A stretch of 64,000 bases of DNA, taken from positions 1 to 64,000 of the forward strand of contig NZ_NKXO01000012.1 in the NCBI RefSeq assembly GCF_002843425.1. The letters are read 5' to 3'. The translations under genes were made by a program, and so were the position numbers. The notes under the pieces are model-generated. The model was given only the letters and a program-made list of their open reading frames with translations, did no database searches and was not told the DNA's origin. The stretch is from Raineya orbicola. GTDB lineage: Bacteria; Bacteroidota; Bacteroidia; Cytophagales; Thermonemataceae. Shown here piece by piece: positions 1-64,000 of this stretch. Position 1 is the stretch's first letter; each line of letters begins with the position of its first letter.

Positions 1-2
1 AC

Positions 3-119
3 CAATTCAAGGCTTTAATCATACGCTATGAAACCAGAGTAGATACGTGGGTAAATTTGTTAATTTTATCCTTTATGGTCATTTTTATCCGAAGAATTAT
101 CAAAAAAAATAAATCCTAA
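3..119 (+). CDS. C-terminal fragment of a transposase (cut by window edge)
   Basis: Frame 3 is open from the window edge to a TAA at 117-119 and encodes 38 residues. It contains ALIIRYETRVDTW followed by a hydrophobic run and a basic end (FIRRIIKKNKS). This resembles the end of DDE transposases of the IS5/IS4/IS982 type, where an R-Y-E-K/T-R stretch precedes a hydrophobic helix. Only the tail is visible, so the family is uncertain and it could be a pseudogene remnant. No terminal inverted repeat can be recognised between here and 197. The neighbouring triplicated Uma2 genes fit a region shaped by mobile DNA. Confidence 0.5.
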   Translation, partial: QFKALIIRYETRVDTWVNLLILSFMVIFIRRIIKKNKS

Positions 120-197
120 ACAACCTCTAAATTAAAAAAAGGAAAATAAAGAAAGCTCAAAAAGAAACTTTATGTTATTTTCTTTGGTTTGGAGGGG

Positions 198-776
198 CTA
201 TTTATCTTGAAAAGAAATTCCCTTGTAAATTGTATTCAGGGGCAATTCAACTCCTAATTTTTCAAGCCTGATGCTTTCGTTCAGATTTTCAAAGAAGCGG
301 AAAATCCAGAAATCGCCGTTTCGTTCAAAGAGTTCTACTCGTGTTTTTTTGGAAAAGATAAGCAAATAATATTGCAAAGCAGGGATTTTGAAGTACCACG
401 CTTTTTTATCTTGCATATCATAGCTTTGCGTACTTTCGGAAAGCACTTCGGCAATGAGCGAGGGGTATTTGATGAAAGTTTGCTCATCATCGCTAATATC
501 TTCGGAGTGGCAAGTGAGTAAAATATCAGGATATACGTAGTAAGCGTTGGGGGCAAGCTCTAATTTAACATTTTCGGAAAAAACTTCACATTTTTGCTCT
601 GCAAGTATTTCTTGCAAATAGCTCCATAGATTTCTTACGATTTTGTTATGCCGTAAAGTAGTACCTGCCATAGCAAACACTTCGCCGTAGTAATACAGAA
701 AACGTTCTCCTGTTTCTTTTTCAAGGGTTTCGTATTCGGTGAAGGTGTAATGTTGTTTTTTTTCTTGGAGTTGCAT
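198..776 (-). CDS. Uma2-family (DUF820) PD-(D/E)xK nuclease-like protein, copy 1
   Basis: 192-residue protein of the Uma2/DUF820 family, predicted nucleases with a PD-(D/E)xK fold whose cellular role is not established. Visible core: G-E-V at residues 31-33, YPDILL with Pro83-Asp84, IAEVLSEST with Glu110, and Lys124/Lys125 in DMQDKKAWYF. These match the family's catalytic Asp, Glu and Lys order. It is the last of three tandem genes transcribed leftwards. Only 4 bases separate its ATG from the stop of the next copy. The C-terminus differs from the other copies (LGVELPLNTIYKGISFQDK), so it has diverged most at that end. Full length for the family (about 180-200 aa). Confidence 0.85.
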   Translation of the reverse strand: MQLQEKKQHYTFTEYETLEKETGERFLYYYGEVFAMAGTTLRHNKIVRNLWSYLQEILAEQKCEVFSENVKLELAPNAYYVYPDILLTCHSEDISDDEQTFIKYPSLIAEVLSESTQSYDMQDKKAWYFKIPALQYYLLIFSKKTRVELFERNGDFWIFRFFENLNESIRLEKLGVELPLNTIYKGISFQDK

Positions 777-780
777 ATTG

Positions 781-1350
781 TTAGAAGTTAATACCTTTGT
801 AAATTACGTTCAAAGGGAGTTTAAGGTTTAATTTTTCAAGGTTAATGTTATCGGTTAGATTTTCAAAGAAGCGGAAAATCCAGAAATCGCCGTTTCGTTC
901 AAAGACTTCTACCCGAGGTTTTTTGGGAAAAATAAGCAAATAGTACTGCAAAGTAGGGATTTTGAAATACCACGCTTTTTTATCTTGCATATCATAGCTT
1001 TGTGTACTTTCGGAAAGCACTTCGGCAATGAGCGAGGGGTATTTGATGAAAGTTTGCTCATCATCGCTAATATCTTCGGAGTGGCAAGTGAGTAAAATAT
1101 CAGGATATACGTAGTAAGCGTTGGGGGCAAGTTCTAATTTTACGTTTTCGGAAAAAACTTCACATTTTTGCTCTGCAAGTATTTCTTGCAAATAGCTCCA
1201 TAGATTTCTTACGATTTTGTTATGCCGTAAAGTAGTACCAGCCATAGCGAATACTTCGCCGTGGTAGTACAGGAAACGTTCTCCTGTTTCTTGTTCTAAC
1301 GTTTCGTATTCGGTGAAGGTGTAATGTTGTTTTTTTTCTTGGAGTTGCAT
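781..1350 (-). CDS. Uma2-family (DUF820) PD-(D/E)xK nuclease-like protein, copy 2
   Basis: 189-residue middle copy of the tandem triplet. Residues 1-133 are nearly identical to copy 1 (differences near residues 20 and 30) and include the same PD, E and K residues. The C-terminal part from about residue 140 (PKKPRVEVFERNG to YKGINF) is identical to copy 3 rather than copy 1. The gene is therefore a mosaic between its two neighbours, which suggests recent duplication or gene conversion. Spacing on both sides is 4 bases, so the three genes very likely form one transcript read from 1921 leftwards. Nuclease activity is inferred from the family. Confidence 0.85.
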   Translation of the reverse strand: MQLQEKKQHYTFTEYETLEQETGERFLYYHGEVFAMAGTTLRHNKIVRNLWSYLQEILAEQKCEVFSENVKLELAPNAYYVYPDILLTCHSEDISDDEQTFIKYPSLIAEVLSESTQSYDMQDKKAWYFKIPTLQYYLLIFPKKPRVEVFERNGDFWIFRFFENLTDNINLEKLNLKLPLNVIYKGINF

Positions 1351-1354
1351 ATTG

Positions 1355-1921
1355 TTAGAAGTTAATACCTTTGTAAATTACGTTCAAAGGGAGTTTAAGG
1401 TTTAATTTTTCAAGGTTAATGTTATCGGTTAGATTTTCAAAGAAGCGGAAAATCCAGAAATCGCCGTTTCGTTCAAAGACTTCTACTCGAGGTTTTTTGG
1501 GAAAAATAAGCAAATAATACTGCAAAGTAGGGATTTTGAAATACCACGCTTTTTTATCTTGCATATCATAGCTTTGCGTACTTTCGGAAAGCACTTCGGC
1601 AATGAGCGAGGGGTATTTGATGAAAGTTTGCTCATCATCGCTAATATCTTCGGAGTGGCAAGTAAGTAAAATATCAGGATATACGTAGTAAGCGTTGGGG
1701 ACAAGTTCTAATTTTACGTTTTCTGCGAAAACCTTGCATCTGTTTCTAAAAGTATCTTTCAAATAGTATGCAGTTTCAAGAACAATATCATTATGTCTTT
1801 TGGTAGTACCAGCCATAGCGAATACTTCGCCGTGGTAGTACAGGAAACGTTCTCCTGTTTCTTGTTCTAACGTTTCATATTCGGTGAAGGTGTAATGTTG
1901 TTTTTTTTCTTGGAGTTGCAT
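1355..1921 (-). CDS. Uma2-family (DUF820) PD-(D/E)xK nuclease-like protein, copy 3
   Basis: 188-residue first gene of the Uma2 triplet. It matches copy 2 at both ends but has a different block at residues 41-70: KRHNDIVLETAYYLKDTF and CKVFAENVKLELVPN, where copies 1 and 2 have LRHNKIVRNLWSYLQEIL. The block swap also removes one residue. PD, E and K residues are kept. The ATG at 1921 is 15 bases from a perfect 12-bp palindrome (1936-1947) that may be an operator. The sharp boundaries point to recombination with another Uma2 paralogue. The family commonly occurs in many divergent copies per genome. Confidence 0.85.
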   Translation of the reverse strand: MQLQEKKQHYTFTEYETLEQETGERFLYYHGEVFAMAGTTKRHNDIVLETAYYLKDTFRNRCKVFAENVKLELVPNAYYVYPDILLTCHSEDISDDEQTFIKYPSLIAEVLSESTQSYDMQDKKAWYFKIPTLQYYLLIFPKKPRVEVFERNGDFWIFRFFENLTDNINLEKLNLKLPLNVIYKGINF

Positions 1922-1935
1922 ATGGCTTTGATTTT

Positions 1936-1947
1936 GGTAAATTTACC
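1936..1947. promoter_or_regulatory. 12-bp perfect palindrome upstream of the Uma2 operon
   Basis: GGTAAATTTACC is self-complementary and lies in the 32-base gap between the stop of the carotenoid gene (1954) and the ATG of the first Uma2 gene (1921). Its flanks (TTGG on the left and CCCAA on the right) extend the symmetry if one base is skipped. Position and symmetry suit a repressor site or a short RNA hairpin. No binding protein can be named. Confidence 0.35.
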
Positions 1948-1953
1948 CAAATT

Positions 1954-2625
1954 CTATAAAATTTGCAAGGCAATAAAGAACAAAATCTCACAGAAATATA
2001 AAGCAATAGCCACCGAATTAGTTTGAAAAGATTTTGAAAGAGTAAAAATCGTATGCAATATCAAGGCAGTTCCTGCCCAGCCTGCGTAGTTTTGTAAAGG
2101 TACGATGCCCCCTGCCCAATCCCAAAAATCAAAACGAATGGCAACGGGTTCTATGAGTACATCTAAACCCACCGTAAGCAATGTAGCAAGCAATATGTGT
2201 AACATCGGCGAAATTTTGAACAAACTCACTACCGCCTGACTCGTATAGATTACAATAAGCCAATTGACGGCAATTAGTAGGGGAACACCCCAAATTTTAT
2301 AGCCCAAAGTGGTTTCGTACCAGTAATTTCCAAAAATAATTTGCGTCTGTACGCCCACGACTTCTATGCCAAAACCTGCAAGCATTACAAAAAGACAAGT
2401 TATGATAAACTTTTTTGTCCAATTTTGGTGAAAATGTAGCACCAGAGCTAAGTTAGCAAGCAAATTGAAAGGAACGAGCGAAAGAAAAACATTGCGAGTA
2501 AGTTCCCAAGAAAGACCCACAATGCCTGCCAAATGCATAGCTACGAGCAGAAAAATAGCGTTTATTTCTATGAAATTAATCGTCGAAAATGGATTTGAGA
2601 GGTTCTTCTTGATTGTTTTCATCAA
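1954..2625 (-). CDS. cruF: carotenoid biosynthesis membrane protein, CruF/DUF422 family
   Basis: 223-residue integral membrane protein with about seven hydrophobic segments. It has the hallmarks of the DUF422/CruF family: FGNYWYETTLGYKIWGVPL, VNWLIVIYTSQAV and EPVAIRFDFWDWAGGIVPL. CruF-type enzymes add water to the 1',2' double bond of acyclic or monocyclic carotenoids, giving the tertiary 1'-hydroxyl found in myxol, saproxanthin and flexixanthin. The longest start (2625) overlaps the 3' end of the PorE-like gene by 50 bases. A shorter start inside helix 1 would break the fold, so translational coupling is plausible. Two other carotenoid genes lie elsewhere in the window (13710-14861 and 22284-22982). 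Confidence 0.75.
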   Translation of the reverse strand: MMKTIKKNLSNPFSTINFIEINAIFLLVAMHLAGIVGLSWELTRNVFLSLVPFNLLANLALVLHFHQNWTKKFIITCLFVMLAGFGIEVVGVQTQIIFGNYWYETTLGYKIWGVPLLIAVNWLIVIYTSQAVVSLFKISPMLHILLATLLTVGLDVLIEPVAIRFDFWDWAGGIVPLQNYAGWAGTALILHTIFTLSKSFQTNSVAIALYFCEILFFIALQIL

Positions 2626-4720
2626 TTTCTAAAACTTGAATACTTACGCCATTATCTTTTTCCGTAGAGCCTTGTATTTGCACACGTTTTTTATCAATTT
2701 TTTTACTTATCAGAAAGTTCTGCACGGCTTTGGCTCTTTTTTCAGCTAAAACCAAATTTTGGGAATCTTGTTTATTTCCTTGTGCAAAAGCAATGATTTT
2801 GATAGCTACGTCAGGATTGTTTTCCATAGTTTTCTGCAAAACCTCCAATTCTGCGAAGCTATTTTTAGTAGGTTTATCGCTATTTTTCTCAAATAAAATT
2901 TGTGTGAGGTATAATTCATTTTTTCGTAAAGGTTTAAGACGAAAAAGCTTGAAAGTACGGTCTTTTTTATCGGCAACTTTTATGATTTCTGCATCACCAA
3001 AATAACCTTTTGTCCATACGGAAACCTCATACGAACCTTTATCCAAATTTTTTTCAAATTTTCCATCAGTATCTTGGTTGAATATTACTTTCTTGGCAGT
3101 AGTATTCACAATTCGCATAAAAACGGGGATTTTAGTTTGCGAAAAATCGTCAATTGCTTTTAAGATTGTAATACTTTTACGTTCGGGGTAGAGGTCAATT
3201 TCCAAAGTATCTCCTTCGGGGTGGCTCGCAATTTGTTCGGGAATAAGGGTGATTTCGGTGGTTTCAAAACCTTGCTTACTCACCGTGATTTGATAGTGCA
3301 AACGTTTATTGAAAAAATGCCTTGTGTTGCCATTTACATCTGTAAAATATACAGCAGTTTTTTGTTCGGTATTGATTTTAATTTCGGTGAGTGGTACAGG
3401 TTCGTTATTAGTTTCGTTGCGTGTGAGAATAATCATTTCATTGAAGCTACTCAATGGTTTTCGGGCAATTACTTCATAAATATCATCTTTGCCGGGTCCA
3501 TCGCCTCGGTTAGAGGAAAGGAAGCCTCTTTTCGTTTTCGGATTGAAGAAAAATCCAAAATCATCTTTAGTAGAATTGATAGGGTAACCTAAATTTACCG
3601 GTGCAAGTAACTTGCCTCCTACGTTTTCTGCTATAAAAATATCTAAGCCGCCCAGTCCGCCGTGTCCGTTAGAAGCAAAATACAAATTTCCTTTGCTATC
3701 CACATAGGGAAAAACTTCGTGCCCGCGTGTGTTGAAAGTTTCGCCGAGATTTTGAGGTTCGCTCCACTTGTCGTTTTCAAAGCGAGAAACCCACAAATCC
3801 ATTCCGCCGTGTCCGCCTGTTCTATCAGAAACAAAATAAAGTGTTTTGCCATCGGGGCTGAGAGCGGGGTGCATCGTAGAAAAATCAGCAGAATTGTGGG
3901 GAAATTCTTTTTCTTTGCCCCAAGTCCCATTTGCTTGTTTGTAGGCAAAAAAGAGTTTTAGTCTATTGAATTTGCTTGTGGAAGCAGGTGTTTTGGCATC
4001 AGCGGTGGGTTTAGACTTTTTTTGGCTGTTGCGGGTGTAAATAATGGTATCGCCTTTGGCTGAAAATACCGCAGGACCCTCGTGGTAGTTTGTTTTTTGT
4101 GAAAGAGGAAAAGGCTTTACTTTCTTTTTTTCATACATAAAAAGTTCCACAAAAGGAGAATTGTCCCACTGAAATTGTGTCCGCGAACGATAGTTTCGGT
4201 TTGAGGCAAAAACAATATTATTGCCACAATATACGGGTGAAAAATCAGATTCCGTGGAATTGAAGGGGGCTAAACGAATTTCATAATTCAAAGAGTCCTT
4301 GTAGAAATCTTGCAGATTTTGATAGGCAAGTGAAAAAGCCAAAGCCCTGCTATCATCTTTTACTTGCTTGGCATAGGCATTGTACCAAAGTTGGGCTTCG
4401 GCGTGCTTGTTGTTGCTGGCGAGGGCTTGGGCGTAATAAATTTTATCTTCGGGGTCTGTAATGGGTGAATGTACCACTTTGGCATACCAAATTTCTGCAT
4501 TTTCGGTATCTTGCAATTTACGGTAGCAGTGGGCAATTTTTTCTTTGATAATAATATTGGCTGTGTCGTTTTGAAAGGCTTTCTGATATAACTCTAATGC
4601 TTTTGCATATTGCATTTTTTTGTAAGCCTTCTGAGCCTCTTCAAAGTTTTTATCTGCTTTGGGTTGTGCCCAAAGTCCAAAGCTCAACAGAAATAAAGTA
4701 AGGCTGATAAAATTTTTCAT
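2576..4720 (-). CDS. porE: PorE-like T9SS envelope protein (TPR, PD40 propeller, CRD, OmpA)
   Basis: 714 residues from the ATG at 4720, chosen over an upstream in-frame ATG at 4735 because it begins a clean signal peptide (MKNFISLTLFLLSFGLWAQ). Domains in order: TPR helices (about 25-160), a WD40-like PD40 propeller (about 170-430, with repeats such as HPALSPDGKTLYFVSDR and NLYFASNGHGGLGGLDI), a carboxypeptidase-regulatory-like beta domain (about 440-520), and a C-terminal OmpA-like domain (about 600-700). This four-part architecture is that of PorE (PG1058-like) of the type IX secretion system, a periplasmic protein thought to anchor the machine to peptidoglycan. The OmpA domain keeps the RAKAV helix, but the usual Gly-His-Thr-Asp segment reads AFAQGNKQDS. 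Confidence 0.8.
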   Translation of the reverse strand: MKNFISLTLFLLSFGLWAQPKADKNFEEAQKAYKKMQYAKALELYQKAFQNDTANIIIKEKIAHCYRKLQDTENAEIWYAKVVHSPITDPEDKIYYAQALASNNKHAEAQLWYNAYAKQVKDDSRALAFSLAYQNLQDFYKDSLNYEIRLAPFNSTESDFSPVYCGNNIVFASNRNYRSRTQFQWDNSPFVELFMYEKKKVKPFPLSQKTNYHEGPAVFSAKGDTIIYTRNSQKKSKPTADAKTPASTSKFNRLKLFFAYKQANGTWGKEKEFPHNSADFSTMHPALSPDGKTLYFVSDRTGGHGGMDLWVSRFENDKWSEPQNLGETFNTRGHEVFPYVDSKGNLYFASNGHGGLGGLDIFIAENVGGKLLAPVNLGYPINSTKDDFGFFFNPKTKRGFLSSNRGDGPGKDDIYEVIARKPLSSFNEMIILTRNETNNEPVPLTEIKINTEQKTAVYFTDVNGNTRHFFNKRLHYQITVSKQGFETTEITLIPEQIASHPEGDTLEIDLYPERKSITILKAIDDFSQTKIPVFMRIVNTTAKKVIFNQDTDGKFEKNLDKGSYEVSVWTKGYFGDAEIIKVADKKDRTFKLFRLKPLRKNELYLTQILFEKNSDKPTKNSFAELEVLQKTMENNPDVAIKIIAFAQGNKQDSQNLVLAEKRAKAVQNFLISKKIDKKRVQIQGSTEKDNGVSIQVLEIDENNQEEPLKSIFDD

Positions 4721-4850
4721 TGTTACTAAGTTCAATTTGAGTTTTGAGCTAAAATTACATATTTTTGGATAAATTTAAGCAATTTTTTGTTGAAAAGTTT
4801 TTTTATTTTGACAAAATTGCTATTTTCACAAACAAAATATAATTTTTCTA

Positions 4851-5690
4851 ATGCAATTTCAATATTCTATTGTTCAAGAACTTTACGGCAACGATTACCG
4901 CATAGCTCGTGAGGTAATTCAGGAAATTAGGCAGTTAGGCTCGGCAGTAGAACAAGATTTGCTTGCTATTCTTGATGATGCCTTCCAAAATGCTGACTAC
5001 TACGAAACTTTGCCTTCGGACGAAGGCAGATTTGCACCTTTGCACGCTGTTTTGTTATTGCGTGAAATTAGAAGCGGTAAAGTATGTAAGAAAATTTTGC
5101 AAATGCTTCAAGGTGATATTTGGGATATTGATCGCCTCTTTCACCCCGATTTTCTCACCGAAGAAATTTGGACGTATATTTGCCATTTAGGTCATCAAGA
5201 CCTTGATGCCTGCAAAAGCATACTTTTTGAAGGTAATGCAGATGTGTATGCTCGTACAGCTATTTCTACGGGGCTTGCTCAAATGGCTTTGCATTATCCT
5301 GAAAAGAGAGAGAGTATCAAGAAAATTTACAAAAAGATTTTAGATTTTATTTTGGCGGAAGAGAGCCTTGAAATTTTAGCAGATGAGGAGGGTATTTTTG
5401 GCGATGAGCCTGATTTTGAAGCAGATATTGAGTTTATTTCTAATTTCGCTTGCGACCTCTTGGACGCTGATTTCAAAGAGTTTCAGACAGAATTGGATAG
5501 TCTTTTTGAAAACGGCTTGATTGATGAGGAAATTTTAGAGGAAACAAATGCTGTATTCAAGAAAAATCCACTTTCCTACAAAAGCATTGAAGAGTTTTAT
5601 TTAGAAATGGAAAAATCCGCTCAAAGTGCTTTGGAAGAAGTTGATGAAGAGGAAAATGATGAACCCAAAATCAAAAAAATGAAGGAATAA
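4851..5690 (+). CDS. DUF1186 domain protein
   Basis: 279 residues, acidic and helical, matching the DUF1186 family by its N-terminal pattern (ALHAVLLLREI-like segment PLHAVLLLREIRSG, then DRLFHPDFLTEEIWTYICHLG). The repeated helix pairs look like HEAT-type repeats, which usually mediate protein contacts. The C-terminus is strongly acidic and ends in a basic KIKKMKE. No catalytic motif is seen and the function of the family is unknown. It is transcribed away from the PorE-like gene. The tRNA-Cys promoter begins two bases after its stop codon. Confidence 0.75.
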   Translation: MQFQYSIVQELYGNDYRIAREVIQEIRQLGSAVEQDLLAILDDAFQNADYYETLPSDEGRFAPLHAVLLLREIRSGKVCKKILQMLQGDIWDIDRLFHPDFLTEEIWTYICHLGHQDLDACKSILFEGNADVYARTAISTGLAQMALHYPEKRESIKKIYKKILDFILAEESLEILADEEGIFGDEPDFEADIEFISNFACDLLDADFKEFQTELDSLFENGLIDEEILEETNAVFKKNPLSYKSIEEFYLEMEKSAQSALEEVDEEENDEPKIKKMKE

Positions 5691-5691
5691 T

Positions 5692-5722
5692 TTGCAAGAA
5701 ACAAAACTTTTGCTTACCTTTG
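5692..5722 (+). promoter_or_regulatory. promoter of tRNA-Cys
   Basis: TTG at 5692-5694, 20 bases, then TACCTTTG at 5715-5722. This is an exact fit to the Bacteroidota sigma consensus (TTG, 19-21 bases, TAnnTTTG). It ends 12 bases before the mature tRNA 5' end. Confidence 0.75.
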
Positions 5723-5734
5723 CAGTCCTTAAAT

Positions 5735-5805
5735 GGTCGAATGGCCGAGTGGCTAGGCAGAGGTCTGCAAAACCTTTTACAGCGGTTCGAATCCGCTTTC
5801 GACCT
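5735..5805 (+). tRNA. tRNA-Cys (GCA)
   Basis: A 71-nt cloverleaf. The acceptor stem GGTCGAA pairs perfectly with TTCGACC (5798-5804). The anticodon loop CTGCAAA carries GCA. The T arm is GCGG-TTCGAAT-CCGC. The discriminator base at 5805 is T, as expected for tRNA-Cys. CCA is not encoded (CTC follows). A consensus promoter lies upstream and an intrinsic terminator directly downstream, so it is an independent transcription unit. Confidence 0.95.
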
Positions 5806-5809
5806 CTTA

Positions 5810-5843
5810 AACCCTAAGAGTTTTCTTGGGGTTTTTGTTTTTT
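5810..5843 (+). terminator. intrinsic terminator after tRNA-Cys
   Basis: Stem AACCCTAAGA (5810-5819) pairs with TCTTGGGGTT (5824-5833), with one U-G pair and a short T loop. TTTGTTTTTT follows. It ends the tRNA-Cys transcript just before folC. Confidence 0.8.
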
Positions 5844-5877
5844 ATACTCTGCATTTAATTTTACACAATTTACTAAA

Positions 5878-7161
5878 ATGACTTTCCAAGAAGCTACTGA
5901 TTTTCTCTTACAAAAATTGCCTATTTTTCAAAATATTGGCGGGCAAGCCTACAAAAGTGGGTTAGAACGCATACAATTGCTTTGTAATGTACTGAAAAAT
6001 CCTGAAAAGAAATTCAAATCAATTCATATTGCAGGTACCAACGGAAAAGGTAGTACTTCGCATTTTTTAGCATCTATTTTGCAAGAAGCAGGGTACAAGG
6101 TAGGACTAACTACTTCGCCACATCTTAAATCTTTCACAGAACGCATCAAAATCAACGGAAAAGAAATAGAACAAATCGCTCTTGCTGATTTTGTGAGTAA
6201 ATATCAAAACCTTATAGAGCAAACGCAAGCCTCATTTTTTGAGGCTATGATTGCACTTGCTTTTTGGTATTTTGCAGAAAATCAAGTAGATATTGCTGTG
6301 GTAGAAACAGGTATGGGGGGAAGGTTAGACGCTACGAACATCATTTTACCTGAAATTTCCGTTATTACAACCATAGGCTATGACCATCAGCAGTGGCTTG
6401 GAAATACGCTTGCTCAAATTGCGTCTGAAAAAGCAGGCATTATTAAACGCCAAACACCCATAGTGATTAGTGAAAAACACCCCGAAACCATTTCTGTTTT
6501 CATACAAAAAGCTCAACAAGAAAATGCTCCTATTTATTTTGCACAGGAAAATTTTATTTTGTTGGAAAGCCATTTACAAATGCCTTTTTTAGAGCTTATT
6601 TACCAGAATACACGTACAGAGCAAATTTTAGATTTACAATCGGGTCTGCTTGGCAATTATCAGAAAAAAAACTTAGTAGGAGTACTTAAAACCATTGAGA
6701 TTTTGCGGGAAAAAGGCTATCAAGTTTCAGAAAAAGCTCTCAAAGACGGCATAAAAAATGTTATTTCAAACACAGATTTACGGGGTAGGTGGCAAATATT
6801 GCAAGAAAATCCTCTGACCATTGCTGATATTGCTCACAATGAACAAGGAATCAGGGAAGTCGTAGAGCAAATCAATCAGACACCTCATCAAGATTTGCAT
6901 TTGGTTTTGGGTTTTGTGAGTGATAAAGATGTAGAAAAATTGCTGTCTATTTTTCCGAAAAAAGCCTCATTTTATTTCTGCCAACCGAATATTCAGCGGG
7001 CTATGCCTGTGGAGAAGATTAGTTATTTTGCTGATAAAATATCTTTGAAATACAAAGTTTTTAATAGTGTAGTTGATGCTTATATTTTTGCACAAAAACA
7101 AGCACAGAAAGACGATTTGATTTTTGTAGGAGGAAGTACCTTTGTAGTTGCAGAAATTTGA
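5878..7161 (+). CDS. folC: bifunctional folylpolyglutamate synthase / dihydrofolate synthase
   Basis: 427-residue Mur-ligase-fold enzyme that joins glutamate to dihydropteroate or to folates, using ATP. The P-loop GTNGKGST is at residues 53-60. It is followed by the folate-site segment TTSPHLKSFTERIKING (about 78-94), the metal-binding VETGMGGRLDATNI loop (about 141-154) and the GYDHQQWLG motif. The C-terminal domain holds LRGRWQIL and ADIAHNEQG, equivalent to the usual DGAHN segment but with Asn-Glu after His. Length is normal. The start is an ATG 34 bases after the tRNA-Cys terminator. It appears monocistronic; nuoD follows after 106 bases. Confidence 0.93.
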   Translation: MTFQEATDFLLQKLPIFQNIGGQAYKSGLERIQLLCNVLKNPEKKFKSIHIAGTNGKGSTSHFLASILQEAGYKVGLTTSPHLKSFTERIKINGKEIEQIALADFVSKYQNLIEQTQASFFEAMIALAFWYFAENQVDIAVVETGMGGRLDATNIILPEISVITTIGYDHQQWLGNTLAQIASEKAGIIKRQTPIVISEKHPETISVFIQKAQQENAPIYFAQENFILLESHLQMPFLELIYQNTRTEQILDLQSGLLGNYQKKNLVGVLKTIEILREKGYQVSEKALKDGIKNVISNTDLRGRWQILQENPLTIADIAHNEQGIREVVEQINQTPHQDLHLVLGFVSDKDVEKLLSIFPKKASFYFCQPNIQRAMPVEKISYFADKISLKYKVFNSVVDAYIFAQKQAQKDDLIFVGGSTFVVAEI

Positions 7162-7267
7162 ATTTTTTGATTATTTTTAGGACGAACAGCGTAGAAGTTT
7201 AAGAGGGGTTTCTCAAAATATTTAGGTCTTAAATTTTTACTTATCTTTACGAAACTATTAGAATTTT

Positions 7268-8482
7268 ATGTCCAAAGTGCAATATATCTATCGCGATGAG
7301 CATTTTCAAAATTCTGAACCTACTAAATTTCAGGAAATAGATTTGGCTGATGATGAAATGCTTATCAACTTTGGTCCTCAACACCCTTCTACACACGGGG
7401 TTTTGCGTTTGGAAGTAATTACAGATGGAGAGCTTGTAAAAAAAGTTGTGCCTCATATTGGTTATTTACATAGATGTTTTGAAAAGCACGCCGAAGCCTT
7501 ACCCTACAATCAAATTATTCCCTACACCGACAGAATGGACTATGTAGCGGCAATGAATAATGAATGGGCTTTTGTAATGGGGGTTGAGCGTATGCTTGGC
7601 ATTGAAAAAGATTTGCCCAAGCGTGTAGAATACATCAGGGTTCTGGTGGCAGAACTGAATCGGCTTGCTTCACATTTTATTGCCATTGGTACGTATGCTA
7701 TTGATATTGGTGCTTTTACGCCTTTTTTGTGGATGATGCGAGATAGAGAGCATATCTTGCGTATGTTAGAATGGACTTGTGGTGCGAGATTGCTCTACAA
7801 TTATATCTGGATAGGGGGGCTTTTTTACGACTTACCTATTGGTTTTGAGGAAAAATGCCAAGAGTTTATCCATTACCTTTTGCCTAAATTGCAAGAAACC
7901 GAAACCGTGCTTTTAGAGAATAAAATTTTTATTCAAAGAACTGCCAATGTGGGGGTATTGCCCTTGCAGGTGGCTATCAATTATGGTGTTTCGGGACCTA
8001 TTTTGCGGGCTTCGGGGCTAAAATACGATTTGCGAAAAATAGATGCTTATTCCGTATATTCGGAAATAGATTTTGATGTACCCATAGGGCAGGGTATTGT
8101 AGGAAGTGTGGGCGATTGTTGGGATAGAACCTGGGTGCGTATGCAAGAATGTAAAGAAAGTGTGAAAATTATTCAGCAATGTCTGCAAAAACTTACTACT
8201 GACTGCAAACGAGGTAAAGAATTTGACCCACAGGCGCTTGTTCCCAAGAAAATTCGTCCCAAGGCAATGGACTTTTATATCCGAGCAGAAAACCCCAAAG
8301 GAGAACTTGGTTTTTTCTTTCGCAGTGATGGTAAAACAGATATTCCATTTCGTTGCAAAGCTCGTGGAGCTTCCTTTTGCAACCTTTCTGTACTGCCTGC
8401 ACTTACTGAAAATGTACTCATTGCCGATTTAATAGCTATCGTTGGCTCACTAGACTTTGTAATGGGTGAAGTGGATAGATGA
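7268..8482 (+). CDS. nuoD: NADH-quinone oxidoreductase subunit D
   Basis: 404-residue 49-kDa-type subunit of respiratory complex I, on the cytoplasmic face at the quinone pocket. Family motifs present: INFGPQHPSTHGVLRL near the N-terminus, PHIGYLHRCFEK, YTDRMDYVAAMNNEW, and the C-terminal RAENPKGELGFFFRSDG through GSLDFVMGEVDR. The first two carry the quinone-site His residues. Length is typical. The other nuo genes that normally flank it (nuoA-C and nuoE onwards) are absent on both sides within this window. A likely -7 element TATCTTTA is at 7242-7249, 18 bases before the ATG. Confidence 0.95.
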   Translation: MSKVQYIYRDEHFQNSEPTKFQEIDLADDEMLINFGPQHPSTHGVLRLEVITDGELVKKVVPHIGYLHRCFEKHAEALPYNQIIPYTDRMDYVAAMNNEWAFVMGVERMLGIEKDLPKRVEYIRVLVAELNRLASHFIAIGTYAIDIGAFTPFLWMMRDREHILRMLEWTCGARLLYNYIWIGGLFYDLPIGFEEKCQEFIHYLLPKLQETETVLLENKIFIQRTANVGVLPLQVAINYGVSGPILRASGLKYDLRKIDAYSVYSEIDFDVPIGQGIVGSVGDCWDRTWVRMQECKESVKIIQQCLQKLTTDCKRGKEFDPQALVPKKIRPKAMDFYIRAENPKGELGFFFRSDGKTDIPFRCKARGASFCNLSVLPALTENVLIADLIAIVGSLDFVMGEVDR

Positions 8483-8528
8483 ATGATGATGATGAGACAT
8501 TAGAATATTTAGACATAAGGCATTTTGT

Positions 8529-8559
8529 TTGCTCTATTTTGATATTTCAACTATGTTTG
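8529..8559 (+). promoter_or_regulatory. promoter for the 7TM/SpoIIE phosphatase gene
   Basis: TTG at 8529-8531, 20 bases, then TATGTTTG at 8552-8559, which fits the Bacteroidota consensus. The predicted start of transcription is near 8566, about 88 bases before the TTG start codon. Confidence 0.5.
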
Positions 8560-8653
8560 ATATTCAGTTAGGGAGGAAAAATTAACTTTTTAACCGAAAC
8601 TATTTGTTTGCTCACGTAAATTTTCGTAATTTTTCACGGAAACAATTTCTGCT

Positions 8654-10765
8654 TTGTTCAAAAAAATTTACATAGCGAGTATTTTTTTGCTCTTTGGGCT
8701 TACAAGTTGTTGGAAAGAGAAACAGCATTTTGTAGCCCGAAAGGGGGTTTTAGACCTTTCTAACGAAAAAAAAATAGAACTCTTACGATTGAAAGGAGAG
8801 TTTTTTTTTGCTTGGCAGAAAGAATTTTCACCCAAAGAAATTTTGCGAAGCCAAACCTTTTTGCCCCTTCCTACCGAGTGGAACAAAAAGGGCTATCCAC
8901 CGCAGGGCTTTGCTACATACAGCCTACTTATCAAATTGCCTCGTGGGAGTAAAGATTTAGGTTTGGAACTGCCTAATGTAGCTACGGCATATCGCTTGTG
9001 GTTCAATGATTCGCTTTATACAAGTATGGGTAATTTTGCTACCTCGGCAGATAGTTCGGTGGCTTCCTATCAGAAAAATATTATCAAGATACCCAATCAA
9101 TTTCTTGTAAATAACACCCTACAAATTACACTTCAAATCAGCAATTATGAGCATTTTCGTGGGGGGATTTATTATCCAATGTATTTAGGTGCCTGGCAAG
9201 AGGTATATCGGAAGAATAAAAAAATACACGACTTTGAGCTTTTCATAATGGGGGCTTTGGTATTTATGGCGGTATTTCATAGTATTTTGTACTTTTTCCT
9301 TTCTCGACGCCAAAGCAATCACGATTCGCTTTACTTGGCTATTATATGTTTGTTGGTAGTTTTAAGAACTTCTTTGTTGAGTGTTGGTTCGCAGTATTGG
9401 CGTGAAATTTTCCCCAATAGTAGTTTTGAACTAATGATGAGAACCGAGTTTTTTTCGGCTTATGCTTTACCACTTGCTATTTTGCTTTTTCTTGATGCTC
9501 TTTTACCTGGGGTTTTGAGCCGAAAAGCATTTCGCATAGCTGTAATTATGGCTGTTGCGATGCTTTTACTAGCTTTTTTACCTATTCCTACTTATTTGCA
9601 TACAATTCTTATTTACTACTTGGTGATTTATGCTTTGTATATTTTAGAAATTTATGCTTGCATAAAAGCCAAGCGAAAAGGAGTAAAAGAAGCATATTTG
9701 ATTCTACTAGCTTTTCTTATGCCTCTGGTTTTCAGTTTTTTAGAAATATTGCATCATCAGGGTATTATTTTATTCAATTATGCCAACATTACTTCGTTGG
9801 GAATGCTTTTGTTTTTGTTTTTTCAATCTTTTGTAATTTCTTATCGTATTGCTCGTGCATATGCTCGTGCAGCTTATTTGAGTAAAAATTTAGAAAGGGA
9901 AGTTCTGAAAAGAACTCGCGAATTAGAGGAGCAGAAAGAAGAACTCACCCAAAGTAATGCAGCATTGGAAAATGCTAAAAATGAAATTGAACGTACAAGA
10001 GAAAATATTTTATCCAGTATTCGCTATGCTCAACGAATCCAGAATGCGATTTTGCCCAGTGAAAAGTATATGAGCAAATTTTTGAAAGAGCATTTTATAT
10101 TTTATCAGCCTCGTGATGTAGTGAGTGGAGACTTCTATTGGTTTCAGGGAGATGAGAATTGTTTTTACATTGCTGTTGCCGATTGTACAGGACACGGCGT
10201 GCCAGGAGCTATTATGGCTACTATGGCAAACATCAGTTTGGATTATGCTTTTTTTAGAAAGGAGCATCAAAACTTGGGCGAGCTACTTACTATTTTTGAT
10301 AGGGGGCTTGTCAAATTGCTTCATAAAAATGTTCAGCCTGATGAAGAACCAACCCAAGATGGGCTTGTAATAGCTTTTTGTAAAATCAATATGAAAACGC
10401 TTGAGCTACAATATGTTTCAGCAAGTACGCCTGTGTATATCGTAAGAAACGATGTACTTATAGAGCTATCCTTTGATAGGCACATCATTGGAGGAATGAG
10501 CAGAGAAGCAAAAGATTTCGTAGAGCAGAGCTTTCAGTTAGAAAAAGGTGATATGTTGTACCTATTTTCTGATGGCTATCAAGATCAATTCGGGGGTGAA
10601 AAAAAGAAAAAACTTGGCTACCGAAAATTCAAGGAACTATTGCAGAAAGCCGCTTTGATGAAAATAGATGAACAAAAAATTTTCTTGGAAAAAGAATTTA
10701 ACGAATGGAAAGGCAATTTTAGTCAGATTGATGACGTGCTGGTTATAGGGATAAAAATTGAATAG
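8654..10765 (+). CDS. lipoprotein-anchored 7TM sensor with SpoIIE (PP2C-type) phosphatase domain
   Basis: 703 residues. The start must be the TTG at 8654, because it begins a lipoprotein signal (MFKKIYIASIFLLFGLTSC) and no ATG follows for over 100 codons. Order: an extracytoplasmic beta domain (about 25-190) like 7TMR-DISM sensory regions, seven hydrophobic helices (about 195-400), a coiled coil rich in Glu/Lys (about 408-455), and a SpoIIE/RsbU-type Ser/Thr phosphatase domain (about 465-703). Metal-ligand motifs are visible: VVSGDFYWF (about 488), ADCTGHGVPGA (about 509) and LFSDGYQDQFGG. Such proteins dephosphorylate regulator proteins such as SiaC or anti-anti-sigma factors. The SiaB/SiaC pair 2 kb downstream is a likely partner (inference). 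Confidence 0.85.
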   Translation: MFKKIYIASIFLLFGLTSCWKEKQHFVARKGVLDLSNEKKIELLRLKGEFFFAWQKEFSPKEILRSQTFLPLPTEWNKKGYPPQGFATYSLLIKLPRGSKDLGLELPNVATAYRLWFNDSLYTSMGNFATSADSSVASYQKNIIKIPNQFLVNNTLQITLQISNYEHFRGGIYYPMYLGAWQEVYRKNKKIHDFELFIMGALVFMAVFHSILYFFLSRRQSNHDSLYLAIICLLVVLRTSLLSVGSQYWREIFPNSSFELMMRTEFFSAYALPLAILLFLDALLPGVLSRKAFRIAVIMAVAMLLLAFLPIPTYLHTILIYYLVIYALYILEIYACIKAKRKGVKEAYLILLAFLMPLVFSFLEILHHQGIILFNYANITSLGMLLFLFFQSFVISYRIARAYARAAYLSKNLEREVLKRTRELEEQKEELTQSNAALENAKNEIERTRENILSSIRYAQRIQNAILPSEKYMSKFLKEHFIFYQPRDVVSGDFYWFQGDENCFYIAVADCTGHGVPGAIMATMANISLDYAFFRKEHQNLGELLTIFDRGLVKLLHKNVQPDEEPTQDGLVIAFCKINMKTLELQYVSASTPVYIVRNDVLIELSFDRHIIGGMSREAKDFVEQSFQLEKGDMLYLFSDGYQDQFGGEKKKKLGYRKFKELLQKAALMKIDEQKIFLEKEFNEWKGNFSQIDDVLVIGIKIE

Positions 10766-10818
10766 AGTATAACAAAATTTCTAAAAAAGCGTTATCTTAA
10801 CAGGCTTTTTGAATTTTT

Positions 10819-11403
10819 ATGGAAACTACTACCTACACCGAAGCCGAAAAGCATAAAATATTCAATGAGGAACTTATCCCCCATTTGGATTCTATGTATA
10901 ATTTTGCTTTTCGGCTTACCCTTGATGAAGATGATGCCAACGATCTTGTCCAAGATACTTATCTGAAAGCCTTTCGTTTCATAGACTCCTTTGAAAAAGG
11001 AACTAATGCCAAGGCTTGGTTGTTTAGAATATTAAAAAATAGTTTCATCAACGATTTTCGCAGAAAAAGCAAACAACCATCAAAAGTTGATTATCAGGAA
11101 GTTGAAACTTATTACAATTCCGAAGAGTTTGAGCCAGAAATTGAAGCTACTACCGACTTACGCAATGAAACCGTCCAAGAACTTATAGGTGATGAAGTAG
11201 CTAATGCAATCAACTCATTGGACGTAGATTTTAGAATAGCTATCATTCTTTGCGATATAGAAGGATTTACTTACGAAGAAATGGCAAAAATTCTGGATAT
11301 TCCAATAGGTACGGTGCGTTCTCGTTTGCATAGAGCCCGTGGTTTATTGCGAGAAAAACTCACTGATTACGCTAAAAAACTCGGTTATTTGCAAAAATCT
11401 TGA
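10819..11403 (+). CDS. ECF-type RNA polymerase sigma factor (sigma-70 family, RpoE-like)
   Basis: 194 residues. Region 2 is at about 25-95 (LDSMYNFAFRLTLDEDDANDLVQDTYLKAFRFIDSF and the -10-binding helix with NAKAWLFRILKN). Region 4 is at about 140-185 (LDVDFRIAIILCDIEGFTYEEMAKILDIPIGTVRSRLHRAR). These are the standard ECF domains with an acidic linker between. The next gene starts 3 bases after its stop and encodes a small Cys-rich protein that looks like its regulator. The broad RpoE-like group in Bacteroidota is often involved in envelope or oxidative stress; the specific regulon cannot be told here. Confidence 0.92.
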   Translation: METTTYTEAEKHKIFNEELIPHLDSMYNFAFRLTLDEDDANDLVQDTYLKAFRFIDSFEKGTNAKAWLFRILKNSFINDFRRKSKQPSKVDYQEVETYYNSEEFEPEIEATTDLRNETVQELIGDEVANAINSLDVDFRIAIILCDIEGFTYEEMAKILDIPIGTVRSRLHRARGLLREKLTDYAKKLGYLQKS

Positions 11404-11406
11404 AAT

Positions 11407-11679
11407 ATGAAGCCGCAAGAAACTACACCTAAATCACAACCTTGTACTTGTTGCTGTATAGAAACGCTCTATACTATTTTGGATAGTGAAAATGTTGTAG
11501 AAATTACACCTCAGTTGGTAAGTAAAATTGAAAAATGCCTGCCCTGCTACGAAGAGCACGATTTAGAAAAATCTATCAAAGAATTATTGCAAAGTCGTTT
11601 GCAGAAAATTTCTCCCCCCCAAGTTCTTTTAGATACTATCAGGGCTAAAATAGAAATTATCAATAGATTGGCTCAATAA
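11407..11679 (+). CDS. small Cys-rich protein, probable zinc-type anti-sigma factor
   Basis: 90 residues, starting 3 bases after the ECF sigma stop codon. It has an N-terminal CTCCC cluster and a central KCLPCYEEHDLEKSIKELL segment. The CxxC followed by an acidic helix resembles the zinc-binding helix of ZAS/RsrA-type anti-sigma factors, which bind and silence ECF sigma factors and release them on thiol oxidation. There is no membrane segment, so it would be cytoplasmic. The assignment rests on this motif and on gene order. A hypothetical conserved protein of another kind remains possible. Confidence 0.6.
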   Translation: MKPQETTPKSQPCTCCCIETLYTILDSENVVEITPQLVSKIEKCLPCYEEHDLEKSIKELLQSRLQKISPPQVLLDTIRAKIEIINRLAQ

Positions 11680-11872
11680 TTAGGCTGTTTCGCAAAGAAA
11701 ATGTTTGTTTTCGTTAAATGTTTTGCCTCCTAATTATGGTTGAAAAATCCTTTGACGAAAAGAATAAAACCCCTCAATTTCTTTTTGAAGTAGGTAGTAG
11801 TTTTGAAAACAAGAACTTCAAAATTTCCTATTTTTTGCAAAAGCGATTTTGTTAAAAAAACACTTTTTTTTC

Positions 11873-11903
11873 TTGTCTTTTTGCTCTGAAAAGCATATAT
11901 TTT
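11873..11903 (+). promoter_or_regulatory. possible promoter of the exonuclease-siaB-siaC group
   Basis: TTG at 11873-11875, 20 bases, TATATTTT at 11896-11903 (one mismatch to TAnnTTTG), 30 bases before the ATG at 11934. It lies in a 254-base gap that otherwise shows only AT-rich sequence. Confidence 0.4.
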
Positions 11904-11933
11904 CGCATTTAACACAAAATTTACGAAAATTTT

Positions 11934-12776
11934 ATGATGTATAGCAAAGAGCAAATTACGAGAATGTTATTTTTGGACATTGAAACAGCACGAGCTACCC
12001 AAAATTTTCAGGAACTTTCCGAAGGAATGCAAAAAATGTGGGAATATAAGTCCCAGAACCTTGAACCCAAAGAAGCTACCGCCGAGGAAAAATACTACGA
12101 AAGAGCCGCTATCTATGCAGAATTTGGAAGAATTGTGTGTATTAGTTGTGGTTTTATCTATGAAAAAAATGAGCAGTTGTATTTCAGGGTAAAATCTTTT
12201 TTTGGCGAAAATGAAAAGCAAATTCTTACAGAGTTCAAAGAGTTTTTAGATAAAAAAGCAGGCAAAATAGATGGCTACGGTAACTTGATTGATAAAAATG
12301 GTAAAAGAATTTTTGATACCAATGGTAATAAGTTGAGTAACGAATGGCTTTTTCATTATTTAGTAGCTCATAATGGAAAAGAATTTGATTTTCCTTATTT
12401 GTGTCGTAGGTATATGGTCAATCAGTTGGCTTTGCCCGAAGCCCTTGAAATTCGTGGAAAAAAACCTTGGGATATTCAGCACCTTATAGATACAATGGAA
12501 CTATGGCGTTTTGGAGATATAAAGAATTTTACAAAATTAGAACTGCTTTGTCATCTATTTGAAATACCAACCCCCAAAGACGATATAGACGGTAGTATGG
12601 TGAGCAGGGTTTTTTGGGAAGAGAAAAATTTTGATAGAATTGCTAAATATTGTGAAAAAGATGTTGTCGCAACCGCCCAATTGATGCTTAAATTTAACTT
12701 GTTTGACATTTTTCCGCAAGAAAATGTTGTTTATTCCGAGAAAAATGCTTATGCCAATACAATTACGATAAATTAG
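11934..12776 (+). CDS. PolB-type 3'-5' exonuclease (DnaQ-like fold)
   Basis: 280 residues with the three exonuclease motifs of the DEDDy class. ExoI is FLDIETA (Asp15, Glu17). ExoII is VAHNGKEFDFPYL (about residue 143). ExoIII is YCEKDVVATAQL (about residue 238, Tyr and Asp four apart). This matches the family of predicted exonucleases related to the proofreading domain of DNA polymerase B. A standalone exonuclease of this type has no polymerase domain and its physiological substrate is not established. siaB follows 4 bases after its stop, so the three genes are probably co-transcribed. Confidence 0.82.
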   Translation: MMYSKEQITRMLFLDIETARATQNFQELSEGMQKMWEYKSQNLEPKEATAEEKYYERAAIYAEFGRIVCISCGFIYEKNEQLYFRVKSFFGENEKQILTEFKEFLDKKAGKIDGYGNLIDKNGKRIFDTNGNKLSNEWLFHYLVAHNGKEFDFPYLCRRYMVNQLALPEALEIRGKKPWDIQHLIDTMELWRFGDIKNFTKLELLCHLFEIPTPKDDIDGSMVSRVFWEEKNFDRIAKYCEKDVVATAQLMLKFNLFDIFPQENVVYSEKNAYANTITIN

Positions 12777-12780
12777 AATT

Positions 12781-13314
12781 ATGCAAAATTTATTTGAAAA
12801 TTTGTCTGATAACGTATTATTTCTCTACAAAGGCATTTTTTCGTATCCCGTGATTGTAGAAATCAGTCATCATATACGAAATGATTTGATGTTAGATGAG
12901 AAACTGCGTGAAAAGCTATTTGCCATTTTTGTAGAACTTGCTCAAAATGTAAATTCTTATTCGCAACAACGCACCAAGGTTTCTATTATCAACAAAGAAG
13001 TTGGCATTGGAGTTTTTTACATCACGGAGCATAAAAATTACGTAAAAATTACTACACTCAACCAAGTGGATAATGAGCAATTGCAAAGGCTACAAGATAG
13101 AGTTCATAAAATCAATTTATTAGACAGAAAAGGTTTGCGAAACCTAAAAATGAGTTTTCGTGATGAAGCTATCCAAGACCACGCTAATAGCGGAAATGTA
13201 GGATTGGTGGAAGTAGCTCTAAAAACTGCAAACCCTATTCTTTTAGATACTATTCATTTTCAAAATGCTCAATATGCTCTCATTACTGCTCAAATTAACA
13301 AAAAAACAGATTGA
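12781..13314 (+). CDS. siaB: SiaB-family protein kinase (DUF6272)
   Basis: 177 residues of the SiaB/DUF6272 type. The ATPase-like fold is suggested by IFVELAQNVNSYSQQR (about 57-72, the Glu-Asn helix typical of GHKL-like kinases) and by SGNVGLVEVALKT (about 138-150). In Pseudomonas aeruginosa SiaB phosphorylates SiaC, opposing the PP2C phosphatase SiaA, and SiaC controls the diguanylate cyclase SiaD. The gene lies 4 bases after the exonuclease gene and 3 bases before siaC, so SiaB and SiaC are made together. No diguanylate cyclase is near. Confidence 0.8.
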   Translation: MQNLFENLSDNVLFLYKGIFSYPVIVEISHHIRNDLMLDEKLREKLFAIFVELAQNVNSYSQQRTKVSIINKEVGIGVFYITEHKNYVKITTLNQVDNEQLQRLQDRVHKINLLDRKGLRNLKMSFRDEAIQDHANSGNVGLVEVALKTANPILLDTIHFQNAQYALITAQINKKTD

Positions 13315-13317
13315 GTT

Positions 13318-13713
13318 ATGGAAGATTTGATTATCAGAGGTGAAAAAAAAACCTACTTTACGCCTGACGTAAATTTTTCGGCTTCTACGGGAATTTGTAC
13401 TATTTCTGGCGAATCGTATCAGGAAGAGACTTTTGAGTTTTTCAATAGACTTATTGCTTGGTTAGAAGAATATATTGTAAAAATACGCAAACCTATTGAA
13501 ATGAATTACAAACTTACTTATTTCAATACTTCTTCGGCAAGAGCTATTCAGGAAATGGTGATTATGCTCAAAAAGTATAAAGACCAAGGGGGAAATGTAA
13601 CTATCAACTGGTATTATGTAGATGAAGAAGATAGCACTTATGAAGAAGCCGAAGATATGCAAGCACAAGTAGGTATCAGGTTCAATATGATAAAAATGGA
13701 AGGGAACGATTAG
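13318..13713 (+). CDS. siaC: SiaC-family regulatory phosphoprotein (DUF1987)
   Basis: 131 residues matching the SiaC/DUF1987 family: TPDVNFSASTGICTISGESY near the N-terminus, a helix FFNRLIAWLEEYI, then LTYFNTSSARAI. By analogy with SiaC the Thr/Ser group in FNTSSA (Thr71) is the phosphorylation site. SiaC is STAS-like, and its phosphorylation state determines partner binding. The last 4 bases overlap the end of the converging lycopene cyclase gene. Partners here are SiaB (kinase, next door) and probably one of the two SpoIIE phosphatases (8654-10765 or 40602-42992). Confidence 0.83.
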   Translation: MEDLIIRGEKKTYFTPDVNFSASTGICTISGESYQEETFEFFNRLIAWLEEYIVKIRKPIEMNYKLTYFNTSSARAIQEMVIMLKKYKDQGGNVTINWYYVDEEDSTYEEAEDMQAQVGIRFNMIKMEGND

Positions 13714-14861
13714 CTTCTATTTTTCCAATTTTCAAAAATTGCCTGTAAGAATGGTTTCCAAGGCATAGCATTCATTATTTGTACATCTTCGTACCAATTG
13801 CTTTCTTCGTCTAAAAATCTAAAAATTCGCTGGATAGGGTGTTTGGCAAAAAGTATGCTAAACACTCTTTCGCTACTCATTCGGTTATGCTCTATTACAT
13901 TAAGCAAAGCACTATCATACAGATGATACAGGGGTTTTTCTTTGGGTAAAATAGCTTTACCGCTTTTGGCGAGATTTTCTGCAATGAAATGCGTTTGTCT
14001 TTGTATTCTATCAAAGGCAAAGCCCGTACTGGCTTTTGCCGCTCCTGCTCGCGTGCCGATAGGGATAATTCTTTGAGATTTTTGGCTTAAAAATGGCTCG
14101 TCAAACATAGGAATAACCCCAAATTCAGTTTCACTGATTTCATAGTTTTGCAAGCCTAAAATATTTTCGGTATAGTTTTGCAATTCTGTTAAATATTCTT
14201 GCGAGCCAAGTAAATGATTGGAAAACACGGTGAATTCTACCAGAGCCTCTTGCGAGCTAAAAGGTAGCACATAACCAAATCGGACTTCACGCTCTTTTTG
14301 AGGTACGCGAAAATCCATATAATACATTTTATCCGCTTCAAATTTTGTTTCTTGTGTTTTCAGAAACCAGCCTTTGAAATGCTGAAACCAATAAAAATAC
14401 CCTTTTTTACGTTCAAAGTTTTGGGGCAATTGCCAAAGCCCATTGAAAACATACCTTGCTTTTATTTCGCCTTGGGAAGTCTGTAAAATAACTTCATCGC
14501 TATTTTCTTGCATCTGATATATTTCTGCTTGCAGAAATTCAAAATCGCTATTTTTTTGGATAAAATTTTGTGTGTAAAGATAAAAATCAATGCCACGTAT
14601 CATTTTGTAGTGATACGGTGCAATGTCTAAAGTTTTTTCCAAAAAACGGCTGAAAAAAGCTATTTTTTGCCATTTGCGAAAAATAATCTCTTCGAAAGGG
14701 GAGGTTTTTTTTTGCCAAAAACACCAAGTTCTATCGTTCTGATTTTTGAGGTTCTTATCTATGAGAAGTATTTTTTGATTTCGTAAAGAAGTTTGAGCCA
14801 AATAAAATGCCAAACTCAATCCTGCCGCTCCTGTGCCTGCAATCACGTATGGGTAAGTCAT
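13710..14861 (-). CDS. crtY: lycopene cyclase family FAD protein
   Basis: 383 residues. The N-terminal Rossmann FAD site is AGTGAAGLSLAFYLA (Gly9, Gly11, Gly14), then ILLIDKN. The CrtY hallmark DRTWCFW is at residues 43-49, and a conserved C-terminal half contains the IPIGTRAGAAKASTGFAFDRIQ region. These flavoproteins turn linear psi ends of lycopene-type carotenoids into beta rings without net redox change. Converges with siaC with a 4-base overlap. With CruF and CrtA in the window it supports a carotenoid with one ring and one hydrated end (inference). Confidence 0.88.
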   Translation of the reverse strand: MTYPYVIAGTGAAGLSLAFYLAQTSLRNQKILLIDKNLKNQNDRTWCFWQKKTSPFEEIIFRKWQKIAFFSRFLEKTLDIAPYHYKMIRGIDFYLYTQNFIQKNSDFEFLQAEIYQMQENSDEVILQTSQGEIKARYVFNGLWQLPQNFERKKGYFYWFQHFKGWFLKTQETKFEADKMYYMDFRVPQKEREVRFGYVLPFSSQEALVEFTVFSNHLLGSQEYLTELQNYTENILGLQNYEISETEFGVIPMFDEPFLSQKSQRIIPIGTRAGAAKASTGFAFDRIQRQTHFIAENLAKSGKAILPKEKPLYHLYDSALLNVIEHNRMSSERVFSILFAKHPIQRIFRFLDEESNWYEDVQIMNAMPWKPFLQAIFENWKNRS

Positions 14862-14879
14862 AAATTTTGAGTTAAAGTT

Positions 14880-14909
14880 TTGTTTTTCAAAGAATTTGTT
14901 TTAACTTTG
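14880..14909 (+). promoter_or_regulatory. promoter for the small secreted protein gene
   Basis: TTG at 14880-14882, 19 bases, TAACTTTG at 14902-14909, an exact consensus. It reads towards the gene at 15020 and leaves a 5' leader of about 100 bases with no recognised element. Confidence 0.5.
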
Positions 14910-15019
14910 GTGCAAATAAAAGACTTTTTTCTCTCTTAAAGCATATTTGAGGTATTTTGTTTGTCTGAAAATATAATTTCTGGGTTTTACATTTTGAACA
15001 AAACTTAATTTTTTTCTAA

Positions 15020-15394
15020 ATGCCCTTTTTGAAGTATTTTTTGAGCATTCTATTGTTGCTTGCGGTACTTTCCACAAGTGGGCAGTCTTTGGTAATGAGT
15101 GGAAACGAAATTTTTGAACAAGAAAGTATTCCTCGCAAAAGCAAAGAAAAGGACAAAAATACTGAAAAGAAATATGTAAAAAATAAAGGGGAAGTTAAAA
15201 TTCCTATTCTCAAAAAAGAAAACAATGGCACTCCTACGAATACCCCAAACAAGGAAAATAAACTAACTGAAAACGATAAAAAGCCTAAAATCAATACTAC
15301 TTCGCAAGAAAATCCACGGGAAAGCAATACTTTAATGGAGGTTTTTTTCTTTATTGTCAAACTTTTTGTCAATCTCTTGCAAGTATGGGCTTAA
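15020..15394 (+). CDS. small secreted Lys/Glu/Asn-rich protein of unknown function
   Basis: 124 residues. It starts with a hydrophobic signal sequence (PFLKYFLSILLLLAVLSTSGQ). A low-complexity polar middle (about 30-98) is rich in Lys, Glu, Asn and Thr. The last 20 residues are again hydrophobic (EVFFFIVKLFVNLLQVWA). No family is recognised. The layout would fit a periplasmic linker tethered at both ends, or a small membrane protein with a disordered loop. An ORF of similar length runs on the opposite strand, but the consensus promoter upstream at 14880-14909 and the signal peptide favour this strand. Confidence 0.55.
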   Translation: MPFLKYFLSILLLLAVLSTSGQSLVMSGNEIFEQESIPRKSKEKDKNTEKKYVKNKGEVKIPILKKENNGTPTNTPNKENKLTENDKKPKINTTSQENPRESNTLMEVFFFIVKLFVNLLQVWA

Positions 15395-15636
15395 CTGATA
15401 AGGATTTGAAGGCTAAAAAAATTTGTTTTTTTGTGATTATTTACGTTCAGAAAGTTCAGCGTTGAGTTCAAGATTATTTGCTATTTTTGTATCTCACATC
15501 AGTTTTCTAAAAATCCTGTTTCTTGCTTCTTTTTTCTTGTTTCTATATGAGTATCTTTGGTTAAGCTCTAAACATCTAAGAGCAAATACAAGATTTTGCT
15601 TATCTTTGCGTTGAATGTGTATATTTTCTACTATCT

Positions 15637-16887
15637 ATGCTACTGCTTACTCGTCTGATTTGGGAAAGTTTTTCTTTTGCACTGCAAGCTCTACGGGCTA
15701 ATCTTTTGCGTACTGTTTTATCGCTTTTGGGAGTAACGATAGGGATTTTTGCTATTATTACCATTTTTACAGTGGTAGATTCTTTGGAGCGAAGCATCAG
15801 GCAAAGTTTGGCTTTTTTGGGTGATAAAGTGATTTACGTACAAAAATGGCCTTGGATTTTCGGACCTGATTATCCTTGGTGGCGATACATCAACCGCCCT
15901 GTGGCAAATTTAGAGGAAATGAAGTTTTTAGAGGAAAATCTAAAAACAGCTTCAGGGGTAGCTCTATATGTGGTACGTCCTAATGCAACTGCCAAATACT
16001 TGGGCAATAGTATGGAAGGGGTGAGCGTGATAGGGGCAACGTATGGCTATTCCAAGGTTTCGGAGGTAAAGATTCGTGAAGGGCGATATTTTTCACAAAA
16101 AGAAGTAGAGGCAGGCAGAAATATAGTGCTGATTGGTGATGAAGTAGCCAAAAAACTTTTTACAGGGCAAAACCCTTTGGGAAAGGAAATTCGTGTCAAA
16201 GGACAAAAATTTACCATTATCGGAGTAATGGAAAGAGAAGGAGAGAATTTCTTGGGAGCTCCTCGTCGGGATATTCAGTGTATTATTCCGTATGGTGCTT
16301 TTACGAGAATGTATAAAATTAGCATTTTTGGTATTCAGCCAACAATTTCTTTGAAAGGTTTTGATGAAGACAAAGACCTGATGAATCTTGAAGCAGAAAC
16401 TCGTAGTTTGATGCGAATTAAAAGGGGCTTAAAGCCCAAAGATGAAGATAATTTTGCTCTTAATCGCCCTGAAATGATTGCCCGTGAGGTAAGTAGCATT
16501 TTTGGTGTTATTAGTTTTGCAGGGGCAATTATCGGTTCTTTTGCGATACTGGTTGGGGTTTTTGGTATTGCCAATATTATGTTTGTTTCAGTAAAAGAGC
16601 GGACGCACATTATTGGCATACAAAAGGCTTTGGGGGCAAAAAACTATTTTATTCTTTTTCAATTCCTTTTTGAAGCTATATTTTTGAGCCTAATAGGTGG
16701 GGCAATTGGCATAGGTCTGGTATTCTTGATAACACTTATCCCCCAAGAATCCCTTGAACTGCAAATGAGCCTAAAAAATATACTTGTTGGTTTTAGTGTT
16801 TCGGCTATGGCGGGGCTTATTGCGGGTATTATTCCTGCTTGGAATGCCTCTACATTAGACCCCGTGGAAGCCATCAGAAGCAAGTAG
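15637..16887 (+). CDS. MacB-like ABC transporter permease (MacB_PCD/FtsX)
   Basis: 416 residues with four membrane helices: one N-terminal (about 18-45, LLRTVLSLLGVTIGIFAIITI), then a large periplasmic MacB_PCD-type domain (about 50-290), and three C-terminal FtsX helices (about 290-400). The family signature NIMFVSVKERTHIIGIQKALGAKNYFI and the end WNASTLDPVEAIRSK are present. MacB/Lol-type permeases use mechanical force across the periplasm and do not usually move substrates through the membrane. The ATPase partner is not adjacent and must be elsewhere. A TATCTTTG element at 15601-15608 is a possible -7 site. Confidence 0.9.
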   Translation: MLLLTRLIWESFSFALQALRANLLRTVLSLLGVTIGIFAIITIFTVVDSLERSIRQSLAFLGDKVIYVQKWPWIFGPDYPWWRYINRPVANLEEMKFLEENLKTASGVALYVVRPNATAKYLGNSMEGVSVIGATYGYSKVSEVKIREGRYFSQKEVEAGRNIVLIGDEVAKKLFTGQNPLGKEIRVKGQKFTIIGVMEREGENFLGAPRRDIQCIIPYGAFTRMYKISIFGIQPTISLKGFDEDKDLMNLEAETRSLMRIKRGLKPKDEDNFALNRPEMIAREVSSIFGVISFAGAIIGSFAILVGVFGIANIMFVSVKERTHIIGIQKALGAKNYFILFQFLFEAIFLSLIGGAIGIGLVFLITLIPQESLELQMSLKNILVGFSVSAMAGLIAGIIPAWNASTLDPVEAIRSK

Positions 16888-16940
16888 TCTTTTGTTGTAT
16901 TATCCTTTTTTTTGAACTTTTTGAAAAAAAGGTATAAAAT

Positions 16941-16970
16941 TTGCTTTTTCTTGAAAAAGTCTTATTTTTG
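16941..16970 (+). promoter_or_regulatory. promoter of the YbjN-like gene
   Basis: TTG at 16941-16943, 19 bases, TATTTTTG at 16963-16970, exact Bacteroidota consensus. Located 31 bases before the ATG at 17002. Confidence 0.6.
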
Positions 16971-17001
16971 AGCAATTTATGTTTCAGAAAATTTTAGGCT
17001 T

Positions 17002-17451
17002 ATGTCGCATTTAGATTATATCAGAACCGTAGAAGACGCTTTCAAGAAACTGGGAATTAACCCCAACGATGCTAAAGCCCCTATTCAAGGAGCTTGGATA
17101 TTCAAACGTGGCTCAGCTACAATTCGAGTGATGCTTAACTCTACACCCACTTCCGAAGGAGAGCAAAAAACCCTTGCTATGATGGCTCATATTTCAGAAA
17201 TGCCTCGCCGCAAACAAAGGCAATTCTTCCGCCGCCTGCTGGAAATGAATAGCTCTTTTATTACCGAAAGATTTGAAATTTTTGATAACGAAATTTATCT
17301 AACCGCTTCACGTTATTTAGAAGGTTTAGATTCAGATGAAGTAGTAGATATGATGAAAGAAATCAGCGAAACAGCGGATTTCGTAGATGATAGAATAAAA
17401 AAAGAATTCGCCGATGCCTTCGGACCGCCTCAACCTAAAAGTAAAAAATAA
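17002..17451 (+). CDS. YbjN-domain / type III chaperone-like protein
   Basis: 149 residues. The pattern resembles YbjN/sensory-transduction-regulator domains, which share the fold of type III secretion chaperones: an alpha helix, beta strands around WIFKRGSATIRVMLNS, a basic helix RRKQRQFFRRLLEMNSSF, a strand pair FEIFDNEIYLTASRYLEGLD, and a C-terminal helix EVVDMMKEISETADFVDDR. The molecular role is unknown; such domains bind protein partners. It is followed after 31 bases by a secreted protein gene, possibly co-transcribed. A consensus promoter stands directly upstream. Confidence 0.6.
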   Translation: MSHLDYIRTVEDAFKKLGINPNDAKAPIQGAWIFKRGSATIRVMLNSTPTSEGEQKTLAMMAHISEMPRRKQRQFFRRLLEMNSSFITERFEIFDNEIYLTASRYLEGLDSDEVVDMMKEISETADFVDDRIKKEFADAFGPPQPKSKK

Positions 17452-17482
17452 ATCCATTAAAATTCTCTAAAATCTGAGAACT

Positions 17483-18409
17483 ATGAGAAAATTATGTTTA
17501 TTATTCCTTCTTGCTTGTGCAAATTTACTTTTGGCACAAGATTTCAAAGTGCTGCACAGCTACGGAAATAACACCCTTAAAACGACCAAGAAAAAAATTT
17601 TCATTGGTACTTCCCTTAAAAATTCTGATGTTATTGTAGTGGGTGAAAATAGCTATATCAATCTGATGCACGAAAAAACAGGCAAAACCCTTGAAATTAA
17701 GCAAAAAGGAGAGTATTTGTTAGGCAACTTCAAAGTTCCTGCACAAGGTTCTTCTACGTTTGCCAAGTACGGAAGTTTTGTGCTTGGTGAAATGACCAAA
17801 GCTGAAAAGCAAGACATCAACAAAAATCATCGTAAATATATGGCTATGACAGGAGCAGTTTCTCGTGAGAGGAAATCTATTAGTATAGACAAAGCTATAC
17901 CCCTGGTTGTTCCTCCAGAAAGCGAAAACTCTTATCTGTTCGGCAATAGTACAACAATTGTTTGGGTAGGTGAGGAAGGTAAAAAATACTATGTGCGAAT
18001 AAAAACACTTGGCGGCGAAACAGTAGCTCTTTTAGAAGTTACCCAGCCAAAGTTTACTTTTAATTTTAGCTTGCTCAAAAAAAATAAAGACGGATTGGCG
18101 AATTATGAAGTGCTTGTATATGAAGCCGAAAATGAGAATGTAAAAGGCAGTTTTAACATTAGTCTTTTGGAAGCTCGCAACAGAAGCAACATAGAGAAAG
18201 AAATTAAAGACTTTCGCCCCGAAACAGCAATGGATTACTTGATACTGGCTCGTTTCTTTGAGGAGAATAAGCTACTATTTGATGCTCTTTCTTGCTACGA
18301 AAAAGCCCTTGAAATGCAAAATGATGAGTTTATCAAAACAACCTATATGGAGTTTTTGGTAAGAAACAGAATGGGATACACATACGCAGAAAACCAAGAG
18401 AAAAAATAA
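17483..18409 (+). CDS. secreted protein of unknown function with C-terminal TPR-like helices
   Basis: 308 residues. Signal peptide MRKLCLLFLLACANLLLAQ. Residues 20-100 are beta-rich (VIVVGENSYINLMHEKTGKTLEIKQKGEYLL), similar in style to FecR-type periplasmic domains. Then comes a second beta region with TTIVWVGEEGKKYYVRIKTLGG. A C-terminal helical pair (about 245-290, AMDYLILARFFEENKLLFDALSCYEKALEMQ) looks like a TPR unit. No family name can be given with confidence. Only 1 base separates its stop from the DUF2237 gene, so the two are probably translated from one message. Confidence 0.6.
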   Translation: MRKLCLLFLLACANLLLAQDFKVLHSYGNNTLKTTKKKIFIGTSLKNSDVIVVGENSYINLMHEKTGKTLEIKQKGEYLLGNFKVPAQGSSTFAKYGSFVLGEMTKAEKQDINKNHRKYMAMTGAVSRERKSISIDKAIPLVVPPESENSYLFGNSTTIVWVGEEGKKYYVRIKTLGGETVALLEVTQPKFTFNFSLLKKNKDGLANYEVLVYEAENENVKGSFNISLLEARNRSNIEKEIKDFRPETAMDYLILARFFEENKLLFDALSCYEKALEMQNDEFIKTTYMEFLVRNRMGYTYAENQEKK

Positions 18410-18410
18410 A

Positions 18411-18782
18411 ATGGGACAGCTAAATGTTTTCGGTGAGCCACTCAAAATTTGTAGCGAAAAGCCACTTACAGGATATTTTCGCGATGGTTGTTGCAATACC
18501 GATGAAACTGATGTTGGCTCACACACGGTTTGTGCAGTGGTTACGGAAGATTTTTTGATATTTTCTTTGGAGCAAGGCAATGACCTTATTACGCCTGCTC
18601 CTTGGTATCAGTTTGAAGGTTTGAAACCCGGTGATAGATGGTGTTTGTGTGCTTCTCGTTGGTTAGAAGCTTATCGGGCTGGTAAAGCTCCCCTTGTAGA
18701 TTTAGAGGCGACCAACGAAAAATGTCTTGAAATAATACCAATGAAAATACTTTTGCAATTTGCAGTGAGAGAAAATGCTTAG
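18411..18782 (+). CDS. DUF2237 family protein
   Basis: 123 residues that match DUF2237 almost end to end: NVFGEPLKICS, PLTGYFRDGCCNTDETDVGSH, VTEDFLIFSLEQGNDL, PGDRWCLCASRWLEA and a Glu/Ala-rich C-terminal part. The paired Cys residues (GCC and WCLC) are conserved in the family and could bind metal or form a disulfide. Function is unknown. It starts 1 base after the preceding secreted protein, and its last 4 bases overlap the converging HAD phosphatase gene. Confidence 0.85.
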   Translation: MGQLNVFGEPLKICSEKPLTGYFRDGCCNTDETDVGSHTVCAVVTEDFLIFSLEQGNDLITPAPWYQFEGLKPGDRWCLCASRWLEAYRAGKAPLVDLEATNEKCLEIIPMKILLQFAVRENA

Positions 18783-19288
18783 CTACTTAAAATTTTCTGC
18801 GTAGCTTCCCACAGATTTTCTGCATAAAAATCTACTTGTAATTCGCTGGTATAAGAACCTACTTTAATCGTTTTGATACCTAATTTTTGAGCAGGAATGA
18901 GGTCTCGGTCATTATCGCCTACCATATACGAAAGGGAAGGAGCAACATTGTAACGTGCTATCGCTCTTTCAAAAAGCAGACTTTCAGGCTTACGGCTTAA
19001 TGAATTCGTATAATATCTATTGTAAGGCGAATAATACAAATCGTCTATCAAGTTTCCACATTTTTCTTGCAGAAAATAATGGCATCGCCAAACATCTTGA
19101 GCCGTATAAGTTCCTCGGGCTATGCCCCCCTGATTAGTAATAATAACCAAATAAAAACCTGCTTCTTTGAGCAATTTCAAAGCCTCACAAACTCTGTATT
19201 CTAAGATAAAATCCTCAATCTTGTAAGTATATTCACCTCTTTCTACATTCAAAACACCGTCTCTATCCAGAAAAACTGCTTTATTCAT
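18779..19288 (-). CDS. HAD-family phosphatase, GmhB/HisB-like
   Basis: 169 residues. HAD motif I is FLDRDGVLNVE (nucleophile Asp8, acid Asp10). Motif II is IITNQGGIARG. The Lys motif is RKPESLLFERA. Motif III/IV is MVGDNDRDLIPAQKLGIKTI. This is the layout of D-glycero-D-manno-heptose-1,7-bisphosphate 7-phosphatase (GmhB), used in LPS core heptose synthesis, and of histidinol phosphatase. In GmhB a C-x-H and C-x-C cluster before RKP binds zinc. Here the same place reads YYSPYNRYYTNSLSRKP with no Cys, so substrate assignment is open. Start ATG at 19288 with a promoter at 19309-19338. Confidence 0.8.
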   Translation of the reverse strand: MNKAVFLDRDGVLNVERGEYTYKIEDFILEYRVCEALKLLKEAGFYLVIITNQGGIARGTYTAQDVWRCHYFLQEKCGNLIDDLYYSPYNRYYTNSLSRKPESLLFERAIARYNVAPSLSYMVGDNDRDLIPAQKLGIKTIKVGSYTSELQVDFYAENLWEATQKILSS

Positions 19289-19308
19289 AGCTGAAAAAAA
19301 TTATCTTG

Positions 19309-19338
19309 CAAAATTATCAAAAAAACTGAATTTTTCAA
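19309..19338 (-). promoter_or_regulatory. promoter of the HAD phosphatase gene
   Basis: On the minus strand: TTG (19338-19336), 19 bases, TAATTTTG (19316-19309). This predicts a start of transcription near 19302 and a very short leader before the ATG at 19288. Confidence 0.6.
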
Positions 19339-19375
19339 GAAATATTTTTGTTAAAAAAACAAAATCAAGACAATT

Positions 19376-19645
19376 ATGGAATATCACATTCAAGTAGAAA
19401 ACATCAAATGCGGTGGTTGTATAAATAGTATCAAAAAAGCCGTTTCATCTATTGCAGGCGTTGAAAAAGTAGAAGTAAATAAGGAAACAGAAACCGTTAG
19501 CGTTTTGGGGGGCGAAAATCTGCAAGCACAACTTGTAGAAAAACTTGCAGAACTTGGCTATCCCGAAAAAGGCAATAATAACCTTTGGCTCAAAGCCAAA
19601 TCTTTTGTGAGTTGTGCTGTGGGGAGAATTAATAAAGAGGATTAG
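19376..19645 (+). CDS. heavy-metal-associated (HMA) domain protein
   Basis: 89 residues, one HMA domain of the CopZ/Atx1 kind. The metal-binding loop is IKCGGCINSIKKAV (Cys12, Cys15), followed by VEKVEVNKETETVSVLG and AELGYPEKG, giving a beta-alpha-beta-beta-alpha-beta pattern. Such proteins carry Cu(I) or similar ions in the cytoplasm. No P-type ATPase is nearby to receive it. A -7-like TATTTTTG lies at 19343-19350, and a clear terminator follows the gene, so it is probably monocistronic. The usual Met before the CxxC is replaced by Lys (IKCGGC), so metal preference may differ. Confidence 0.82.
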   Translation: MEYHIQVENIKCGGCINSIKKAVSSIAGVEKVEVNKETETVSVLGGENLQAQLVEKLAELGYPEKGNNNLWLKAKSFVSCAVGRINKED

Positions 19646-19673
19646 CAGAAAGATAGTTTCTCCTACTTTTCAG

Positions 19674-19712
19674 ACCTTGCAAGCCATAAACTTGTAAGGT
19701 TTTATTTTTTTT
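19674..19712 (+). terminator. intrinsic terminator after the HMA gene
   Basis: ACCTTGCAAG (19674-19683) pairs with CTTGTAAGGT (19691-19700), with one G-U pair and a 7-base loop. TTTATTTTTTTT follows. Confidence 0.85.
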
Positions 19713-19780
19713 CGTGTATTTGGAAAAATACTTTATTTTTGCAAGCGTTAATACAATAGTTGTACTCAAATTTGAAAGAA

Positions 19781-20989
19781 ATGCGTTTTATACCTTCTTT
19801 TTTTCGAAAAAAAGACCCCAACAAGCCTAAAAAATCAAAACTTCGTGAATGGATAGATGCGATTGTTTTTGCTGTAGTCGTGGCTACTTTCTTGCGTTGG
19901 CTCTTGTTAGAAGCCTATACCATTCCGACCCCTTCAATGGAAGGCTCACTACTTACAGGAGATTTCTTGTTTGTTAGTAAATTACACTACGGAGCAAGAA
20001 CGCCTAAAACGCCTTTGCAAGTGCCTCTTACTCACCAAAAAATATTTTTTACCAATATTCCTTCATATCTGGATTGGATACAACTGCCTCAATATCGCTT
20101 ACCTCATTTTTCAGAAGTAAAAAATGGTGATGTTGTGGTTTTCAACTATCCCGGCTTTGAGGAAAAACAACCTCGCCACCCCGTAGATTTGCGTACCAAC
20201 TACATTAAACGTTGTATTGCGATTGCAGGTGATACCCTTGAAATTCGCAATGCTGATGTGTATGTAAATGGCAAACGCTTTCCCGACCACGAAAAGACAC
20301 AGTTCTCGTACAGTATTGAAGTAAAAGACGAAATACCACAAGAGGATTTAGAAGAATTGGGTTTATTTGTAGGTGATGATATTGAAAATCCTGATATTGA
20401 GTATTTACCCGCCCAAAATCGTTACGTAGGTTTTTTGAATGCAAAAACTGCCGAAGCAATTAGCAAATTGCCCCAAGTAAAAAAAGTAGAAAAAATTATT
20501 ATGCCCGCGGGTAAAAAAGAAGAGGCAGGGCAGACGATTCTAAATGATAAAGGCAAAGGAGAAACTATTTTTGGCGAAAATGTGTATCCTGTATTTCCGC
20601 ATAGTGCCAAATTCAATTGGAACAGAGATAATTTCGGACCGCTTTGGGTGCCTAAAAAAGGGGCAACTATTCCTATCAATGAAACTACCCTTGCTCTTTA
20701 TGGCTTTACTATTCAAGAGTTTGAAGGCTATGATAAAGACGAGTTAGAAATCACCAACAATAATGAGCTAATTATTGATAAAAAGCCTGTTAAGACTTAT
20801 ACTTTCAAGCAAGATTATTACTTTATGATGGGCGATAACCGCCACAACTCACTGGATTCTCGTTATTGGGGTTTTGTTCCCGCCGACCATATCGTAGGAA
20901 AAGCCCTATTTATTTGGATGTCTTGGGAAAGCCGTGCCAAGTGGTATAAAAAAATTCGCTGGGGTAGATTGTTTAACGGAATTGATTAG
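19781..20989 (+). CDS. lepB: signal peptidase I
   Basis: 402 residues from the ATG at 19781. A longer frame opens at a TTG at 19760, but the -7 element TATTTTTG (19734-19741) and the ATG fit a normal leader. One membrane helix (about 24-44) is followed by the catalytic Ser52 in [15 protein letters not shown] and Lys143 in [16 protein letters not shown]. The late box is [19 protein letters not shown]. These are the Ser/Lys dyad and boxes B to E of type I signal peptidases, which remove signal peptides on the periplasmic side. The region between the Lys box and box E carries a long insert (about 165-300), common in Bacteroidota. Confidence 0.93.
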
Positions 20990-21033
20990 TAAAAGATAAA
21001 AATCAGGAAGCAAGAAATAGGTTTTTCAAAGAA

Positions 21034-22275
21034 TTGAGCCGAACCGCTACATATCGTTTCATAGCTCAACGCATAGCCAGCCCACAAATGCAAAAAAATG
21101 TGGGCTTGGGTTTTTCTGTGCTTGTTAGTAAAATGGCAGTCGTAAGTGTAGCTATTACGATAGTGGTGATTTTACTTTCTTTTGCTGTCCTTTTAGGTTT
21201 CAAAAATGCTATCAAAAGCAAAATATTTAGTTTCACAGGGCATATACGTATTGTAAAAACCAGCAACAATCAATCTTTCGAAGAACCTGCTGTGCCTATT
21301 CAGACAGAAATTTATCAGAAAAGAAAAAATGTTCCCTTTATTGAACATTTACAAGTGTATGCTCAAAAACCGGGCGTTATAAAGGTGAAAGAAAATGTAC
21401 AAGGGGTGGTCTTGAAGGGTGTTGGTGAAGATTATCGCAAAGAAGATTTCTTAGAAAATCTGCAAGAAGGGCGTTGGCTTAATTTCAAAAATGGTACGGA
21501 AAGTAAGGAAACGCTTATCAGCCGAAGCATAGCTCGCAAACTCAATTTGAAATTAGGTGATTCGCTTATCGTAATTTTTGTGCAAGAACCGCCTCGTTTC
21601 CGCAAACTTGCTGTTGTAGGCATTTACGAAACAGGTGTAGGTATTTTTGATGAAAAATTTTTAATAACTGACCTGAAAACCATTCAGAAAGTCAATAATT
21701 GGGGTGATAGTTTGGTAAGTGGTTATGAAATCTTTTTGAAAGATTTTGATAAGCTCATTGAAAATTCACGAGAGTTAGAAAACCTGCTTCCTTATGATTT
21801 GAGCCAACAGCCTGTTACTGCCAAACATTTTGATACCTTTGAATGGCTGGAACTGCTGGATAACAACGTTGTGATTATTTTAGTCATTATTTTAGCAGTT
21901 ACGGCATTTAATATTATTTCAGTATTGCTGATAATGATGATGGAACGAACGAATATGATTGGCATTTTGAAGGCTTTGGGGGCAGAAAACAAACAAATTG
22001 AACGCATTTTTTTCCTGCACGCTTTGCATATCGTGGTAAAAGGTTTTTTATGGGGAAATTTGCTTGCTTATTTGCTATATCTGATTGAGCATTACGGAAA
22101 ACTTATTCCTTTGGACACCCAAAATTATTTGGTTAGCTACGTACCTGTACAATGGAATTGGCTCGTTTGGATATTAGCCAACATAGGAACTTTCTTACTC
22201 ATTAGCCTTGTAATGTGGCTTCCTATACGTTTTGTGGTGAAAATACCTCCTATCAAAGCAATTCGTTTTGTATAA
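21034..22275 (+). CDS. LolC/LolE-like lipoprotein-releasing ABC permease
   Basis: 413 residues with the FtsX layout: N-terminal helix (about 30-55), large periplasmic domain (about 60-270) and three helices at the C-terminal end. LolE-type signatures are VSKMAVVSVAITIVVILLSFAVLLGFKNAI and MMMERTNMIGILKALGAENKQI. In LolCDE this permease extracts outer-membrane lipoproteins from the inner membrane. The only in-frame start that keeps RFIAQRI is the TTG at 21034, since no ATG exists between the upstream stop codon and this point. The short gap to lepB contains a TCTTGCTTCCTG-type repeat on the minus strand (21004-21015). Confidence 0.85.
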   Translation: MSRTATYRFIAQRIASPQMQKNVGLGFSVLVSKMAVVSVAITIVVILLSFAVLLGFKNAIKSKIFSFTGHIRIVKTSNNQSFEEPAVPIQTEIYQKRKNVPFIEHLQVYAQKPGVIKVKENVQGVVLKGVGEDYRKEDFLENLQEGRWLNFKNGTESKETLISRSIARKLNLKLGDSLIVIFVQEPPRFRKLAVVGIYETGVGIFDEKFLITDLKTIQKVNNWGDSLVSGYEIFLKDFDKLIENSRELENLLPYDLSQQPVTAKHFDTFEWLELLDNNVVIILVIILAVTAFNIISVLLIMMMERTNMIGILKALGAENKQIERIFFLHALHIVVKGFLWGNLLAYLLYLIEHYGKLIPLDTQNYLVSYVPVQWNWLVWILANIGTFLLISLVMWLPIRFVVKIPPIKAIRFV

Positions 22276-22283
22276 AAATTCTT

Positions 22284-22982
22284 TCAAGTAAGTTGAATAA
22301 TTCCAGACCCCTCTGTTTTCAGTATGGTAAAACGGGCAAACAATTCTTCTTTGTACCAAGCTAATTTTTTTGTGAGTTGAATTACACGCTTGTGTTCAGG
22401 ACTTTTATAGGCATAGTTGTTCATAGCTTCTAAATTTTCCCAAATGCTAAAAGTAGCTTGCTGAATTAGGGGTAGTTCGCCAATGCCTACCGAAAAAATA
22501 AGTCCTTCACGGCTTCGCATATTTTTACTTACGGGGCGGACCATACGCCAAAAGTGCCAAATTCTGTTCCATTTGATAGTAGCTCGTGTGATAACCGCTA
22601 TTTTATCTTGATAGTTTACTTGCTTTTTTTGAGGAACAAAAGGCTCTATGCCGTCCCACTTGCCGTGAGCATTGAGCGTTTCAAGAAATAAAGTTTGATA
22701 TTGGGAGGCTTTTTCTTTGAGTTTTAAGAAAATGCTTGAAAATTGGAAAAATCGCTGACATTCCTCTTCATTATTCCATACGCATAGCAAGCCATACAAA
22801 CTAAAATTAGGGAAAATACTGAAACCACTTTGCCCTCCACTGCCGAGCATTTTTACGAAAGATAGCTCTTTGATTTGTTTGAGTAAATTAGGTAGCCTAC
22901 CCATTTGCACAAATGCCCACCAAAGATTTTTTAAGCCCTTGTAACGAAAGAATGTAAGTGTAACTACTTGCTTATTATTCAT
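22284..22982 (-). CDS. crtA: CrtA-like carotenoid monooxygenase (spheroidene monooxygenase family)
   Basis: 232 residues from the ATG at 22982. The upstream in-frame codon at 22991 is a TTG and is less likely. The family pattern is clear: VVTLTFFRYKGLKNLWWAF, FSLYGLLCVW, ITRATIKWNRIWHFWRMVRPVS, and GLIFSVGIGELPLIQQATFSIWE. CrtA oxygenates carotenoid ends, giving 2-keto or 2-hydroxy groups. In Bacteroidota relatives this would modify the acyclic end of a flexixanthin-like pigment (inference). Converges with the LolE-like gene, with 8 bases between the stops. Confidence 0.8.
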   Translation of the reverse strand: MNNKQVVTLTFFRYKGLKNLWWAFVQMGRLPNLLKQIKELSFVKMLGSGGQSGFSIFPNFSLYGLLCVWNNEEECQRFFQFSSIFLKLKEKASQYQTLFLETLNAHGKWDGIEPFVPQKKQVNYQDKIAVITRATIKWNRIWHFWRMVRPVSKNMRSREGLIFSVGIGELPLIQQATFSIWENLEAMNNYAYKSPEHKRVIQLTKKLAWYKEELFARFTILKTEGSGIIQLT

Positions 22983-23072
22983 AAATTGCAAAAGATTTAC
23001 GAATAAACCATTTTTAGAGTAATTTTGTTAGGCGTTGGCATAATAGAAAATTGGACTATTGAAGTATTAAAA

Positions 23073-23957
23073 CTAAAACTCCCTGAAAAAGGCAAGAATA
23101 TTATCTACCTCGTAATCCCAATATTTGTAATCGTGGGCATACTGGGCAGGCAAATTGAGTTTTACTTTCAGATGAGGGTGATTTTTGCGTAAAGCCTCGT
23201 AAAAAATTTGCGTTTGTGAGTAGGGGCAGACTTTATCTTGCTTGCCGTGTCCTAAATAGATAGGGGTTTTCCATTTTTTTATTTGAAAAACAATATTCTC
23301 TTCTTCTTGCCAACGCTTCGGAAATTGCTGATACGCTCCCAAATAGCCAATATGTACTTTATCTTGTGGAATTTTGCTTTGCTCATAATCTCCTGAAAGT
23401 GCCGCAACCGCTGTGAAAAGTTCAGGTTTCTCTAATGCCACTACCGCTACACCTCGCCCCCCTGTGGAAAGTCCTACGGCAAAATTTTTCTGTGTAGGAA
23501 GCAGTAAGCAATATTTTTCTTGCAAAAACCGAAACACACTATCTGTGAGCCAATATTTTTGAGGTTCTTTTCGCCAGTCAGCTCGCGTTTCGGGGTAAAG
23601 TTTGCTCATATAATTGCTTTTTCCCATTTCGGGCATAATAAGAATGTACCCTTCGGCAAGGGCTTTCTTGCAAAGCAAACTTTTCTTGCACCAATCATCT
23701 TTGGGAAAAGCAAAACCCTGTAAAATCAGCAAATTACCTTTGATGGGTGTTTTTTTATCAGGCAAAGCAATATCTACTAGCCCACCTGCAATTTTCAAAG
23801 TCTGAAAACTTTGCAAGCTATCGCAGATGGGTTTATACTCGTTTATGGACTTATTATGAAAAATTTTGACCTCATTGATTTGTGATTTTTGAGGCTCTTG
23901 GTTGTTTTTTTCGCTACAAGCCCAAACCAGCAAAGAAAACCAAATCCATTTTTGCAT
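23073..23957 (-). CDS. lipoprotein alpha/beta-hydrolase (putative esterase/peptidase)
   Basis: 294 residues. The lipoprotein signal ends at Cys14 (FSLLVWAC). The fold is an alpha/beta hydrolase with a nucleophile elbow GLSTGG (Ser164), an acid in GHGKQDKVCPYSQ and a His in AQYAHDYKYWD near the C-terminus. The oxyanion side is seen as ILQGFAFPKDDW. It resembles esterase-D or feruloyl-esterase-like serine hydrolases, but the substrate cannot be inferred. Sits 11 bases from the end of the beta-helix lipoprotein gene upstream and probably shares its transcript. Confidence 0.7.
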   Translation of the reverse strand: MQKWIWFSLLVWACSEKNNQEPQKSQINEVKIFHNKSINEYKPICDSLQSFQTLKIAGGLVDIALPDKKTPIKGNLLILQGFAFPKDDWCKKSLLCKKALAEGYILIMPEMGKSNYMSKLYPETRADWRKEPQKYWLTDSVFRFLQEKYCLLLPTQKNFAVGLSTGGRGVAVVALEKPELFTAVAALSGDYEQSKIPQDKVHIGYLGAYQQFPKRWQEEENIVFQIKKWKTPIYLGHGKQDKVCPYSQTQIFYEALRKNHPHLKVKLNLPAQYAHDYKYWDYEVDNILAFFREF

Positions 23958-23968
23958 ACAAGTTTTGT

Positions 23969-25351
23969 TTATCTTTCAAAAGCCCCTATATCAGGCGGAT
24001 TTTTGCGAGTTTTGCCTAAAATATCGGTTGTTATGGAAGTAGCTATTCCCTTTCCTATGGCGGGAGAAGTTGAAGGCAAGCGGTAATCAAATCGGCGAGG
24101 ACTACGAAAAAGCGAATCAGCAGGAACATTCAACAAATTATTATTTACGTTCAGAACATCTCGGAAAGTTTGCGTTCTGAAAATATTGTTTGCGGCAGAA
24201 AGATTGATATTTTCGCCTGCAAAAAGAATTTCATCTCGCAAATTGCCCCAAAAAATATTATTGAACAAACGCACTTGCATTTCTCCTGCTCCTGTTTCAT
24301 TGAAAAACACACTACCCGCCTCCTCCTGACGATTGAAGAAAAATTCATAATTAGCAAGCGTGCAATGTACCAATTCATACTCTCCGCCATTCGCCGCCTG
24401 AAAAAGTCGTAAAATAGCGTTATTGAGCAAGCAATTTCGCATAAAAATTTTAGCATTCACCCCTGCCAAAGTTGCTTCGGAGGCACTCTGCAAAGTTGCC
24501 CCTTCCAAAAGCACTTCCGAACTATCTACAAAAACAGCCACTTTTGCATTGGTAATTTTTGCAAAGCGAATTTGGTTATTAGTACTACTTTTTCGCAAAC
24601 GCAAGCCCTGCCAAGCTCCTAAAAGGTTTTCAAAACCTGCTTCTCTGCGAAAATAACGAAAAACCGCATTGCTATCTGCTTTACCATTCACTTTTAATGA
24701 GCCTTTAATTTCCATTTTAGCATCGTTAAAAGCATAAATTTTTGTTGCGGGTTGTATAGTGAGCGTACAACCCAAAGGTACTTCTACATTCCCTTTGAGC
24801 AGGTAAGGTCTTTGTTTTGTCCAAATAGCATTGCAGGGCAAAACACCTGAAACTACATTGACATTTTCCGCCCAAGTGAGCAATTTTACATTTTGGGTTT
24901 GGTTCGTTAGCTCAAACATTAAAGAGTCATAAGCCTGATAAATTTCATCTTGATTGCGATTGCGTATGCGTGCCGAAATAATCACAAGCAGGCTATCTCT
25001 ACCTAAAATGCTGACATTTTCAAAAATTTCACTTTTTTGAGCATTGATAATAATTTCGTAGTCATCGTTATTGCCACCGCCCAAAAAAATTTTTCGGATT
25101 TGTACTGCCTGTGAGTTAGGGTTATAGACTTTCAGTCTTTTGCTTGCCACAGGTACTCCTGCTACAATGGTATCAAAAATAATAGCGTCATCAGAAAAAA
25201 CCAATGAGGCAGGATTATCTGTAAAAATTTCATTACGAGGTTTGCAAGCAAATAAAATAAGCCCACAAATGCTCCAAAAAAGCACCTTTTGCACCAGCCC
25301 GCAAAAAAAACTATTCACGTTACTAAACAAATGTTTCGGCTTTCTGTGCAT
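23969..25351 (-). CDS. lipoprotein with right-handed beta-helix and choice-of-anchor-Q-like end
   Basis: 460 residues from the ATG at 25351, which overlaps the CcmF gene by 29 bases. A GTG at 25318, 4 bases after the CcmF stop, is an equally good start and gives a shorter signal (lipobox LILFAC). After a beta domain (about 50-160), repeated strands (residues about 180-400: TLTIQPATKIYAF, MEIKGSLKVNGKADSNAVF, ANNIF) form a parallel beta-helix. The C-terminal motif SPAIGKG to PPDIGAFER is typical of proteins annotated with choice-of-anchor Q domains. Such proteins are surface or periplasmic; a carbohydrate-binding role is only a guess. Confidence 0.7.
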   Translation of the reverse strand: MHRKPKHLFSNVNSFFCGLVQKVLFWSICGLILFACKPRNEIFTDNPASLVFSDDAIIFDTIVAGVPVASKRLKVYNPNSQAVQIRKIFLGGGNNDDYEIIINAQKSEIFENVSILGRDSLLVIISARIRNRNQDEIYQAYDSLMFELTNQTQNVKLLTWAENVNVVSGVLPCNAIWTKQRPYLLKGNVEVPLGCTLTIQPATKIYAFNDAKMEIKGSLKVNGKADSNAVFRYFRREAGFENLLGAWQGLRLRKSSTNNQIRFAKITNAKVAVFVDSSEVLLEGATLQSASEATLAGVNAKIFMRNCLLNNAILRLFQAANGGEYELVHCTLANYEFFFNRQEEAGSVFFNETGAGEMQVRLFNNIFWGNLRDEILFAGENINLSAANNIFRTQTFRDVLNVNNNLLNVPADSLFRSPRRFDYRLPSTSPAIGKGIATSITTDILGKTRKNPPDIGAFER

Positions 25352-27959
25352 TTTTGAGGGTTTTATTTTGAGATTTCAATTTGTTTATCAGAGCAATTAT
25401 CAAGCCAACTACAATTATTAACGAACCACCCCAAAGCAAATTGATTTGAGGTTGTTCTATGGCTTTCATAATGATGTAATCTTTTTCGCCCACATCAGCC
25501 GAAAAAACCATTTCACCTTTTTGCGTATCAATATTTCGGAAAGTAATTCGGGCACCAATTTCAGGCAAAATATCAGCTACATTTGCCATTTGGCTTGTCG
25601 CCTGATTGACAACCAAAATAGGTTCTGCTGTGTGAATTTGTCCATTTTTGCCTAAAATTTTAATAACCGCCTTCACGGCAAGCTCATCTTGGGTGAGTTT
25701 TTGGGCGTCAATTTCGCGAATTGGCTCAACATTTTCCAAAATAGCAACAAAATCATTCAGCAGGAAAGTATCTTTGAGACGTACTCGCATTTCTTCGGTT
25801 TCGGTGTATTCCCTGCCTTTGCTGGGGTCGGGATAAATGCTACTTACGTGTGTGTAAAGGTCTTTGGAAAGCATTTTGTAAATATCAGGCGAAGCTACCA
25901 TTTCCCCCTGCCTGATGCCATTCATTTGCACTCTTGGAAATAAATTAAACACTTTGCCACTTTCTTTGTGGCGATATTCTACTCGGTAATAGATATTTTC
26001 GGGACGTGTGCGAATAGTATCCCCTTTTTTGAAGTATAATTTGCCGTTGTAAAAAATATCCCTCACAACTACCAATTTTTCGGGTTTATCTATCAAACTT
26101 CTTACATATTTTTGGTTGATGTAGCCAGGGTAACCTTTGGCTTCAATGTACATTCCCTTGTAAGTGAGTTGATAATTTCGCATATCTGTTGGTTCTTCCA
26201 ACCAAAGCAAAACGTTTTTTTTATTAAACTCTTCGGGGGCATCTTTGCTAAATACTAACCCCGAATTGTTATCGGAAATAATCTTGGAATAGCCCGCCGA
26301 GTACATTATGCCTAAAATCATTACAGCAAAACCGATATGAGCCACTGCTCCTCCCGAAAGCGAAGGCTTTTTACGAAAAACATCAATGATTAAGATTGAA
26401 TTTGACAAAATAGAAAACCAGGAAGCAAAAATTACTAAAAAACTCAACGCATATTTGATATAAATAACGCCTGCTTTTTTCCAATCTTTGCCGAAGTTTT
26501 GAAGTTCTTTTTGCCAAGTTTCGTTAGGTTCTAAAAGCAAAATGAAAATCGCCGAAACTATCAGCGTAAGTAAAAGCGGAAAAGATAAAGTTTGATAGAA
26601 CTTTTTAGTTTTTGCTCCTCTACGCCACCAATAATATTGCCCCCAAGCCGAAGCAATTGCAATAACCACCGCTAAAAAACCTTGCGAAATGCCATATAAG
26701 TCCATAGGATTAGTGGGCGGTGCTTGTCCCCAAACGGGGCGGGAAGTGAAAAATATCACAATAAACGCCGCAAGGCTCAAAAGCATTGCACTCGTAAATG
26801 TCCAAAATTCAGGGCTGTAAGTGGTGATTTCTTTGGCATCGGCAGGTATTTTTTTCCAATTCTTTATCATTATCCAAGCAGGAAGCACTACAAAAACAAG
26901 CATCAGAAAGACGAGTTGCCCACTTAAACCTAAATCGGTAAAAGAATGAACAGAAGCATCGCCCAGCACTCCGCTACGCGTGAGAAAAGTAGAGTAAAGC
27001 ACTAAAAAGAAAGTTACGGCAAGCAAAATAATGGAGCTTTTCAGCGAACTGCTACTATTTTTGGCAGTAAGCATTGTGTGCAGTGCGGCAACAAGCGTAA
27101 GCCAAGGTACATAGACAGCATTTTCTACGGGGTCCCAGTTCCAGTAGCCTCCGAAATTAAGCGTTTCATAAGCCCAATAAGCCCCCATCATTATGCCCAA
27201 ACCCAAAATAGCAATGCTTACGAGCGTCCAGGGCAAAGCAGGTTTTATCCACTCACGAATTTGATTTCTTTGCAAACCCGCCAATGCAAAGGCAAAAGGC
27301 ACAAAAGTTATTGCAAAACCTAAAAAAATAGTAGGCGGGTGAATTACCATCCAGTAATTTTGCAAAAGTGGCGAAAGTCCGCCGCCATCAGCAGGAATGA
27401 AATTAGGGTTGTAAGTTTGGCGAAAAGCGGGGTTATAGACAGGTAAATCCAGAACCTCACGCGTAAGTACAAAAGGCGAACTACCAACTTTGAAAGTATC
27501 GGCAAACACTACTCCTAAAATCATTGAAGTCAGCAGTACTTGTAAAAGGCTAAATTGCCACATCACACCGCTTTCCCAAGATTTTAACTTTGGCAATAAA
27601 AGCAAAGCAATCAGAACGTTCCAGAAAATCCAAATCAGAAAGCTGCCTTCTTGCCCTTCCCAAAAACAGGCAATCATATATTGTACAGGCAAGCTATTAG
27701 AGGAATGGTCGTAGGCATAGAAATATTCATACATCTGATTATACACAATGGCAAAAAGTGTAATCACTACTCCCGTAACAGCCACACTATGTACCCAAAA
27801 AGCCCTCCGAGCAAAAATTAACCACGACTTTTGCTGAAAATCATCATATTTTTTGTACTGAGCCAAAATATAGCCAATGGTAGCAAGAATAGCACTTGCA
27901 AAAGAAATTAACACCAAAAGATGTCCAAGGTTGCCAATCCATAGATTAGGTTCTCGCAT
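25323..27959 (-). CDS. ccmF: cytochrome c biogenesis haem lyase, CcmF/CcsA family
   Basis: 878 residues from the ATG at 27959 (a TTG at 27974 would extend it by 5). A polytopic membrane protein with the WWD-type motif in NFGGYWNWDPVENAVYVPW and with HPPTIFLGFA, both part of the haem-handling site. TRSGVLGDASVHSF is also typical of CcmF. The N-terminal two thirds (about 1-560) carry the helices. Then comes a large periplasmic beta domain (about 570-840) and a last helix (about 845-865). It attaches haem to apocytochrome c in the periplasm. Longer than proteobacterial CcmF (about 650 aa), as usual in Bacteroidota. No ccmE or other ccm genes are next to it. Confidence 0.92.
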   Translation of the reverse strand: MREPNLWIGNLGHLLVLISFASAILATIGYILAQYKKYDDFQQKSWLIFARRAFWVHSVAVTGVVITLFAIVYNQMYEYFYAYDHSSNSLPVQYMIACFWEGQEGSFLIWIFWNVLIALLLLPKLKSWESGVMWQFSLLQVLLTSMILGVVFADTFKVGSSPFVLTREVLDLPVYNPAFRQTYNPNFIPADGGGLSPLLQNYWMVIHPPTIFLGFAITFVPFAFALAGLQRNQIREWIKPALPWTLVSIAILGLGIMMGAYWAYETLNFGGYWNWDPVENAVYVPWLTLVAALHTMLTAKNSSSSLKSSIILLAVTFFLVLYSTFLTRSGVLGDASVHSFTDLGLSGQLVFLMLVFVVLPAWIMIKNWKKIPADAKEITTYSPEFWTFTSAMLLSLAAFIVIFFTSRPVWGQAPPTNPMDLYGISQGFLAVVIAIASAWGQYYWWRRGAKTKKFYQTLSFPLLLTLIVSAIFILLLEPNETWQKELQNFGKDWKKAGVIYIKYALSFLVIFASWFSILSNSILIIDVFRKKPSLSGGAVAHIGFAVMILGIMYSAGYSKIISDNNSGLVFSKDAPEEFNKKNVLLWLEEPTDMRNYQLTYKGMYIEAKGYPGYINQKYVRSLIDKPEKLVVVRDIFYNGKLYFKKGDTIRTRPENIYYRVEYRHKESGKVFNLFPRVQMNGIRQGEMVASPDIYKMLSKDLYTHVSSIYPDPSKGREYTETEEMRVRLKDTFLLNDFVAILENVEPIREIDAQKLTQDELAVKAVIKILGKNGQIHTAEPILVVNQATSQMANVADILPEIGARITFRNIDTQKGEMVFSADVGEKDYIIMKAIEQPQINLLWGGSLIIVVGLIIALINKLKSQNKTLKNAQKAETFV

Positions 27960-28059
27960 AAAATTATCTCTCAATTTGGTTCTGTGTAAAAAAGTTCTCT
28001 CTATTAACGATTTCTACAAGTAATGAGTTTGTTGTGTTTCGTAAAATTTACAAATTCTC

Positions 28060-29037
28060 TCAAAAAACCGAAATTTGCCTGTAAGTCCATTTTTTTTCAG
28101 GAGGTTCTTTTTGCCAAGCGAAAGAAAGTCCGATTTCGTGCAAACCGCCCACTCCTTTCAAGGAAAGTGGCAATCCGTAAGTGTAAGCCAGCCGAAAGCC
28201 ATTTAATTTGAAAGCCGTTTGAAAATTGAGTGTAGTATTTTGCGTTTGCAAAGGAATATTTCTGCCCAAAATGCCCGCTTGAAAGTAGTCAGTTTCAAAA
28301 AAAAGACCCAAATCAAGCAGATGTAAGTTATTTTGAAAATTGTAAAACGCAACAGGCGAAAGATGATAATTTTCTGTTTCGTTGAGTGGGATTTTTATTC
28401 CTAAATGTCCTGAAATACGCAAAGGCACACGAAATTCATTTCCTAAAAATTCTCTTTGGGGCTGATTGAGATGAAAAGCCGAAAAACCTATCCAAGCATA
28501 TTCATTATAGGCTAAAAAACCTGTGGAAACATCAAGAAAATCAATACTTTGAGAAGGAATTTGAGGCTCTTGGGTGGGGTTTCCGCTTAAACCTGTTTGC
28601 GTGAGTTGGTCGCCGTAAATTAAATGAAAGGTGTTCAGATTTTTATTTCCATAGCCTAAACTCACTGCCATTCGGATACGCCAATATTCGCCTGCGGGCA
28701 AAAGATATGCATAAGCAAGATTTACTTGTAAATTTCTAAAATTTCCGCCTGAAGCTACACCGATGCGGTCAGTTTTTAGAAAAAAGCCCAAAGCATTGCG
28801 TTCATCATCAAAGCTATGGTCGTAACTGATGAAATTAGTTACCAGCCCGCCTGTAAGGGTTGGGTAATGCACCGCATACAAAAAATCTGCCCTGCCCGCA
28901 ACACTCGTACCCGTAAAAGCAGGATTTACAAACAAACGCCCTGAGCCATACTGATTTGGAAAAATATCTTGTGAAAAAGTTTTCCAAGAAAAGCAGTAAC
29001 AGATAAGCAGAAAGAAAATTTTTACTAACAACTTCAT
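28060..29037 (-). CDS. PorP/SprF family T9SS outer-membrane protein
   Basis: 325 residues. Signal peptide MKLLVKIFFLLICYCFSWKTFSQ, then the family's N-terminal pattern QYGSGRLFVNPAFTGTSVAGRADF and alternating beta strands of an outer-membrane barrel ending in an aromatic residue. PorP/SprF proteins attach to the type IX system, and some members help release one specific cargo such as the SprB adhesin. The divergently placed T9SS subtilase gene (29162) may be a relevant cargo, but adjacency to sprF-like genes is usually on the same strand. A -7-like TAATTTTG on the minus strand is at 29067-29074. Confidence 0.87.
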   Translation of the reverse strand: MKLLVKIFFLLICYCFSWKTFSQDIFPNQYGSGRLFVNPAFTGTSVAGRADFLYAVHYPTLTGGLVTNFISYDHSFDDERNALGFFLKTDRIGVASGGNFRNLQVNLAYAYLLPAGEYWRIRMAVSLGYGNKNLNTFHLIYGDQLTQTGLSGNPTQEPQIPSQSIDFLDVSTGFLAYNEYAWIGFSAFHLNQPQREFLGNEFRVPLRISGHLGIKIPLNETENYHLSPVAFYNFQNNLHLLDLGLFFETDYFQAGILGRNIPLQTQNTTLNFQTAFKLNGFRLAYTYGLPLSLKGVGGLHEIGLSFAWQKEPPEKKWTYRQISVF

Positions 29038-29161
29038 CAGAACATTGGTTCAACCAAATTGCAAGGCAAAATTAGCAACAATTTTCAAACCAAAATTGCA
29101 TTTTTTCGCTTTTTTAATTACCTTTTATGCCTGAAACGTATTCAACAGAAAATATGGCTCT

Positions 29162-32100
29162 ATGAAAAAACATTTTACTTTTCTCTTTGTAGCTTTTCTT
29201 TTAGGCTTTTGCGTATATGCACAGGTGCGTTACACGCCATCGCAAGTTGTTTTTAAGTTGAAGCAAAACAGCTATTTAGATACCGATTTGTTGCACTCGC
29301 TTTCGGTGCGTCCTGCGGAGCGAGTTTTCCCTAATCATCAAGCCCCCAAAGAAGGCGAGGTGGGTCGTTGTGGTTTGCCCAAAGTAGATTTGAGCCGAAT
29401 TTACTATTTGTACCTGAAAGACGGCGTAAGTGTAGAAAGTGCTTTGCAGGTTTTGCGTTCTCATAAATCTATTGAATATGCAGAGCCTTTACGCTTGGCA
29501 GACCCTCTGCTTGTACCCAATGACCCTGGGGCTAATACGCCAAGTTCTACCCCCGCCGACTATCATCAGTACTATCTGAATGTTATCAAGGCTTATGATG
29601 CTTGGGACGTTCAAACGGGCAACCCTTCCTCTATTATTGGCGTAATTGATTGGGGATTTCGCACTACTCATCAAGATTTGATAGCTAACCTGCACCCCGA
29701 TTATATTGATTTAGGCAACAACGACTACAACCTGAACTTACCACATTCATTCAGCTATCACGGCGGGGCAGTAGCAGGAATTGCCGCCGCTACTCCCAAT
29801 AACGCAATGGGGATTGCAGGGGTAGGGTATAACTGCCGCTACTTGCCTGTAAAGGCTGTCAATGATGCCCTTACGGTGCTTCGCTTTGCCGAATCGGTAG
29901 TGTATTTAGCTGATAGAAATGTGAAAGTTATCAATATGTCTTTTGGCTATGTGGGCGAGCCTGATGAATTTTGGGAAGATGTGGTAAATTATGCGGTTAT
30001 CAATAAAGATGTGGCAATGGTCGCCGCCGCAGGCAACAATGGCGATACAGGACGATTTTGGCCCGCTTCTTACAAAAATGTAGTTTCGGTAACAGGTTCT
30101 ACCTCAAATGATTTACGTTGGGGCGGAAGTAATTACAACTACGAAGTTGATATTACTGCTCCAAGTGAATTTACGCATACTACTTACTACAATTGCTGTG
30201 CATATAGCGGTATTTTCAATAATGACCATTCCTACATTCCTGCGGTAAGTTACAATATGAGCGGAACTTCTTTTGCCGCTCCGCAAGTTGCCGCCGCTAT
30301 TGCTTTGCTTCGCACGCAATACCCCAGCTTAGACGCTATCCAAGCTATGGCAAGGGTAGTAGCTACTTCTGATAACATTGATGCCCTCAACCCTTCGTTT
30401 GCAGGACTTATCGGCAAAGGACGACTCAATGTACATAGAGCCGTCAGTGAAACGAATGTAAAAGCCCTGCGAATTGAAAACTATAACTTTGTAAATAATG
30501 CCTTCCCCTTTGCAGGAGCAAATGCTCAATTGGTAGTCAATTTCAAAAATTTGCTTTCACCTACTTCTAACTTGCAAGTAAATGTAGTTTCGCTTTCGCC
30601 ACTTGTAAGCATCAGCAGTGGCAGTTTCAGTTTGGGAGCAATGAATACTAATGAAATCAAAAACAATCAAACTTCGCCTTTTATCTTGCAAATTTCCCCC
30701 AGCACCCCCTACAATACTGAAATTGTCTTACGTTTTGATTTTCAAGATGGTGCTTTCACAAGTTATGAGTATCTCAAAATTATCATCAACCCCGACTACC
30801 TGCATTTAGATATCAATAAACTCACGCTTCACGTAGGCAGTCGAGGCAAAATCGCCGAGTACAAATACCCTTATCGCAAAAGTGTAGGCTATACTACCTC
30901 CCAATACAACACCATTGCCACCGCAGGCGGTCTGATTATTGCCAGTCATACAGATAGTATTGTGAATTCTGTGCCTCAATACATTTCAGGCGACCCGCTC
31001 ATTACTGAATTTGACGTTAATGGCTCTTTTACCCACAACAAAACAGCTACCTATCAAGAAATTATTGCAAATTTCAAAGATAATGTCTCCTACCGACCCA
31101 AATTGCGTATTACCAAGAAAGCATACGCCTACAAAGATAGCCCCAAAGATAAGTTTATCATCGTAGAATACGACATCACCAACGACTCTACCCGAACCAT
31201 TCCTAATTTGTACGCAGGTGTTTTTACAGATTTTGACCTTTTAGAGTATGCCCGAAATCGGGCAGATTGGGACAATGCTCGTAAAATGGGCTATGCCTAT
31301 CACTACCTCAACGGAATGTACGCAGGCATAAGACTACTTACCACAGAAACGCCTAATTATTATGCTTTCAATAACAACGGTAGCAGTGGCTCTATCAACT
31401 TGTACAATGGTTTCACCAAAGCCGAAAAATTTACAGCCATTTCCAATGGACTTTTGCGTACGCAAGCAGGTATGAGTGGGCTGGGAACTGATGTTTCTAT
31501 GGCGGTAGGGGCTACCATATCCAATTTAGCCCCTAATGCTATGCGTAAAATTGCTTTTGCTTACGTGGCGGGCGATAATTTGGCAGAACTCCAAGCCAAC
31601 GCCGATGAAGCCTTGAATACTTTCGTACAACTCAATACAACGCCTTTGCCTGATATTGCGAGCAACTTTGTAGTATGTAGTGGCAAAAATTTGATATTAG
31701 CCCCTACGAATGGCTCGGTATTTGATTTTTACGATAGTTTTCCACTTACTACGCCTATTCATACGGGTAGCAGTCTGACACTGACAAACATCACTACTAA
31801 CCGAACTATTTACATCGTAGGACGAGACCGCTATTATCCCAGTCCTGTGAAGGTGGTAAATATTACGGTAGCTCCTATACATCAGGCGGTTATTATTGCT
31901 ACGCTCTACGGCGGAACTACTTGGCTTTTTGAGGATTACAGCGGTAACGTAAGCTCTTCTGAATGGAACTTTGGCGATGGCAATACTGCCACAGGCAACC
32001 CCGTAGTGCATACCTTTGCACAAACAGGCAATTACCAAGTAACACTCAAAAGTACCAGCTTGCAAGGTTGTGAAAGCATTACTTCTAAAAATATTGGGGT

Positions 32101-32347
32101 AGTGTTATCGTTAGATAGTTTCAGTTCTCAAACCTTGCAGATTTATCCTAATCCTGCTTATGAAGAGGTTTTTGTGAAAGGAGCAGAAAATTTCTCTTGG
32201 GAACTTATGAATGTATTTGGTGATATTCTGCAAAGGGGTACTCATCAGATACGTCTTCGCAGAGAAATTGTGAATGGTTTGTATTATTTGAAAATTGCTT
32301 TGCCTTCGGGAAATTGCCAAGTATTTAAGTTGAGAGTGGAAAGATAA
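29162..32347 (+). CDS. secreted subtilisin-like serine protease with PKD domain and T9SS sorting domain
   Basis: 1061 residues. Signal peptide MKKHFTFLFVAFLLGFCVYA, inhibitor-like prodomain (about 25-115), and an S8 catalytic domain (about 140-440). The triad is Asp163 in GVIDWGFRTTHQD, His200 in SYHGGAVAGIAA and Ser370 in MSGTSFAAPQ. The oxyanion Asn is in AAAGNNGD near residue 292. Residues 450-860 are beta-rich with no named domain, then a PKD fold (WNFGDGNTATGNPVVHTF, about 930-975) and a type A T9SS C-terminal domain (YPNPAYEEVFVKG to the end). It is exported by Sec, crosses the outer membrane through the T9SS and is probably cell-surface or released. A near-consensus -7 (TACCTTTT) lies about 35 bases upstream. 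Confidence 0.93.
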   Translation: MKKHFTFLFVAFLLGFCVYAQVRYTPSQVVFKLKQNSYLDTDLLHSLSVRPAERVFPNHQAPKEGEVGRCGLPKVDLSRIYYLYLKDGVSVESALQVLRSHKSIEYAEPLRLADPLLVPNDPGANTPSSTPADYHQYYLNVIKAYDAWDVQTGNPSSIIGVIDWGFRTTHQDLIANLHPDYIDLGNNDYNLNLPHSFSYHGGAVAGIAAATPNNAMGIAGVGYNCRYLPVKAVNDALTVLRFAESVVYLADRNVKVINMSFGYVGEPDEFWEDVVNYAVINKDVAMVAAAGNNGDTGRFWPASYKNVVSVTGSTSNDLRWGGSNYNYEVDITAPSEFTHTTYYNCCAYSGIFNNDHSYIPAVSYNMSGTSFAAPQVAAAIALLRTQYPSLDAIQAMARVVATSDNIDALNPSFAGLIGKGRLNVHRAVSETNVKALRIENYNFVNNAFPFAGANAQLVVNFKNLLSPTSNLQVNVVSLSPLVSISSGSFSLGAMNTNEIKNNQTSPFILQISPSTPYNTEIVLRFDFQDGAFTSYEYLKIIINPDYLHLDINKLTLHVGSRGKIAEYKYPYRKSVGYTTSQYNTIATAGGLIIASHTDSIVNSVPQYISGDPLITEFDVNGSFTHNKTATYQEIIANFKDNVSYRPKLRITKKAYAYKDSPKDKFIIVEYDITNDSTRTIPNLYAGVFTDFDLLEYARNRADWDNARKMGYAYHYLNGMYAGIRLLTTETPNYYAFNNNGSSGSINLYNGFTKAEKFTAISNGLLRTQAGMSGLGTDVSMAVGATISNLAPNAMRKIAFAYVAGDNLAELQANADEALNTFVQLNTTPLPDIASNFVVCSGKNLILAPTNGSVFDFYDSFPLTTPIHTGSSLTLTNITTNRTIYIVGRDRYYPSPVKVVNITVAPIHQAVIIATLYGGTTWLFEDYSGNVSSSEWNFGDGNTATGNPVVHTFAQTGNYQVTLKSTSLQGCESITSKNIGVVLSLDSFSSQTLQIYPNPAYEEVFVKGAENFSWELMNVFGDILQRGTHQIRLRREIVNGLYYLKIALPSGNCQVFKLRVER

Positions 32348-32372
32348 ATCCCTTATACGCTTTCACACAAAA

Positions 32373-32409
32373 AAACCTGTAAGGATTATCAACCCTTACA
32401 GGTTTTTGT
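32373..32409 (+). terminator. intrinsic terminator after the subtilase gene
   Basis: AAACCTGTAAGG (32373-32384) and CCTTACAGGTTT (32394-32405) form a perfect 12-bp stem with a T-rich tail. The A-run on the left makes it usable from both directions. Confidence 0.88.
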
Positions 32410-32463
32410 CTTTTCTTGTTTTTACATTTTGTTTATTTTCAATTCTTCCCTCTTTTTCTTGTC

Positions 32464-32519
32464 TCTTGCTTCCTGTCTCTTGCTTCCTGTCTCTTGCTTC
32501 CTGTCTCTTGCTTCCTGTC
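32464..32519. repeat. minisatellite, four 14-base units
   Basis: Four perfect copies of TCTTGCTTCCTGTC at 32464-32477, 32478-32491, 32492-32505 and 32506-32519. They end 10 bases before the first CRISPR repeat. Related single copies occur in other intergenic gaps: 15514-15530, 21004-21015 (minus strand) and 55121-55143. The third degenerate spacer of the CRISPR array carries similar CCTGTCTCCTGCCTC sequence. Confidence 0.85.
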
Positions 32520-32529
32520 TCTCAACCAC

Positions 32530-33786
32530 ATTTCAATTCCACAATGGTACGATATAAGAGTTAGTAGATAGTAATTAGTAGAGAGTAGAGAGATTTCAAT
32601 ACAATAGTACGATTAAAAGTTACTCCCTACTATCATTTCAATTTCATAATGGTACGACTAAAAGTCCTGTGTCCTGTCTCCTGCCTCCTGCCTCTCTACA
32701 AATCAATATTTCAATTCCACAATGGTACGATTAAAAGTTTAGTTACACCCAAAAAAAAACTTGACAAAATTGAATTTCAATTCCACAATGGTACGATTAA
32801 AAGAATAAAACTCGATAGAGCAATAATAGACGAGGAAACATTTCAATTCCACAATGGTACGATTAAAAGGATTATTGCTCAAACGGCGGACGTTATGCAG
32901 TTACATTTCAATTCCACAATGGTACGATTAAAAGCAAATTTTCTTTTGCCAAAACAGCTTACAAGGTTCAGATTTCAATTCCACAATGGTACGATTAAAA
33001 GAAATCACTTCATCTAATTCCAACCTCAGCAAAGAATTTCAATTCCACAATGGTACGATTAAAAGCTTGCAGAAGAAGGATGGGAGGGAGATGTCCAATT
33101 AGATTTCAATTCCACAATGGTACGATTAAAAGTTTTCATCAAAATTTTTGTCGCACAGTGTTCCAATATTTCAATTCCACAATGGTACGATTAAAAGCCT
33201 TTTTGTACGAGTTCTTTTATGTTTCTCAAACGTTATTTCAATTCCACAATGGTACGATTAAAAGAATACTCAAGAAAGCTTTGCCTTACTTTACTTGTTA
33301 TTTCAATTCCACAATGGTACGATTAAAAGCGAGCGGGAATATTTAGAGGGTGTTTTAACCTACACAATTTCAATTCCACAATGGTACGATTAAAAGGGGT
33401 TTTGCGTTTCATTGTGATTTGTAAAGTTTTATTTCAATTCCACAATGGTACGATTAAAAGTATCTGTTATGAAACTTGCAATGCTTGCGTAATTTTTATT
33501 TCAATTCCACAATGGTACGATTAAAAGTACGAATCAGAAGTTAAATCAGAAGTTAAAAGTTAAGATTTCAATTCCACAATGGTACGATTAAAAGTTGATA
33601 GATTTTGGCAAATATTCTATAACTTGTTATTTCAATTCCACAATGGTACGATTAAAAGAGGTTATATTCAGAGAGTATTAGGAGTTTTCCAATTTCAATT
33701 CCACAATGGTACGATTAAAAGTTACATTTGTAAATTAAGGGCAAAAACACCCAAATATTTCAATTCCACAATGGTACGATTAAAAG
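32530..33786 (-). CRISPR. CRISPR array, 20 repeats of 30 nt (17 identical, 3 degenerate), read on the minus strand
   Basis: Repeat starts: 32530, 32593, 32635 (degenerate), then 32708, 32774, 32840, 32905, 32972, 33036, 33103, 33168, 33235, 33300, 33367, 33431, 33498, 33565, 33629, 33692 and 33757. On the plus strand each begins ATTTCAATTCCACAATGG and ends TACGATTAAAAG. The minus-strand form ends in ATTGAAAT, like the 5' handle of type I-B/III crRNAs. Spacers between intact repeats are 33-37 nt. The left end decays: repeat 1 ends in GATATAAGA, repeat 2 lacks three bases, repeat 3 has three substitutions, and one spacer is only 15 nt. Decay marks the leader-distal end, so the leader is right of 33786. 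No cas gene is present in the window. Confidence 0.97.
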
Positions 33787-33801
33787 GCGTTATTTTCGTT
33801 G

Positions 33802-33832
33802 TAAAGGTATGCGAAAGAAATGAAATTTCCAA
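33802..33832 (-). promoter_or_regulatory. leader promoter reading into the CRISPR array
   Basis: On the minus strand: TTG (33832-33830), 20 bases, TACCTTTA (33809-33802), one base off the TAnnTTTG consensus. Transcription would begin about 10 bases before the first repeat. This agrees with the leader side inferred from repeat decay. Confidence 0.6.
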
Positions 33833-33858
33833 ATTTTTTTTGAAAAATTTTTACAAAA

Positions 33859-33906
33859 AAGTCGTCGATCTCCAATCATAGGATTTTCCTTGGAGATCGA
33901 CGACTT
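33859..33906. repeat. 17-bp perfect inverted repeat in the CRISPR leader
   Basis: AAGTCGTCGATCTCCAA (33859-33875) and TTGGAGATCGACGACTT (33890-33906) are exact complements around a 14-base loop. A partial third copy, TTCGACGACTT, lies at 33986-33996. GC content is well above the surroundings. There is no T-run after either arm on the plus strand; on the minus strand TTTTTTG follows, so it could also end a minus-strand transcript coming from the right. It stands 27 bases upstream of the -33 element of the leader promoter. Confidence 0.85.
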
Positions 33907-34078
33907 GCTGAAAATCAGGATATTAAGCCATTTTTAGGGCTAAAATTAGCTATACTAAATAAGCATAGTATACTTCTGAACAGTGTTCGACGACTTCAAA
34001 ATAAAAAAGAAACTCATAATCAATGTTTTATATTTTTGGGGTGTTTGCAAAATAAATTTGAACTTCATTTTTTCAAAA
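33907..34078. other. distal CRISPR leader / intergenic DNA
   Basis: No gene is seen here. The stretch is AT-rich and contains the TTCGACGACTT half copy (33986-33996) and a small palindrome-like TAGCTATACTAAATAAGCATAGTATA (33948-33973, approximate). It separates the array leader from the tRNA-Phe terminator. Confidence 0.5.
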
Positions 34079-34112
34079 ACAAAAAACTCTAAAACTTTGA
34101 GGTTTTAGAGTT
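34079..34112 (-). terminator. intrinsic terminator after tRNA-Phe
   Basis: AACTCTAAAAC (34085-34095) and GTTTTAGAGTT (34102-34112) form an 11-bp stem. Read on the minus strand it is followed by TTTTTTGTTTTT. It ends the tRNA-Phe transcript and shields the CRISPR leader from it. Confidence 0.85.
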
Positions 34113-34126
34113 TTAGTTATCTGTTG

Positions 34127-34199
34127 TGGTGTGGGGCGGAATCGAACCGCCGACACAAGGATTTTCAGTCCTTTGCTCTACCAACTGAGCTACCGCACC
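34127..34199 (-). tRNA. tRNA-Phe (GAA)
   Basis: 73 nt on the minus strand. D arm AGCTCAGTTGGTAGAGC, anticodon stem-loop AGGACTGAAAATCCT with GAA, T arm GGCGG-TTCGATT-CCGCC. The acceptor GGTGCGG pairs with CCACACC except position 5-68, where C faces A. The discriminator is A. CCA is not encoded (CAA follows). It has its own promoter (34226-34255) and terminator. Confidence 0.95.
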
Positions 34200-34222
34200 A
34201 AACATTTCCTTTCAAAAAAGTG

Positions 34223-34255
34223 TTGCAAAATTAGAGCAAAAAACTATATTTGCAA
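34223..34255. promoter_or_regulatory. back-to-back promoters for tRNA-Phe (-) and the Fe-S membrane protein (+)
   Basis: Plus strand: TTG 34223-34225, 19 bases, TATATTTG 34245-34252. Minus strand: TTG 34255-34253, 19 bases, TAATTTTG 34233-34226. Both are exact Bacteroidota consensus sites. They occupy the same 33 bases, with the -33 of each touching the -7 of the other. Confidence 0.75.
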
Positions 34256-34301
34256 AAAAATCCTAAAATTTTTTTTCTTAAAACTTGTAAAAATACTCAT
34301 T

Positions 34302-35633
34302 ATGAGCTACTTGTTGCAAATTCTTTTTGTTGCCTGCGTGGCTGTGGCGGGCTATTTGATATGGAAAAGAGCCAACCTTATCCGAAAAACTATTCTTTTA
34401 GGTAAAAGCACCAACCGCCTTGATAACCCCTCCAAACGTTGGAAAACAATGCTTCTGATAGCTTTCGGGCAGGGTAAAATGTTTCAAAAGCCGCTGGTAG
34501 GGCTTATGCACTTTATCATTTATGTGGGGTTTGTTATCATCAATATTGAGCTTTTGGAAATTATTTTAGACGGCATACTCGGCACACATCGTTTGTTTGC
34601 TCCTGTGATAGGTACAGAATTATACGCACTGCTTATCAATAGCTTTGAATTCTTGGCAGTGGGCGTAATAGTAGTGTGTATAGCTTTTTTAGCTCGCCGT
34701 AATATACTAAAAATCAAGCGTTTTTGGCAAAGAGAAATGACCAAGTGGCCCCGCACTGACGCCAATCTTATTCTCACATTTGAAATTATCCTGATGTTAC
34801 TTTTTCTAACAATGAATGCCACCGATAGCGTTTTACAAAATAAAGGTGCAGAACATTACGAAAAAGTAGGCAGTTTTGCGTTTAGTCAGTATCTAATGCC
34901 CCTTTTTGAAAATATGAGTGTGGGTTCGCTCATTGCTATTGAACGCACCGCTTGGTGGCTGCATATCTTGGGTATTTTGGGTTTTGCTTTGTATGTAACT
35001 TACTCTAAACATTTGCATATTATTTTAGCGTTTCCGAACACGTACTTTTCAAACCTCAACCCCAAAGGCAAAATTGAAAATATGCCTGCTATTACGAATG
35101 AGGTTAAAATTGCTTTGGGGCTTATCAATCAGAATGATGTACCTGCCACGCAAATTGCACGTTTTGGGGCAAAAGATGTCAATGACCTTACCTGGAAACA
35201 GCTCCTTGATGCCTACTCTTGTACCGAGTGTGGGCGTTGTACTTCGCAATGTCCTGCTAATCAGACGGGTAAATTGCTTTCGCCTCGCAAAATTATGATG
35301 GATACCCGCGACCGCTTGGAAGAAATCGGCAGACAACTGCAAAAAGGCAAAACCATTGAAGAGGCTCTCAATGATGGTAAATCGCTTTACGGCAGTTACA
35401 TTACCAAAGAAGAAATTCTCGCTTGCAATACTTGCAACGCTTGCGTAGAGGCTTGCCCCGTCAATATTGACCCGCTTTCTATTATTGTAGATATTCGCCG
35501 TTTTATTACAATGGAAGAAGCCTCTACGCCTGCCTCTTGGAATGCTATGTTTGCCAATTTAGAAAACAATATGGCTCCTTGGAAATTCTCCCCCTCCGAT
35601 AGATTTGAATGGGCAAGTAAAGTGAATGTGTAA
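34302..35633 (+). CDS. membrane 4Fe-4S ferredoxin-type oxidoreductase, heterodisulfide-reductase-related
   Basis: 443 residues from the ATG at 34302. A frame open further upstream only reads through the tRNA-Phe gene and is rejected, since the plus promoter at 34223-34252 lies after it. The N-terminal half has about five membrane helices (MSYLLQILFVACVAVAGYLIW onwards). The C-terminal half carries two 4Fe-4S motifs: CTECGRCTSQCP (from about residue 307) and CNTCNACVEACP (from about residue 375). This is the membrane-anchored electron-transfer subunit type found in Bacteroidota. Its usual partner, a soluble (Fe-S)-binding CCG-domain protein, does not follow; a methyltransferase does. Confidence 0.85.
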   Translation: MSYLLQILFVACVAVAGYLIWKRANLIRKTILLGKSTNRLDNPSKRWKTMLLIAFGQGKMFQKPLVGLMHFIIYVGFVIINIELLEIILDGILGTHRLFAPVIGTELYALLINSFEFLAVGVIVVCIAFLARRNILKIKRFWQREMTKWPRTDANLILTFEIILMLLFLTMNATDSVLQNKGAEHYEKVGSFAFSQYLMPLFENMSVGSLIAIERTAWWLHILGILGFALYVTYSKHLHIILAFPNTYFSNLNPKGKIENMPAITNEVKIALGLINQNDVPATQIARFGAKDVNDLTWKQLLDAYSCTECGRCTSQCPANQTGKLLSPRKIMMDTRDRLEEIGRQLQKGKTIEEALNDGKSLYGSYITKEEILACNTCNACVEACPVNIDPLSIIVDIRRFITMEEASTPASWNAMFANLENNMAPWKFSPSDRFEWASKVNV

Positions 35634-35686
35634 ATTTATGTTTGCTATAAGCCTAAAAAAACATAAATTTGAAAAAGGAAAAAAAT

Positions 35687-36478
35687 ATGTTAGAACTAAA
35701 CAAAGTATATCAAGGGGACTGCTTAAAACTTATTGAAGAGATAGATAGCGAAAGTGTGGATTTAATAGTTTGTGATGGTCCTTATGGGGTTACAACCAAC
35801 GAATGGGATAAAGTAATAGATATCCAAACCTATAATTTGAATCTGATTAAGATTTTCTCCCGAGTGTTGAAACCCGGAGGGGCATTATACCTATTTGGTA
35901 AAGATGATTGTATAGATTTTATTGATTATAGACCTTTCTTGCGGCTTAATAGAAAAATTATTTGGTATCAACCCAGTCGTTTGGCACAAGGTAGGCTTAA
36001 CTACACAAATAACTACGACCTAATTGCTTACTTTTCAAAAGGAAAAGCAAAAACTTTTAATCTTGATGACATAAGAGTTCCGCAATTAGTGGAACTTGAA
36101 CATAGACTCCGTTGTGAAAAAGTACCTTCCGTAATCAATGGACAATATGGTAAAACAAAGTTTAACGATGAAGGAAAAAATCCGGGCGATGTTTGGGGCG
36201 ATATTAAACAACTTACCTATAAATCAAAGGAGTTGATTAGCAGGGATTTGTTAAATACCATTCAAAAACCCGAAAAACTAATTGAGAGAATCGTGAAAGC
36301 AAGTTCTAACCCAGGCGACATTGTGTTAGACCCCTTTTCAGGAGTGGGAACAACTTTTGCCGTTTGCAAAAAATTAAACAGAAATTTCATAGGTTTTGAA
36401 ATCAATCCAGATTATATCCAAATCACGAATGAGCGAATCCGTAAAATTGAATTAGAACGAGAATACAGCCTATTCTAA
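35687..36478 (+). CDS. beta-class DNA methyltransferase (N6-adenine or N4-cytosine)
   Basis: 263 residues from the ATG at 35687, preceded by AAGGAAAAAA. The in-frame TTG at 35669 is less likely. Motif IV comes first (CDGPYGV, Asp30-Gly-Pro-Tyr33) and motif I is at the C-terminal end (LDPFSGVGTT, residues 214-223). This order defines the beta class (N6_N4_Mtase family). NTIQKPEKLIERIVKASS is the usual motif just before motif I. Motif IV is normally D/S/N-P-P-Y; here the second residue is Gly, which is unusual. The next gene overlaps by one base (TAATG) and looks like a cognate nuclease, so this is probably a type II restriction-modification pair. Confidence 0.87.
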   Translation: MLELNKVYQGDCLKLIEEIDSESVDLIVCDGPYGVTTNEWDKVIDIQTYNLNLIKIFSRVLKPGGALYLFGKDDCIDFIDYRPFLRLNRKIIWYQPSRLAQGRLNYTNNYDLIAYFSKGKAKTFNLDDIRVPQLVELEHRLRCEKVPSVINGQYGKTKFNDEGKNPGDVWGDIKQLTYKSKELISRDLLNTIQKPEKLIERIVKASSNPGDIVLDPFSGVGTTFAVCKKLNRNFIGFEINPDYIQITNERIRKIELEREYSLF

Positions 36479-36972
36479 TGAAAAAAGAAATCATTCAAAC
36501 AATAATAAAATTAGTTTTGCAGGTTCAAGAACTTGCCTCAAAAATTGGAATTCCCAACATATTACAACCCGGACTTGTCAAAGAAATGATTATTGCAGAA
36601 ACATTAGGACACGAACTCATACATTCTAAAAGAGATGCCGATGCCTGCGACCCGAATGATTCTTCTATAAAATATGAATATCTATCTTGCTATGAGGGTG
36701 GTTCAGGGCAACTTGATAGAATGTTTAAAGAACCCAAAGAAAAAAGAGAAGAGTCATTGAATAGAATTTGGAGAAATAAAAAGATTTATTTTGCTATTTT
36801 CTACAAAAATAACCCGCTAAAAATCAAAGTAATATATGAAATAGAGCCAAAAGTTCTTGTAGCAGAGACTGAAAGAAAACTTGATAAAAGCAAAAATGCA
36901 ATTTCCCACGTAGGATTTACCGAAAAGTGGGCTAAAAGTAATGGAAAAGCTGTTTATAGGTCAGAAGATTGA
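36478..36972 (+). CDS. putative type II restriction endonuclease paired with the methyltransferase
   Basis: 164 residues. It starts within the stop codon of the methyltransferase (TAATG overlap), so translation is coupled. No family is recognised with certainty. A possible PD-(D/E)xK-like site is seen: Glu41 and Glu46 in IAETLGHELIHS, then Asp53/Asp55/Asp58 in RDADACDPND, and KYEYLS (Lys65, Glu67) on a predicted strand. The canonical Lys after Glu-x would be Leu69, so the active site may be displaced. Gene order, small size and acidic cluster support a restriction enzyme. It could instead be a regulatory subunit or another protein. Confidence 0.5.
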   Translation: MKKEIIQTIIKLVLQVQELASKIGIPNILQPGLVKEMIIAETLGHELIHSKRDADACDPNDSSIKYEYLSCYEGGSGQLDRMFKEPKEKREESLNRIWRNKKIYFAIFYKNNPLKIKVIYEIEPKVLVAETERKLDKSKNAISHVGFTEKWAKSNGKAVYRSED

Positions 36973-37030
36973 TAAATCTAAAAGCGTTTCCTGTGCAAGT
37001 GGCTAATAAATAATTCATCTAAATACACAT

Positions 37031-37063
37031 ATACGTACTCAAAATTTATTTTTGGGTGCGTAT
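37031..37063. terminator. 14-bp hairpin after the restriction-modification pair
   Basis: ATACGTACTCAAAA (37031-37044) and TTTTGGGTGCGTAT (37050-37063) pair along their full length with two G-U pairs and a 5-base loop. The tail (CAGTTTAATTG) is only weakly T-rich, so it may be a terminator or an RNA-stabilising hairpin. It lies between 36972 and the TPR lipoprotein start at 37090. Confidence 0.5.
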
Positions 37064-37089
37064 CAGTTTAATTGAACAAAACGAAACTT

Positions 37090-37806
37090 ATGCAAAACAT
37101 CTTAAAAATTTTTCTGTGTCTGATGTTTTTTGCTTGTGGCAAAACGTCCAAAGAACTTACTGAAGAAGCCCGCTTACTTTTGCAGAAACAAAGATACGAA
37201 GAGGCGATTTTACTGCTCAATAAAGCTATTGATAAAAACTCCAAAAATGCTGATGCCTTCAATGCTCGGGGAGTAGCTCTTTTTGAACTTGGTAAATATA
37301 ATGATGCCCGTTTAGATTATGAACAAGCGATTCGTTTGGATAGCTCTGATTACAAACCTTTTTACAATCTTGCTGAACTTTACAGGGTGCAAAAAAAATA
37401 CACCGAAGCCCTTCAAAACTACAACAAAGCCATTCAAAGAAATGCAGAAGTAGCGGATTTGTACGTAAATAGAGGGGTTTCTTACTACAATTTGCAAGAT
37501 ACTACCCAAGCCCTTACTGATTTTCGGAAAGCTGTAAGTTTGCAAAAAGATAATAAACAGGCTTGGTTTAATTTGGGAAATTTGCTTTTTTTCTCACAAA
37601 ACCCCGAACACATTCAAGAAGCCGCCCTTTGCTTTGAAACAACTATCAATTTGGATACTACTTTTCAAAAGGCTTATGTAAATTTGGCTCAAAGTTATCT
37701 GCGTCTGAATCAAAAAGAAAAGGCTTGCCAAAAGCTCCTAAAAGCCAAAACAATGAATAATGCCGAAGCTATTCAACTTTATCAAATTTTTTGCACGCAA
37801 CCTTAA
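37090..37806 (+). CDS. TPR-repeat lipoprotein
   Basis: 238 residues from the ATG at 37090; the in-frame TTG at 37072 is less likely. The lipoprotein signal is MQNILKIFLCLMFFAC with Cys16 as the lipidated residue. About six TPR units follow (for example YEEAILLLNKAIDKNSKNADAFNARGVALFE shortened to its pattern, and YTEALQNYNKAIQRN), with the usual 34-residue spacing and Gly/Ala/Pro positions. It is probably a periplasmic scaffold or assembly factor on the outer membrane. No specific partner can be named. lepA follows after 69 bases with its own -7 element. Confidence 0.82.
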   Translation: MQNILKIFLCLMFFACGKTSKELTEEARLLLQKQRYEEAILLLNKAIDKNSKNADAFNARGVALFELGKYNDARLDYEQAIRLDSSDYKPFYNLAELYRVQKKYTEALQNYNKAIQRNAEVADLYVNRGVSYYNLQDTTQALTDFRKAVSLQKDNKQAWFNLGNLLFFSQNPEHIQEAALCFETTINLDTTFQKAYVNLAQSYLRLNQKEKACQKLLKAKTMNNAEAIQLYQIFCTQP

Positions 37807-37875
37807 ACAATTAGCTTCAATTTTCAATCTTTTTATTAGAATTTGCTAATTTTGCAACTCAATTTTGGTATTACA

Positions 37876-39660
37876 ATGAAAAACATTCGTAACTTTTGTA
37901 TCATTGCTCATATTGACCACGGCAAAAGTACCCTTGCTGATAGACTTTTGGAATGGACAGGCACCGTGGATAAACGCCAAATGCAAGACCAAGTGCTTGA
38001 CGATATGGATTTGGAGCGAGAAAGGGGGATTACTATCAAAAGCCACGCTATTCAGATGAAATACACTTATGAAGGCGAAACTTATACGCTCAATCTCATT
38101 GATACACCCGGACACGTAGATTTTTCTTATGAAGTTTCGCGTTCTATTGCCGCTTGCGAAGGAGCTTTGCTCGTGGTTGATGCTTCGCAAGGAGTAGAAG
38201 CTCAAACCATTTCTAATTTATATCTTGCCATTGGCAATGATTTGACTATCATTCCTGTATTAAATAAAATTGATTTGCCTGGGGCAATGCCCGAAGAGGT
38301 TTCCGACCAAATTGTAGAGCTTATCGGCTGTAAGCGTGAGGATATTATACGAGCCTCTGCCAAAGAAGGTATCGGTATAGATGAAATTCTGAAAGCAGTG
38401 GTTATGCGTATTCCGCCACCACAAGGCGACCCCAATGGCAAATTGCAAGCCCTCATCTTTGATTCAGTTTTCAATTCTTTTCGGGGCATAGAGGTTATTT
38501 TCCGTGTAAAAAACGGCACTATTCGCAAAGGTGATAAAGTGAAATTTGTTGCCACAGGCAAAGAATATATCGCTGATGAAGTAGGCATTTTGAAACTGCA
38601 AAAAGAGCCACGTGAGCAAATAGAGTGTGGAGATGTAGGCTATCTGATTTCGGGTATCAAACAAGCTCGTGAGGTAAAAGTAGGAGATACCATTACACAC
38701 GTTCAGAACCCTGCGGAGGCTATCAAAGGTTTTGAAGATGTAAAACCGATGGTTTTTGCGGGCATCTATCCTGTGGAAACCTCTGAATTTGAAGACTTGC
38801 GAGAGGCAATGGAAAAATTGCAACTCAACGATGCCTCTTTGGTATGGGAGCCTGAAACTTCGGCGGCTTTGGGCTTTGGTTTTCGTTGTGGATTTTTGGG
38901 AATGTTGCATTTAGAAATTGTGCAAGAACGCTTGGAGCGTGAATTTGATATGACCGTCATTACTACGGTGCCTTCGGTGCAGTTCAAGGTTTATACCACC
39001 AAAGGCGAAGAAAAACTCATTCAAGCTCCTTCCGATATGCCCGAACCTGTGCATATTGAGTACATTGAAGAGCCTTTTGTAAAAGTGCAGATTATTACCA
39101 AAGCCGAGTATGTAGGTCCTATCATTACGCTTTGTATGGAAAAGCGTGGGGTAATCAAAAATCAAGTATATCTGACTACCGACCGAGTAGAGCTTTCCTT
39201 TGAAATGCCTCTTGCTGAAATTGTGTTTGATTTCTTTGATAAACTCAAAACTATTTCGCGTGGTTATGCTTCTTTGGATTACGAACTGGCGGGCTGGCGT
39301 GAGTCGGATATGGTGAAATTGGATATTATGCTCAATGGTGATACCGTTGATGCTCTTTCTGCTATTGTGCATCGCAAAAAAGCCTATGAGTGGGGCAAAC
39401 GCCTTTGCGAAAAATTGAAAGATTTACTACCTCGTCAGCAGTTTGAAATAGCCATTCAGGCGGCTATTGGGCAGAAAGTGATTGCTCGTGAAACCGTGAA
39501 AGCCTTGCGTAAAAACGTGCTTGCCAAGTGTTATGGTGGTGATATTACCCGCAAACGCAAACTTTTGGAAAAGCAAAAGAAAGGGAAAAAACGTATGCGT
39601 CAGATTGGTACCGTAGAAGTTCCGCAAGAAGCCTTTATGGCGGTACTGAAATTGGAGTAA
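37876..39660 (+). CDS. lepA: elongation factor 4 (LepA), ribosome back-translocase GTPase
   Basis: 594 residues from the ATG at 37876. A TAATTTTG -7 element at 37847-37854 lies between the longer frame's first codon and this ATG, which rules out the longer start. G1 is [15 protein letters not shown] (residues 8-22), G2 is [10 protein letters not shown]3 is [13 protein letters not shown]4 is NKIDLPGA. Domain II and EF-G-like domains III and V follow, then the LepA-specific C-terminal domain ([48 protein letters not shown] in condensed form). LepA acts on stalled or mistranslocated ribosomes. Confidence 0.97.
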
Positions 39661-39674
39661 CCCTTTTGTACCTT

Positions 39675-40607
39675 ATGCAAACTTTCTACGAGGCTCACGA
39701 GTTTCCTGTTTTGCCTTTCGCCGTAGTGAGTAGTGGTACTTTCGACGGCGTTCATATTGGGCATCAAAGCATCTTGAAAAAAGTGGTAGAAACAGCTCGC
39801 CTGCATAACGGACAGAGCGTCATTGTAACTTTTTTTCCTCACCCAAGAATGTTTTTTGGGCAAGAAGTAAAACTGCTCAATACACTTCAAGAGCGAATAG
39901 AACTCATTGCCCAAACAGGGGTTGATTATCTTTTGGTGCTGAAATTTAATGAGCATTTAGCCAACTTTTCTGCTAATGAATTTGTAGAGAAAATCTATAT
40001 CCAGACTACTCACGCCAAAAAGCTCATTCTCGGCTACGACCACCATTTCGGCAAAAATCGCTCAGGGAATATAGATTTTTTGAAAGCGAATTTATCTCGC
40101 TACTCTTTTGATTTAGAAGAAATTCCCGCCCAAGATATAGACCAAATTACTATTAGTTCTACCAAAATCCGAAGTGCTCTTTTTAGCAAGGATATTAGCA
40201 CAGCCACCAAATATTTAGGTAGGTATTATACACTTTCGGGCAAGGTAATAGAGGGGGATAAAATTGGCAGAACCATAGGGTATCCTACGGCAAATTTACA
40301 AATGACTGAAAATTACAAACTTATACCCGCAGAAGGCATCTATGCTGTTTGGGTAAAGATTGATAATCAACGCTACGGTGGAATGCTTTACATCGGCAAA
40401 CGTCCTGTAATTGATAAAAATTCTGAATTGCGTATTGAAGTCAATATCTTTGATTTTGACCAAGATATTTATGGGAAAACCATTACATTAGAATTTGTAA
40501 ATTTTTTGCGAAATGATATGAATTTTGAAAGTTTAGAGGCTTTGCAAGCCCAACTTTCCCAAGATAAGTTAGCGGCTCTTGTAGCTTTGCAAAAAAAATC
40601 TTTATAG
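39675..40607 (+). CDS. ribF: bifunctional riboflavin kinase / FAD synthetase
   Basis: 310 residues from the ATG at 39675 (the TTG at 39666 is less likely). The N-terminal FAD synthetase (nucleotidyl-transferase) domain has SSGTFDGVHIGHQSIL (residues 19-34), LILGYDHHFGKNRSG and ISSTKIRSALF. The C-terminal riboflavin kinase domain has GKVIEGDKIGRTIGYPTANLQ (split motif around residue 195) and MLYIGKRPVI. It makes FMN and FAD from riboflavin and ATP. It lies 14 bases after lepA and is probably co-transcribed. Its end overlaps the converging TPR/SpoIIE gene by 6 bases. Confidence 0.95.
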   Translation: MQTFYEAHEFPVLPFAVVSSGTFDGVHIGHQSILKKVVETARLHNGQSVIVTFFPHPRMFFGQEVKLLNTLQERIELIAQTGVDYLLVLKFNEHLANFSANEFVEKIYIQTTHAKKLILGYDHHFGKNRSGNIDFLKANLSRYSFDLEEIPAQDIDQITISSTKIRSALFSKDISTATKYLGRYYTLSGKVIEGDKIGRTIGYPTANLQMTENYKLIPAEGIYAVWVKIDNQRYGGMLYIGKRPVIDKNSELRIEVNIFDFDQDIYGKTITLEFVNFLRNDMNFESLEALQAQLSQDKLAALVALQKKSL

Positions 40608-42992
40608 CCTCATTCCTACCACAAGTACATCGTCAGTTTGGGGAAAATTACCTTTCCAGTCCATAAATTTTTTGAGTAACTCTCTTTTTTGCTCTTGCAA
40701 CGGAAGTTCTGCTACCAGCATAAAGGTTTCTTTGAGGTTTTTGTTCATAAATTTTTTGGGTTTTTCTGCATTGCCTCCGAATTGGTCTTGAAAGCCATCT
40801 GTACAAAGGAACAAAGTAGTTTTTTGAGGCAAAGTAGTTTCGTATTGGGTAAAATTTTTGTTTTCCTGAAAAATATTAAAGCCCAAAGAAAACATACCCG
40901 CAGGAACAATTTGCAAATTGCCGTTCTGACATACATAAAGAGGGTTTTTTGCCCCCGAAAATTGTAAAATTTGCTTTTTAGTATCTATGCAAATGAGTGA
41001 AATATCCATTCCATCGCTTTGGGGAATATTTCCATTTTCTTTGCCCGATTTGTTGAGAAACTGAATTATGAATTTATCCAATTCGTTTAGAATTTGGGCG
41101 GGTTCAAAGATTTTTCTTTCCATAACAATCTGATTGAGGGCAGAAATTCCCAAGAAAGTCATCATAGAGCCGGGAACGCCGTGTCCTGTGCAATCCGCTA
41201 CAGCTATCCACTTGTACTGCTCGTGTTGGGCAGTCCAGAGAAAATCTCCCGAAATAATATCACGAGGTAGGTTGAGCACAAAACATTCCCCTACAAGCTC
41301 GGTAAGGTCTTGTTCTTGCGAAATTACTGCATTTTGTAGTCTTTCGGCGTATAAGATGCTATCGCGAATATGTGCGTAGGCTTGCGAAAGCTCTAAATTT
41401 TGTAATTTCATTTGTTCGTTGTATTCTTTAAGTGTTTCGGCTTGCGTTAAAATTTCTTCTCTTTGCAGACTTACTTCCTGATTTACCTCCTGTAAAAGCC
41501 TGTAAGCTATAATTTTTTTCCTGTGGGCATAAAACAAAGCCAAGAGCAAGGCTGAAAAAAGTATAATAAGTACAATAGAACTGATAGAAATAATGACTTG
41601 CAAGTGTAATTTTTGCTTATCTCTTTCATTCTGGATACGTAATTTTTCATTTTCTGCGGCTTTCAGTTTTTCTGATTCTTTGAGGAGCAGATTTTCTTTT
41701 TTGGTGAAATTTTGTAGTTCTGCGAGGCGTTTGTTTTCTAATTCTTTCATTTCTTGCTCTTGGCGAAGCAGTTCATTTTCCATTGCTTTTCTTTCACTTT
41801 CGGCACGTAAAAGGCGATTTTCTGTCATTTGGGCTGTTTGCATTTGCCTGAGAAGGCGATTTTCATTTTCTTTGCGTTCAGTTTCGTAGAGGGTCTGATA
41901 GCGGGCTATTTGTTCTGATTTTTCTTTTTTGAACATCTCCACTTCTAATTTTGCGAGTTTGCGGGCATTTTTGAAAGCACTTTCGTAATTTTTTTGTGCT
42001 GAATCTAATTTCACCATTGCCTCGTAAGCCTCCATCTCATTCATTTTGAACTGAAACTCTTGGGCAATTTTTAAGCCTTCTTCAATATGCTTGCGAGCAT
42101 TATCGTAATCAGCAAGAGCTATCTGTGTAAAAGCTACTGCCAAATGATATTGGCTAATGAATTCATTTCTTTTTTGTTCTTGGGCGATATCTAAGGCTTT
42201 CAGATATAGCTTTAACGCTTCAGTATAGTTTTTTCTCGCATAATGAATATTAGCAATGTTGAAAATAGAGCTAAGTAGATTGTTACTATTGATTTTTTCA
42301 CGAATTGCCATAGATTTTTGAAAATATTGCAGGGCTTCGTCGTATTTGTGTTGGTCATAGAAAACAACCCCTATATTGTTGTAAATATTGGCAATAGAGT
42401 GAGGCTTTCCTCCATTTTTTTCTAATATTTCCAAAGATTTTTGATAGTACTCAATGGCTTTATCGCCTTCTTTGAGTTGCTCGTAAATAATACCAATATC
42501 ATTGTAGGTGTTGGAAAGTCCTAACAGATTATTGATTTCCTCTTTGATTTTAGCGGCTTGAAACAGATATTTCAAGGCTTCATCAAACCGCCCAAGATAG
42601 TCGCACATTATTCCCGCCATATTGAGCGAAATGGCTTGAGCCTTTTTATTGCCCATTTTACCGTATAAAATTGCAGATTGGTTGTAAAGTTCCAAGGCTT
42701 TTGCATATTTGCCTTGTGCCTCTTGACTGAGGGCTAAAAGCTCAAAACTGCGTGCTTCGCCAGATAAAAACTTAATTTTACGAGCCAAATCAAGACTTTT
42801 TTGAAAATAAAAAGAGGCAGAGTCGTTCAATTTTTTTTCATCAAGGTAAATTTTGCCAATATCCTGATAGGTCTTGACTAAATTGCTATCAGAGCGTATT
42901 TGATAGGTTTTCTGTACGAGTAAGGCAATATCGTTCTGAGCTGAAAGCAGATAAACGTTTTGCAAAAATAATATCAGAAGCCAATAACGCAT
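40602..42992 (-). CDS. TPR-repeat sensor with SpoIIE (PP2C-type) phosphatase domain
   Basis: 796 residues. Signal peptide MRYWLLILFLQNVYLLSAQ, then about eight TPR units (about 25-340, such as YNDIGIIYEQLKEGDKAIEYYQKSLEIL in reduced pattern). A long charged coiled coil with ENRLLRQ/ENELLRQ/ENKRLAE heptads (about 345-465) is followed by one membrane helix (about 472-495), a second short coiled coil, and a SpoIIE phosphatase domain (about 560-796). Metal-site motifs are ISGDFLWTAQ, ADCTGHGVPGSMMTF and LCTDGFQDQFGGN. The TPR part would lie in the periplasm and the phosphatase in the cytoplasm. It is a second candidate for the phosphatase opposing SiaB. Confidence 0.85.
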   Translation of the reverse strand: MRYWLLILFLQNVYLLSAQNDIALLVQKTYQIRSDSNLVKTYQDIGKIYLDEKKLNDSASFYFQKSLDLARKIKFLSGEARSFELLALSQEAQGKYAKALELYNQSAILYGKMGNKKAQAISLNMAGIMCDYLGRFDEALKYLFQAAKIKEEINNLLGLSNTYNDIGIIYEQLKEGDKAIEYYQKSLEILEKNGGKPHSIANIYNNIGVVFYDQHKYDEALQYFQKSMAIREKINSNNLLSSIFNIANIHYARKNYTEALKLYLKALDIAQEQKRNEFISQYHLAVAFTQIALADYDNARKHIEEGLKIAQEFQFKMNEMEAYEAMVKLDSAQKNYESAFKNARKLAKLEVEMFKKEKSEQIARYQTLYETERKENENRLLRQMQTAQMTENRLLRAESERKAMENELLRQEQEMKELENKRLAELQNFTKKENLLLKESEKLKAAENEKLRIQNERDKQKLHLQVIISISSIVLIILFSALLLALFYAHRKKIIAYRLLQEVNQEVSLQREEILTQAETLKEYNEQMKLQNLELSQAYAHIRDSILYAERLQNAVISQEQDLTELVGECFVLNLPRDIISGDFLWTAQHEQYKWIAVADCTGHGVPGSMMTFLGISALNQIVMERKIFEPAQILNELDKFIIQFLNKSGKENGNIPQSDGMDISLICIDTKKQILQFSGAKNPLYVCQNGNLQIVPAGMFSLGFNIFQENKNFTQYETTLPQKTTLFLCTDGFQDQFGGNAEKPKKFMNKNLKETFMLVAELPLQEQKRELLKKFMDWKGNFPQTDDVLVVGMRL

Positions 42993-43081
42993 TTGAATAA
43001 AGTCTGGAATTTTGAATTATACTCAATTTTTTTGATATTTTTTTGTAAATCTTGGTATAAATTTAGAAAGTTTTTGCTAAT

Positions 43082-43107
43082 AAAAAAATCCCTCTTTTGG
43101 GGGATTT
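43082..43107 (-). terminator. intrinsic terminator after the FxLYD-like gene
   Basis: Stem AAATCCCTC (43086-43094) with GGGGGATTT (43099-43107). Read on the minus strand it ends in a T-run (complement of the A-run at 43082-43088). It lies about 65 bases past the stop at 43173. Confidence 0.75.
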
Positions 43108-43172
43108 CAAAAAAATAAAAACTTGGAAACTAAATAAGTGTTATTGGTGTAAGTAGGCAGAATTTGAGCTAA

Positions 43173-43874
43173 CTAAAAATAGCCACTAAAAAATGGGAAG
43201 ACTTTCACCTGACTTACGTTCCCTGATGTATTAAAGTTGGTAGAAAAATTGTAGCTTTCGCCTACTGCAAGCGATTTTACAAAGTTATATTTATCAGTAC
43301 CTACGGTGAAATTATACTTATTTACTTGAACGACTTTTCCTGCTTTATCGTATCCTGTAATTATGATTGCAGGATTTTTGCAGGCTTCTTTACCTGTGGC
43401 TTTGTAAGTGCCTTTTACCACGAAATTTTTACCTTGTGGTGTTATGCTCAAATCAGAAAGTGAAGCGGCAATAGGTACATTTTCTTTGAAAAGTAGCCCC
43501 GTAGCTTTGATTTTGCAAGAGCCAAACTGCCCCTTGATTTTATTCACATCTCTTATCCTCTGAAAAGGAGAGATTTCGCCGGGTAAAATAACATCTAGTT
43601 CGGCTGATGTTTCATCTTTTGCCATAGTACCCGCATCGCGAGCCGTAAATCTATCTACACCAAGAGGTTTGCCTGCTTTGTCGTAATACTCAATTTCAAT
43701 CTTGACAAAACCCAAAGCATTAGGATAGGTATTTTTTACCTCTCCATAAACTTTTATGTAGCCTTCTTCTTCTTTGGCAGACCATTGTGTAATAGTAACT
43801 TCTCGCTCAGTCTGGGCAAAAACACAGATTGTTGTAAATAAGGAAAAAGTAACGAAAAAGATTGTTTTTTGCAT
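43173..43874 (-). CDS. secreted FxLYD-like beta-sandwich protein
   Basis: 233 residues from the ATG at 43874, giving a signal peptide MQKTIFFVTFSLFTTICVFAQ; a longer in-frame start at 43901 would put a basic tail before it. Two repeated beta domains of the FxLYD type are seen: GYIKVYGEVKNTYPNALGFVKIEIEYYD with KAGKPLGV, and FVVKGTYKATGKEACKNPAIIITGYD with KAGKVVQV. FxLYD domains occur in secreted or periplasmic proteins of unknown role. Probably monocistronic, with its own terminator. Confidence 0.68.
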   Translation of the reverse strand: MQKTIFFVTFSLFTTICVFAQTEREVTITQWSAKEEEGYIKVYGEVKNTYPNALGFVKIEIEYYDKAGKPLGVDRFTARDAGTMAKDETSAELDVILPGEISPFQRIRDVNKIKGQFGSCKIKATGLLFKENVPIAASLSDLSITPQGKNFVVKGTYKATGKEACKNPAIIITGYDKAGKVVQVNKYNFTVGTDKYNFVKSLAVGESYNFSTNFNTSGNVSQVKVFPFFSGYF

Positions 43875-43998
43875 ATTTTTTTTAGGTTTGTTTCTATTCA
43901 TACTACGTAAAACTTTTGTAAAAGTTTCGCAAAAGAGTGTTAAGTTTTGTTTAATTTTTCATTAATGTTGTTCAATATATTTTATTAGCAAATTTTTC

Positions 43999-44006
43999 TA
44001 TCTTTG
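43999..44006 (+). promoter_or_regulatory. -7 element of priA
   Basis: TATCTTTG fits TAnnTTTG and lies 15 bases before the ATG at 44022. A matching -33 TTG is not found at the usual distance. It argues against a TTG start at 44004. Confidence 0.4.
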
Positions 44007-44021
44007 CTCAAAAAGCCTACG

Positions 44022-46523
44022 ATGTTTGAAAACGCTCCCGCTGAAAGAATCACACTTTTTGCAGATGTAATTCTGCCTTTGCCTATACCCAAACTTTTTA
44101 CTTATCGCATTCCCTTTGAACTCAATGAAATCGTACAGGTAGGGGCAAGGGTTATTGTTCAATTTGGGAATAAAAAAGTGCTAACGGCAGTCATAGCCAA
44201 ATTACACCAAACTCCGCCCCAGCATTATCAAGCCAAATATATTCTGGAATTATTGGATACAGAGCCTATCGTTACGTTCAAGCAAATTGAGCTATTTCAG
44301 TGGCTTGCAGACTACTATCTTTGTAGTATAGGCGAGGTGCTGAATGTCGCTTTACCCTCGGGAATGAAAATCACAAGTCAATCAATGATTGAACTCAACC
44401 CCAATGCAACTTGGGAAAATATAGAACTTTCTGAAAAAGAAGAGAAATTACTCCAACTGCTCAAAGAAAAGAAAACACTTTCTTACAACGAAGCCGCTGT
44501 ATTTTTAGAACTCAAAAATATTTATCATATCATCAAATCGCTCTCGCAGAAAGAGTTAATCATTGTTTATGAAGAAGTAAAAGAACGCTACCAACCTAAA
44601 AAGGTGAAAAAAATACGCCTTACAAGAGATTATTTAGATAAAGCAGACCTTGAAAAACTTTTCAAATATTTAGAGCAAAGAGAAAGCAAGCAGTTAGATG
44701 TTTTGCTGTTGTATTTGCGAAATGTGCCTGTTTTCAGAGATTGGACACTCAACGAAAACGGCTTGGAAAAGTCTATTTTTCGCTCTAATCCTCATATTTC
44801 TAACTCTTCTCTGGAAACGCTTATCAAAAATGGTGTTTTTGAGGAATTTGAAGTAATTGTTTCACGATTTGCCGATATTCAGCCTGCTGATAGTTACGAA
44901 CTCAAGCTCACTTCTGAGCAAAGCGAAGTAGTAGATAAAATTATGGATTTATTTGCCGAAAAAGATACCGTATTGTTGCACGGCATTACAGGTAGCGGAA
45001 AAACAGAAATTTATATTGATTTAATTCAGAAAGTTCTGGAATCAGGCTCGCAAGTTTTGTATCTTTTACCTGAAATAGCTCTTACTACACAAATTGTTGC
45101 TCGTTTGCGAAAAATTTTTGGCGATAAAATGGGAGTGTATCATTCCAAATTTTCTGATAATGAAAGGGTAGAAGTTTGGAAAGGGGTTGTTCAGCAGAAA
45201 TTTTCTTTTGTGGTAGGGGTGAGGTCTGCAGTATTTTTACCCTTTGACAATCTGGGCTTAATTATTGTTGACGAAGAACACGAACCTTCATACAAACAGC
45301 AAGAACCAGCTCCTCGCTATCACGCTCGCGATGTTGCCGTGATGATAGCCCATCTGCAACACGCCAAAGTACTTTTAGGTTCGGCTACGCCTGCTGTTGA
45401 AACTTACTACAATGCTCAAATAGGCAAATATGGCTTTGTTGCTTTACGCAAACGCTATGGGAATGCTCAAATGCCTGAAATTGAGCTTGTGGATATGAAA
45501 GAGCAACGTAAGCAAAAGAAAATCAGACAGAATTACTCTGAGCCTCTTTTACAACATATCCAAGAAACTATCCAAAAGCAAGAGCAAGTTATTTTATTTC
45601 AAAATCGTAGGGGATATTCACCTTATCTGAATTGTGTAGATTGTGGCTGGATACCCAAATGCTCTAATTGTAATGTAAGTCTGGTGTATCATCAGCACGC
45701 AGGCGAATTACGTTGCCATTATTGCGGTTTTAAGATGGCTACCCCGCAAACTTGCTTTGCTTGTGGCTCTACAAAAATGAAAAGTGTAGGCTATGGTACT
45801 GAAAAATTAGAAGATGACTTGAAACTCCTCTTGCCCAATGCACGCATTCGCAGAATGGATTTAGATACTACTCGTCAGAAAAATGCCTATCAGAACCTTA
45901 TACAAGAGTTTGAGGCAGGGCAAATTGATGTGCTTGTAGGTACGCAAATGATAAGCAAAGGGTTAGACTTTGATAAGGTCAGCCTTGTGGGTATTTTTGA
46001 TACCGATAGGCTCTTGTATTTTGCCGATTTTCGTTCCCAAGAGCGTGCTTTTCAATTGCTTACGCAAGTTAGTGGTAGGGCAGGCAGGAGAGAAACACAA
46101 GGCAAAGTAATTGTGCAAACGAATAACCCTGAAAATCACACCTTGCAAAAAATCAAAAACAATAACTACGAGAGCTTTTATCAAGAGGAAATTTTAGAGC
46201 GTGAAAAATATCATTATCCGCCTTTTTCAAGACTTATTCGGATTGCTATAAAACACAGGGAAAAAGATTATGCCCAAGATGCCGCCTTGTGCCTTGCCGA
46301 ATTGCTTCGTGAGAAGTTAGGCAAACCACGTGTATTGGGACCTGAAGCTCCGCTCATTGATAGAGTTCGCAATCAATACATCAAACACATTCTAATTAAA
46401 TTGGAGCGTGAAAAAACCAATTTGAAACCCGTAAAACATTTCATTGCCCAACAATGTCAGAAAGTAATGCTGGATAAGCGTTTCAAGAGCGTACAGGTAG
46501 TAATAGACGTAGATCCAATTTAA
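44022..46523 (+). CDS. priA: primosomal protein N' (replication restart helicase)
   Basis: 833 residues from the ATG at 44022. The N-terminal 3'-DNA-binding domain is present (FADVILPLPIPKLFTYRIP). The helicase has Walker A LHGITGSGKTE (about residue 320), Walker B IIVDEEHEPSYKQ, and SATPAVETYY. A cysteine cluster for two zinc ions is CVDCGWIPKCSNC, CHYCGF and CFACGS. Motif V/VI is IGTQMISKGLDF-like VGTQMISKGLDF and QVSGRAGRR. PriA recognises stalled replication forks and reloads the replisome. The stop lies 2 bases from the end of the converging aminopeptidase gene. Confidence 0.96.
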   Translation: MFENAPAERITLFADVILPLPIPKLFTYRIPFELNEIVQVGARVIVQFGNKKVLTAVIAKLHQTPPQHYQAKYILELLDTEPIVTFKQIELFQWLADYYLCSIGEVLNVALPSGMKITSQSMIELNPNATWENIELSEKEEKLLQLLKEKKTLSYNEAAVFLELKNIYHIIKSLSQKELIIVYEEVKERYQPKKVKKIRLTRDYLDKADLEKLFKYLEQRESKQLDVLLLYLRNVPVFRDWTLNENGLEKSIFRSNPHISNSSLETLIKNGVFEEFEVIVSRFADIQPADSYELKLTSEQSEVVDKIMDLFAEKDTVLLHGITGSGKTEIYIDLIQKVLESGSQVLYLLPEIALTTQIVARLRKIFGDKMGVYHSKFSDNERVEVWKGVVQQKFSFVVGVRSAVFLPFDNLGLIIVDEEHEPSYKQQEPAPRYHARDVAVMIAHLQHAKVLLGSATPAVETYYNAQIGKYGFVALRKRYGNAQMPEIELVDMKEQRKQKKIRQNYSEPLLQHIQETIQKQEQVILFQNRRGYSPYLNCVDCGWIPKCSNCNVSLVYHQHAGELRCHYCGFKMATPQTCFACGSTKMKSVGYGTEKLEDDLKLLLPNARIRRMDLDTTRQKNAYQNLIQEFEAGQIDVLVGTQMISKGLDFDKVSLVGIFDTDRLLYFADFRSQERAFQLLTQVSGRAGRRETQGKVIVQTNNPENHTLQKIKNNNYESFYQEEILEREKYHYPPFSRLIRIAIKHREKDYAQDAALCLAELLREKLGKPRVLGPEAPLIDRVRNQYIKHILIKLEREKTNLKPVKHFIAQQCQKVMLDKRFKSVQVVIDVDPI

Positions 46524-46525
46524 GT

Positions 46526-48820
46526 TTATTTGCTTATCTTTTGTACTTTTATTTCACCATTGGCAAGCCAAATTCTGGCAGAATAAATACCTTTGGCAAG
46601 GTGTTTTACAGAAAGAATATTTGTTTTTTCCGCTTCTAAAAGAATCTGTCCCAAATGATTGTAAAGACATATTTTTTCCACAGGTACTGCCGAACTCACT
46701 TGCAAAACGCTTTCCATCGGATTAGGATAAATCAAAAACTCTTGATGGGGTTGCAAATGGTTTATGGGGTCAAAAGTGGTGAATTTCCAAGTGCTTTCTC
46801 CTGAAAATCCTGCAAAAAAGTTCATTACCCTATCTCTTACTACTTTATTTTCCATTTCTACAAAGTAGCTTTGGGCAGGCTGAAAACTTTGAGGTGCTTT
46901 CAGACGTAATTTTTTGCCGTTAATGCTTACACCTGCTCCGTTTATTTCAAATTCGTGAAAAATAGCATTGTTTTCAGCATTTTTTACCCAAATTTTACCT
47001 GTACCTGCAAAAATATTTTCATCAAAAGTAACTTCCAAAGGGCTATCTATTGCTACTTGGGTAGCCAAATGAGCAGGACGCAACTCTACAATTTGTGGCG
47101 GATTATCTTCTACAATAAGCGTATTGTCGTAAGTTAGAGTGCTTTTGGCAACTAGAAACACACGAGGGTCAAAACTGATGCTTGCAACTTGCGTAGCAAA
47201 AGGGATTTTATGTTTCTGAAAATTAGCATTTTGAGCAAAGCGTACAATGGTAGTATTGCCATTGATGTCAGTGATAGCAAGTTCAAAAGGCATCTTGAAA
47301 AAAGGTGTAACCGAAGGTTTTGAAGTGCTTTGCTCTGAAATTAGATGAAAATAGCCATCTTTCCAATTCCAAGTAATTTTGTAAGTAGGATAGCCTTCAC
47401 CTCTGAACCATTGAGGCAAAAAATCTTGCGTAAGATTTACACCTGTTACACTCTGCACCACTCCTGCAAAAAGATTGTAATTCACATTTTGATGCTTGTA
47501 AGTATTTGTGAAAGTATTAACTGCTTGCCAAAAAAGGGCATCGTTATTGACAAGATAGCGAATCATATGTATCAGGCAAGCTCCTTTTTGGTAAATGAGA
47601 CGGCTATCAAACATTGCCGTAGTATTGAGCGAATCAGCCAAATATACACTGCCGCCGGGTTGGCTCATTACGTTGTTTCGCCAATTGCTGTAGGTATTCT
47701 GAGCAGAAGTAAGGCTCACAAAATGCTCACGATACAGATATTCAGAGTAAGTAGCAAAACCTTCGGTAAGTCCTATTTCGCTGAAAGAAAACAGCGTAAG
47801 GGCATCTCCAAACCACTGATGAGCAAGCTCGTGGGCTATCACGGTATTCGGAAAGCCCATCATAGAAGACATTGTTTGATTTTCCAGATAGAAATTATGC
47901 GGCACTTGGCAATGCCCATATTTTTCATTAGCAAAGGGATATTCGCCAAAAAGCTCGCAAAACTTTTCAAGAGTAGCTTTGGTTTGGTTCAGATTGGTTT
48001 GGTTGGCAGTGATAGAAGCACTATCGTAAAGATAGTTGATGATAGGAATAGTTTTAGAGTTAAAGTTCGCATTTACAATGTAATCAGCGTATTCGCCTAC
48101 GGCAAAAGAAATCAAATAATAGGCGATAGGATATTTACTTTCCCACTCATAACGCAATTTGCCGCCTCCTACATTGACAATTTGTTTCAGTACCCCTTGC
48201 GAGCCTACTCGGTTAGTGGCAGAAGTAGTGATATAAACTTTTACGGAATCGGCTTTATCGGCAAGAATTTGCTTAACAGGCATCCAATCGGCAGTGCCAT
48301 AGGGCTGGCTCATTGTGTAGGTGTATTTTTTGCCATTAGAGGCGGTTCTTTGACAAAAACCTGCATCGGGGTTGCTATTATCTACGGGTCCATTGCCGCT
48401 ATAATAGATTATTGCTTCAAAAAATTCTCCTTCATTGATAGCGGCTATTAAATTTACACGAATTTCGTTATTAGAGTGTGTAATAGCCGAACCCGTGTGC
48501 GTAATACTTTTTACCACTACCGAGCTAATTGTATAATTAGGGTGCAATTCAAAGGCAAACGTAGTAATATTGTCATTGGCTTGGGCAAAAATTCGTACAT
48601 TACCTGAAATAAAAGTAGTGTTGGTTTCTACGTTCAGATTCAGATGATATTGCTTTACATCATAGAGCATCATTTTGTTGTAAAGGTCTTGGGAGAAATT
48701 GAGCCGTTCATTTTGCAAGCGGGCTAAATGAGTGTGATTTAAGCAAGGTTCTTCCAGATTTTGGGCTTGGGCAGTGAAAATGAAAAAAAGTCCCAAAAGA
48801 AAAGTAAAAACTTGTTTCAT
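46526..48820 (-). CDS. secreted M1-family (gluzincin) aminopeptidase with T9SS sorting domain
   Basis: 764 residues from the ATG at 48820, which begins the signal peptide MKQVFTFLLGLFFIFTAQAQ; a longer frame to 48904 has a basic, unsuitable N-terminus. The zinc site is HELAHQW (His330, Glu331, His334) with the third ligand Glu353 in LTEGFATY. The Gly-x-Met-x-Asn motif of cytosolic M1 enzymes is not seen. After the catalytic domain comes a Big_5-like Ig domain (about 600-700, VELRPAHLATQVAIDSPLEVTF) and a type A T9SS domain (FLIYPNPMESVLQVSS to the end). It would release N-terminal amino acids from peptides at the cell surface. The small RNA at 48992-49058 lies upstream on the same strand. Confidence 0.9.
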   Translation of the reverse strand: MKQVFTFLLGLFFIFTAQAQNLEEPCLNHTHLARLQNERLNFSQDLYNKMMLYDVKQYHLNLNVETNTTFISGNVRIFAQANDNITTFAFELHPNYTISSVVVKSITHTGSAITHSNNEIRVNLIAAINEGEFFEAIIYYSGNGPVDNSNPDAGFCQRTASNGKKYTYTMSQPYGTADWMPVKQILADKADSVKVYITTSATNRVGSQGVLKQIVNVGGGKLRYEWESKYPIAYYLISFAVGEYADYIVNANFNSKTIPIINYLYDSASITANQTNLNQTKATLEKFCELFGEYPFANEKYGHCQVPHNFYLENQTMSSMMGFPNTVIAHELAHQWFGDALTLFSFSEIGLTEGFATYSEYLYREHFVSLTSAQNTYSNWRNNVMSQPGGSVYLADSLNTTAMFDSRLIYQKGACLIHMIRYLVNNDALFWQAVNTFTNTYKHQNVNYNLFAGVVQSVTGVNLTQDFLPQWFRGEGYPTYKITWNWKDGYFHLISEQSTSKPSVTPFFKMPFELAITDINGNTTIVRFAQNANFQKHKIPFATQVASISFDPRVFLVAKSTLTYDNTLIVEDNPPQIVELRPAHLATQVAIDSPLEVTFDENIFAGTGKIWVKNAENNAIFHEFEINGAGVSINGKKLRLKAPQSFQPAQSYFVEMENKVVRDRVMNFFAGFSGESTWKFTTFDPINHLQPHQEFLIYPNPMESVLQVSSAVPVEKICLYNHLGQILLEAEKTNILSVKHLAKGIYSARIWLANGEIKVQKISK

Positions 48821-48941
48821 AGGCGTTTTGCAAAGATTTTTGCCCAAGTTACAAATTTTTTTTGACTTTTTATGTAACCTTTTGAAAATTCTTGCGTAAT
48901 ACAAATAAAAGGGTATCCTTATTCTATGGCGAAATGTAGCG

Positions 48942-49039
48942 TTTCAGTAGAGCTTTGAAGGAAAAAACTTTATTTTCTCTTTTTTTCCTATAAAAAACGA
49001 AAAGCCCGCAAGAAACTTCCGGGCATTTCAGTAGAGCTT
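48942..49039. repeat. direct repeat of a 14-base core, 84 bases apart
   Basis: TTTCAGTAGAGCTT occurs at 48942-48955 and at 49026-49039. The similarity extends about 40 bases, since both are preceded by GC and followed, after a variable stretch, by AAACTTTATTT. Read on the minus strand the core is AAGCTCTACTGAAA. The right copy lies inside the candidate small RNA, just before its terminator stem. The left copy lies after the terminator. Confidence 0.75.
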
Positions 49040-49058
49040 AAATCTCAAACTTTATTTC
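48992..49058 (-). ncRNA. candidate small RNA of about 65 nt, unannotated type
   Basis: A consensus promoter (49064-49093) predicts a minus-strand transcript beginning near 49058. About 35 bases later comes a terminator: GCCCGGAAG (49024-49016) pairs with CTTGCGGGC (49012-49004) with one mismatch and a TTT loop, followed by TTTTCGTTTTTT. The body contains the AAGCTCTACTGAAA core repeated further downstream. There is no open reading frame with a start and usable length. It could instead be an attenuator in the leader of the aminopeptidase gene, whose start is about 170 bases beyond the terminator. No known RNA family is recognised. Confidence 0.6.
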
Positions 49059-49063
49059 CGTTA

Positions 49064-49093
49064 CAAAGTTACGCAACTTTTACGTGTTTTCAA
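49064..49093 (-). promoter_or_regulatory. promoter of the candidate small RNA
   Basis: Minus strand: TTG (49093-49091), 19 bases, TAACTTTG (49071-49064). An exact fit to the Bacteroidota consensus. Confidence 0.7.
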
Positions 49094-49299
49094 AAAAAAT
49101 ATTTGCTTTTTTTTCAGGCTATTAGTCTAAAAATTGTATTTTTTAAGATAGAAAATAATTTTTATTTTGTAAAAAGTTATTTTTAGATGCTAAAATTATA
49201 CAAATTTCTTGTTATTTTTTTTTGTAAAATACTCATTTTGTAGAAATTAAAACATTTTTTGTTCTTATTCAAAACTACAAAAAACACGTGTAATTTTTT
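49094..49299. other. AT-rich intergenic DNA downstream of thiL
   Basis: About 200 bases with many A and T runs and no reading frame of note. I see no terminator for thiL here with a GC-rich stem. Nothing else is supported. Confidence 0.5.
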
Positions 49300-50337
49300 T
49301 TATTTTTTTTCTTGAAAATGTTGCCAGCCTTGTGCTTGTATTTTTACCAAACTGCCTGAACGTAAAACTAAATGTATATCCTTTTCAGGTTCGGTAAAAT
49401 AGCCGATGGTACTAATTTCGGGGTGTAGTTTAATTTTCTCGTAATCCTCTTGCCTAATGCTAAAAAGTAACTCGTAATCTTCACCGCCATTCAGGGCGGC
49501 AGTAATGGGGGAGATGTTAAAATCATTTATGGCCGTATCATAGGTTTCTTGGGCTATGGGCAGTTTATCCTCATAAATCATTGCTCCTAAACCCGACTGC
49601 TTGCAAAGATGTAAAACCTCCGAAGCCAAACCATCAGAAATATCAATCATTGCCGTAGGTGTTACGCCTAAATCGGCAAGTTCGTAGATAATATCAGTGC
49701 GAGCTTCGGGACGAAGTTGCCTGCGAACTACATAATCCCTACCTTCTAATTGAGGTTGCATTTGAGGATTTGCTAAAAAAACTTGCTTTTCACGCTCCAA
49801 AATCTGCAAACCCATATACGCCGCACCCAAATCACCCGTAACGCAAATAATATCACCCTTGCGAGCTGTACTTCGGTAAGTGATTTTTTCTTTTTCCGCT
49901 TCCCCCAAAGCTACCACTGAAATAAAAAGACCACTTCGCGAAGCAGTAGTATCGCCCCCTACCAAATCTACTTTGTAGTTTTGGCAAGCTGTGTGTATGC
50001 CTTCGTAAATTTCTTGCAAAGCCTCTACCGAAAAACGATTACTTACTGCCAAAGAAACAAGCACTTGTGTAGGACGAGCATTCATAGCGGCAATATCTGA
50101 AATATTGACGGCTATGGTTTTGTAGCCTAAATGTTTCAGTGGCATATAAGTTAAATCAAAGTGTATGCCTTCTACGAGCAAATCGGTAGAACAGACTAAA
50201 TATTTTTCGCCCATATCCCATACGGAGGCATCGTCTCCTACTCCTCTGATAGTTTGTGGGTGAAAGTGTTTTGTTTTTTCGGTAAGAACTTTTATCAAAC
50301 CAAATTCGCCAAGTGTGCTGATTTCTGTGCGTTTCAT
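49300..50337 (-). CDS. thiL: thiamine-monophosphate kinase
   Basis: 345 residues from the ATG at 50337, chosen because MKRTEISTLGEFGLI is the usual beginning; the longer frame to 50406 adds an unrelated basic segment. Motifs of the PurM-like fold: IRGVGDDASVW (nucleotide and Mg), CSTDLLVEGIHFDLTYM, KTIAVNISDIAAMNARPTQ, DLVGGDTTASRSG, ICVTGDLGAAYMG, and the C-terminal MIDISDGLASEVLHLC and LNGGEDYELLFS. It converts thiamine phosphate to thiamine pyrophosphate using ATP. Other thi genes are not near. Confidence 0.95.
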   Translation of the reverse strand: MKRTEISTLGEFGLIKVLTEKTKHFHPQTIRGVGDDASVWDMGEKYLVCSTDLLVEGIHFDLTYMPLKHLGYKTIAVNISDIAAMNARPTQVLVSLAVSNRFSVEALQEIYEGIHTACQNYKVDLVGGDTTASRSGLFISVVALGEAEKEKITYRSTARKGDIICVTGDLGAAYMGLQILEREKQVFLANPQMQPQLEGRDYVVRRQLRPEARTDIIYELADLGVTPTAMIDISDGLASEVLHLCKQSGLGAMIYEDKLPIAQETYDTAINDFNISPITAALNGGEDYELLFSIRQEDYEKIKLHPEISTIGYFTEPEKDIHLVLRSGSLVKIQAQGWQHFQEKK

Positions 50338-50433
50338 TCGGAAAAAAAAGGTAAGTTTTTCAAAAAGAGGACTTCGCCCAAAAGCGAAGCCCTTACATTT
50401 TCGCAAGCAAAATTAAGAGAAAAAATGAAAATT

Positions 50434-53400
50434 TTATCGTAACGCTTCTACTTCTGTTTCTTCTTTGTGCAAAGAGCCATTGCTTGAAAGTGGAGTTTCT
50501 AATTCTTTTTTTCCGAAAAATTTTTGCAAACGCATTTTCCAATTTTGAGCAATCCAATACATCAGTGGTACAAGTACCAAAGTAAGAATAGTGGCAAAAG
50601 TTAATCCATAAATCATCGTCCAAGCAAGCGGTCCCCAGAAAGCCACGCTATCGCCGCCGAAGAAGATATTGGGGTTGCCTTCGGAAAAGAGTTTGGCAAA
50701 ATCAATATTTAGCCCCACAGCCAAAGGAATAAGCCCTAAAATAGTAGCAGTCGCAGTCATTAGTACGGGGGTCATACGGTCTTTGCCAGCCTCTACTATG
50801 GCTTGTTTGATTGGCAAGCCTCGCTCTCGCAGAATGTCCGTAAACTCAACCAACAAAATACCATTTCGTACCACAATACCCGCCAGAGCTACAATACCGA
50901 TGCCCGTCATTACGATAGAAATCTTCATTCCTGTAATCGCCAATCCTAATAGCACTCCAATTACGCTAAATACAATTTGTAGCAAAATGATAAAGGTTTT
51001 GGAAATAGAGTTGAATTGCAAAAGCAGGGTAATCAGAATGAGGGCAACCGAAATGAGCATTGCCAACCCCAAGAAAGCCGAAGTTTCTTTCTGTTGCTCT
51101 TGCTCACCGCCCATTCGGATAGTAATTCCTTCAGGAACGTTATACTTATCTTTGAATATGGCGATTTGGTCTTCTACGTCTTTCACTACGGCAGCAGGGT
51201 TAAAACCAAAAAGGATATTAGACGAAATCGTGATGATTTTTTTCTGATTTTTCCGTTTAATTCCCCCGAAGGTGTTGTCGTATTTAAGCTCGGCAACTGC
51301 CGAAATAGGAACTTGACGCAAGACACCGCCTTTTGCCATGTCTCGGAAGGTAATCTTATGATTAATTAAAGCGGCGAGGTTGTCTCTTTGTTCTTTGGTA
51401 TAACGCAGCATAATGGGATATTCGTCTTCGCCTTCCTTAAACTTAGAAACCTCTCTTCCCAAAATCGCTGTACTAACTTCGCTACCAATTTGCCCTGTAA
51501 ATAGCCCTTCACGCAAGGCACGCTCACGGTCAATGACTACCCGTAATTGAGGTTTATTTTTCTGAATATCGGATTGTAGCTTTTCAACACCTGCGATCTG
51601 TTGGTTTTCTAAGAATTTTTGAAGCGAATCGCCTACCAAAATAAGCTCGTCTAATTCTTCTCCCATTATCTCGATGGCAATAGGTTTGCCGGTGGGCGGT
51701 CCGTTACGTTCTTTTTCTACGGCTATTTTGATTGTATGAGGTAAATCTAATTTATTGATTTCCTCTCGGATTTTATCCATATACACTTGTGTAGATTGCC
51801 CGTTGCGTTTGGCAAACTCTACAAAAGCTACCTGAATTTTACCTTTGTGCGGTGTTGGGCTTCGGTCGTTTTGGTCTTCGCTTGCTCCAATGGTTACGTT
51901 GGTAATCACCGAAGTCACCAGAGGGTTAGGTTTGTTATCGGGATAAATCACTGAGTTGACTCTTTTTTCCAACACTTTCATCACCGAGTCGGTGTAGTTC
52001 TGGTCTGTACCAATGGGCAAAGATGCATACACATAGACAAAATTGGGTTCGGCTTGTGGGAAGAACTCTATTGTAGGTTTTCGAAGGATAAGAGCCACGA
52101 TGCTAATAATAAACAAACCTACCGCCCCAAGCATCAGCAGAGCAGGGCGTTTGCCCACGAGCGTCCAAGAGAGCAAGCGTTTGTAGGCATTTTGTACCGA
52201 AGGCCAAGTTTTATTCTGAAATCTATAAATGATTTTAGATAAAAGGAATCTGTTGAGTAAGAACAAGGCAAACAGCGTCAGCGTGAAATTCGCCATTCCG
52301 AAGAAACCACTTGCATAGAAAATAGCAGCAAAAATGGCAAAAATAACTCCTACGCTTATCATACCTTTATTTCTTTGGTAGAACGTACCCTCTGGCTTTT
52401 TGCTGTGGTCTCTATGAGGTTTCATAAAATCGACCGCAAAAACAGGATTGATGGTATAGGCAATCACCAACGAAGCGAGCAAGGTAATAATCAGAGTTAC
52501 AGGCAAAAAGTACATAAATTTACCAATAATACCAGGCCAAAAAGCAAGCGGTACGAAAGGAGCAAGCGTAGTGGCTGTTCCTGAAAGCACGGGCAAGAAC
52601 ACCTCCCCAGCGGCTTCTTTGGCTGCCTTCTTGATGGGCACTTTTCCGTTGTCGAAGATTCGGTGCGTGTTTTCTATCACTACAATCGCATCATCTACCA
52701 CAATACCCAAGGCGAGCAAAAAGGCAAAAAGCACAATAAAGTTGAGGGTAAAGCCAATAGTAGGAAATATCAAGAAAGCCAGAGCCACCGAGAGCGGCAC
52801 CGAAGCGGCAACAAACATTGCATTAGTAGCCCCCATAAAAAACATCAAAATCACCGTAACCAAAATAAACCCGATGATGATGGTATTGATGAGGTCGTGC
52901 AAGGTGATGCGAGTATTTTTAGATTGGTCGCCTGTGAAATCTACTGCTAAAGCAGAAGGCAATTTGCTATCGGCTTGCATTTGAGCCACTAATTCTTTGA
53001 TTTTATCAGCGGCAGAAATTAGGTTTTCACCTCCTTTCTTAATTACGCTCAAAGTAACCACGGGCTTGCCGTTCATTCGGGCAAAACTTTCTTGCTCCTT
53101 GAAGCCGTCTTTCACTTCGGCAATATCTTTGAGGTAAATATTGCCACCCAAGCCACTTCCTACGACCAGATTTTTAATAGTTTCTACATCTTTGAACTGC
53201 CCTGAAATATTCACAGAACGCCTTACGCCATCAATTTGGATAGTACCTCCGGGAATAGTAACATTTTCCGAACTCAAGGCTCGCTCTATATCGCCAAAGG
53301 AAATCGTAGCCGCCTCCATTTTGTACTTATCCACATTGATTTGAATTTCCCTATCCAATGCTCCAATAATATCCACACGCCGAATTTCAGGGAAACCTTC

Positions 53401-53916
53401 AATTTTTTCTTCCAAAAGTTCTGCATACTTTTTGAGCCTATCCAAACCGAAATCGCCTGAAATATTTACGTACATTATGGGAAATTCTGAAAAATCAATT
53501 TCCTGAATAACAGGCTCTTTGCGAAGAGAACTATTAGGCAATTTGGGTTTAGCTTTATCTACGGCATCTTTTACACGTTGTTTGGCTTCTGCTACACTTA
53601 CATTCGTACCAAATTCCACAATAATAGATGAAAAACTTTCAACTGAATTAGAGGTTACTTTTTTGATGTCTTTGACAGACTTCAATTCATCTTCAATGGG
53701 TTTGGTAACCAAGTTTTCCATATCTTTGGGCGAGGCACCTACATACGTATTCTGTACGTAAATCGTAGGCACTACAATGTCAGGAAATTGCTCTTTGGGA
53801 ATTTTCTCGTAAGAATACAAACCTGCAATTACCAAAAAAATGGTAATGGCATAAATAACGGTTTTATTATCTATCGCCCAACTGGAAGCAAAAAATTCTT
53901 TGATTTTATGATTCAT
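50434..53916 (-). CDS. RND efflux transporter, inner-membrane permease
   Basis: 1160 residues, slightly longer than AcrB-type pumps. The first helix is DNKTVIYAITIFLVIAGLYSYEKIP. The proton-relay helix has ALGIVVDDAIVVIENTHR (two Asp). The equivalent later helix has GIVALAGIVVRNGILLVEF. Two large periplasmic porter domains lie at about 45-335 and 650-930. Between the sixth and seventh core helices an insert (about 505-590) carries two more hydrophobic segments (MISVGVIFAIFAAIFYASGF and MANFTLTLFALFLLNRFLL). With the adaptor and TolC genes upstream it forms a tripartite pump; the substrate is unknown. Confidence 0.93.
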   Translation of the reverse strand: MNHKIKEFFASSWAIDNKTVIYAITIFLVIAGLYSYEKIPKEQFPDIVVPTIYVQNTYVGASPKDMENLVTKPIEDELKSVKDIKKVTSNSVESFSSIIVEFGTNVSVAEAKQRVKDAVDKAKPKLPNSSLRKEPVIQEIDFSEFPIMYVNISGDFGLDRLKKYAELLEEKIEGFPEIRRVDIIGALDREIQINVDKYKMEAATISFGDIERALSSENVTIPGGTIQIDGVRRSVNISGQFKDVETIKNLVVGSGLGGNIYLKDIAEVKDGFKEQESFARMNGKPVVTLSVIKKGGENLISAADKIKELVAQMQADSKLPSALAVDFTGDQSKNTRITLHDLINTIIIGFILVTVILMFFMGATNAMFVAASVPLSVALAFLIFPTIGFTLNFIVLFAFLLALGIVVDDAIVVIENTHRIFDNGKVPIKKAAKEAAGEVFLPVLSGTATTLAPFVPLAFWPGIIGKFMYFLPVTLIITLLASLVIAYTINPVFAVDFMKPHRDHSKKPEGTFYQRNKGMISVGVIFAIFAAIFYASGFFGMANFTLTLFALFLLNRFLLSKIIYRFQNKTWPSVQNAYKRLLSWTLVGKRPALLMLGAVGLFIISIVALILRKPTIEFFPQAEPNFVYVYASLPIGTDQNYTDSVMKVLEKRVNSVIYPDNKPNPLVTSVITNVTIGASEDQNDRSPTPHKGKIQVAFVEFAKRNGQSTQVYMDKIREEINKLDLPHTIKIAVEKERNGPPTGKPIAIEIMGEELDELILVGDSLQKFLENQQIAGVEKLQSDIQKNKPQLRVVIDRERALREGLFTGQIGSEVSTAILGREVSKFKEGEDEYPIMLRYTKEQRDNLAALINHKITFRDMAKGGVLRQVPISAVAELKYDNTFGGIKRKNQKKIITISSNILFGFNPAAVVKDVEDQIAIFKDKYNVPEGITIRMGGEQEQQKETSAFLGLAMLISVALILITLLLQFNSISKTFIILLQIVFSVIGVLLGLAITGMKISIVMTGIGIVALAGIVVRNGILLVEFTDILRERGLPIKQAIVEAGKDRMTPVLMTATATILGLIPLAVGLNIDFAKLFSEGNPNIFFGGDSVAFWGPLAWTMIYGLTFATILTLVLVPLMYWIAQNWKMRLQKFFGKKELETPLSSNGSLHKEETEVEALR

Positions 53917-53957
53917 AACTATTCGGAAATTGAAAGGTGAATTTAGCCGGTTTTGCG

Positions 53958-55067
53958 TTACATTTTATAGCTGATTAAATCGCCATCGTTCAAATCCTGA
54001 TAGCCTGTGGTGATAATTTTATCTCCCGCCTGCAAGCCACTTATTATTTCTGCAGAACGATTGTAGATTTGTCCTACTTCTACTTTGCGTCTGCGAGCTA
54101 TTTTTTGTCCATTTTCCTCAACAGCTACCATAATGTATGAGCCTTCCAATGCATTCTGTACTACATTGATAGGCACAACAATTGCCGAGTTTTTAGCATA
54201 ATTTTCTACTTTAAGTGTAGCAATCATATTCGGTTTGAAATCTTTATCGTAAGGAATAGCAACTTCTACCCGAAAACTGCGAGAAATGTTATTGATAGTT
54301 TGAGCAATAAAAATTACTCTTCCTTTTATATTTCTTTTCAAATCAGGAATAAAAATTTCTACTTCTGCCCCTTGGCGGATTTGCCCGCTGTATGCTTCGG
54401 GGACTTCGGCAACGGCTCGCAATTCGGCAGAATTGACAATCTTAATACCCGGCATACCCGGACTTGCCATTTCGCCTACTTTCATCATTACATCTTCTAC
54501 TACACCCGCCATTGAAGCCACTACACGCGTTTTAGCGTATTGCTCTTGCAGAGTGGCAAGTTGTTGCTCCAAACTTTCCAAATTGGTTTTTGCCTGCAAA
54601 TAAGCAACCTCTGTACCTACTTTCTGTTCCCAAAGGGCTTTTTGCTTTTCATATACGGTGCGGGCAAGTTCTATTTGAGCTTTGAGAGGTTGCATATTTT
54701 TGAGTATCAGACTGCCGTCAATATCGGCTACCACTTGCCCTGCCGCTACAAAATCACCTCTGCGTACATACACGCCTTTCACAACCCCCGGTGTTTGAGC
54801 ACTAATATTGACAATTTTATCTGTTTCCAAACGCCCCTGAATTTCAATATAATTAGCAAAATTAGAAGTTTGCAGGGCGGTTACTACTACATTTTTGGCT
54901 TTCATTATTTTGGTATTTGTGCCAAGTTCTTTTTCTAGTTGAGCAATTTTAGCCTCAATTTCTTGTTTTTGCTTTTTCAAAGCCTCTAATTCGGCTTTTT
55001 TATCAGTTTTTTCTGCATTACAAGCCACAAGTAATGCAATGAGTGCGAAATACTTTGCGATTTTCAT
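53958..55067 (-). CDS. RND efflux adaptor (membrane fusion) lipoprotein
   Basis: 369 residues. The lipoprotein signal ends at Cys16 (FALIALLVAC). A short coiled coil follows (about 22-50, KAELEALKKQKQEIEAKIAQLEKEL in condensed pattern). Then come a barrel-sandwich hybrid split by a helical hairpin (SAQTPGVVKGVYVRRGDFVAAGQVVADID, hairpin about 115-185, ASMAGVVEDVMMKVGEMASPG), a beta-barrel domain, and the membrane-proximal C-terminal domain. This is the usual HlyD/MFP layout. It links the RND pump to the TolC channel. It starts 87 bases after the tolC stop and ends 41 bases before the pump gene. Confidence 0.92.
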   Translation of the reverse strand: MKIAKYFALIALLVACNAEKTDKKAELEALKKQKQEIEAKIAQLEKELGTNTKIMKAKNVVVTALQTSNFANYIEIQGRLETDKIVNISAQTPGVVKGVYVRRGDFVAAGQVVADIDGSLILKNMQPLKAQIELARTVYEKQKALWEQKVGTEVAYLQAKTNLESLEQQLATLQEQYAKTRVVASMAGVVEDVMMKVGEMASPGMPGIKIVNSAELRAVAEVPEAYSGQIRQGAEVEIFIPDLKRNIKGRVIFIAQTINNISRSFRVEVAIPYDKDFKPNMIATLKVENYAKNSAIVVPINVVQNALEGSYIMVAVEENGQKIARRRKVEVGQIYNRSAEIISGLQAGDKIITTGYQDLNDGDLISYKM

Positions 55068-55120
55068 ATTTGTAGAATTATTTTTTTCGTTTTCTGAATT
55101 TTTTAACTTATATTTTTTTA

Positions 55121-55143
55121 TCTTGCTTCCTGTTTCCTGCCTC
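55121..55143. repeat. copy of the dispersed TCTTGCTTCCTG repeat
   Basis: TCTTGCTTCCTGTTTCCTGC plus CTC, in the gap between the tolC-like and adaptor genes. It shares the 12-base core with the minisatellite at 32464-32519 beside the CRISPR array. Confidence 0.7.
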
Positions 55144-55153
55144 TTTTTTTACC

Positions 55154-56521
55154 TCATTTTCCTAATTTCCCGAGTGCTTTATCCAAATCTACTTTGGCAA
55201 TAAGGGCATCGTACAGAGCGGCGAAATAATTTGTTTCAGCCTCTTTGTAAGCGGTTTCTGCATTGATAATCTCTACGCTTGAACCTACCCCTTGTTTATA
55301 TTTGATTTGAGAAACTCTTAAAACTTCTTTGGCAAGTTCCATATTACGTTTTTGAGCTTCCAAGGTGGTAAGAGCATTTTTGAGTGTAATTTGGGCTTGA
55401 GTAGCCTGAAAATCAATGGCTTTTTCAAGATTGCGTTTATCTTGTTCTAATTTAAGGATTTCTATGCGGTTTTGCTCAACTTTATACTTGCGTTGCATTC
55501 CGTTGAAAATAGGCAAATTCAGTTGCAAGCCTACCGTACCATAGCCCAGCCAGCGATTGGAAAAGTCGCCAATGTTGGAAAAATACCTTGCTCCCGTAGC
55601 ATATCCCATCTGTCCGATAGCTACCAAACTCGGATAAGCCCCAACCTGTTTGTTTTTCAAATCTAATTTTGTCAGAGCAATGGCTGTTTCAAGCACCTGA
55701 TACTCGGCTCGGTTTTTGTAGTCGGCTCTTACTTCACCATCGGGAATTTGCTCTAACTGATAATCTCGCAAAGAACCTGTTACTTCAATTTTTTCTTGCA
55801 CAGGCATACCCATCTGGAATTTGAGCAGTTCTTGGCTAAGCTCAATGAGGCGTTCAACTTTCATTTTTTCGGCTCGTAAGTTATTGGCAGTAACTTCTAA
55901 ACGGGTAACTTCAATATTTTCCGCAAACCCTTGCTTATTGAGAGCCTTCACATCTTTAATGAGGCTATCCAAACGGGCAATGTTGGCATCAATGAGTTTA
56001 GCCCGCTCTTTGGCAACAAGAAGCGAAAAATAGGCTTTGGTAACATTTTCGGCAATGGTAACTTTATTTGACGCGGTAGTTTTTTTAGTGAGTTCTTTAT
56101 AGGTTTTTGAGGCTTGCAAACCAACAAAATAAGAACCATTAAAAATAAGCTGGCTTACCGTAATACCCGCATCACCCTGATAGCGAGGAGCAAAAATGCC
56201 TCGTACAGGAACAAACTCTGCATCGGGGTCGGGGGGGGAGCCACTGCCCTGTGAAAGAAAAAAAGCAGGCAAAAAGGCTGGTCGCAACTCAAAATTATAG
56301 AGCAATTGTGCCGAACCATTGATTTGTGGCAGACCTATGCCAATAGTTTCTTTTACACGAGCTTCTGCAATTTGCTCATCAAGTACCGATTTTTGCATTA
56401 GAGCAGTGTTCTGATAGGCATATTCTATGCACTGCTCCAAAGTCATTGTTCGTTTTTCTTGGGCAAAGGCACTTTGCCACAATAAACTCAAAAATCCTAA
56501 ACTCAAAAATAATTGTTTCAT
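55154..56521 (-). CDS. TolC-family outer-membrane efflux protein
   Basis: 455 residues from the ATG at 56521, which gives the signal peptide MKQLFLSLGFLSLLWQSAFAQ; a longer frame to 56584 overlaps tetR. Two repeats of long helices typical of OEP proteins are seen: MTLEQCIEYAYQNTALMQKSVLDEQIAEARVKETIG in pattern and the second repeat from about residue 300 (KLDLKNKQVGAYPSLVAIGQMGY; GLQLNLPIFNGMQRKYKVEQ). The motif LNLPIFNG is characteristic. It forms the outer-membrane channel and periplasmic tunnel of the tripartite pump. It starts 13 bases after tetR. Confidence 0.93.
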   Translation of the reverse strand: MKQLFLSLGFLSLLWQSAFAQEKRTMTLEQCIEYAYQNTALMQKSVLDEQIAEARVKETIGIGLPQINGSAQLLYNFELRPAFLPAFFLSQGSGSPPDPDAEFVPVRGIFAPRYQGDAGITVSQLIFNGSYFVGLQASKTYKELTKKTTASNKVTIAENVTKAYFSLLVAKERAKLIDANIARLDSLIKDVKALNKQGFAENIEVTRLEVTANNLRAEKMKVERLIELSQELLKFQMGMPVQEKIEVTGSLRDYQLEQIPDGEVRADYKNRAEYQVLETAIALTKLDLKNKQVGAYPSLVAIGQMGYATGARYFSNIGDFSNRWLGYGTVGLQLNLPIFNGMQRKYKVEQNRIEILKLEQDKRNLEKAIDFQATQAQITLKNALTTLEAQKRNMELAKEVLRVSQIKYKQGVGSSVEIINAETAYKEAETNYFAALYDALIAKVDLDKALGKLGK

Positions 56522-56534
56522 AACATTTTTTACA

Positions 56535-57185
56535 TCATAGCGGGTTGAAGATGGATATATTAGAGAAATTGAAAACTTTTTCATATTTTTGTAAGGTTTT
56601 TTCTAAAACTTCCAACCCTTTGCTGGTTACGATACCCCGAATAAAATGCTCCAAGAAAGTCATTTGCAGGCTTACCAAATCAAACTTATCAGGTGGAAAA
56701 AGCTGAATATCAAAAGACATTTCTATTTCTGCAACTCTTAAAATCGCCAATGCCTCTATATGCAAATCGGGTCGGTATAAGCCCTCTGAAACACCTTGTT
56801 CTAAATTTCTACGAACTTGTGCAATAATAAAATTACGTTTATGCTCCTGCCACAAAGCCCAAGTTTTGGGGTGATAGCGTTGGAGGTCAAAAAAAACAGA
56901 AGGATTGACACCTTTCAAACGATTTTTAACGTGTTGGCTCATCAAAATTACTTCATCAATAGCATTTTCGGTATGTTCAGAGATTTTGCAGATTTGTGTT
57001 TCATCTTGACGAAAATGCCTATCTGCCACTTGTTCAACAAGAGCATCTTTATCCTGAAAGTATTGGTAAATAGTTTTTTTGGAAATAGCCAGCTCACGAG
57101 CAATATCGTCCATCGTGATACTTCTAATTCCATAACGCATAAACAATTCTTCGGCTTTGGCAAGTATTCTTTCTTTGTGTTCCAC
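56535..57185 (-). CDS. TetR-family transcriptional regulator of the efflux operon
   Basis: 216 residues. The start codon is GTG at 57185; the next ATG would delete the first helix. The DNA-binding domain is at about 5-50: [39 protein letters not shown], the typical TetR helix-turn-helix. The ligand domain is all helical and unlike named members. It is the first gene of tetR-tolC-adaptor-RND, so it probably represses its own operon and is released by a pump substrate. An inverted repeat overlaps its promoter at 57229-57264. Confidence 0.92.
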
Positions 57186-57228
57186 CGCTGAAAAATTTTA
57201 TCTCCTCAAACAAAAATGATTTCGGATA

Positions 57229-57264
57229 CAAAACTACGGAAACTTTGAAAATGTTTCAAGTTTC
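57229..57264 (-). promoter_or_regulatory. promoter and probable operator of the tetR-efflux operon
   Basis: Minus strand: TTG (57259-57257), 20 bases, TAGTTTTG (57236-57229). An imperfect inverted repeat covers the -33 side: GAAACTTTGAAA (57239-57250) and TTTCAAGTTTC (57254-57264), complementary apart from one extra T. A repressor bound there would block the promoter. Confidence 0.6.
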
Positions 57265-57346
57265 TTGTGTTTTTTTTATGAAGTTTTTGTTAATAATTTT
57301 GAAAACCCAAAAAACTTCCGAAATTTGCGAGCAAAAACATAAAATT

Positions 57347-57766
57347 ATGGCAGGTAATAGAACTTTTTCAATGATTAAACCCGATGCAGTCCAAGCAGGA
57401 AACACAGGAGCTATTTTGAAAATGATTGAGGAAGCAGGTTTTCGCATTTCCGCTATGCGTATGACCAAACTTTCCAAGCAAAGGGCAGGGCAGTTTTATG
57501 CTGTGCATAAAGAAAGACCTTTCTATAACGACCTCTGCGAGTATATGTCATCAGGGCATATTGTGGCTCTCATTTTGGAAAAAGAAAATGCAGTAGCTGA
57601 TTTCCGCAAACTCATAGGAGCCACAGACCCCGCCAAAGCCGAAGAAGGCACTATTCGCAAACTTTTTGCTAAATCCATTGAGGCGAATGCCATTCACGGC
57701 TCCGATTCCGATGAAAATGCAGAAATTGAAGCCGCTTTCTTTTTCTCCAAAATGCAACAATATTAA
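57347..57766 (+). CDS. ndk: nucleoside diphosphate kinase
   Basis: 139 residues from the ATG at 57347, the conserved beginning [15 protein letters not shown]; a -7 element TAATTTTG at 57294-57301 supports this start over the longer frame from 57245. Active-site His is in the segment [18 protein letters not shown] is present as [10 protein letters not shown] and binds phosphate, and [14 protein letters not shown] is also conserved. It transfers the gamma phosphate between nucleoside triphosphates and diphosphates. Length is normal. tex follows after 111 bases. Confidence 0.96.
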
Positions 57767-57824
57767 AGCTCGCACGCTGATTCCTAATTTTCAACAAACA
57801 TCAGTACAACCTTACAAAATTTTG

Positions 57825-57832
57825 TATTTTTG
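57825..57832 (+). promoter_or_regulatory. -7 element of tex
   Basis: TATTTTTG, exact to TAnnTTTG, 45 bases before the ATG at 57878. No well-placed -33 TTG is seen. Confidence 0.35.
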
Positions 57833-57877
57833 TGCTGATGTTTTCTTTCTGAAAGAATTATTCAAACTGCAATATCA

Positions 57878-60118
57878 ATGATAGAACGTTATAGCCTTAA
57901 AATTGCCTCTGAATTGGGTATTGGTATTCGTCAGGTAGAGGCAACCGCACAACTTTTGCAAGAAGGGGGCACCGTGCCTTTTATTGCTCGCTACCGCAAA
58001 GAGGTTACAGGTAGCCTTGACGAAACCCAAATTACTGCTATTCGGGATAGATTAGAGCAACTTGCCGAACTGGATAAACGCCGTGAAACTATCCTAAAAT
58101 CTATCAAGGAGCAAGGCAAGCTAACTCCTGAATTAGAACAAAAAATCCAAGATGCCGAAACAATGAGCGTTTTGGAAGATTTGTATTTGCCTTATCGCCC
58201 CAAAAAACGCACCAAGGCTACCATAGCCAAAGAAAAAGGTTTAGAGCCACTTGCAATGCTCATATTAGAGCAAAATGATATAGACTTGCAAGCTGAAGCA
58301 AGCAAATTTGTTGATGCCGAAAAGCAGGTAAATTCTGCCGAGGAGGCTTTGGAGGGAGCAAGGCATATTCTTGCCGAATACATCAATGAGCATCAAGAGA
58401 CAAGAGCCAAAATGCGTGATTTGTTCCTTAAAAAGGCAGTGATTACCTCTAAAGTTTTACCCGAAAAAGAAAAAACTGAAGAGGCTCAAAAATTCAAAGA
58501 CTATTTTGAATGGTCTGAACCCATTGCAACTATTCCTTCGCACAGGCTACTTGCGATGCGTAGAGGTGAAAAAGAATTGATTTTAACTTTGGACATAGCT
58601 CCTGAAGAGCAAGAAGCTATCGCTTTGCTTGAAAGAGAGTTCGTAAAAGCTAAAAATGGGTGCAGTGAGCAGGTAAAAATGGCTGTTGCCGATTGCTACA
58701 AACGTCTTTTGAAACCCTCAATGGAAACAGAAGTAAGACTTATTTCTAAGAAAAAAGCTGATGAGGAGGCTATACGTGTATTTGCTGAAAACGTACGCGA
58801 ACTGCTGATGGCTTCACCATTGGGCGAAAAGGTGGTATTAGCATTAGACCCCGGTTTCCGTACAGGTTGTAAATTAGTGGTTTTAGATAAAAACGGCAAA
58901 CTTCTGCACAACGAAACCATTTACCCTAACGAACCTCAGCGAGAAATCGCCAAATCGGCTCATATTCTAAAAACACTTTGCGAAAAATACCAAATAGAAG
59001 CTATTGCTATCGGAAATGGTACGGCAAGCCGTGAAACAGAAAGTTTTGTGAAAAGTTTGAATATTCCGAATGTAAAGATTTTAGTGGTTAATGAAAGTGG
59101 AGCTTCTATTTATTCGGCATCGGAAGTGGCACGTGAAGAATTTCCTGATTTGGATTTGACCGTCAGGGGAGCGATTTCTATTGGTAGAAGGTTGCAAGAC
59201 CCCCTTGCAGAACTTGTAAAAATTGACCCCAAATCTATTGGTGTAGGGCAATATCAGCACGATGTAGACCAGAATGCACTCAAAAGAAGTCTTGATGATG
59301 TAGTGATTAGTTCGGTGAATAAGGTAGGCGTAGAACTCAATACCGCCAGCAAGCAACTTTTAATGTATGTAGCTGGTTTGGGGGAAAGTTTGGCTCAAAA
59401 CATTATCAACTATCGTAATGAAAAGGGGGCTTTCCGCAGTCGTAGTGAGCTTAAAAATGTACCTCGTTTGGGGGATAAGGCTTTTGAACAATGTGCAGGC
59501 TTCTTGCGTATTCGCAATGCCGAAAACCCTTTGGATAGCAGTGCCGTTCACCCCGAAGCATACGGCATTGTAGAACAAATGGCAAAAGATTTGAATTGTA
59601 GCGTAAAAGATTTGATGCAAAACGCCGAATTGCGTAAGCAAATAGACTTGAATAAATATGTGAATGAACGTTTTGGATTGCCTACGCTGCAAGATATTAT
59701 GCAAGAGCTTGCCAAGCCGGGCAGAGACCCTCGCAAAGAATTTGAAGAATTTTCTTTTGCCGAAGGTGTTCACGAAATCACCGATTTGAAAGTGGGAATG
59801 AAACTACCTGGTATTGTTACGAATGTTACGAAATTTGGTGCTTTTGTAGATATTGGTGTTCATCAAGATGGCTTGGTGCATATCAGCGAGCTTTCGGATA
59901 AGTACGTTTCAGACCCTACCGAAGTGGTAAAAGTTGGACAAAAAGTTATGGTAACCGTTTTGGAGGTAGAAGTAGAACGCAGACGCATCGCCCTTTCGCT
60001 CAAAAGTGAAACCAAACCCGAACTAAAAAAATCCGAAAAACGCGAAAAGAAAAAACAAAAACAGGAAGATAGCTGGGAAGAGAAATTAGCGGCTCTGAAA
60101 GCGAAATTTGGTTCTTAG
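57878..60118 (+). CDS. tex: Tex family RNA-binding protein
   Basis: 746 residues in the usual Tex order. The N-terminal helical domain has the motif GGTVPFIARYRKEVTGSLDE. The YqgF/RuvX-like nuclease fold is around 325-460 (VVLALDPGFRTGCKLVVLD). Helix-hairpin-helix units follow (about 490-560, VGVELNTASKQLLMYVAGLGESLAQNIINYR shortened). The C-terminal S1 RNA-binding domain is at about 645-715 (GIVTNVTKFGAFVDIGVHQDGLVHISELS in pattern). The extreme C-terminus is Lys/Glu rich. Tex proteins bind nucleic acids and affect transcript stability and stress survival. An intrinsic terminator follows. Confidence 0.96.
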   Translation: MIERYSLKIASELGIGIRQVEATAQLLQEGGTVPFIARYRKEVTGSLDETQITAIRDRLEQLAELDKRRETILKSIKEQGKLTPELEQKIQDAETMSVLEDLYLPYRPKKRTKATIAKEKGLEPLAMLILEQNDIDLQAEASKFVDAEKQVNSAEEALEGARHILAEYINEHQETRAKMRDLFLKKAVITSKVLPEKEKTEEAQKFKDYFEWSEPIATIPSHRLLAMRRGEKELILTLDIAPEEQEAIALLEREFVKAKNGCSEQVKMAVADCYKRLLKPSMETEVRLISKKKADEEAIRVFAENVRELLMASPLGEKVVLALDPGFRTGCKLVVLDKNGKLLHNETIYPNEPQREIAKSAHILKTLCEKYQIEAIAIGNGTASRETESFVKSLNIPNVKILVVNESGASIYSASEVAREEFPDLDLTVRGAISIGRRLQDPLAELVKIDPKSIGVGQYQHDVDQNALKRSLDDVVISSVNKVGVELNTASKQLLMYVAGLGESLAQNIINYRNEKGAFRSRSELKNVPRLGDKAFEQCAGFLRIRNAENPLDSSAVHPEAYGIVEQMAKDLNCSVKDLMQNAELRKQIDLNKYVNERFGLPTLQDIMQELAKPGRDPRKEFEEFSFAEGVHEITDLKVGMKLPGIVTNVTKFGAFVDIGVHQDGLVHISELSDKYVSDPTEVVKVGQKVMVTVLEVEVERRRIALSLKSETKPELKKSEKREKKKQKQEDSWEEKLAALKAKFGS

Positions 60119-60142
60119 CTGTTTTTTCTCAAATTTTTCTTG

Positions 60143-60180
60143 GAACAGTCCGAAAAAATGCTATTTTTGGGCTGTTCTTT
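60143..60180 (+). terminator. intrinsic terminator after tex
   Basis: GAACAGTCCGAAAAA and TTTTTGGGCTGTTC form a stem with one mismatch, followed by TTTGCTTTTG. It lies 25 bases after the tex stop. Confidence 0.65.
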
Positions 60181-60210
60181 GCTTTTGTACCACTCTAAAC
60201 TTGCTACTTT

Positions 60211-60756
60211 ATGCTTTCCGATTTCCAAAAACAGAAAATTACCAAAATGTTCTGTTTCTTTGATGCCGATGGCAACAAAGTCATTGAACCCGAGGATATG
60301 GATATTATTGCCGAAGAGTTCCGAAAAAGTTTTGGATGGCAAGTAGGTTCCGAAGATGATAAGAAGTTCAAAGGGGCTTTGAAAAAGTATTGGCGTAGGC
60401 TCACTCTTGGTAACGAGGAAGCCCAAGATGAGCCAATTACTTTGGAAGTATTTCTGAAGGCTTATGAAAGAAATTTACAAAACCAACAAACCTATGAAGA
60501 GTATGTAAAGCCCTTTCTTGACCACATTTACCCCGCCATTGATACCAACAAAGATGATATGCTACAGCCCTCGGAGTTTAATCATCTTTACATTGGTTTC
60601 CGCAATTCACTACAAGAGGCTCAAGCCGCTTTTCAAAAATTAGACCTCAATGGCGATGGAGTGCTTTCAAGAGAGGAGGTGTATCAACATTTTTACGATT
60701 TCCATTTTAGCCAAGATGCAAATGCTCCGGGCAATTTCTTTTTTGGTAGTCTGTAA
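60211..60756 (+). CDS. EF-hand calcium-binding protein, calerythrin-like
   Basis: 181 residues, no signal peptide, so cytoplasmic. Three EF-hand loops are readable. Loop 1 is at 18-29 (DADGNKVIEPED, position 12 Asp rather than Glu). Another is at 111-122 (DTNKDDMLQPSE). The last is at 145-156 (DLNGDGVLSREE). A degenerate fourth site is likely around 68-80 (GNEEAQDEPITLEVFL). The helix spacing and pairs match calerythrin and sarcoplasmic calcium-binding proteins, which buffer or sense Ca2+. Such complete multi-EF-hand proteins are uncommon in bacteria outside actinomycetes and cyanobacteria. The next gene starts 33 bases downstream on the same strand. Confidence 0.85.
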   Translation: MLSDFQKQKITKMFCFFDADGNKVIEPEDMDIIAEEFRKSFGWQVGSEDDKKFKGALKKYWRRLTLGNEEAQDEPITLEVFLKAYERNLQNQQTYEEYVKPFLDHIYPAIDTNKDDMLQPSEFNHLYIGFRNSLQEAQAAFQKLDLNGDGVLSREEVYQHFYDFHFSQDANAPGNFFFGSL

Positions 60757-60789
60757 AAATACAGATGCCAGCAACACAAAATAGCAACT

Positions 60790-61854
60790 ATGAAAATTTC
60801 AACCAAATTATTTTTCTTATTTCTTTTATTTTCTTTACGCGTGCAAGGGCAGTATGCTCCCAAGTACAGCAATGAATTTCTGAATATTGGGGTAGGAGCA
60901 AGAGCTTTGGGTATGGCAGGGGCAAATACTGCTTTGGTAGATGATGTAACCGCAGGTTACTGGAACCCCGCAGGTCTTCTGAATATCAAGCCCAAATATC
61001 AAGCCGCCCTGATGCACGCTGAATATTTTGCGGGGATTGCTCAATACGATTATGCAGGTTTTGCTACACCTGTTGATTCCAGTAGTCATATTGCCCTTAC
61101 CATTATTCGTTTTGGGGTTGATGATATTCCTGATACCCGCTTCATCTATGATGCTAATGGGGCTTTGAACTACAACAATGTGCAATTTTTTTCTGCCGCC
61201 GACTATGCTTTTCAAGTTTCTTATGCCAAAAGACTACCCAAACTTAAAAATCTACAATTGGGAGGTAATTTCAAAGTTATCTACCGACAAGCAGGCGATT
61301 TTGCTACGGCTTGGGGCTTTGGATTAGACGCAGGGGCAATGCTCAAACTCGGCAAATGGCAAATAGGAGCTATGGCGAGAGATGTTACAGGAACTTTTAC
61401 AGCTTGGAGTCATAATTTGGCACTTATTTACACAATTTATGCCCAAACCAATAATCCTATCCCTCAAAATTCCGTAGAAATTACCGTACCTAAACTGAAT
61501 ATAGGTTTGAGCCGTTATTTTGTTATCAGAGAGAAATTCGGTTTATTGCCCGCTTTTGAATTGCAAAATACCTTTGACGGCAGACGCAATACGTTGCTGG
61601 CTTCTAATGTCGTTTCACTTTCGCCTGCCTTTGGCTTAGAAATGGATTACAAAAAACTTGCTTTCTTGCGTGTGGGGGTAGGCAACTTCCAAAAAATCAA
61701 AAATTTTGATGGTTCAACCTACAATAGTGTGCAGACAAACTTTGGGGTAGGTTTCCGAGTAAAACGCTTTGCCATTGATTATGCCTTAACAGATGTTGTA
61801 AGTAGTGATGCAGGGCTATATTCGCATATTTTTTCAGTAAGAGCGGATTTTTAG
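60790..61854 (+). CDS. PorV/PorQ-family outer-membrane protein
   Basis: 354 residues. Signal peptide MKISTKLFFLFLLFSLRVQGQ, then the family pattern FLNIGVGARALGMAGANTALVDDVTAGYWNPAGL, followed by alternating strands of a FadL-like beta barrel ending in FSVRADF. PorV escorts T9SS cargo from the SprA/Sov translocon to the surface-attachment complex; PorQ acts with PorZ. Which of the two this is cannot be fixed by eye. No other T9SS gene is adjacent. It follows the EF-hand gene, and the two may share a transcript. Confidence 0.87.
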   Translation: MKISTKLFFLFLLFSLRVQGQYAPKYSNEFLNIGVGARALGMAGANTALVDDVTAGYWNPAGLLNIKPKYQAALMHAEYFAGIAQYDYAGFATPVDSSSHIALTIIRFGVDDIPDTRFIYDANGALNYNNVQFFSAADYAFQVSYAKRLPKLKNLQLGGNFKVIYRQAGDFATAWGFGLDAGAMLKLGKWQIGAMARDVTGTFTAWSHNLALIYTIYAQTNNPIPQNSVEITVPKLNIGLSRYFVIREKFGLLPAFELQNTFDGRRNTLLASNVVSLSPAFGLEMDYKKLAFLRVGVGNFQKIKNFDGSTYNSVQTNFGVGFRVKRFAIDYALTDVVSSDAGLYSHIFSVRADF

Positions 61855-61920
61855 ACCTCATTTATCACGAGATTGATATTAAGCGTCTTTTTTAATTTTA
61901 CAGCTAATCAGGTAGGTTTA

Positions 61921-62373
61921 TCAGCACTCCAAAAATCCATTAACCCACTCGCTATCAAATTTAGCCCCTATTTTTTCATAAAATCGTATAGCAGGCTCGT
62001 TCCATTCTAATACTTGCCAGCAAATACGTTTGCAATTTTCCTTTTTAGCAAAATCAAAAAGTATATCAAAGAAGGCTTTACCTACTCCCAAATTCCGGTA
62101 ACTTTCTTTGATGTAAATATCTTCCAAATATAGGCATTTACCTTTCCAAGTAGAATAACGAAAATATACTACAGCCATTCCGATAGGGGTTTCGCCTTGC
62201 CAAGCAATCCAAAAGTGAAATAAGGGCTTTTCTCCGAAGGCATCTTGCAATAAATTGGTTTCAGTGTTTAGAACTTCTTGGGGGGCTTTTTCGTACTCGG
62301 CTAATTCTTTTATCAAGGATAATAGTACAGAAACATCTTGGGGAGTTCCTTGTTTTATGGTAAAATTTTGCAT
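61921..62373 (-). CDS. GNAT-family N-acetyltransferase
   Basis: 150 residues. The acetyl-CoA loop is ESYRNLGVGKAFFDILFDFAKK (Q/R-x-x-G-x-G/A motif as RNLGVG). Strand-4 is LYLEDIYI and the C-terminal half is CKRICWQVLEWNEPAIRFYEKIGA. The YLEDIYV and WNxxAIxFYxxxGA patterns are those of spermidine/spermine or thialysine acetyltransferase-like proteins, so a small amine is a reasonable substrate guess. The ATG is only 4 bases from the terminator of the thioredoxin gene, so its promoter must lie within that gap or it is translated from read-through. Confidence 0.88.
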   Translation of the reverse strand: MQNFTIKQGTPQDVSVLLSLIKELAEYEKAPQEVLNTETNLLQDAFGEKPLFHFWIAWQGETPIGMAVVYFRYSTWKGKCLYLEDIYIKESYRNLGVGKAFFDILFDFAKKENCKRICWQVLEWNEPAIRFYEKIGAKFDSEWVNGFLEC

Positions 62374-62377
62374 AGCT

Positions 62378-62403
62378 AAAAAAGGCTCAAATTTTATGAG
62401 CCT
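62378..62403 (-). terminator. intrinsic terminator after the thioredoxin gene
   Basis: AGGCTCA (62383-62389) and TGAGCCT (62397-62403) pair perfectly around a 7-base loop. On the minus strand a TTTTTT run follows. It lies 30 bases after the stop at 62433 and just before the GNAT start codon. Confidence 0.75.
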
Positions 62404-62432
62404 GAAATTACAAACAAAAAAATGAAAAAACC

Positions 62433-62852
62433 TTACTTTGTAACTTTTTTTCGGTATTTTTGCATAAGTTCTAAAAAGTCATCTACATTTTTGTAGCCAA
62501 CTTCTTTGCCTAAAAGGTTGCCGTTTTTATCAATAAAAGCAATGGTAGGGTAATTAAATACCTCATACTTTTGAGCTAGTTGTATGCCTTCACCTTTTTC
62601 GCAATCAATTTTGAGTGCAATGAAGTAGGCATCGGCAAAATCACCTACTTGGGTATTAGCGAAAGTGGTTTTAGTCATCAGTTTGCAAGGACCACACCAA
62701 GTAGTGTAGAAATCTACCATAATGGGTTTGTTTTGTTTTTGGGCTTCATTGAGGGCTTCTTGCCAACTGCCATTCATAAATCGCACTTGTGCCAAGCTTT
62801 CATAATTCAAACCCAAAAACACAATGAATAAAAGAAAATTTAAGCGTTTCAT
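62433..62852 (-). CDS. exported thioredoxin-fold protein
   Basis: 139 residues. Signal peptide MKRLNFLLFIVFLGLNYESLAQ, then a thioredoxin domain with the redox site TTWCGPCKLM (Cys53, Cys56), VFNYPTIAFIDKNG with the cis-Pro, and a final helix. The Thr-Trp-Cys-Gly-Pro-Cys site is typical of reducing thioredoxins. Periplasmic forms often work in cytochrome c maturation or in disulfide reduction. No specific partner is near; CcmF is 35 kb away. Divergent from recO, with 77 bases between the starts. Confidence 0.88.
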   Translation of the reverse strand: MKRLNFLLFIVFLGLNYESLAQVRFMNGSWQEALNEAQKQNKPIMVDFYTTWCGPCKLMTKTTFANTQVGDFADAYFIALKIDCEKGEGIQLAQKYEVFNYPTIAFIDKNGNLLGKEVGYKNVDDFLELMQKYRKKVTK

Positions 62853-62929
62853 ACTAATAAAAACATTTTTGATTTTTTTAGGACAATTTTTGAAATCTTT
62901 GTACCTTATTTACGAATTTTTCTGCAAAA

Positions 62930-63613
62930 ATGTTACATAAAACCGAAGGAATTTGCTTGCATTATATCAAATACAAAGATCATTCCATTATTGCGAGAAT
63001 TTTTACAAAAAATTTTGGCTTGCAAAGCTATCTAATCAATAGCGTTAGAACTGCTAAACCCAAATTCAACATTGCACTTTTTCAGCCGCTTTCATTGTTG
63101 GAAATGGTGGTTTATCACAAAGAAGGCAAAGAAACTTTGCAAAGGGTTGCAGAAATACGTTTGATTTACAATTTTCAGCAAATTCCTTTTGTTTTTGCAA
63201 AAAGTGCTTTGGCAATGGTAATTAGCGAAGTTTTGGGTAAAGTGTTATATGGTGAAGTGGGAAATGAAGAGATTTTTCAGTTTTTGAAACAAAAAATTAT
63301 TCATTTAGACCAAAATGCTGACTATAGCAATTTTTTAATCACTTTTCTGCTTGAATTGCTTCAATATTTAGGTTTTTGGAATGGCAATATTGAAGAGATT
63401 TTTCAGAGTTTATACCAAACAAGTTATCTAAAAATTACTCCAAAGCATTTTGAGCAAGAAATACAACTTTTGCAAATGTTGTGGAATAAAGGGTCTTTTA
63501 GCCTTTCTTCTGCACAGCGAAGCGAGCTAATAGACCATTTGCTTAACTATTATCGCATACATTTTGAGCATTTTGGCAAGCTGAAATCTTTGGAAGTGTT
63601 CAGACATTTATAA
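62930..63613 (+). CDS. recO: DNA repair protein RecO
   Basis: 227 residues. The N-terminal OB-fold is visible as LHKTEGICLHYIKYKDHSIIARIFTKNFGLQSYLINSVR in pattern (start of strand, Asp/Ser in KDHS, FGLQ), followed by FQPLSLLEMVVYHKEGKETLQRVAEI. The C-terminal half is helical (LLELLQYLGFWNG). The Bacteroidota RecO proteins lack the usual zinc cysteines, as here. RecO with RecR loads RecA on SSB-coated DNA. recR and recF are not nearby. Length is normal for the family (about 230-245). Confidence 0.88.
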   Translation: MLHKTEGICLHYIKYKDHSIIARIFTKNFGLQSYLINSVRTAKPKFNIALFQPLSLLEMVVYHKEGKETLQRVAEIRLIYNFQQIPFVFAKSALAMVISEVLGKVLYGEVGNEEIFQFLKQKIIHLDQNADYSNFLITFLLELLQYLGFWNGNIEEIFQSLYQTSYLKITPKHFEQEIQLLQMLWNKGSFSLSSAQRSELIDHLLNYYRIHFEHFGKLKSLEVFRHL

Positions 63614-63647
63614 AAAACAAAGCCTGCACAAGTTTTTGTGAGGCTTT
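63612..63647 (-). terminator. hairpin terminator between recO and the CtlX-like gene
   Basis: AAAGCCT (63619-63625) and AGGCTTT (63641-63647), with a further CACAA/TTGTG inner stem, one bulged G and a 4-base loop. On the minus strand a TTTTTT run follows, so it serves the gene ending at 63704. On the plus strand there is no T-run. Confidence 0.6.
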
Positions 63648-63703
63648 GCAAAGGTCATAGTTATAGCGATTGTAGAAACTTTACAGCAAATTTCTTGCCA
63701 AAA

Positions 63704-64000
63704 TCAAAAACTTGGCAAAAATATTTCTACAATCATACAGCGGGCACTGCCACCTGCATAAGTTTCAATGGTTTGCAAAGGACAGGGCAATAGCCTTACA
63801 TAACTTTCTAAACGCTTTTTTTGAGTTTCCTCAATAGAATCGTAAGCTCTTTGCGAAAGTACAAGCAGGCGTTCGCCTTTGTTGTTGCTGATTTCAATGC
63901 AGTTGGCAACAAAATTTTTCATTTGCTCGTAGCTGATTTTGATAATCTCTTTTTGAGTTTTACGAAAAGAATTCAGCAAATCTTCTTGGTCTATTTCGTC
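63704..64000 (-). CDS. ctlX: C-terminal part of a CtlX-like amidinotransferase/hydrolase (cut by window edge)
   Basis: 98 codons are visible; the frame is open to the window edge (the apparent start codon at 63979 is internal). The end ETYAGGSARCMIVEIFLP contains the conserved Gly-Gly-Ser-x-Arg-Cys with the catalytic Cys of the guanidino-group-modifying superfamily (arginine deiminase/amidinotransferase fold). This closely matches the end of citrulline utilization hydrolase CtlX. RLLVLSQRAYDSI also fits. The N-terminal two thirds are outside the window. Confidence 0.8.
   Translation of the reverse strand, partial: DEIDQEDLLNSFRKTQKEIIKISYEQMKNFVANCIEISNNKGERLLVLSQRAYDSIEETQKKRLESYVRLLPCPLQTIETYAGGSARCMIVEIFLPSF

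Follow-up and report, generated by a model that had tools for sequence, protein, structure and literature searches.

A short intergenic element on the minus strand of a Raineya genome (Bacteroidota, Cytophagales, Raineyaceae), situated between thiL and the gene for an M1-family peptidase, is very probably a real, uncatalogued regulatory RNA. Its complete copy, designated unit 1, is read here, with moderate confidence and from comparison of genome sequences, as a gene for a stand-alone, lineage-specific small regulatory RNA of Raineya. The window, that is the whole stretch of DNA that was analysed, spans 64,000 nucleotides. Within it, thiL ends with a stop at 49300 (minus strand; TIGR01379, 7.4e-94) and the peptidase, which carries a C-terminal T9SS sorting domain, occupies 46526..48820 on the minus strand, with its start at 48820 (PF01433, 2.7e-21; PF18962, 4.2e-8; TIGR04183, 2.6e-7). 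An initial annotation had proposed a small RNA with a complete promoter-body-terminator layout in the interval between the two genes. The promoter, core, GC-rich stem and tail that it described are all in place on the minus strand, and the idea of an uncatalogued RNA with this layout is supported: searches of Rfam (release 15) at gathering and at permissive thresholds returned no matching family.

Unit 1 is headed by a predicted promoter of the sigma-A type of Bacteroidota (49064..49094, minus strand), in which TTTG (49094-49091) is separated by a 19-nt spacer from the -7 box TAACTTTG (49071-49064), directly followed by TAAC and then by GGAAATAAAGTTTGAGATTTAAGCTCTACTGAAATGCCCGGAAGTTTCTTGCGGGCTTTTCGTTTTTT. 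The arrangement TTTG-N19/20-TAnnTTTG is found in all four Raineya species, with a spacing of 19 that becomes 20 only in one of them, designated G002. The boxes are kept amid diverged flanks and always stand exactly 4 nt before GGAAAT. A TAnnTTTG box has been mapped at -12 to -5 in Flavobacterium psychrophilum (PMC9723704), and the +1 of unit 1 is therefore placed at G49059: this is exactly the position at which cross-species conservation begins. Sigma-A would thus start transcription at 49059 and the intrinsic terminator would end it at 48992, yielding a predicted RNA of 68 nt (48992..49059, minus strand). The length of about 65 nt given earlier needs only a slight correction, as the +1 is set 5 nt beyond the -7 box.

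The invariant 5' part of this RNA is made up of GGAAAUAAAG, a weak hairpin and the core CUACUGAAAU. The hairpin, AGUUUGA-GAU-UUAAGCU (49035..49051, minus strand), is predicted by folding and is rivalled by the pairing AGU..GAG/CUC..ACU; its sequence is invariant within the genus (n=4) and so shows no covariation. Between the hairpin and the terminator lies the core CUCUACUGAAAUGC (49023..49036, minus strand), which is identical in the four species and most of which recurs in every copy of unit 2, the second copy described below; the 14-base core read from the sequence, AAGCTCTACTGAAA, occupies 49039-49026 on the same strand. The intrinsic terminator (48992..49024, minus strand), recognized by folding and by compensatory changes, takes the form GCCCG-G-AAG-UUU-CUU-G-CGGGC followed by UUUUCGUUUUUU. 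Its stem pairs GCCCG with CGGGC (49024-49020 and 49008-49004) and continues, beyond a G-G mismatch, with AAG/CTT; the tail TTTTCGTTTTTT, ending at 48992, contains an interrupted T run. A generic terminator scan does not flag this terminator, presumably owing to the mismatch and the interruption. As a whole, the unit 1 RNA folds better than shuffled sequences (z -2.4). The earlier remark that no reading frame is present requires qualification: an ATG frame of 12 codons lies within the terminator hairpin. It is the sole one, however, and its end varies by species, and a small peptide was rejected as a product of unit 1.

The conservation of unit 1 was surveyed in four Raineya genomes, that of the window and three others, G002 among them, and the unit is present in each. 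A plain DNA search recovers it independently in the genus genomes with E values of 1e-21 to 1e-86; the model R1 also matches it in all four, with E values of 4e-20 to 4e-21 that are not independent, as the model was built from these same four sequences. From the +1 onwards, the four species share the same 40 nt, an uninterrupted run of 40 invariant positions. In the adjacent peptidase gene, 13% of the fourfold-degenerate sites are invariant across the four species, pairwise identity at such sites is 28-56%, and no invariant run of the codon alignment is longer than 11 nt. In G002 two pairs of the terminator stem are altered on both sides, in a compensatory manner, and an A-U pair takes the place of the G-G mismatch. 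Taken together, the kept promoter boxes, the invariant 40 nt and the compensatory stem changes indicate selection on an RNA that is transcribed and terminated. The initial annotation had held that a lack of conservation in close relatives would speak against its proposal; the outcome was the opposite, with conservation in each of the four Raineya genomes.

In three of the four species thiL lies upstream on the same strand and ends ∼240 bases before the element, an arrangement that would suit an ordinary intergenic thiL terminator accompanied by a chance promoter-like sequence. This explanation is highly improbable. Upstream of the element, G002 instead has a TatD-like gene (named from its sequence) that is oriented divergently, and the element is nonetheless unchanged there; hence it is not the thiL terminator. 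Furthermore, a terminator has no need of 40 invariant bases ahead of and into its stem, and the reading is contradicted by the fourfold-site comparison as well as by this invariance and by the gene order of G002. Despite the different upstream gene, the order unit 1, unit 2, peptidase is unchanged in G002 and the spacing is similar. Each of the four species has a peptidase orthologue downstream of the element, the only neighbour constant across them, with a distance of 220-239 nt from the +1 of unit 1 to the peptidase ATG.

A degenerate, promoterless second copy, unit 2 (GAAAATAAAG...AAGCTCTACTGAAACGC; 48937..48977, minus strand), lies 70-90 bases downstream of unit 1 in all four species, in the leader of the peptidase gene; its version of the core, at 48955-48942, falls outside the interval of the initial annotation. 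Unit 2 keeps only the bipartite motif AAATAAAG...CTCTACTGAAA, laid out as AAATAAAG, a variable stretch and then AACTCTAC(T/C)GAAA or AAGCTCTACTGAAA. The bipartite match amounts to 18-19 of 19 positions in every species, a level attained by none of 3000 shuffles. Inspection by eye disclosed no promoter before unit 2, whose terminator has decayed or been lost: what has been retained is therefore the bipartite motif and not a complete gene. A small hairpin between the motif halves is possible in each unit, although individually weak, as 17-61 of 500 shuffles were equally good. The two units share one sense, which rules out unit 2 as a pairing partner of unit 1; if unit 2 is functional, a third party must recognize both copies. 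Its selective retention suggests that something recognizes AAAUAAAG-N9..18-CUCUACUGAAA in both.

The main rival to a stand-alone RNA is that the peptidase is controlled in cis, by a factor that unit 2 has in common with unit 1. Unit 1 would then be part of the peptidase leader, most transcription would stop at its terminator, a factor bound to the core of unit 1, of unit 2 or of both would set the extent of read-through and the 68-nt RNA would be the terminated product. Consistent with such a leader, the two units remain next to the peptidase in the four species even where the upstream gene differs, the distance to the ATG is confined to the narrow range given above, unit 2 would be transcribed only by read-through since it lacks a promoter, and the T run of the terminator is interrupted. 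We nevertheless consider it unlikely, given that no alternative structure convincingly sequesters the terminator arm, that the peptidase has a promoter-like box of its own, and that the one partial relative of the element outside the genus, in genome G004, is not upstream of the peptidase gene, and that the homologues of the peptidase inspected in other genera are not preceded by the element. Folding of partial transcripts disclosed no convincing antiterminator, which is why attenuation is not favoured: these folds pair only 2-3 bases of the GCCCG arm and reach -4.4 kcal/mol, against -19.2 kcal/mol for the full RNA. The element does share with attenuator leaders a short terminated transcript that precedes a codirectional gene, but it differs from them in the missing antiterminator, in having neither a conserved leader peptide nor an Rfam riboswitch or leader match, and in its partial relative away from the gene. 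Of the two roles originally envisaged, stand-alone RNA or attenuator, the former is thus favoured and the latter is weakened by the folding results, the separate promoter-like box and the position of the G004 relative.

A further alternative is control at the level of DNA, in which both bipartite motifs would be tandem transcription-factor sites for the peptidase promoter and the RNA would be incidental. Both copies of the motif do lie upstream of that promoter in one orientation, with a flexible spacing of the halves in unit 2. However, the conserved block of unit 1 begins exactly at the expected +1 and covers the entire transcribed unit, the terminator keeps its pairing rather than its sequence, and no further copies of the motif were found in the genome, all of which renders this reading improbable.

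The preferred interpretation, a stand-alone small RNA, draws its sequence-based support from a conservation that is confined to the promoter boxes and the transcript, from the compensatory stem changes and the folding score, and from the partial relative in G004, which has a terminator of its own at an unlinked place. Such an RNA would act in trans via its invariant 5' part, either by base-pairing to mRNAs or through a protein that it binds, and may titrate a regulator that also recognizes the peptidase mRNA leader made by read-through. Several points tell against it: a purely trans-acting RNA would not need the peptidase as its one constant neighbour, no antisense site near a start codon is common to different species, no RRM_1 protein was found in the genus, and with only four genomes the 5' hairpin has no backing from covariation. 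Pairing of the RNA with the peptidase leader was no better than with shuffled sequences in any species and worse in most. Among 115 antisense sites for the core, none near a start codon was common to different species, and complements of the hairpin segment were not enriched (65 places versus 72 for the reversed control). RRM_1 (PF00076) was absent from all four genus genomes in a search whose control detected it in Bacteroides. A variant that combines the two copies has copy 1 released as a terminated small RNA and the promoterless copy 2 in the leader, the former titrating the regulator of the T9SS-secreted peptidase; this built-in decoy arrangement is doubtful. Separately, Raineya sp. SKYG86, one of the three other genus genomes, harbours on the minus strand of L306 the sequence TTTTTCAGTAGAACTC, complementary to the core, ∼66 nt before the start codon of a gene for a secreted protein with a carboxypeptidase-regulatory-like N-terminus; the site was not seen in the other species.

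Beyond the genus, relatives of the element are scarce. Model R1 over 291 genomes of the order and model R2 over 395 of the class yield one credible relative between them. The remaining matches inspected beyond the family are ordinary terminators or coding and chance matches, and no relatives were found in viral contigs. The exception, in G004, belongs to another genus of the Raineyaceae: at L133:3764-3830, ATAAAGTTTGAGATTTAAGCT is followed at once by an unrelated terminator. This partial relative keeps the 5' hairpin sequence exactly, lacks the CUACUGAAA core and sits in a gap of ∼500 bases between convergent genes, with no clear sigma-A promoter ahead of it. It is unlinked to the peptidase, whose G004 gene is on another contig, so that the association seen in all four Raineya genomes does not extend to it; upstream of the peptidase homologues outside the genus, the element is absent in G004 and in the four others inspected. 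The 19-mer AAAGTTTGAGATTTAAGCT has just five exact occurrences across 84,980 genomes, of which three are in Raineyaceae, and because of this rarity homology of the G004 relative is likelier than chance resemblance. Further loosely similar stretches are visible on L133 near this relative, at 3494 and 3536. Within the Raineya genome of the window, the expectation that the core might recur upstream of other terminators was not borne out: apart from unit 2, the sole exact copy lies inside a coding frame, and the close matches inspected likewise lie in coding frames.

Comparison with known systems places the Raineya RNA as a probable lineage-restricted small regulatory RNA without an Rfam family. 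FopS of Bacteroides thetaiotaomicron is a 65-70-nt RNA with a single-stranded 5' end and a terminator, and its structure has, according to the paper, been deposited in Rfam (PMC11697453). The Raineya RNA resembles FopS and GibS (PMC11697453) in size (65-70 nt in those RNAs), in a sigma-A type promoter (FopS), in a conserved 5' part succeeded by an intrinsic terminator and in the presence of more than one copy. In contrast, Raineya has one intact copy and not 14, the invariant 5' part holds a weak hairpin, unlike that of FopS, and no RRM_1 protein of the RbpB type was found in the four genomes. Neither a FopS nor a GibS model was among the gathering or permissive Rfam matches of unit 1, and by these two tests, the Rfam match and the RRM_1 protein in the genus, it is not a member of this group. 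Rfp18 of Flavobacterium psychrophilum is a genus-wide small RNA linked to metalloprotease expression, described with at least three stem-loops and with trans targets (PMC9723704), and offers a precedent for a small RNA that influences secreted metalloproteases. Likened by description, both are genus-wide RNAs of Bacteroidota with a connection to a metalloprotease, through its expression in one case and through an adjoining secreted metallopeptidase gene in the other; they differ in the stem-loops, of which at least three are described for Rfp18, and in the trans targets described for Rfp18, no target having been found for the Raineya RNA.

To our knowledge, regulatory RNAs have been mapped in only a few Bacteroidota, and a limited literature search turned up no examples from Cytophagales. 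The element described here would encode a short RNA that is open to testing; it is conserved much more strongly than its surroundings, and the type species of the genus can be cultured. Its worn second copy, reduced to the bipartite motif, provides a concrete hypothesis as to which bases are recognized.

The peptidase gene itself is preceded by a putative promoter-like -7 box, TAACTTGG (48844..48851, minus strand), ∼24 nt before the ATG. In Flavobacterium a TAnnTTGY (SM5) box precedes gliding and T9SS-related genes (PMC9723704), and TAACTTGG resembles it in sequence. Moreover, GTTACAT stands ∼20 bases ahead of a TAAnTTnG-like box at 48844-48878 (minus strand), just before the peptidase ATG. 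This arrangement is almost alike in the four Raineya species, is similar to the Flavobacterium SM5 box and, judging from its letters, possibly represents an alternative sigma-factor promoter.
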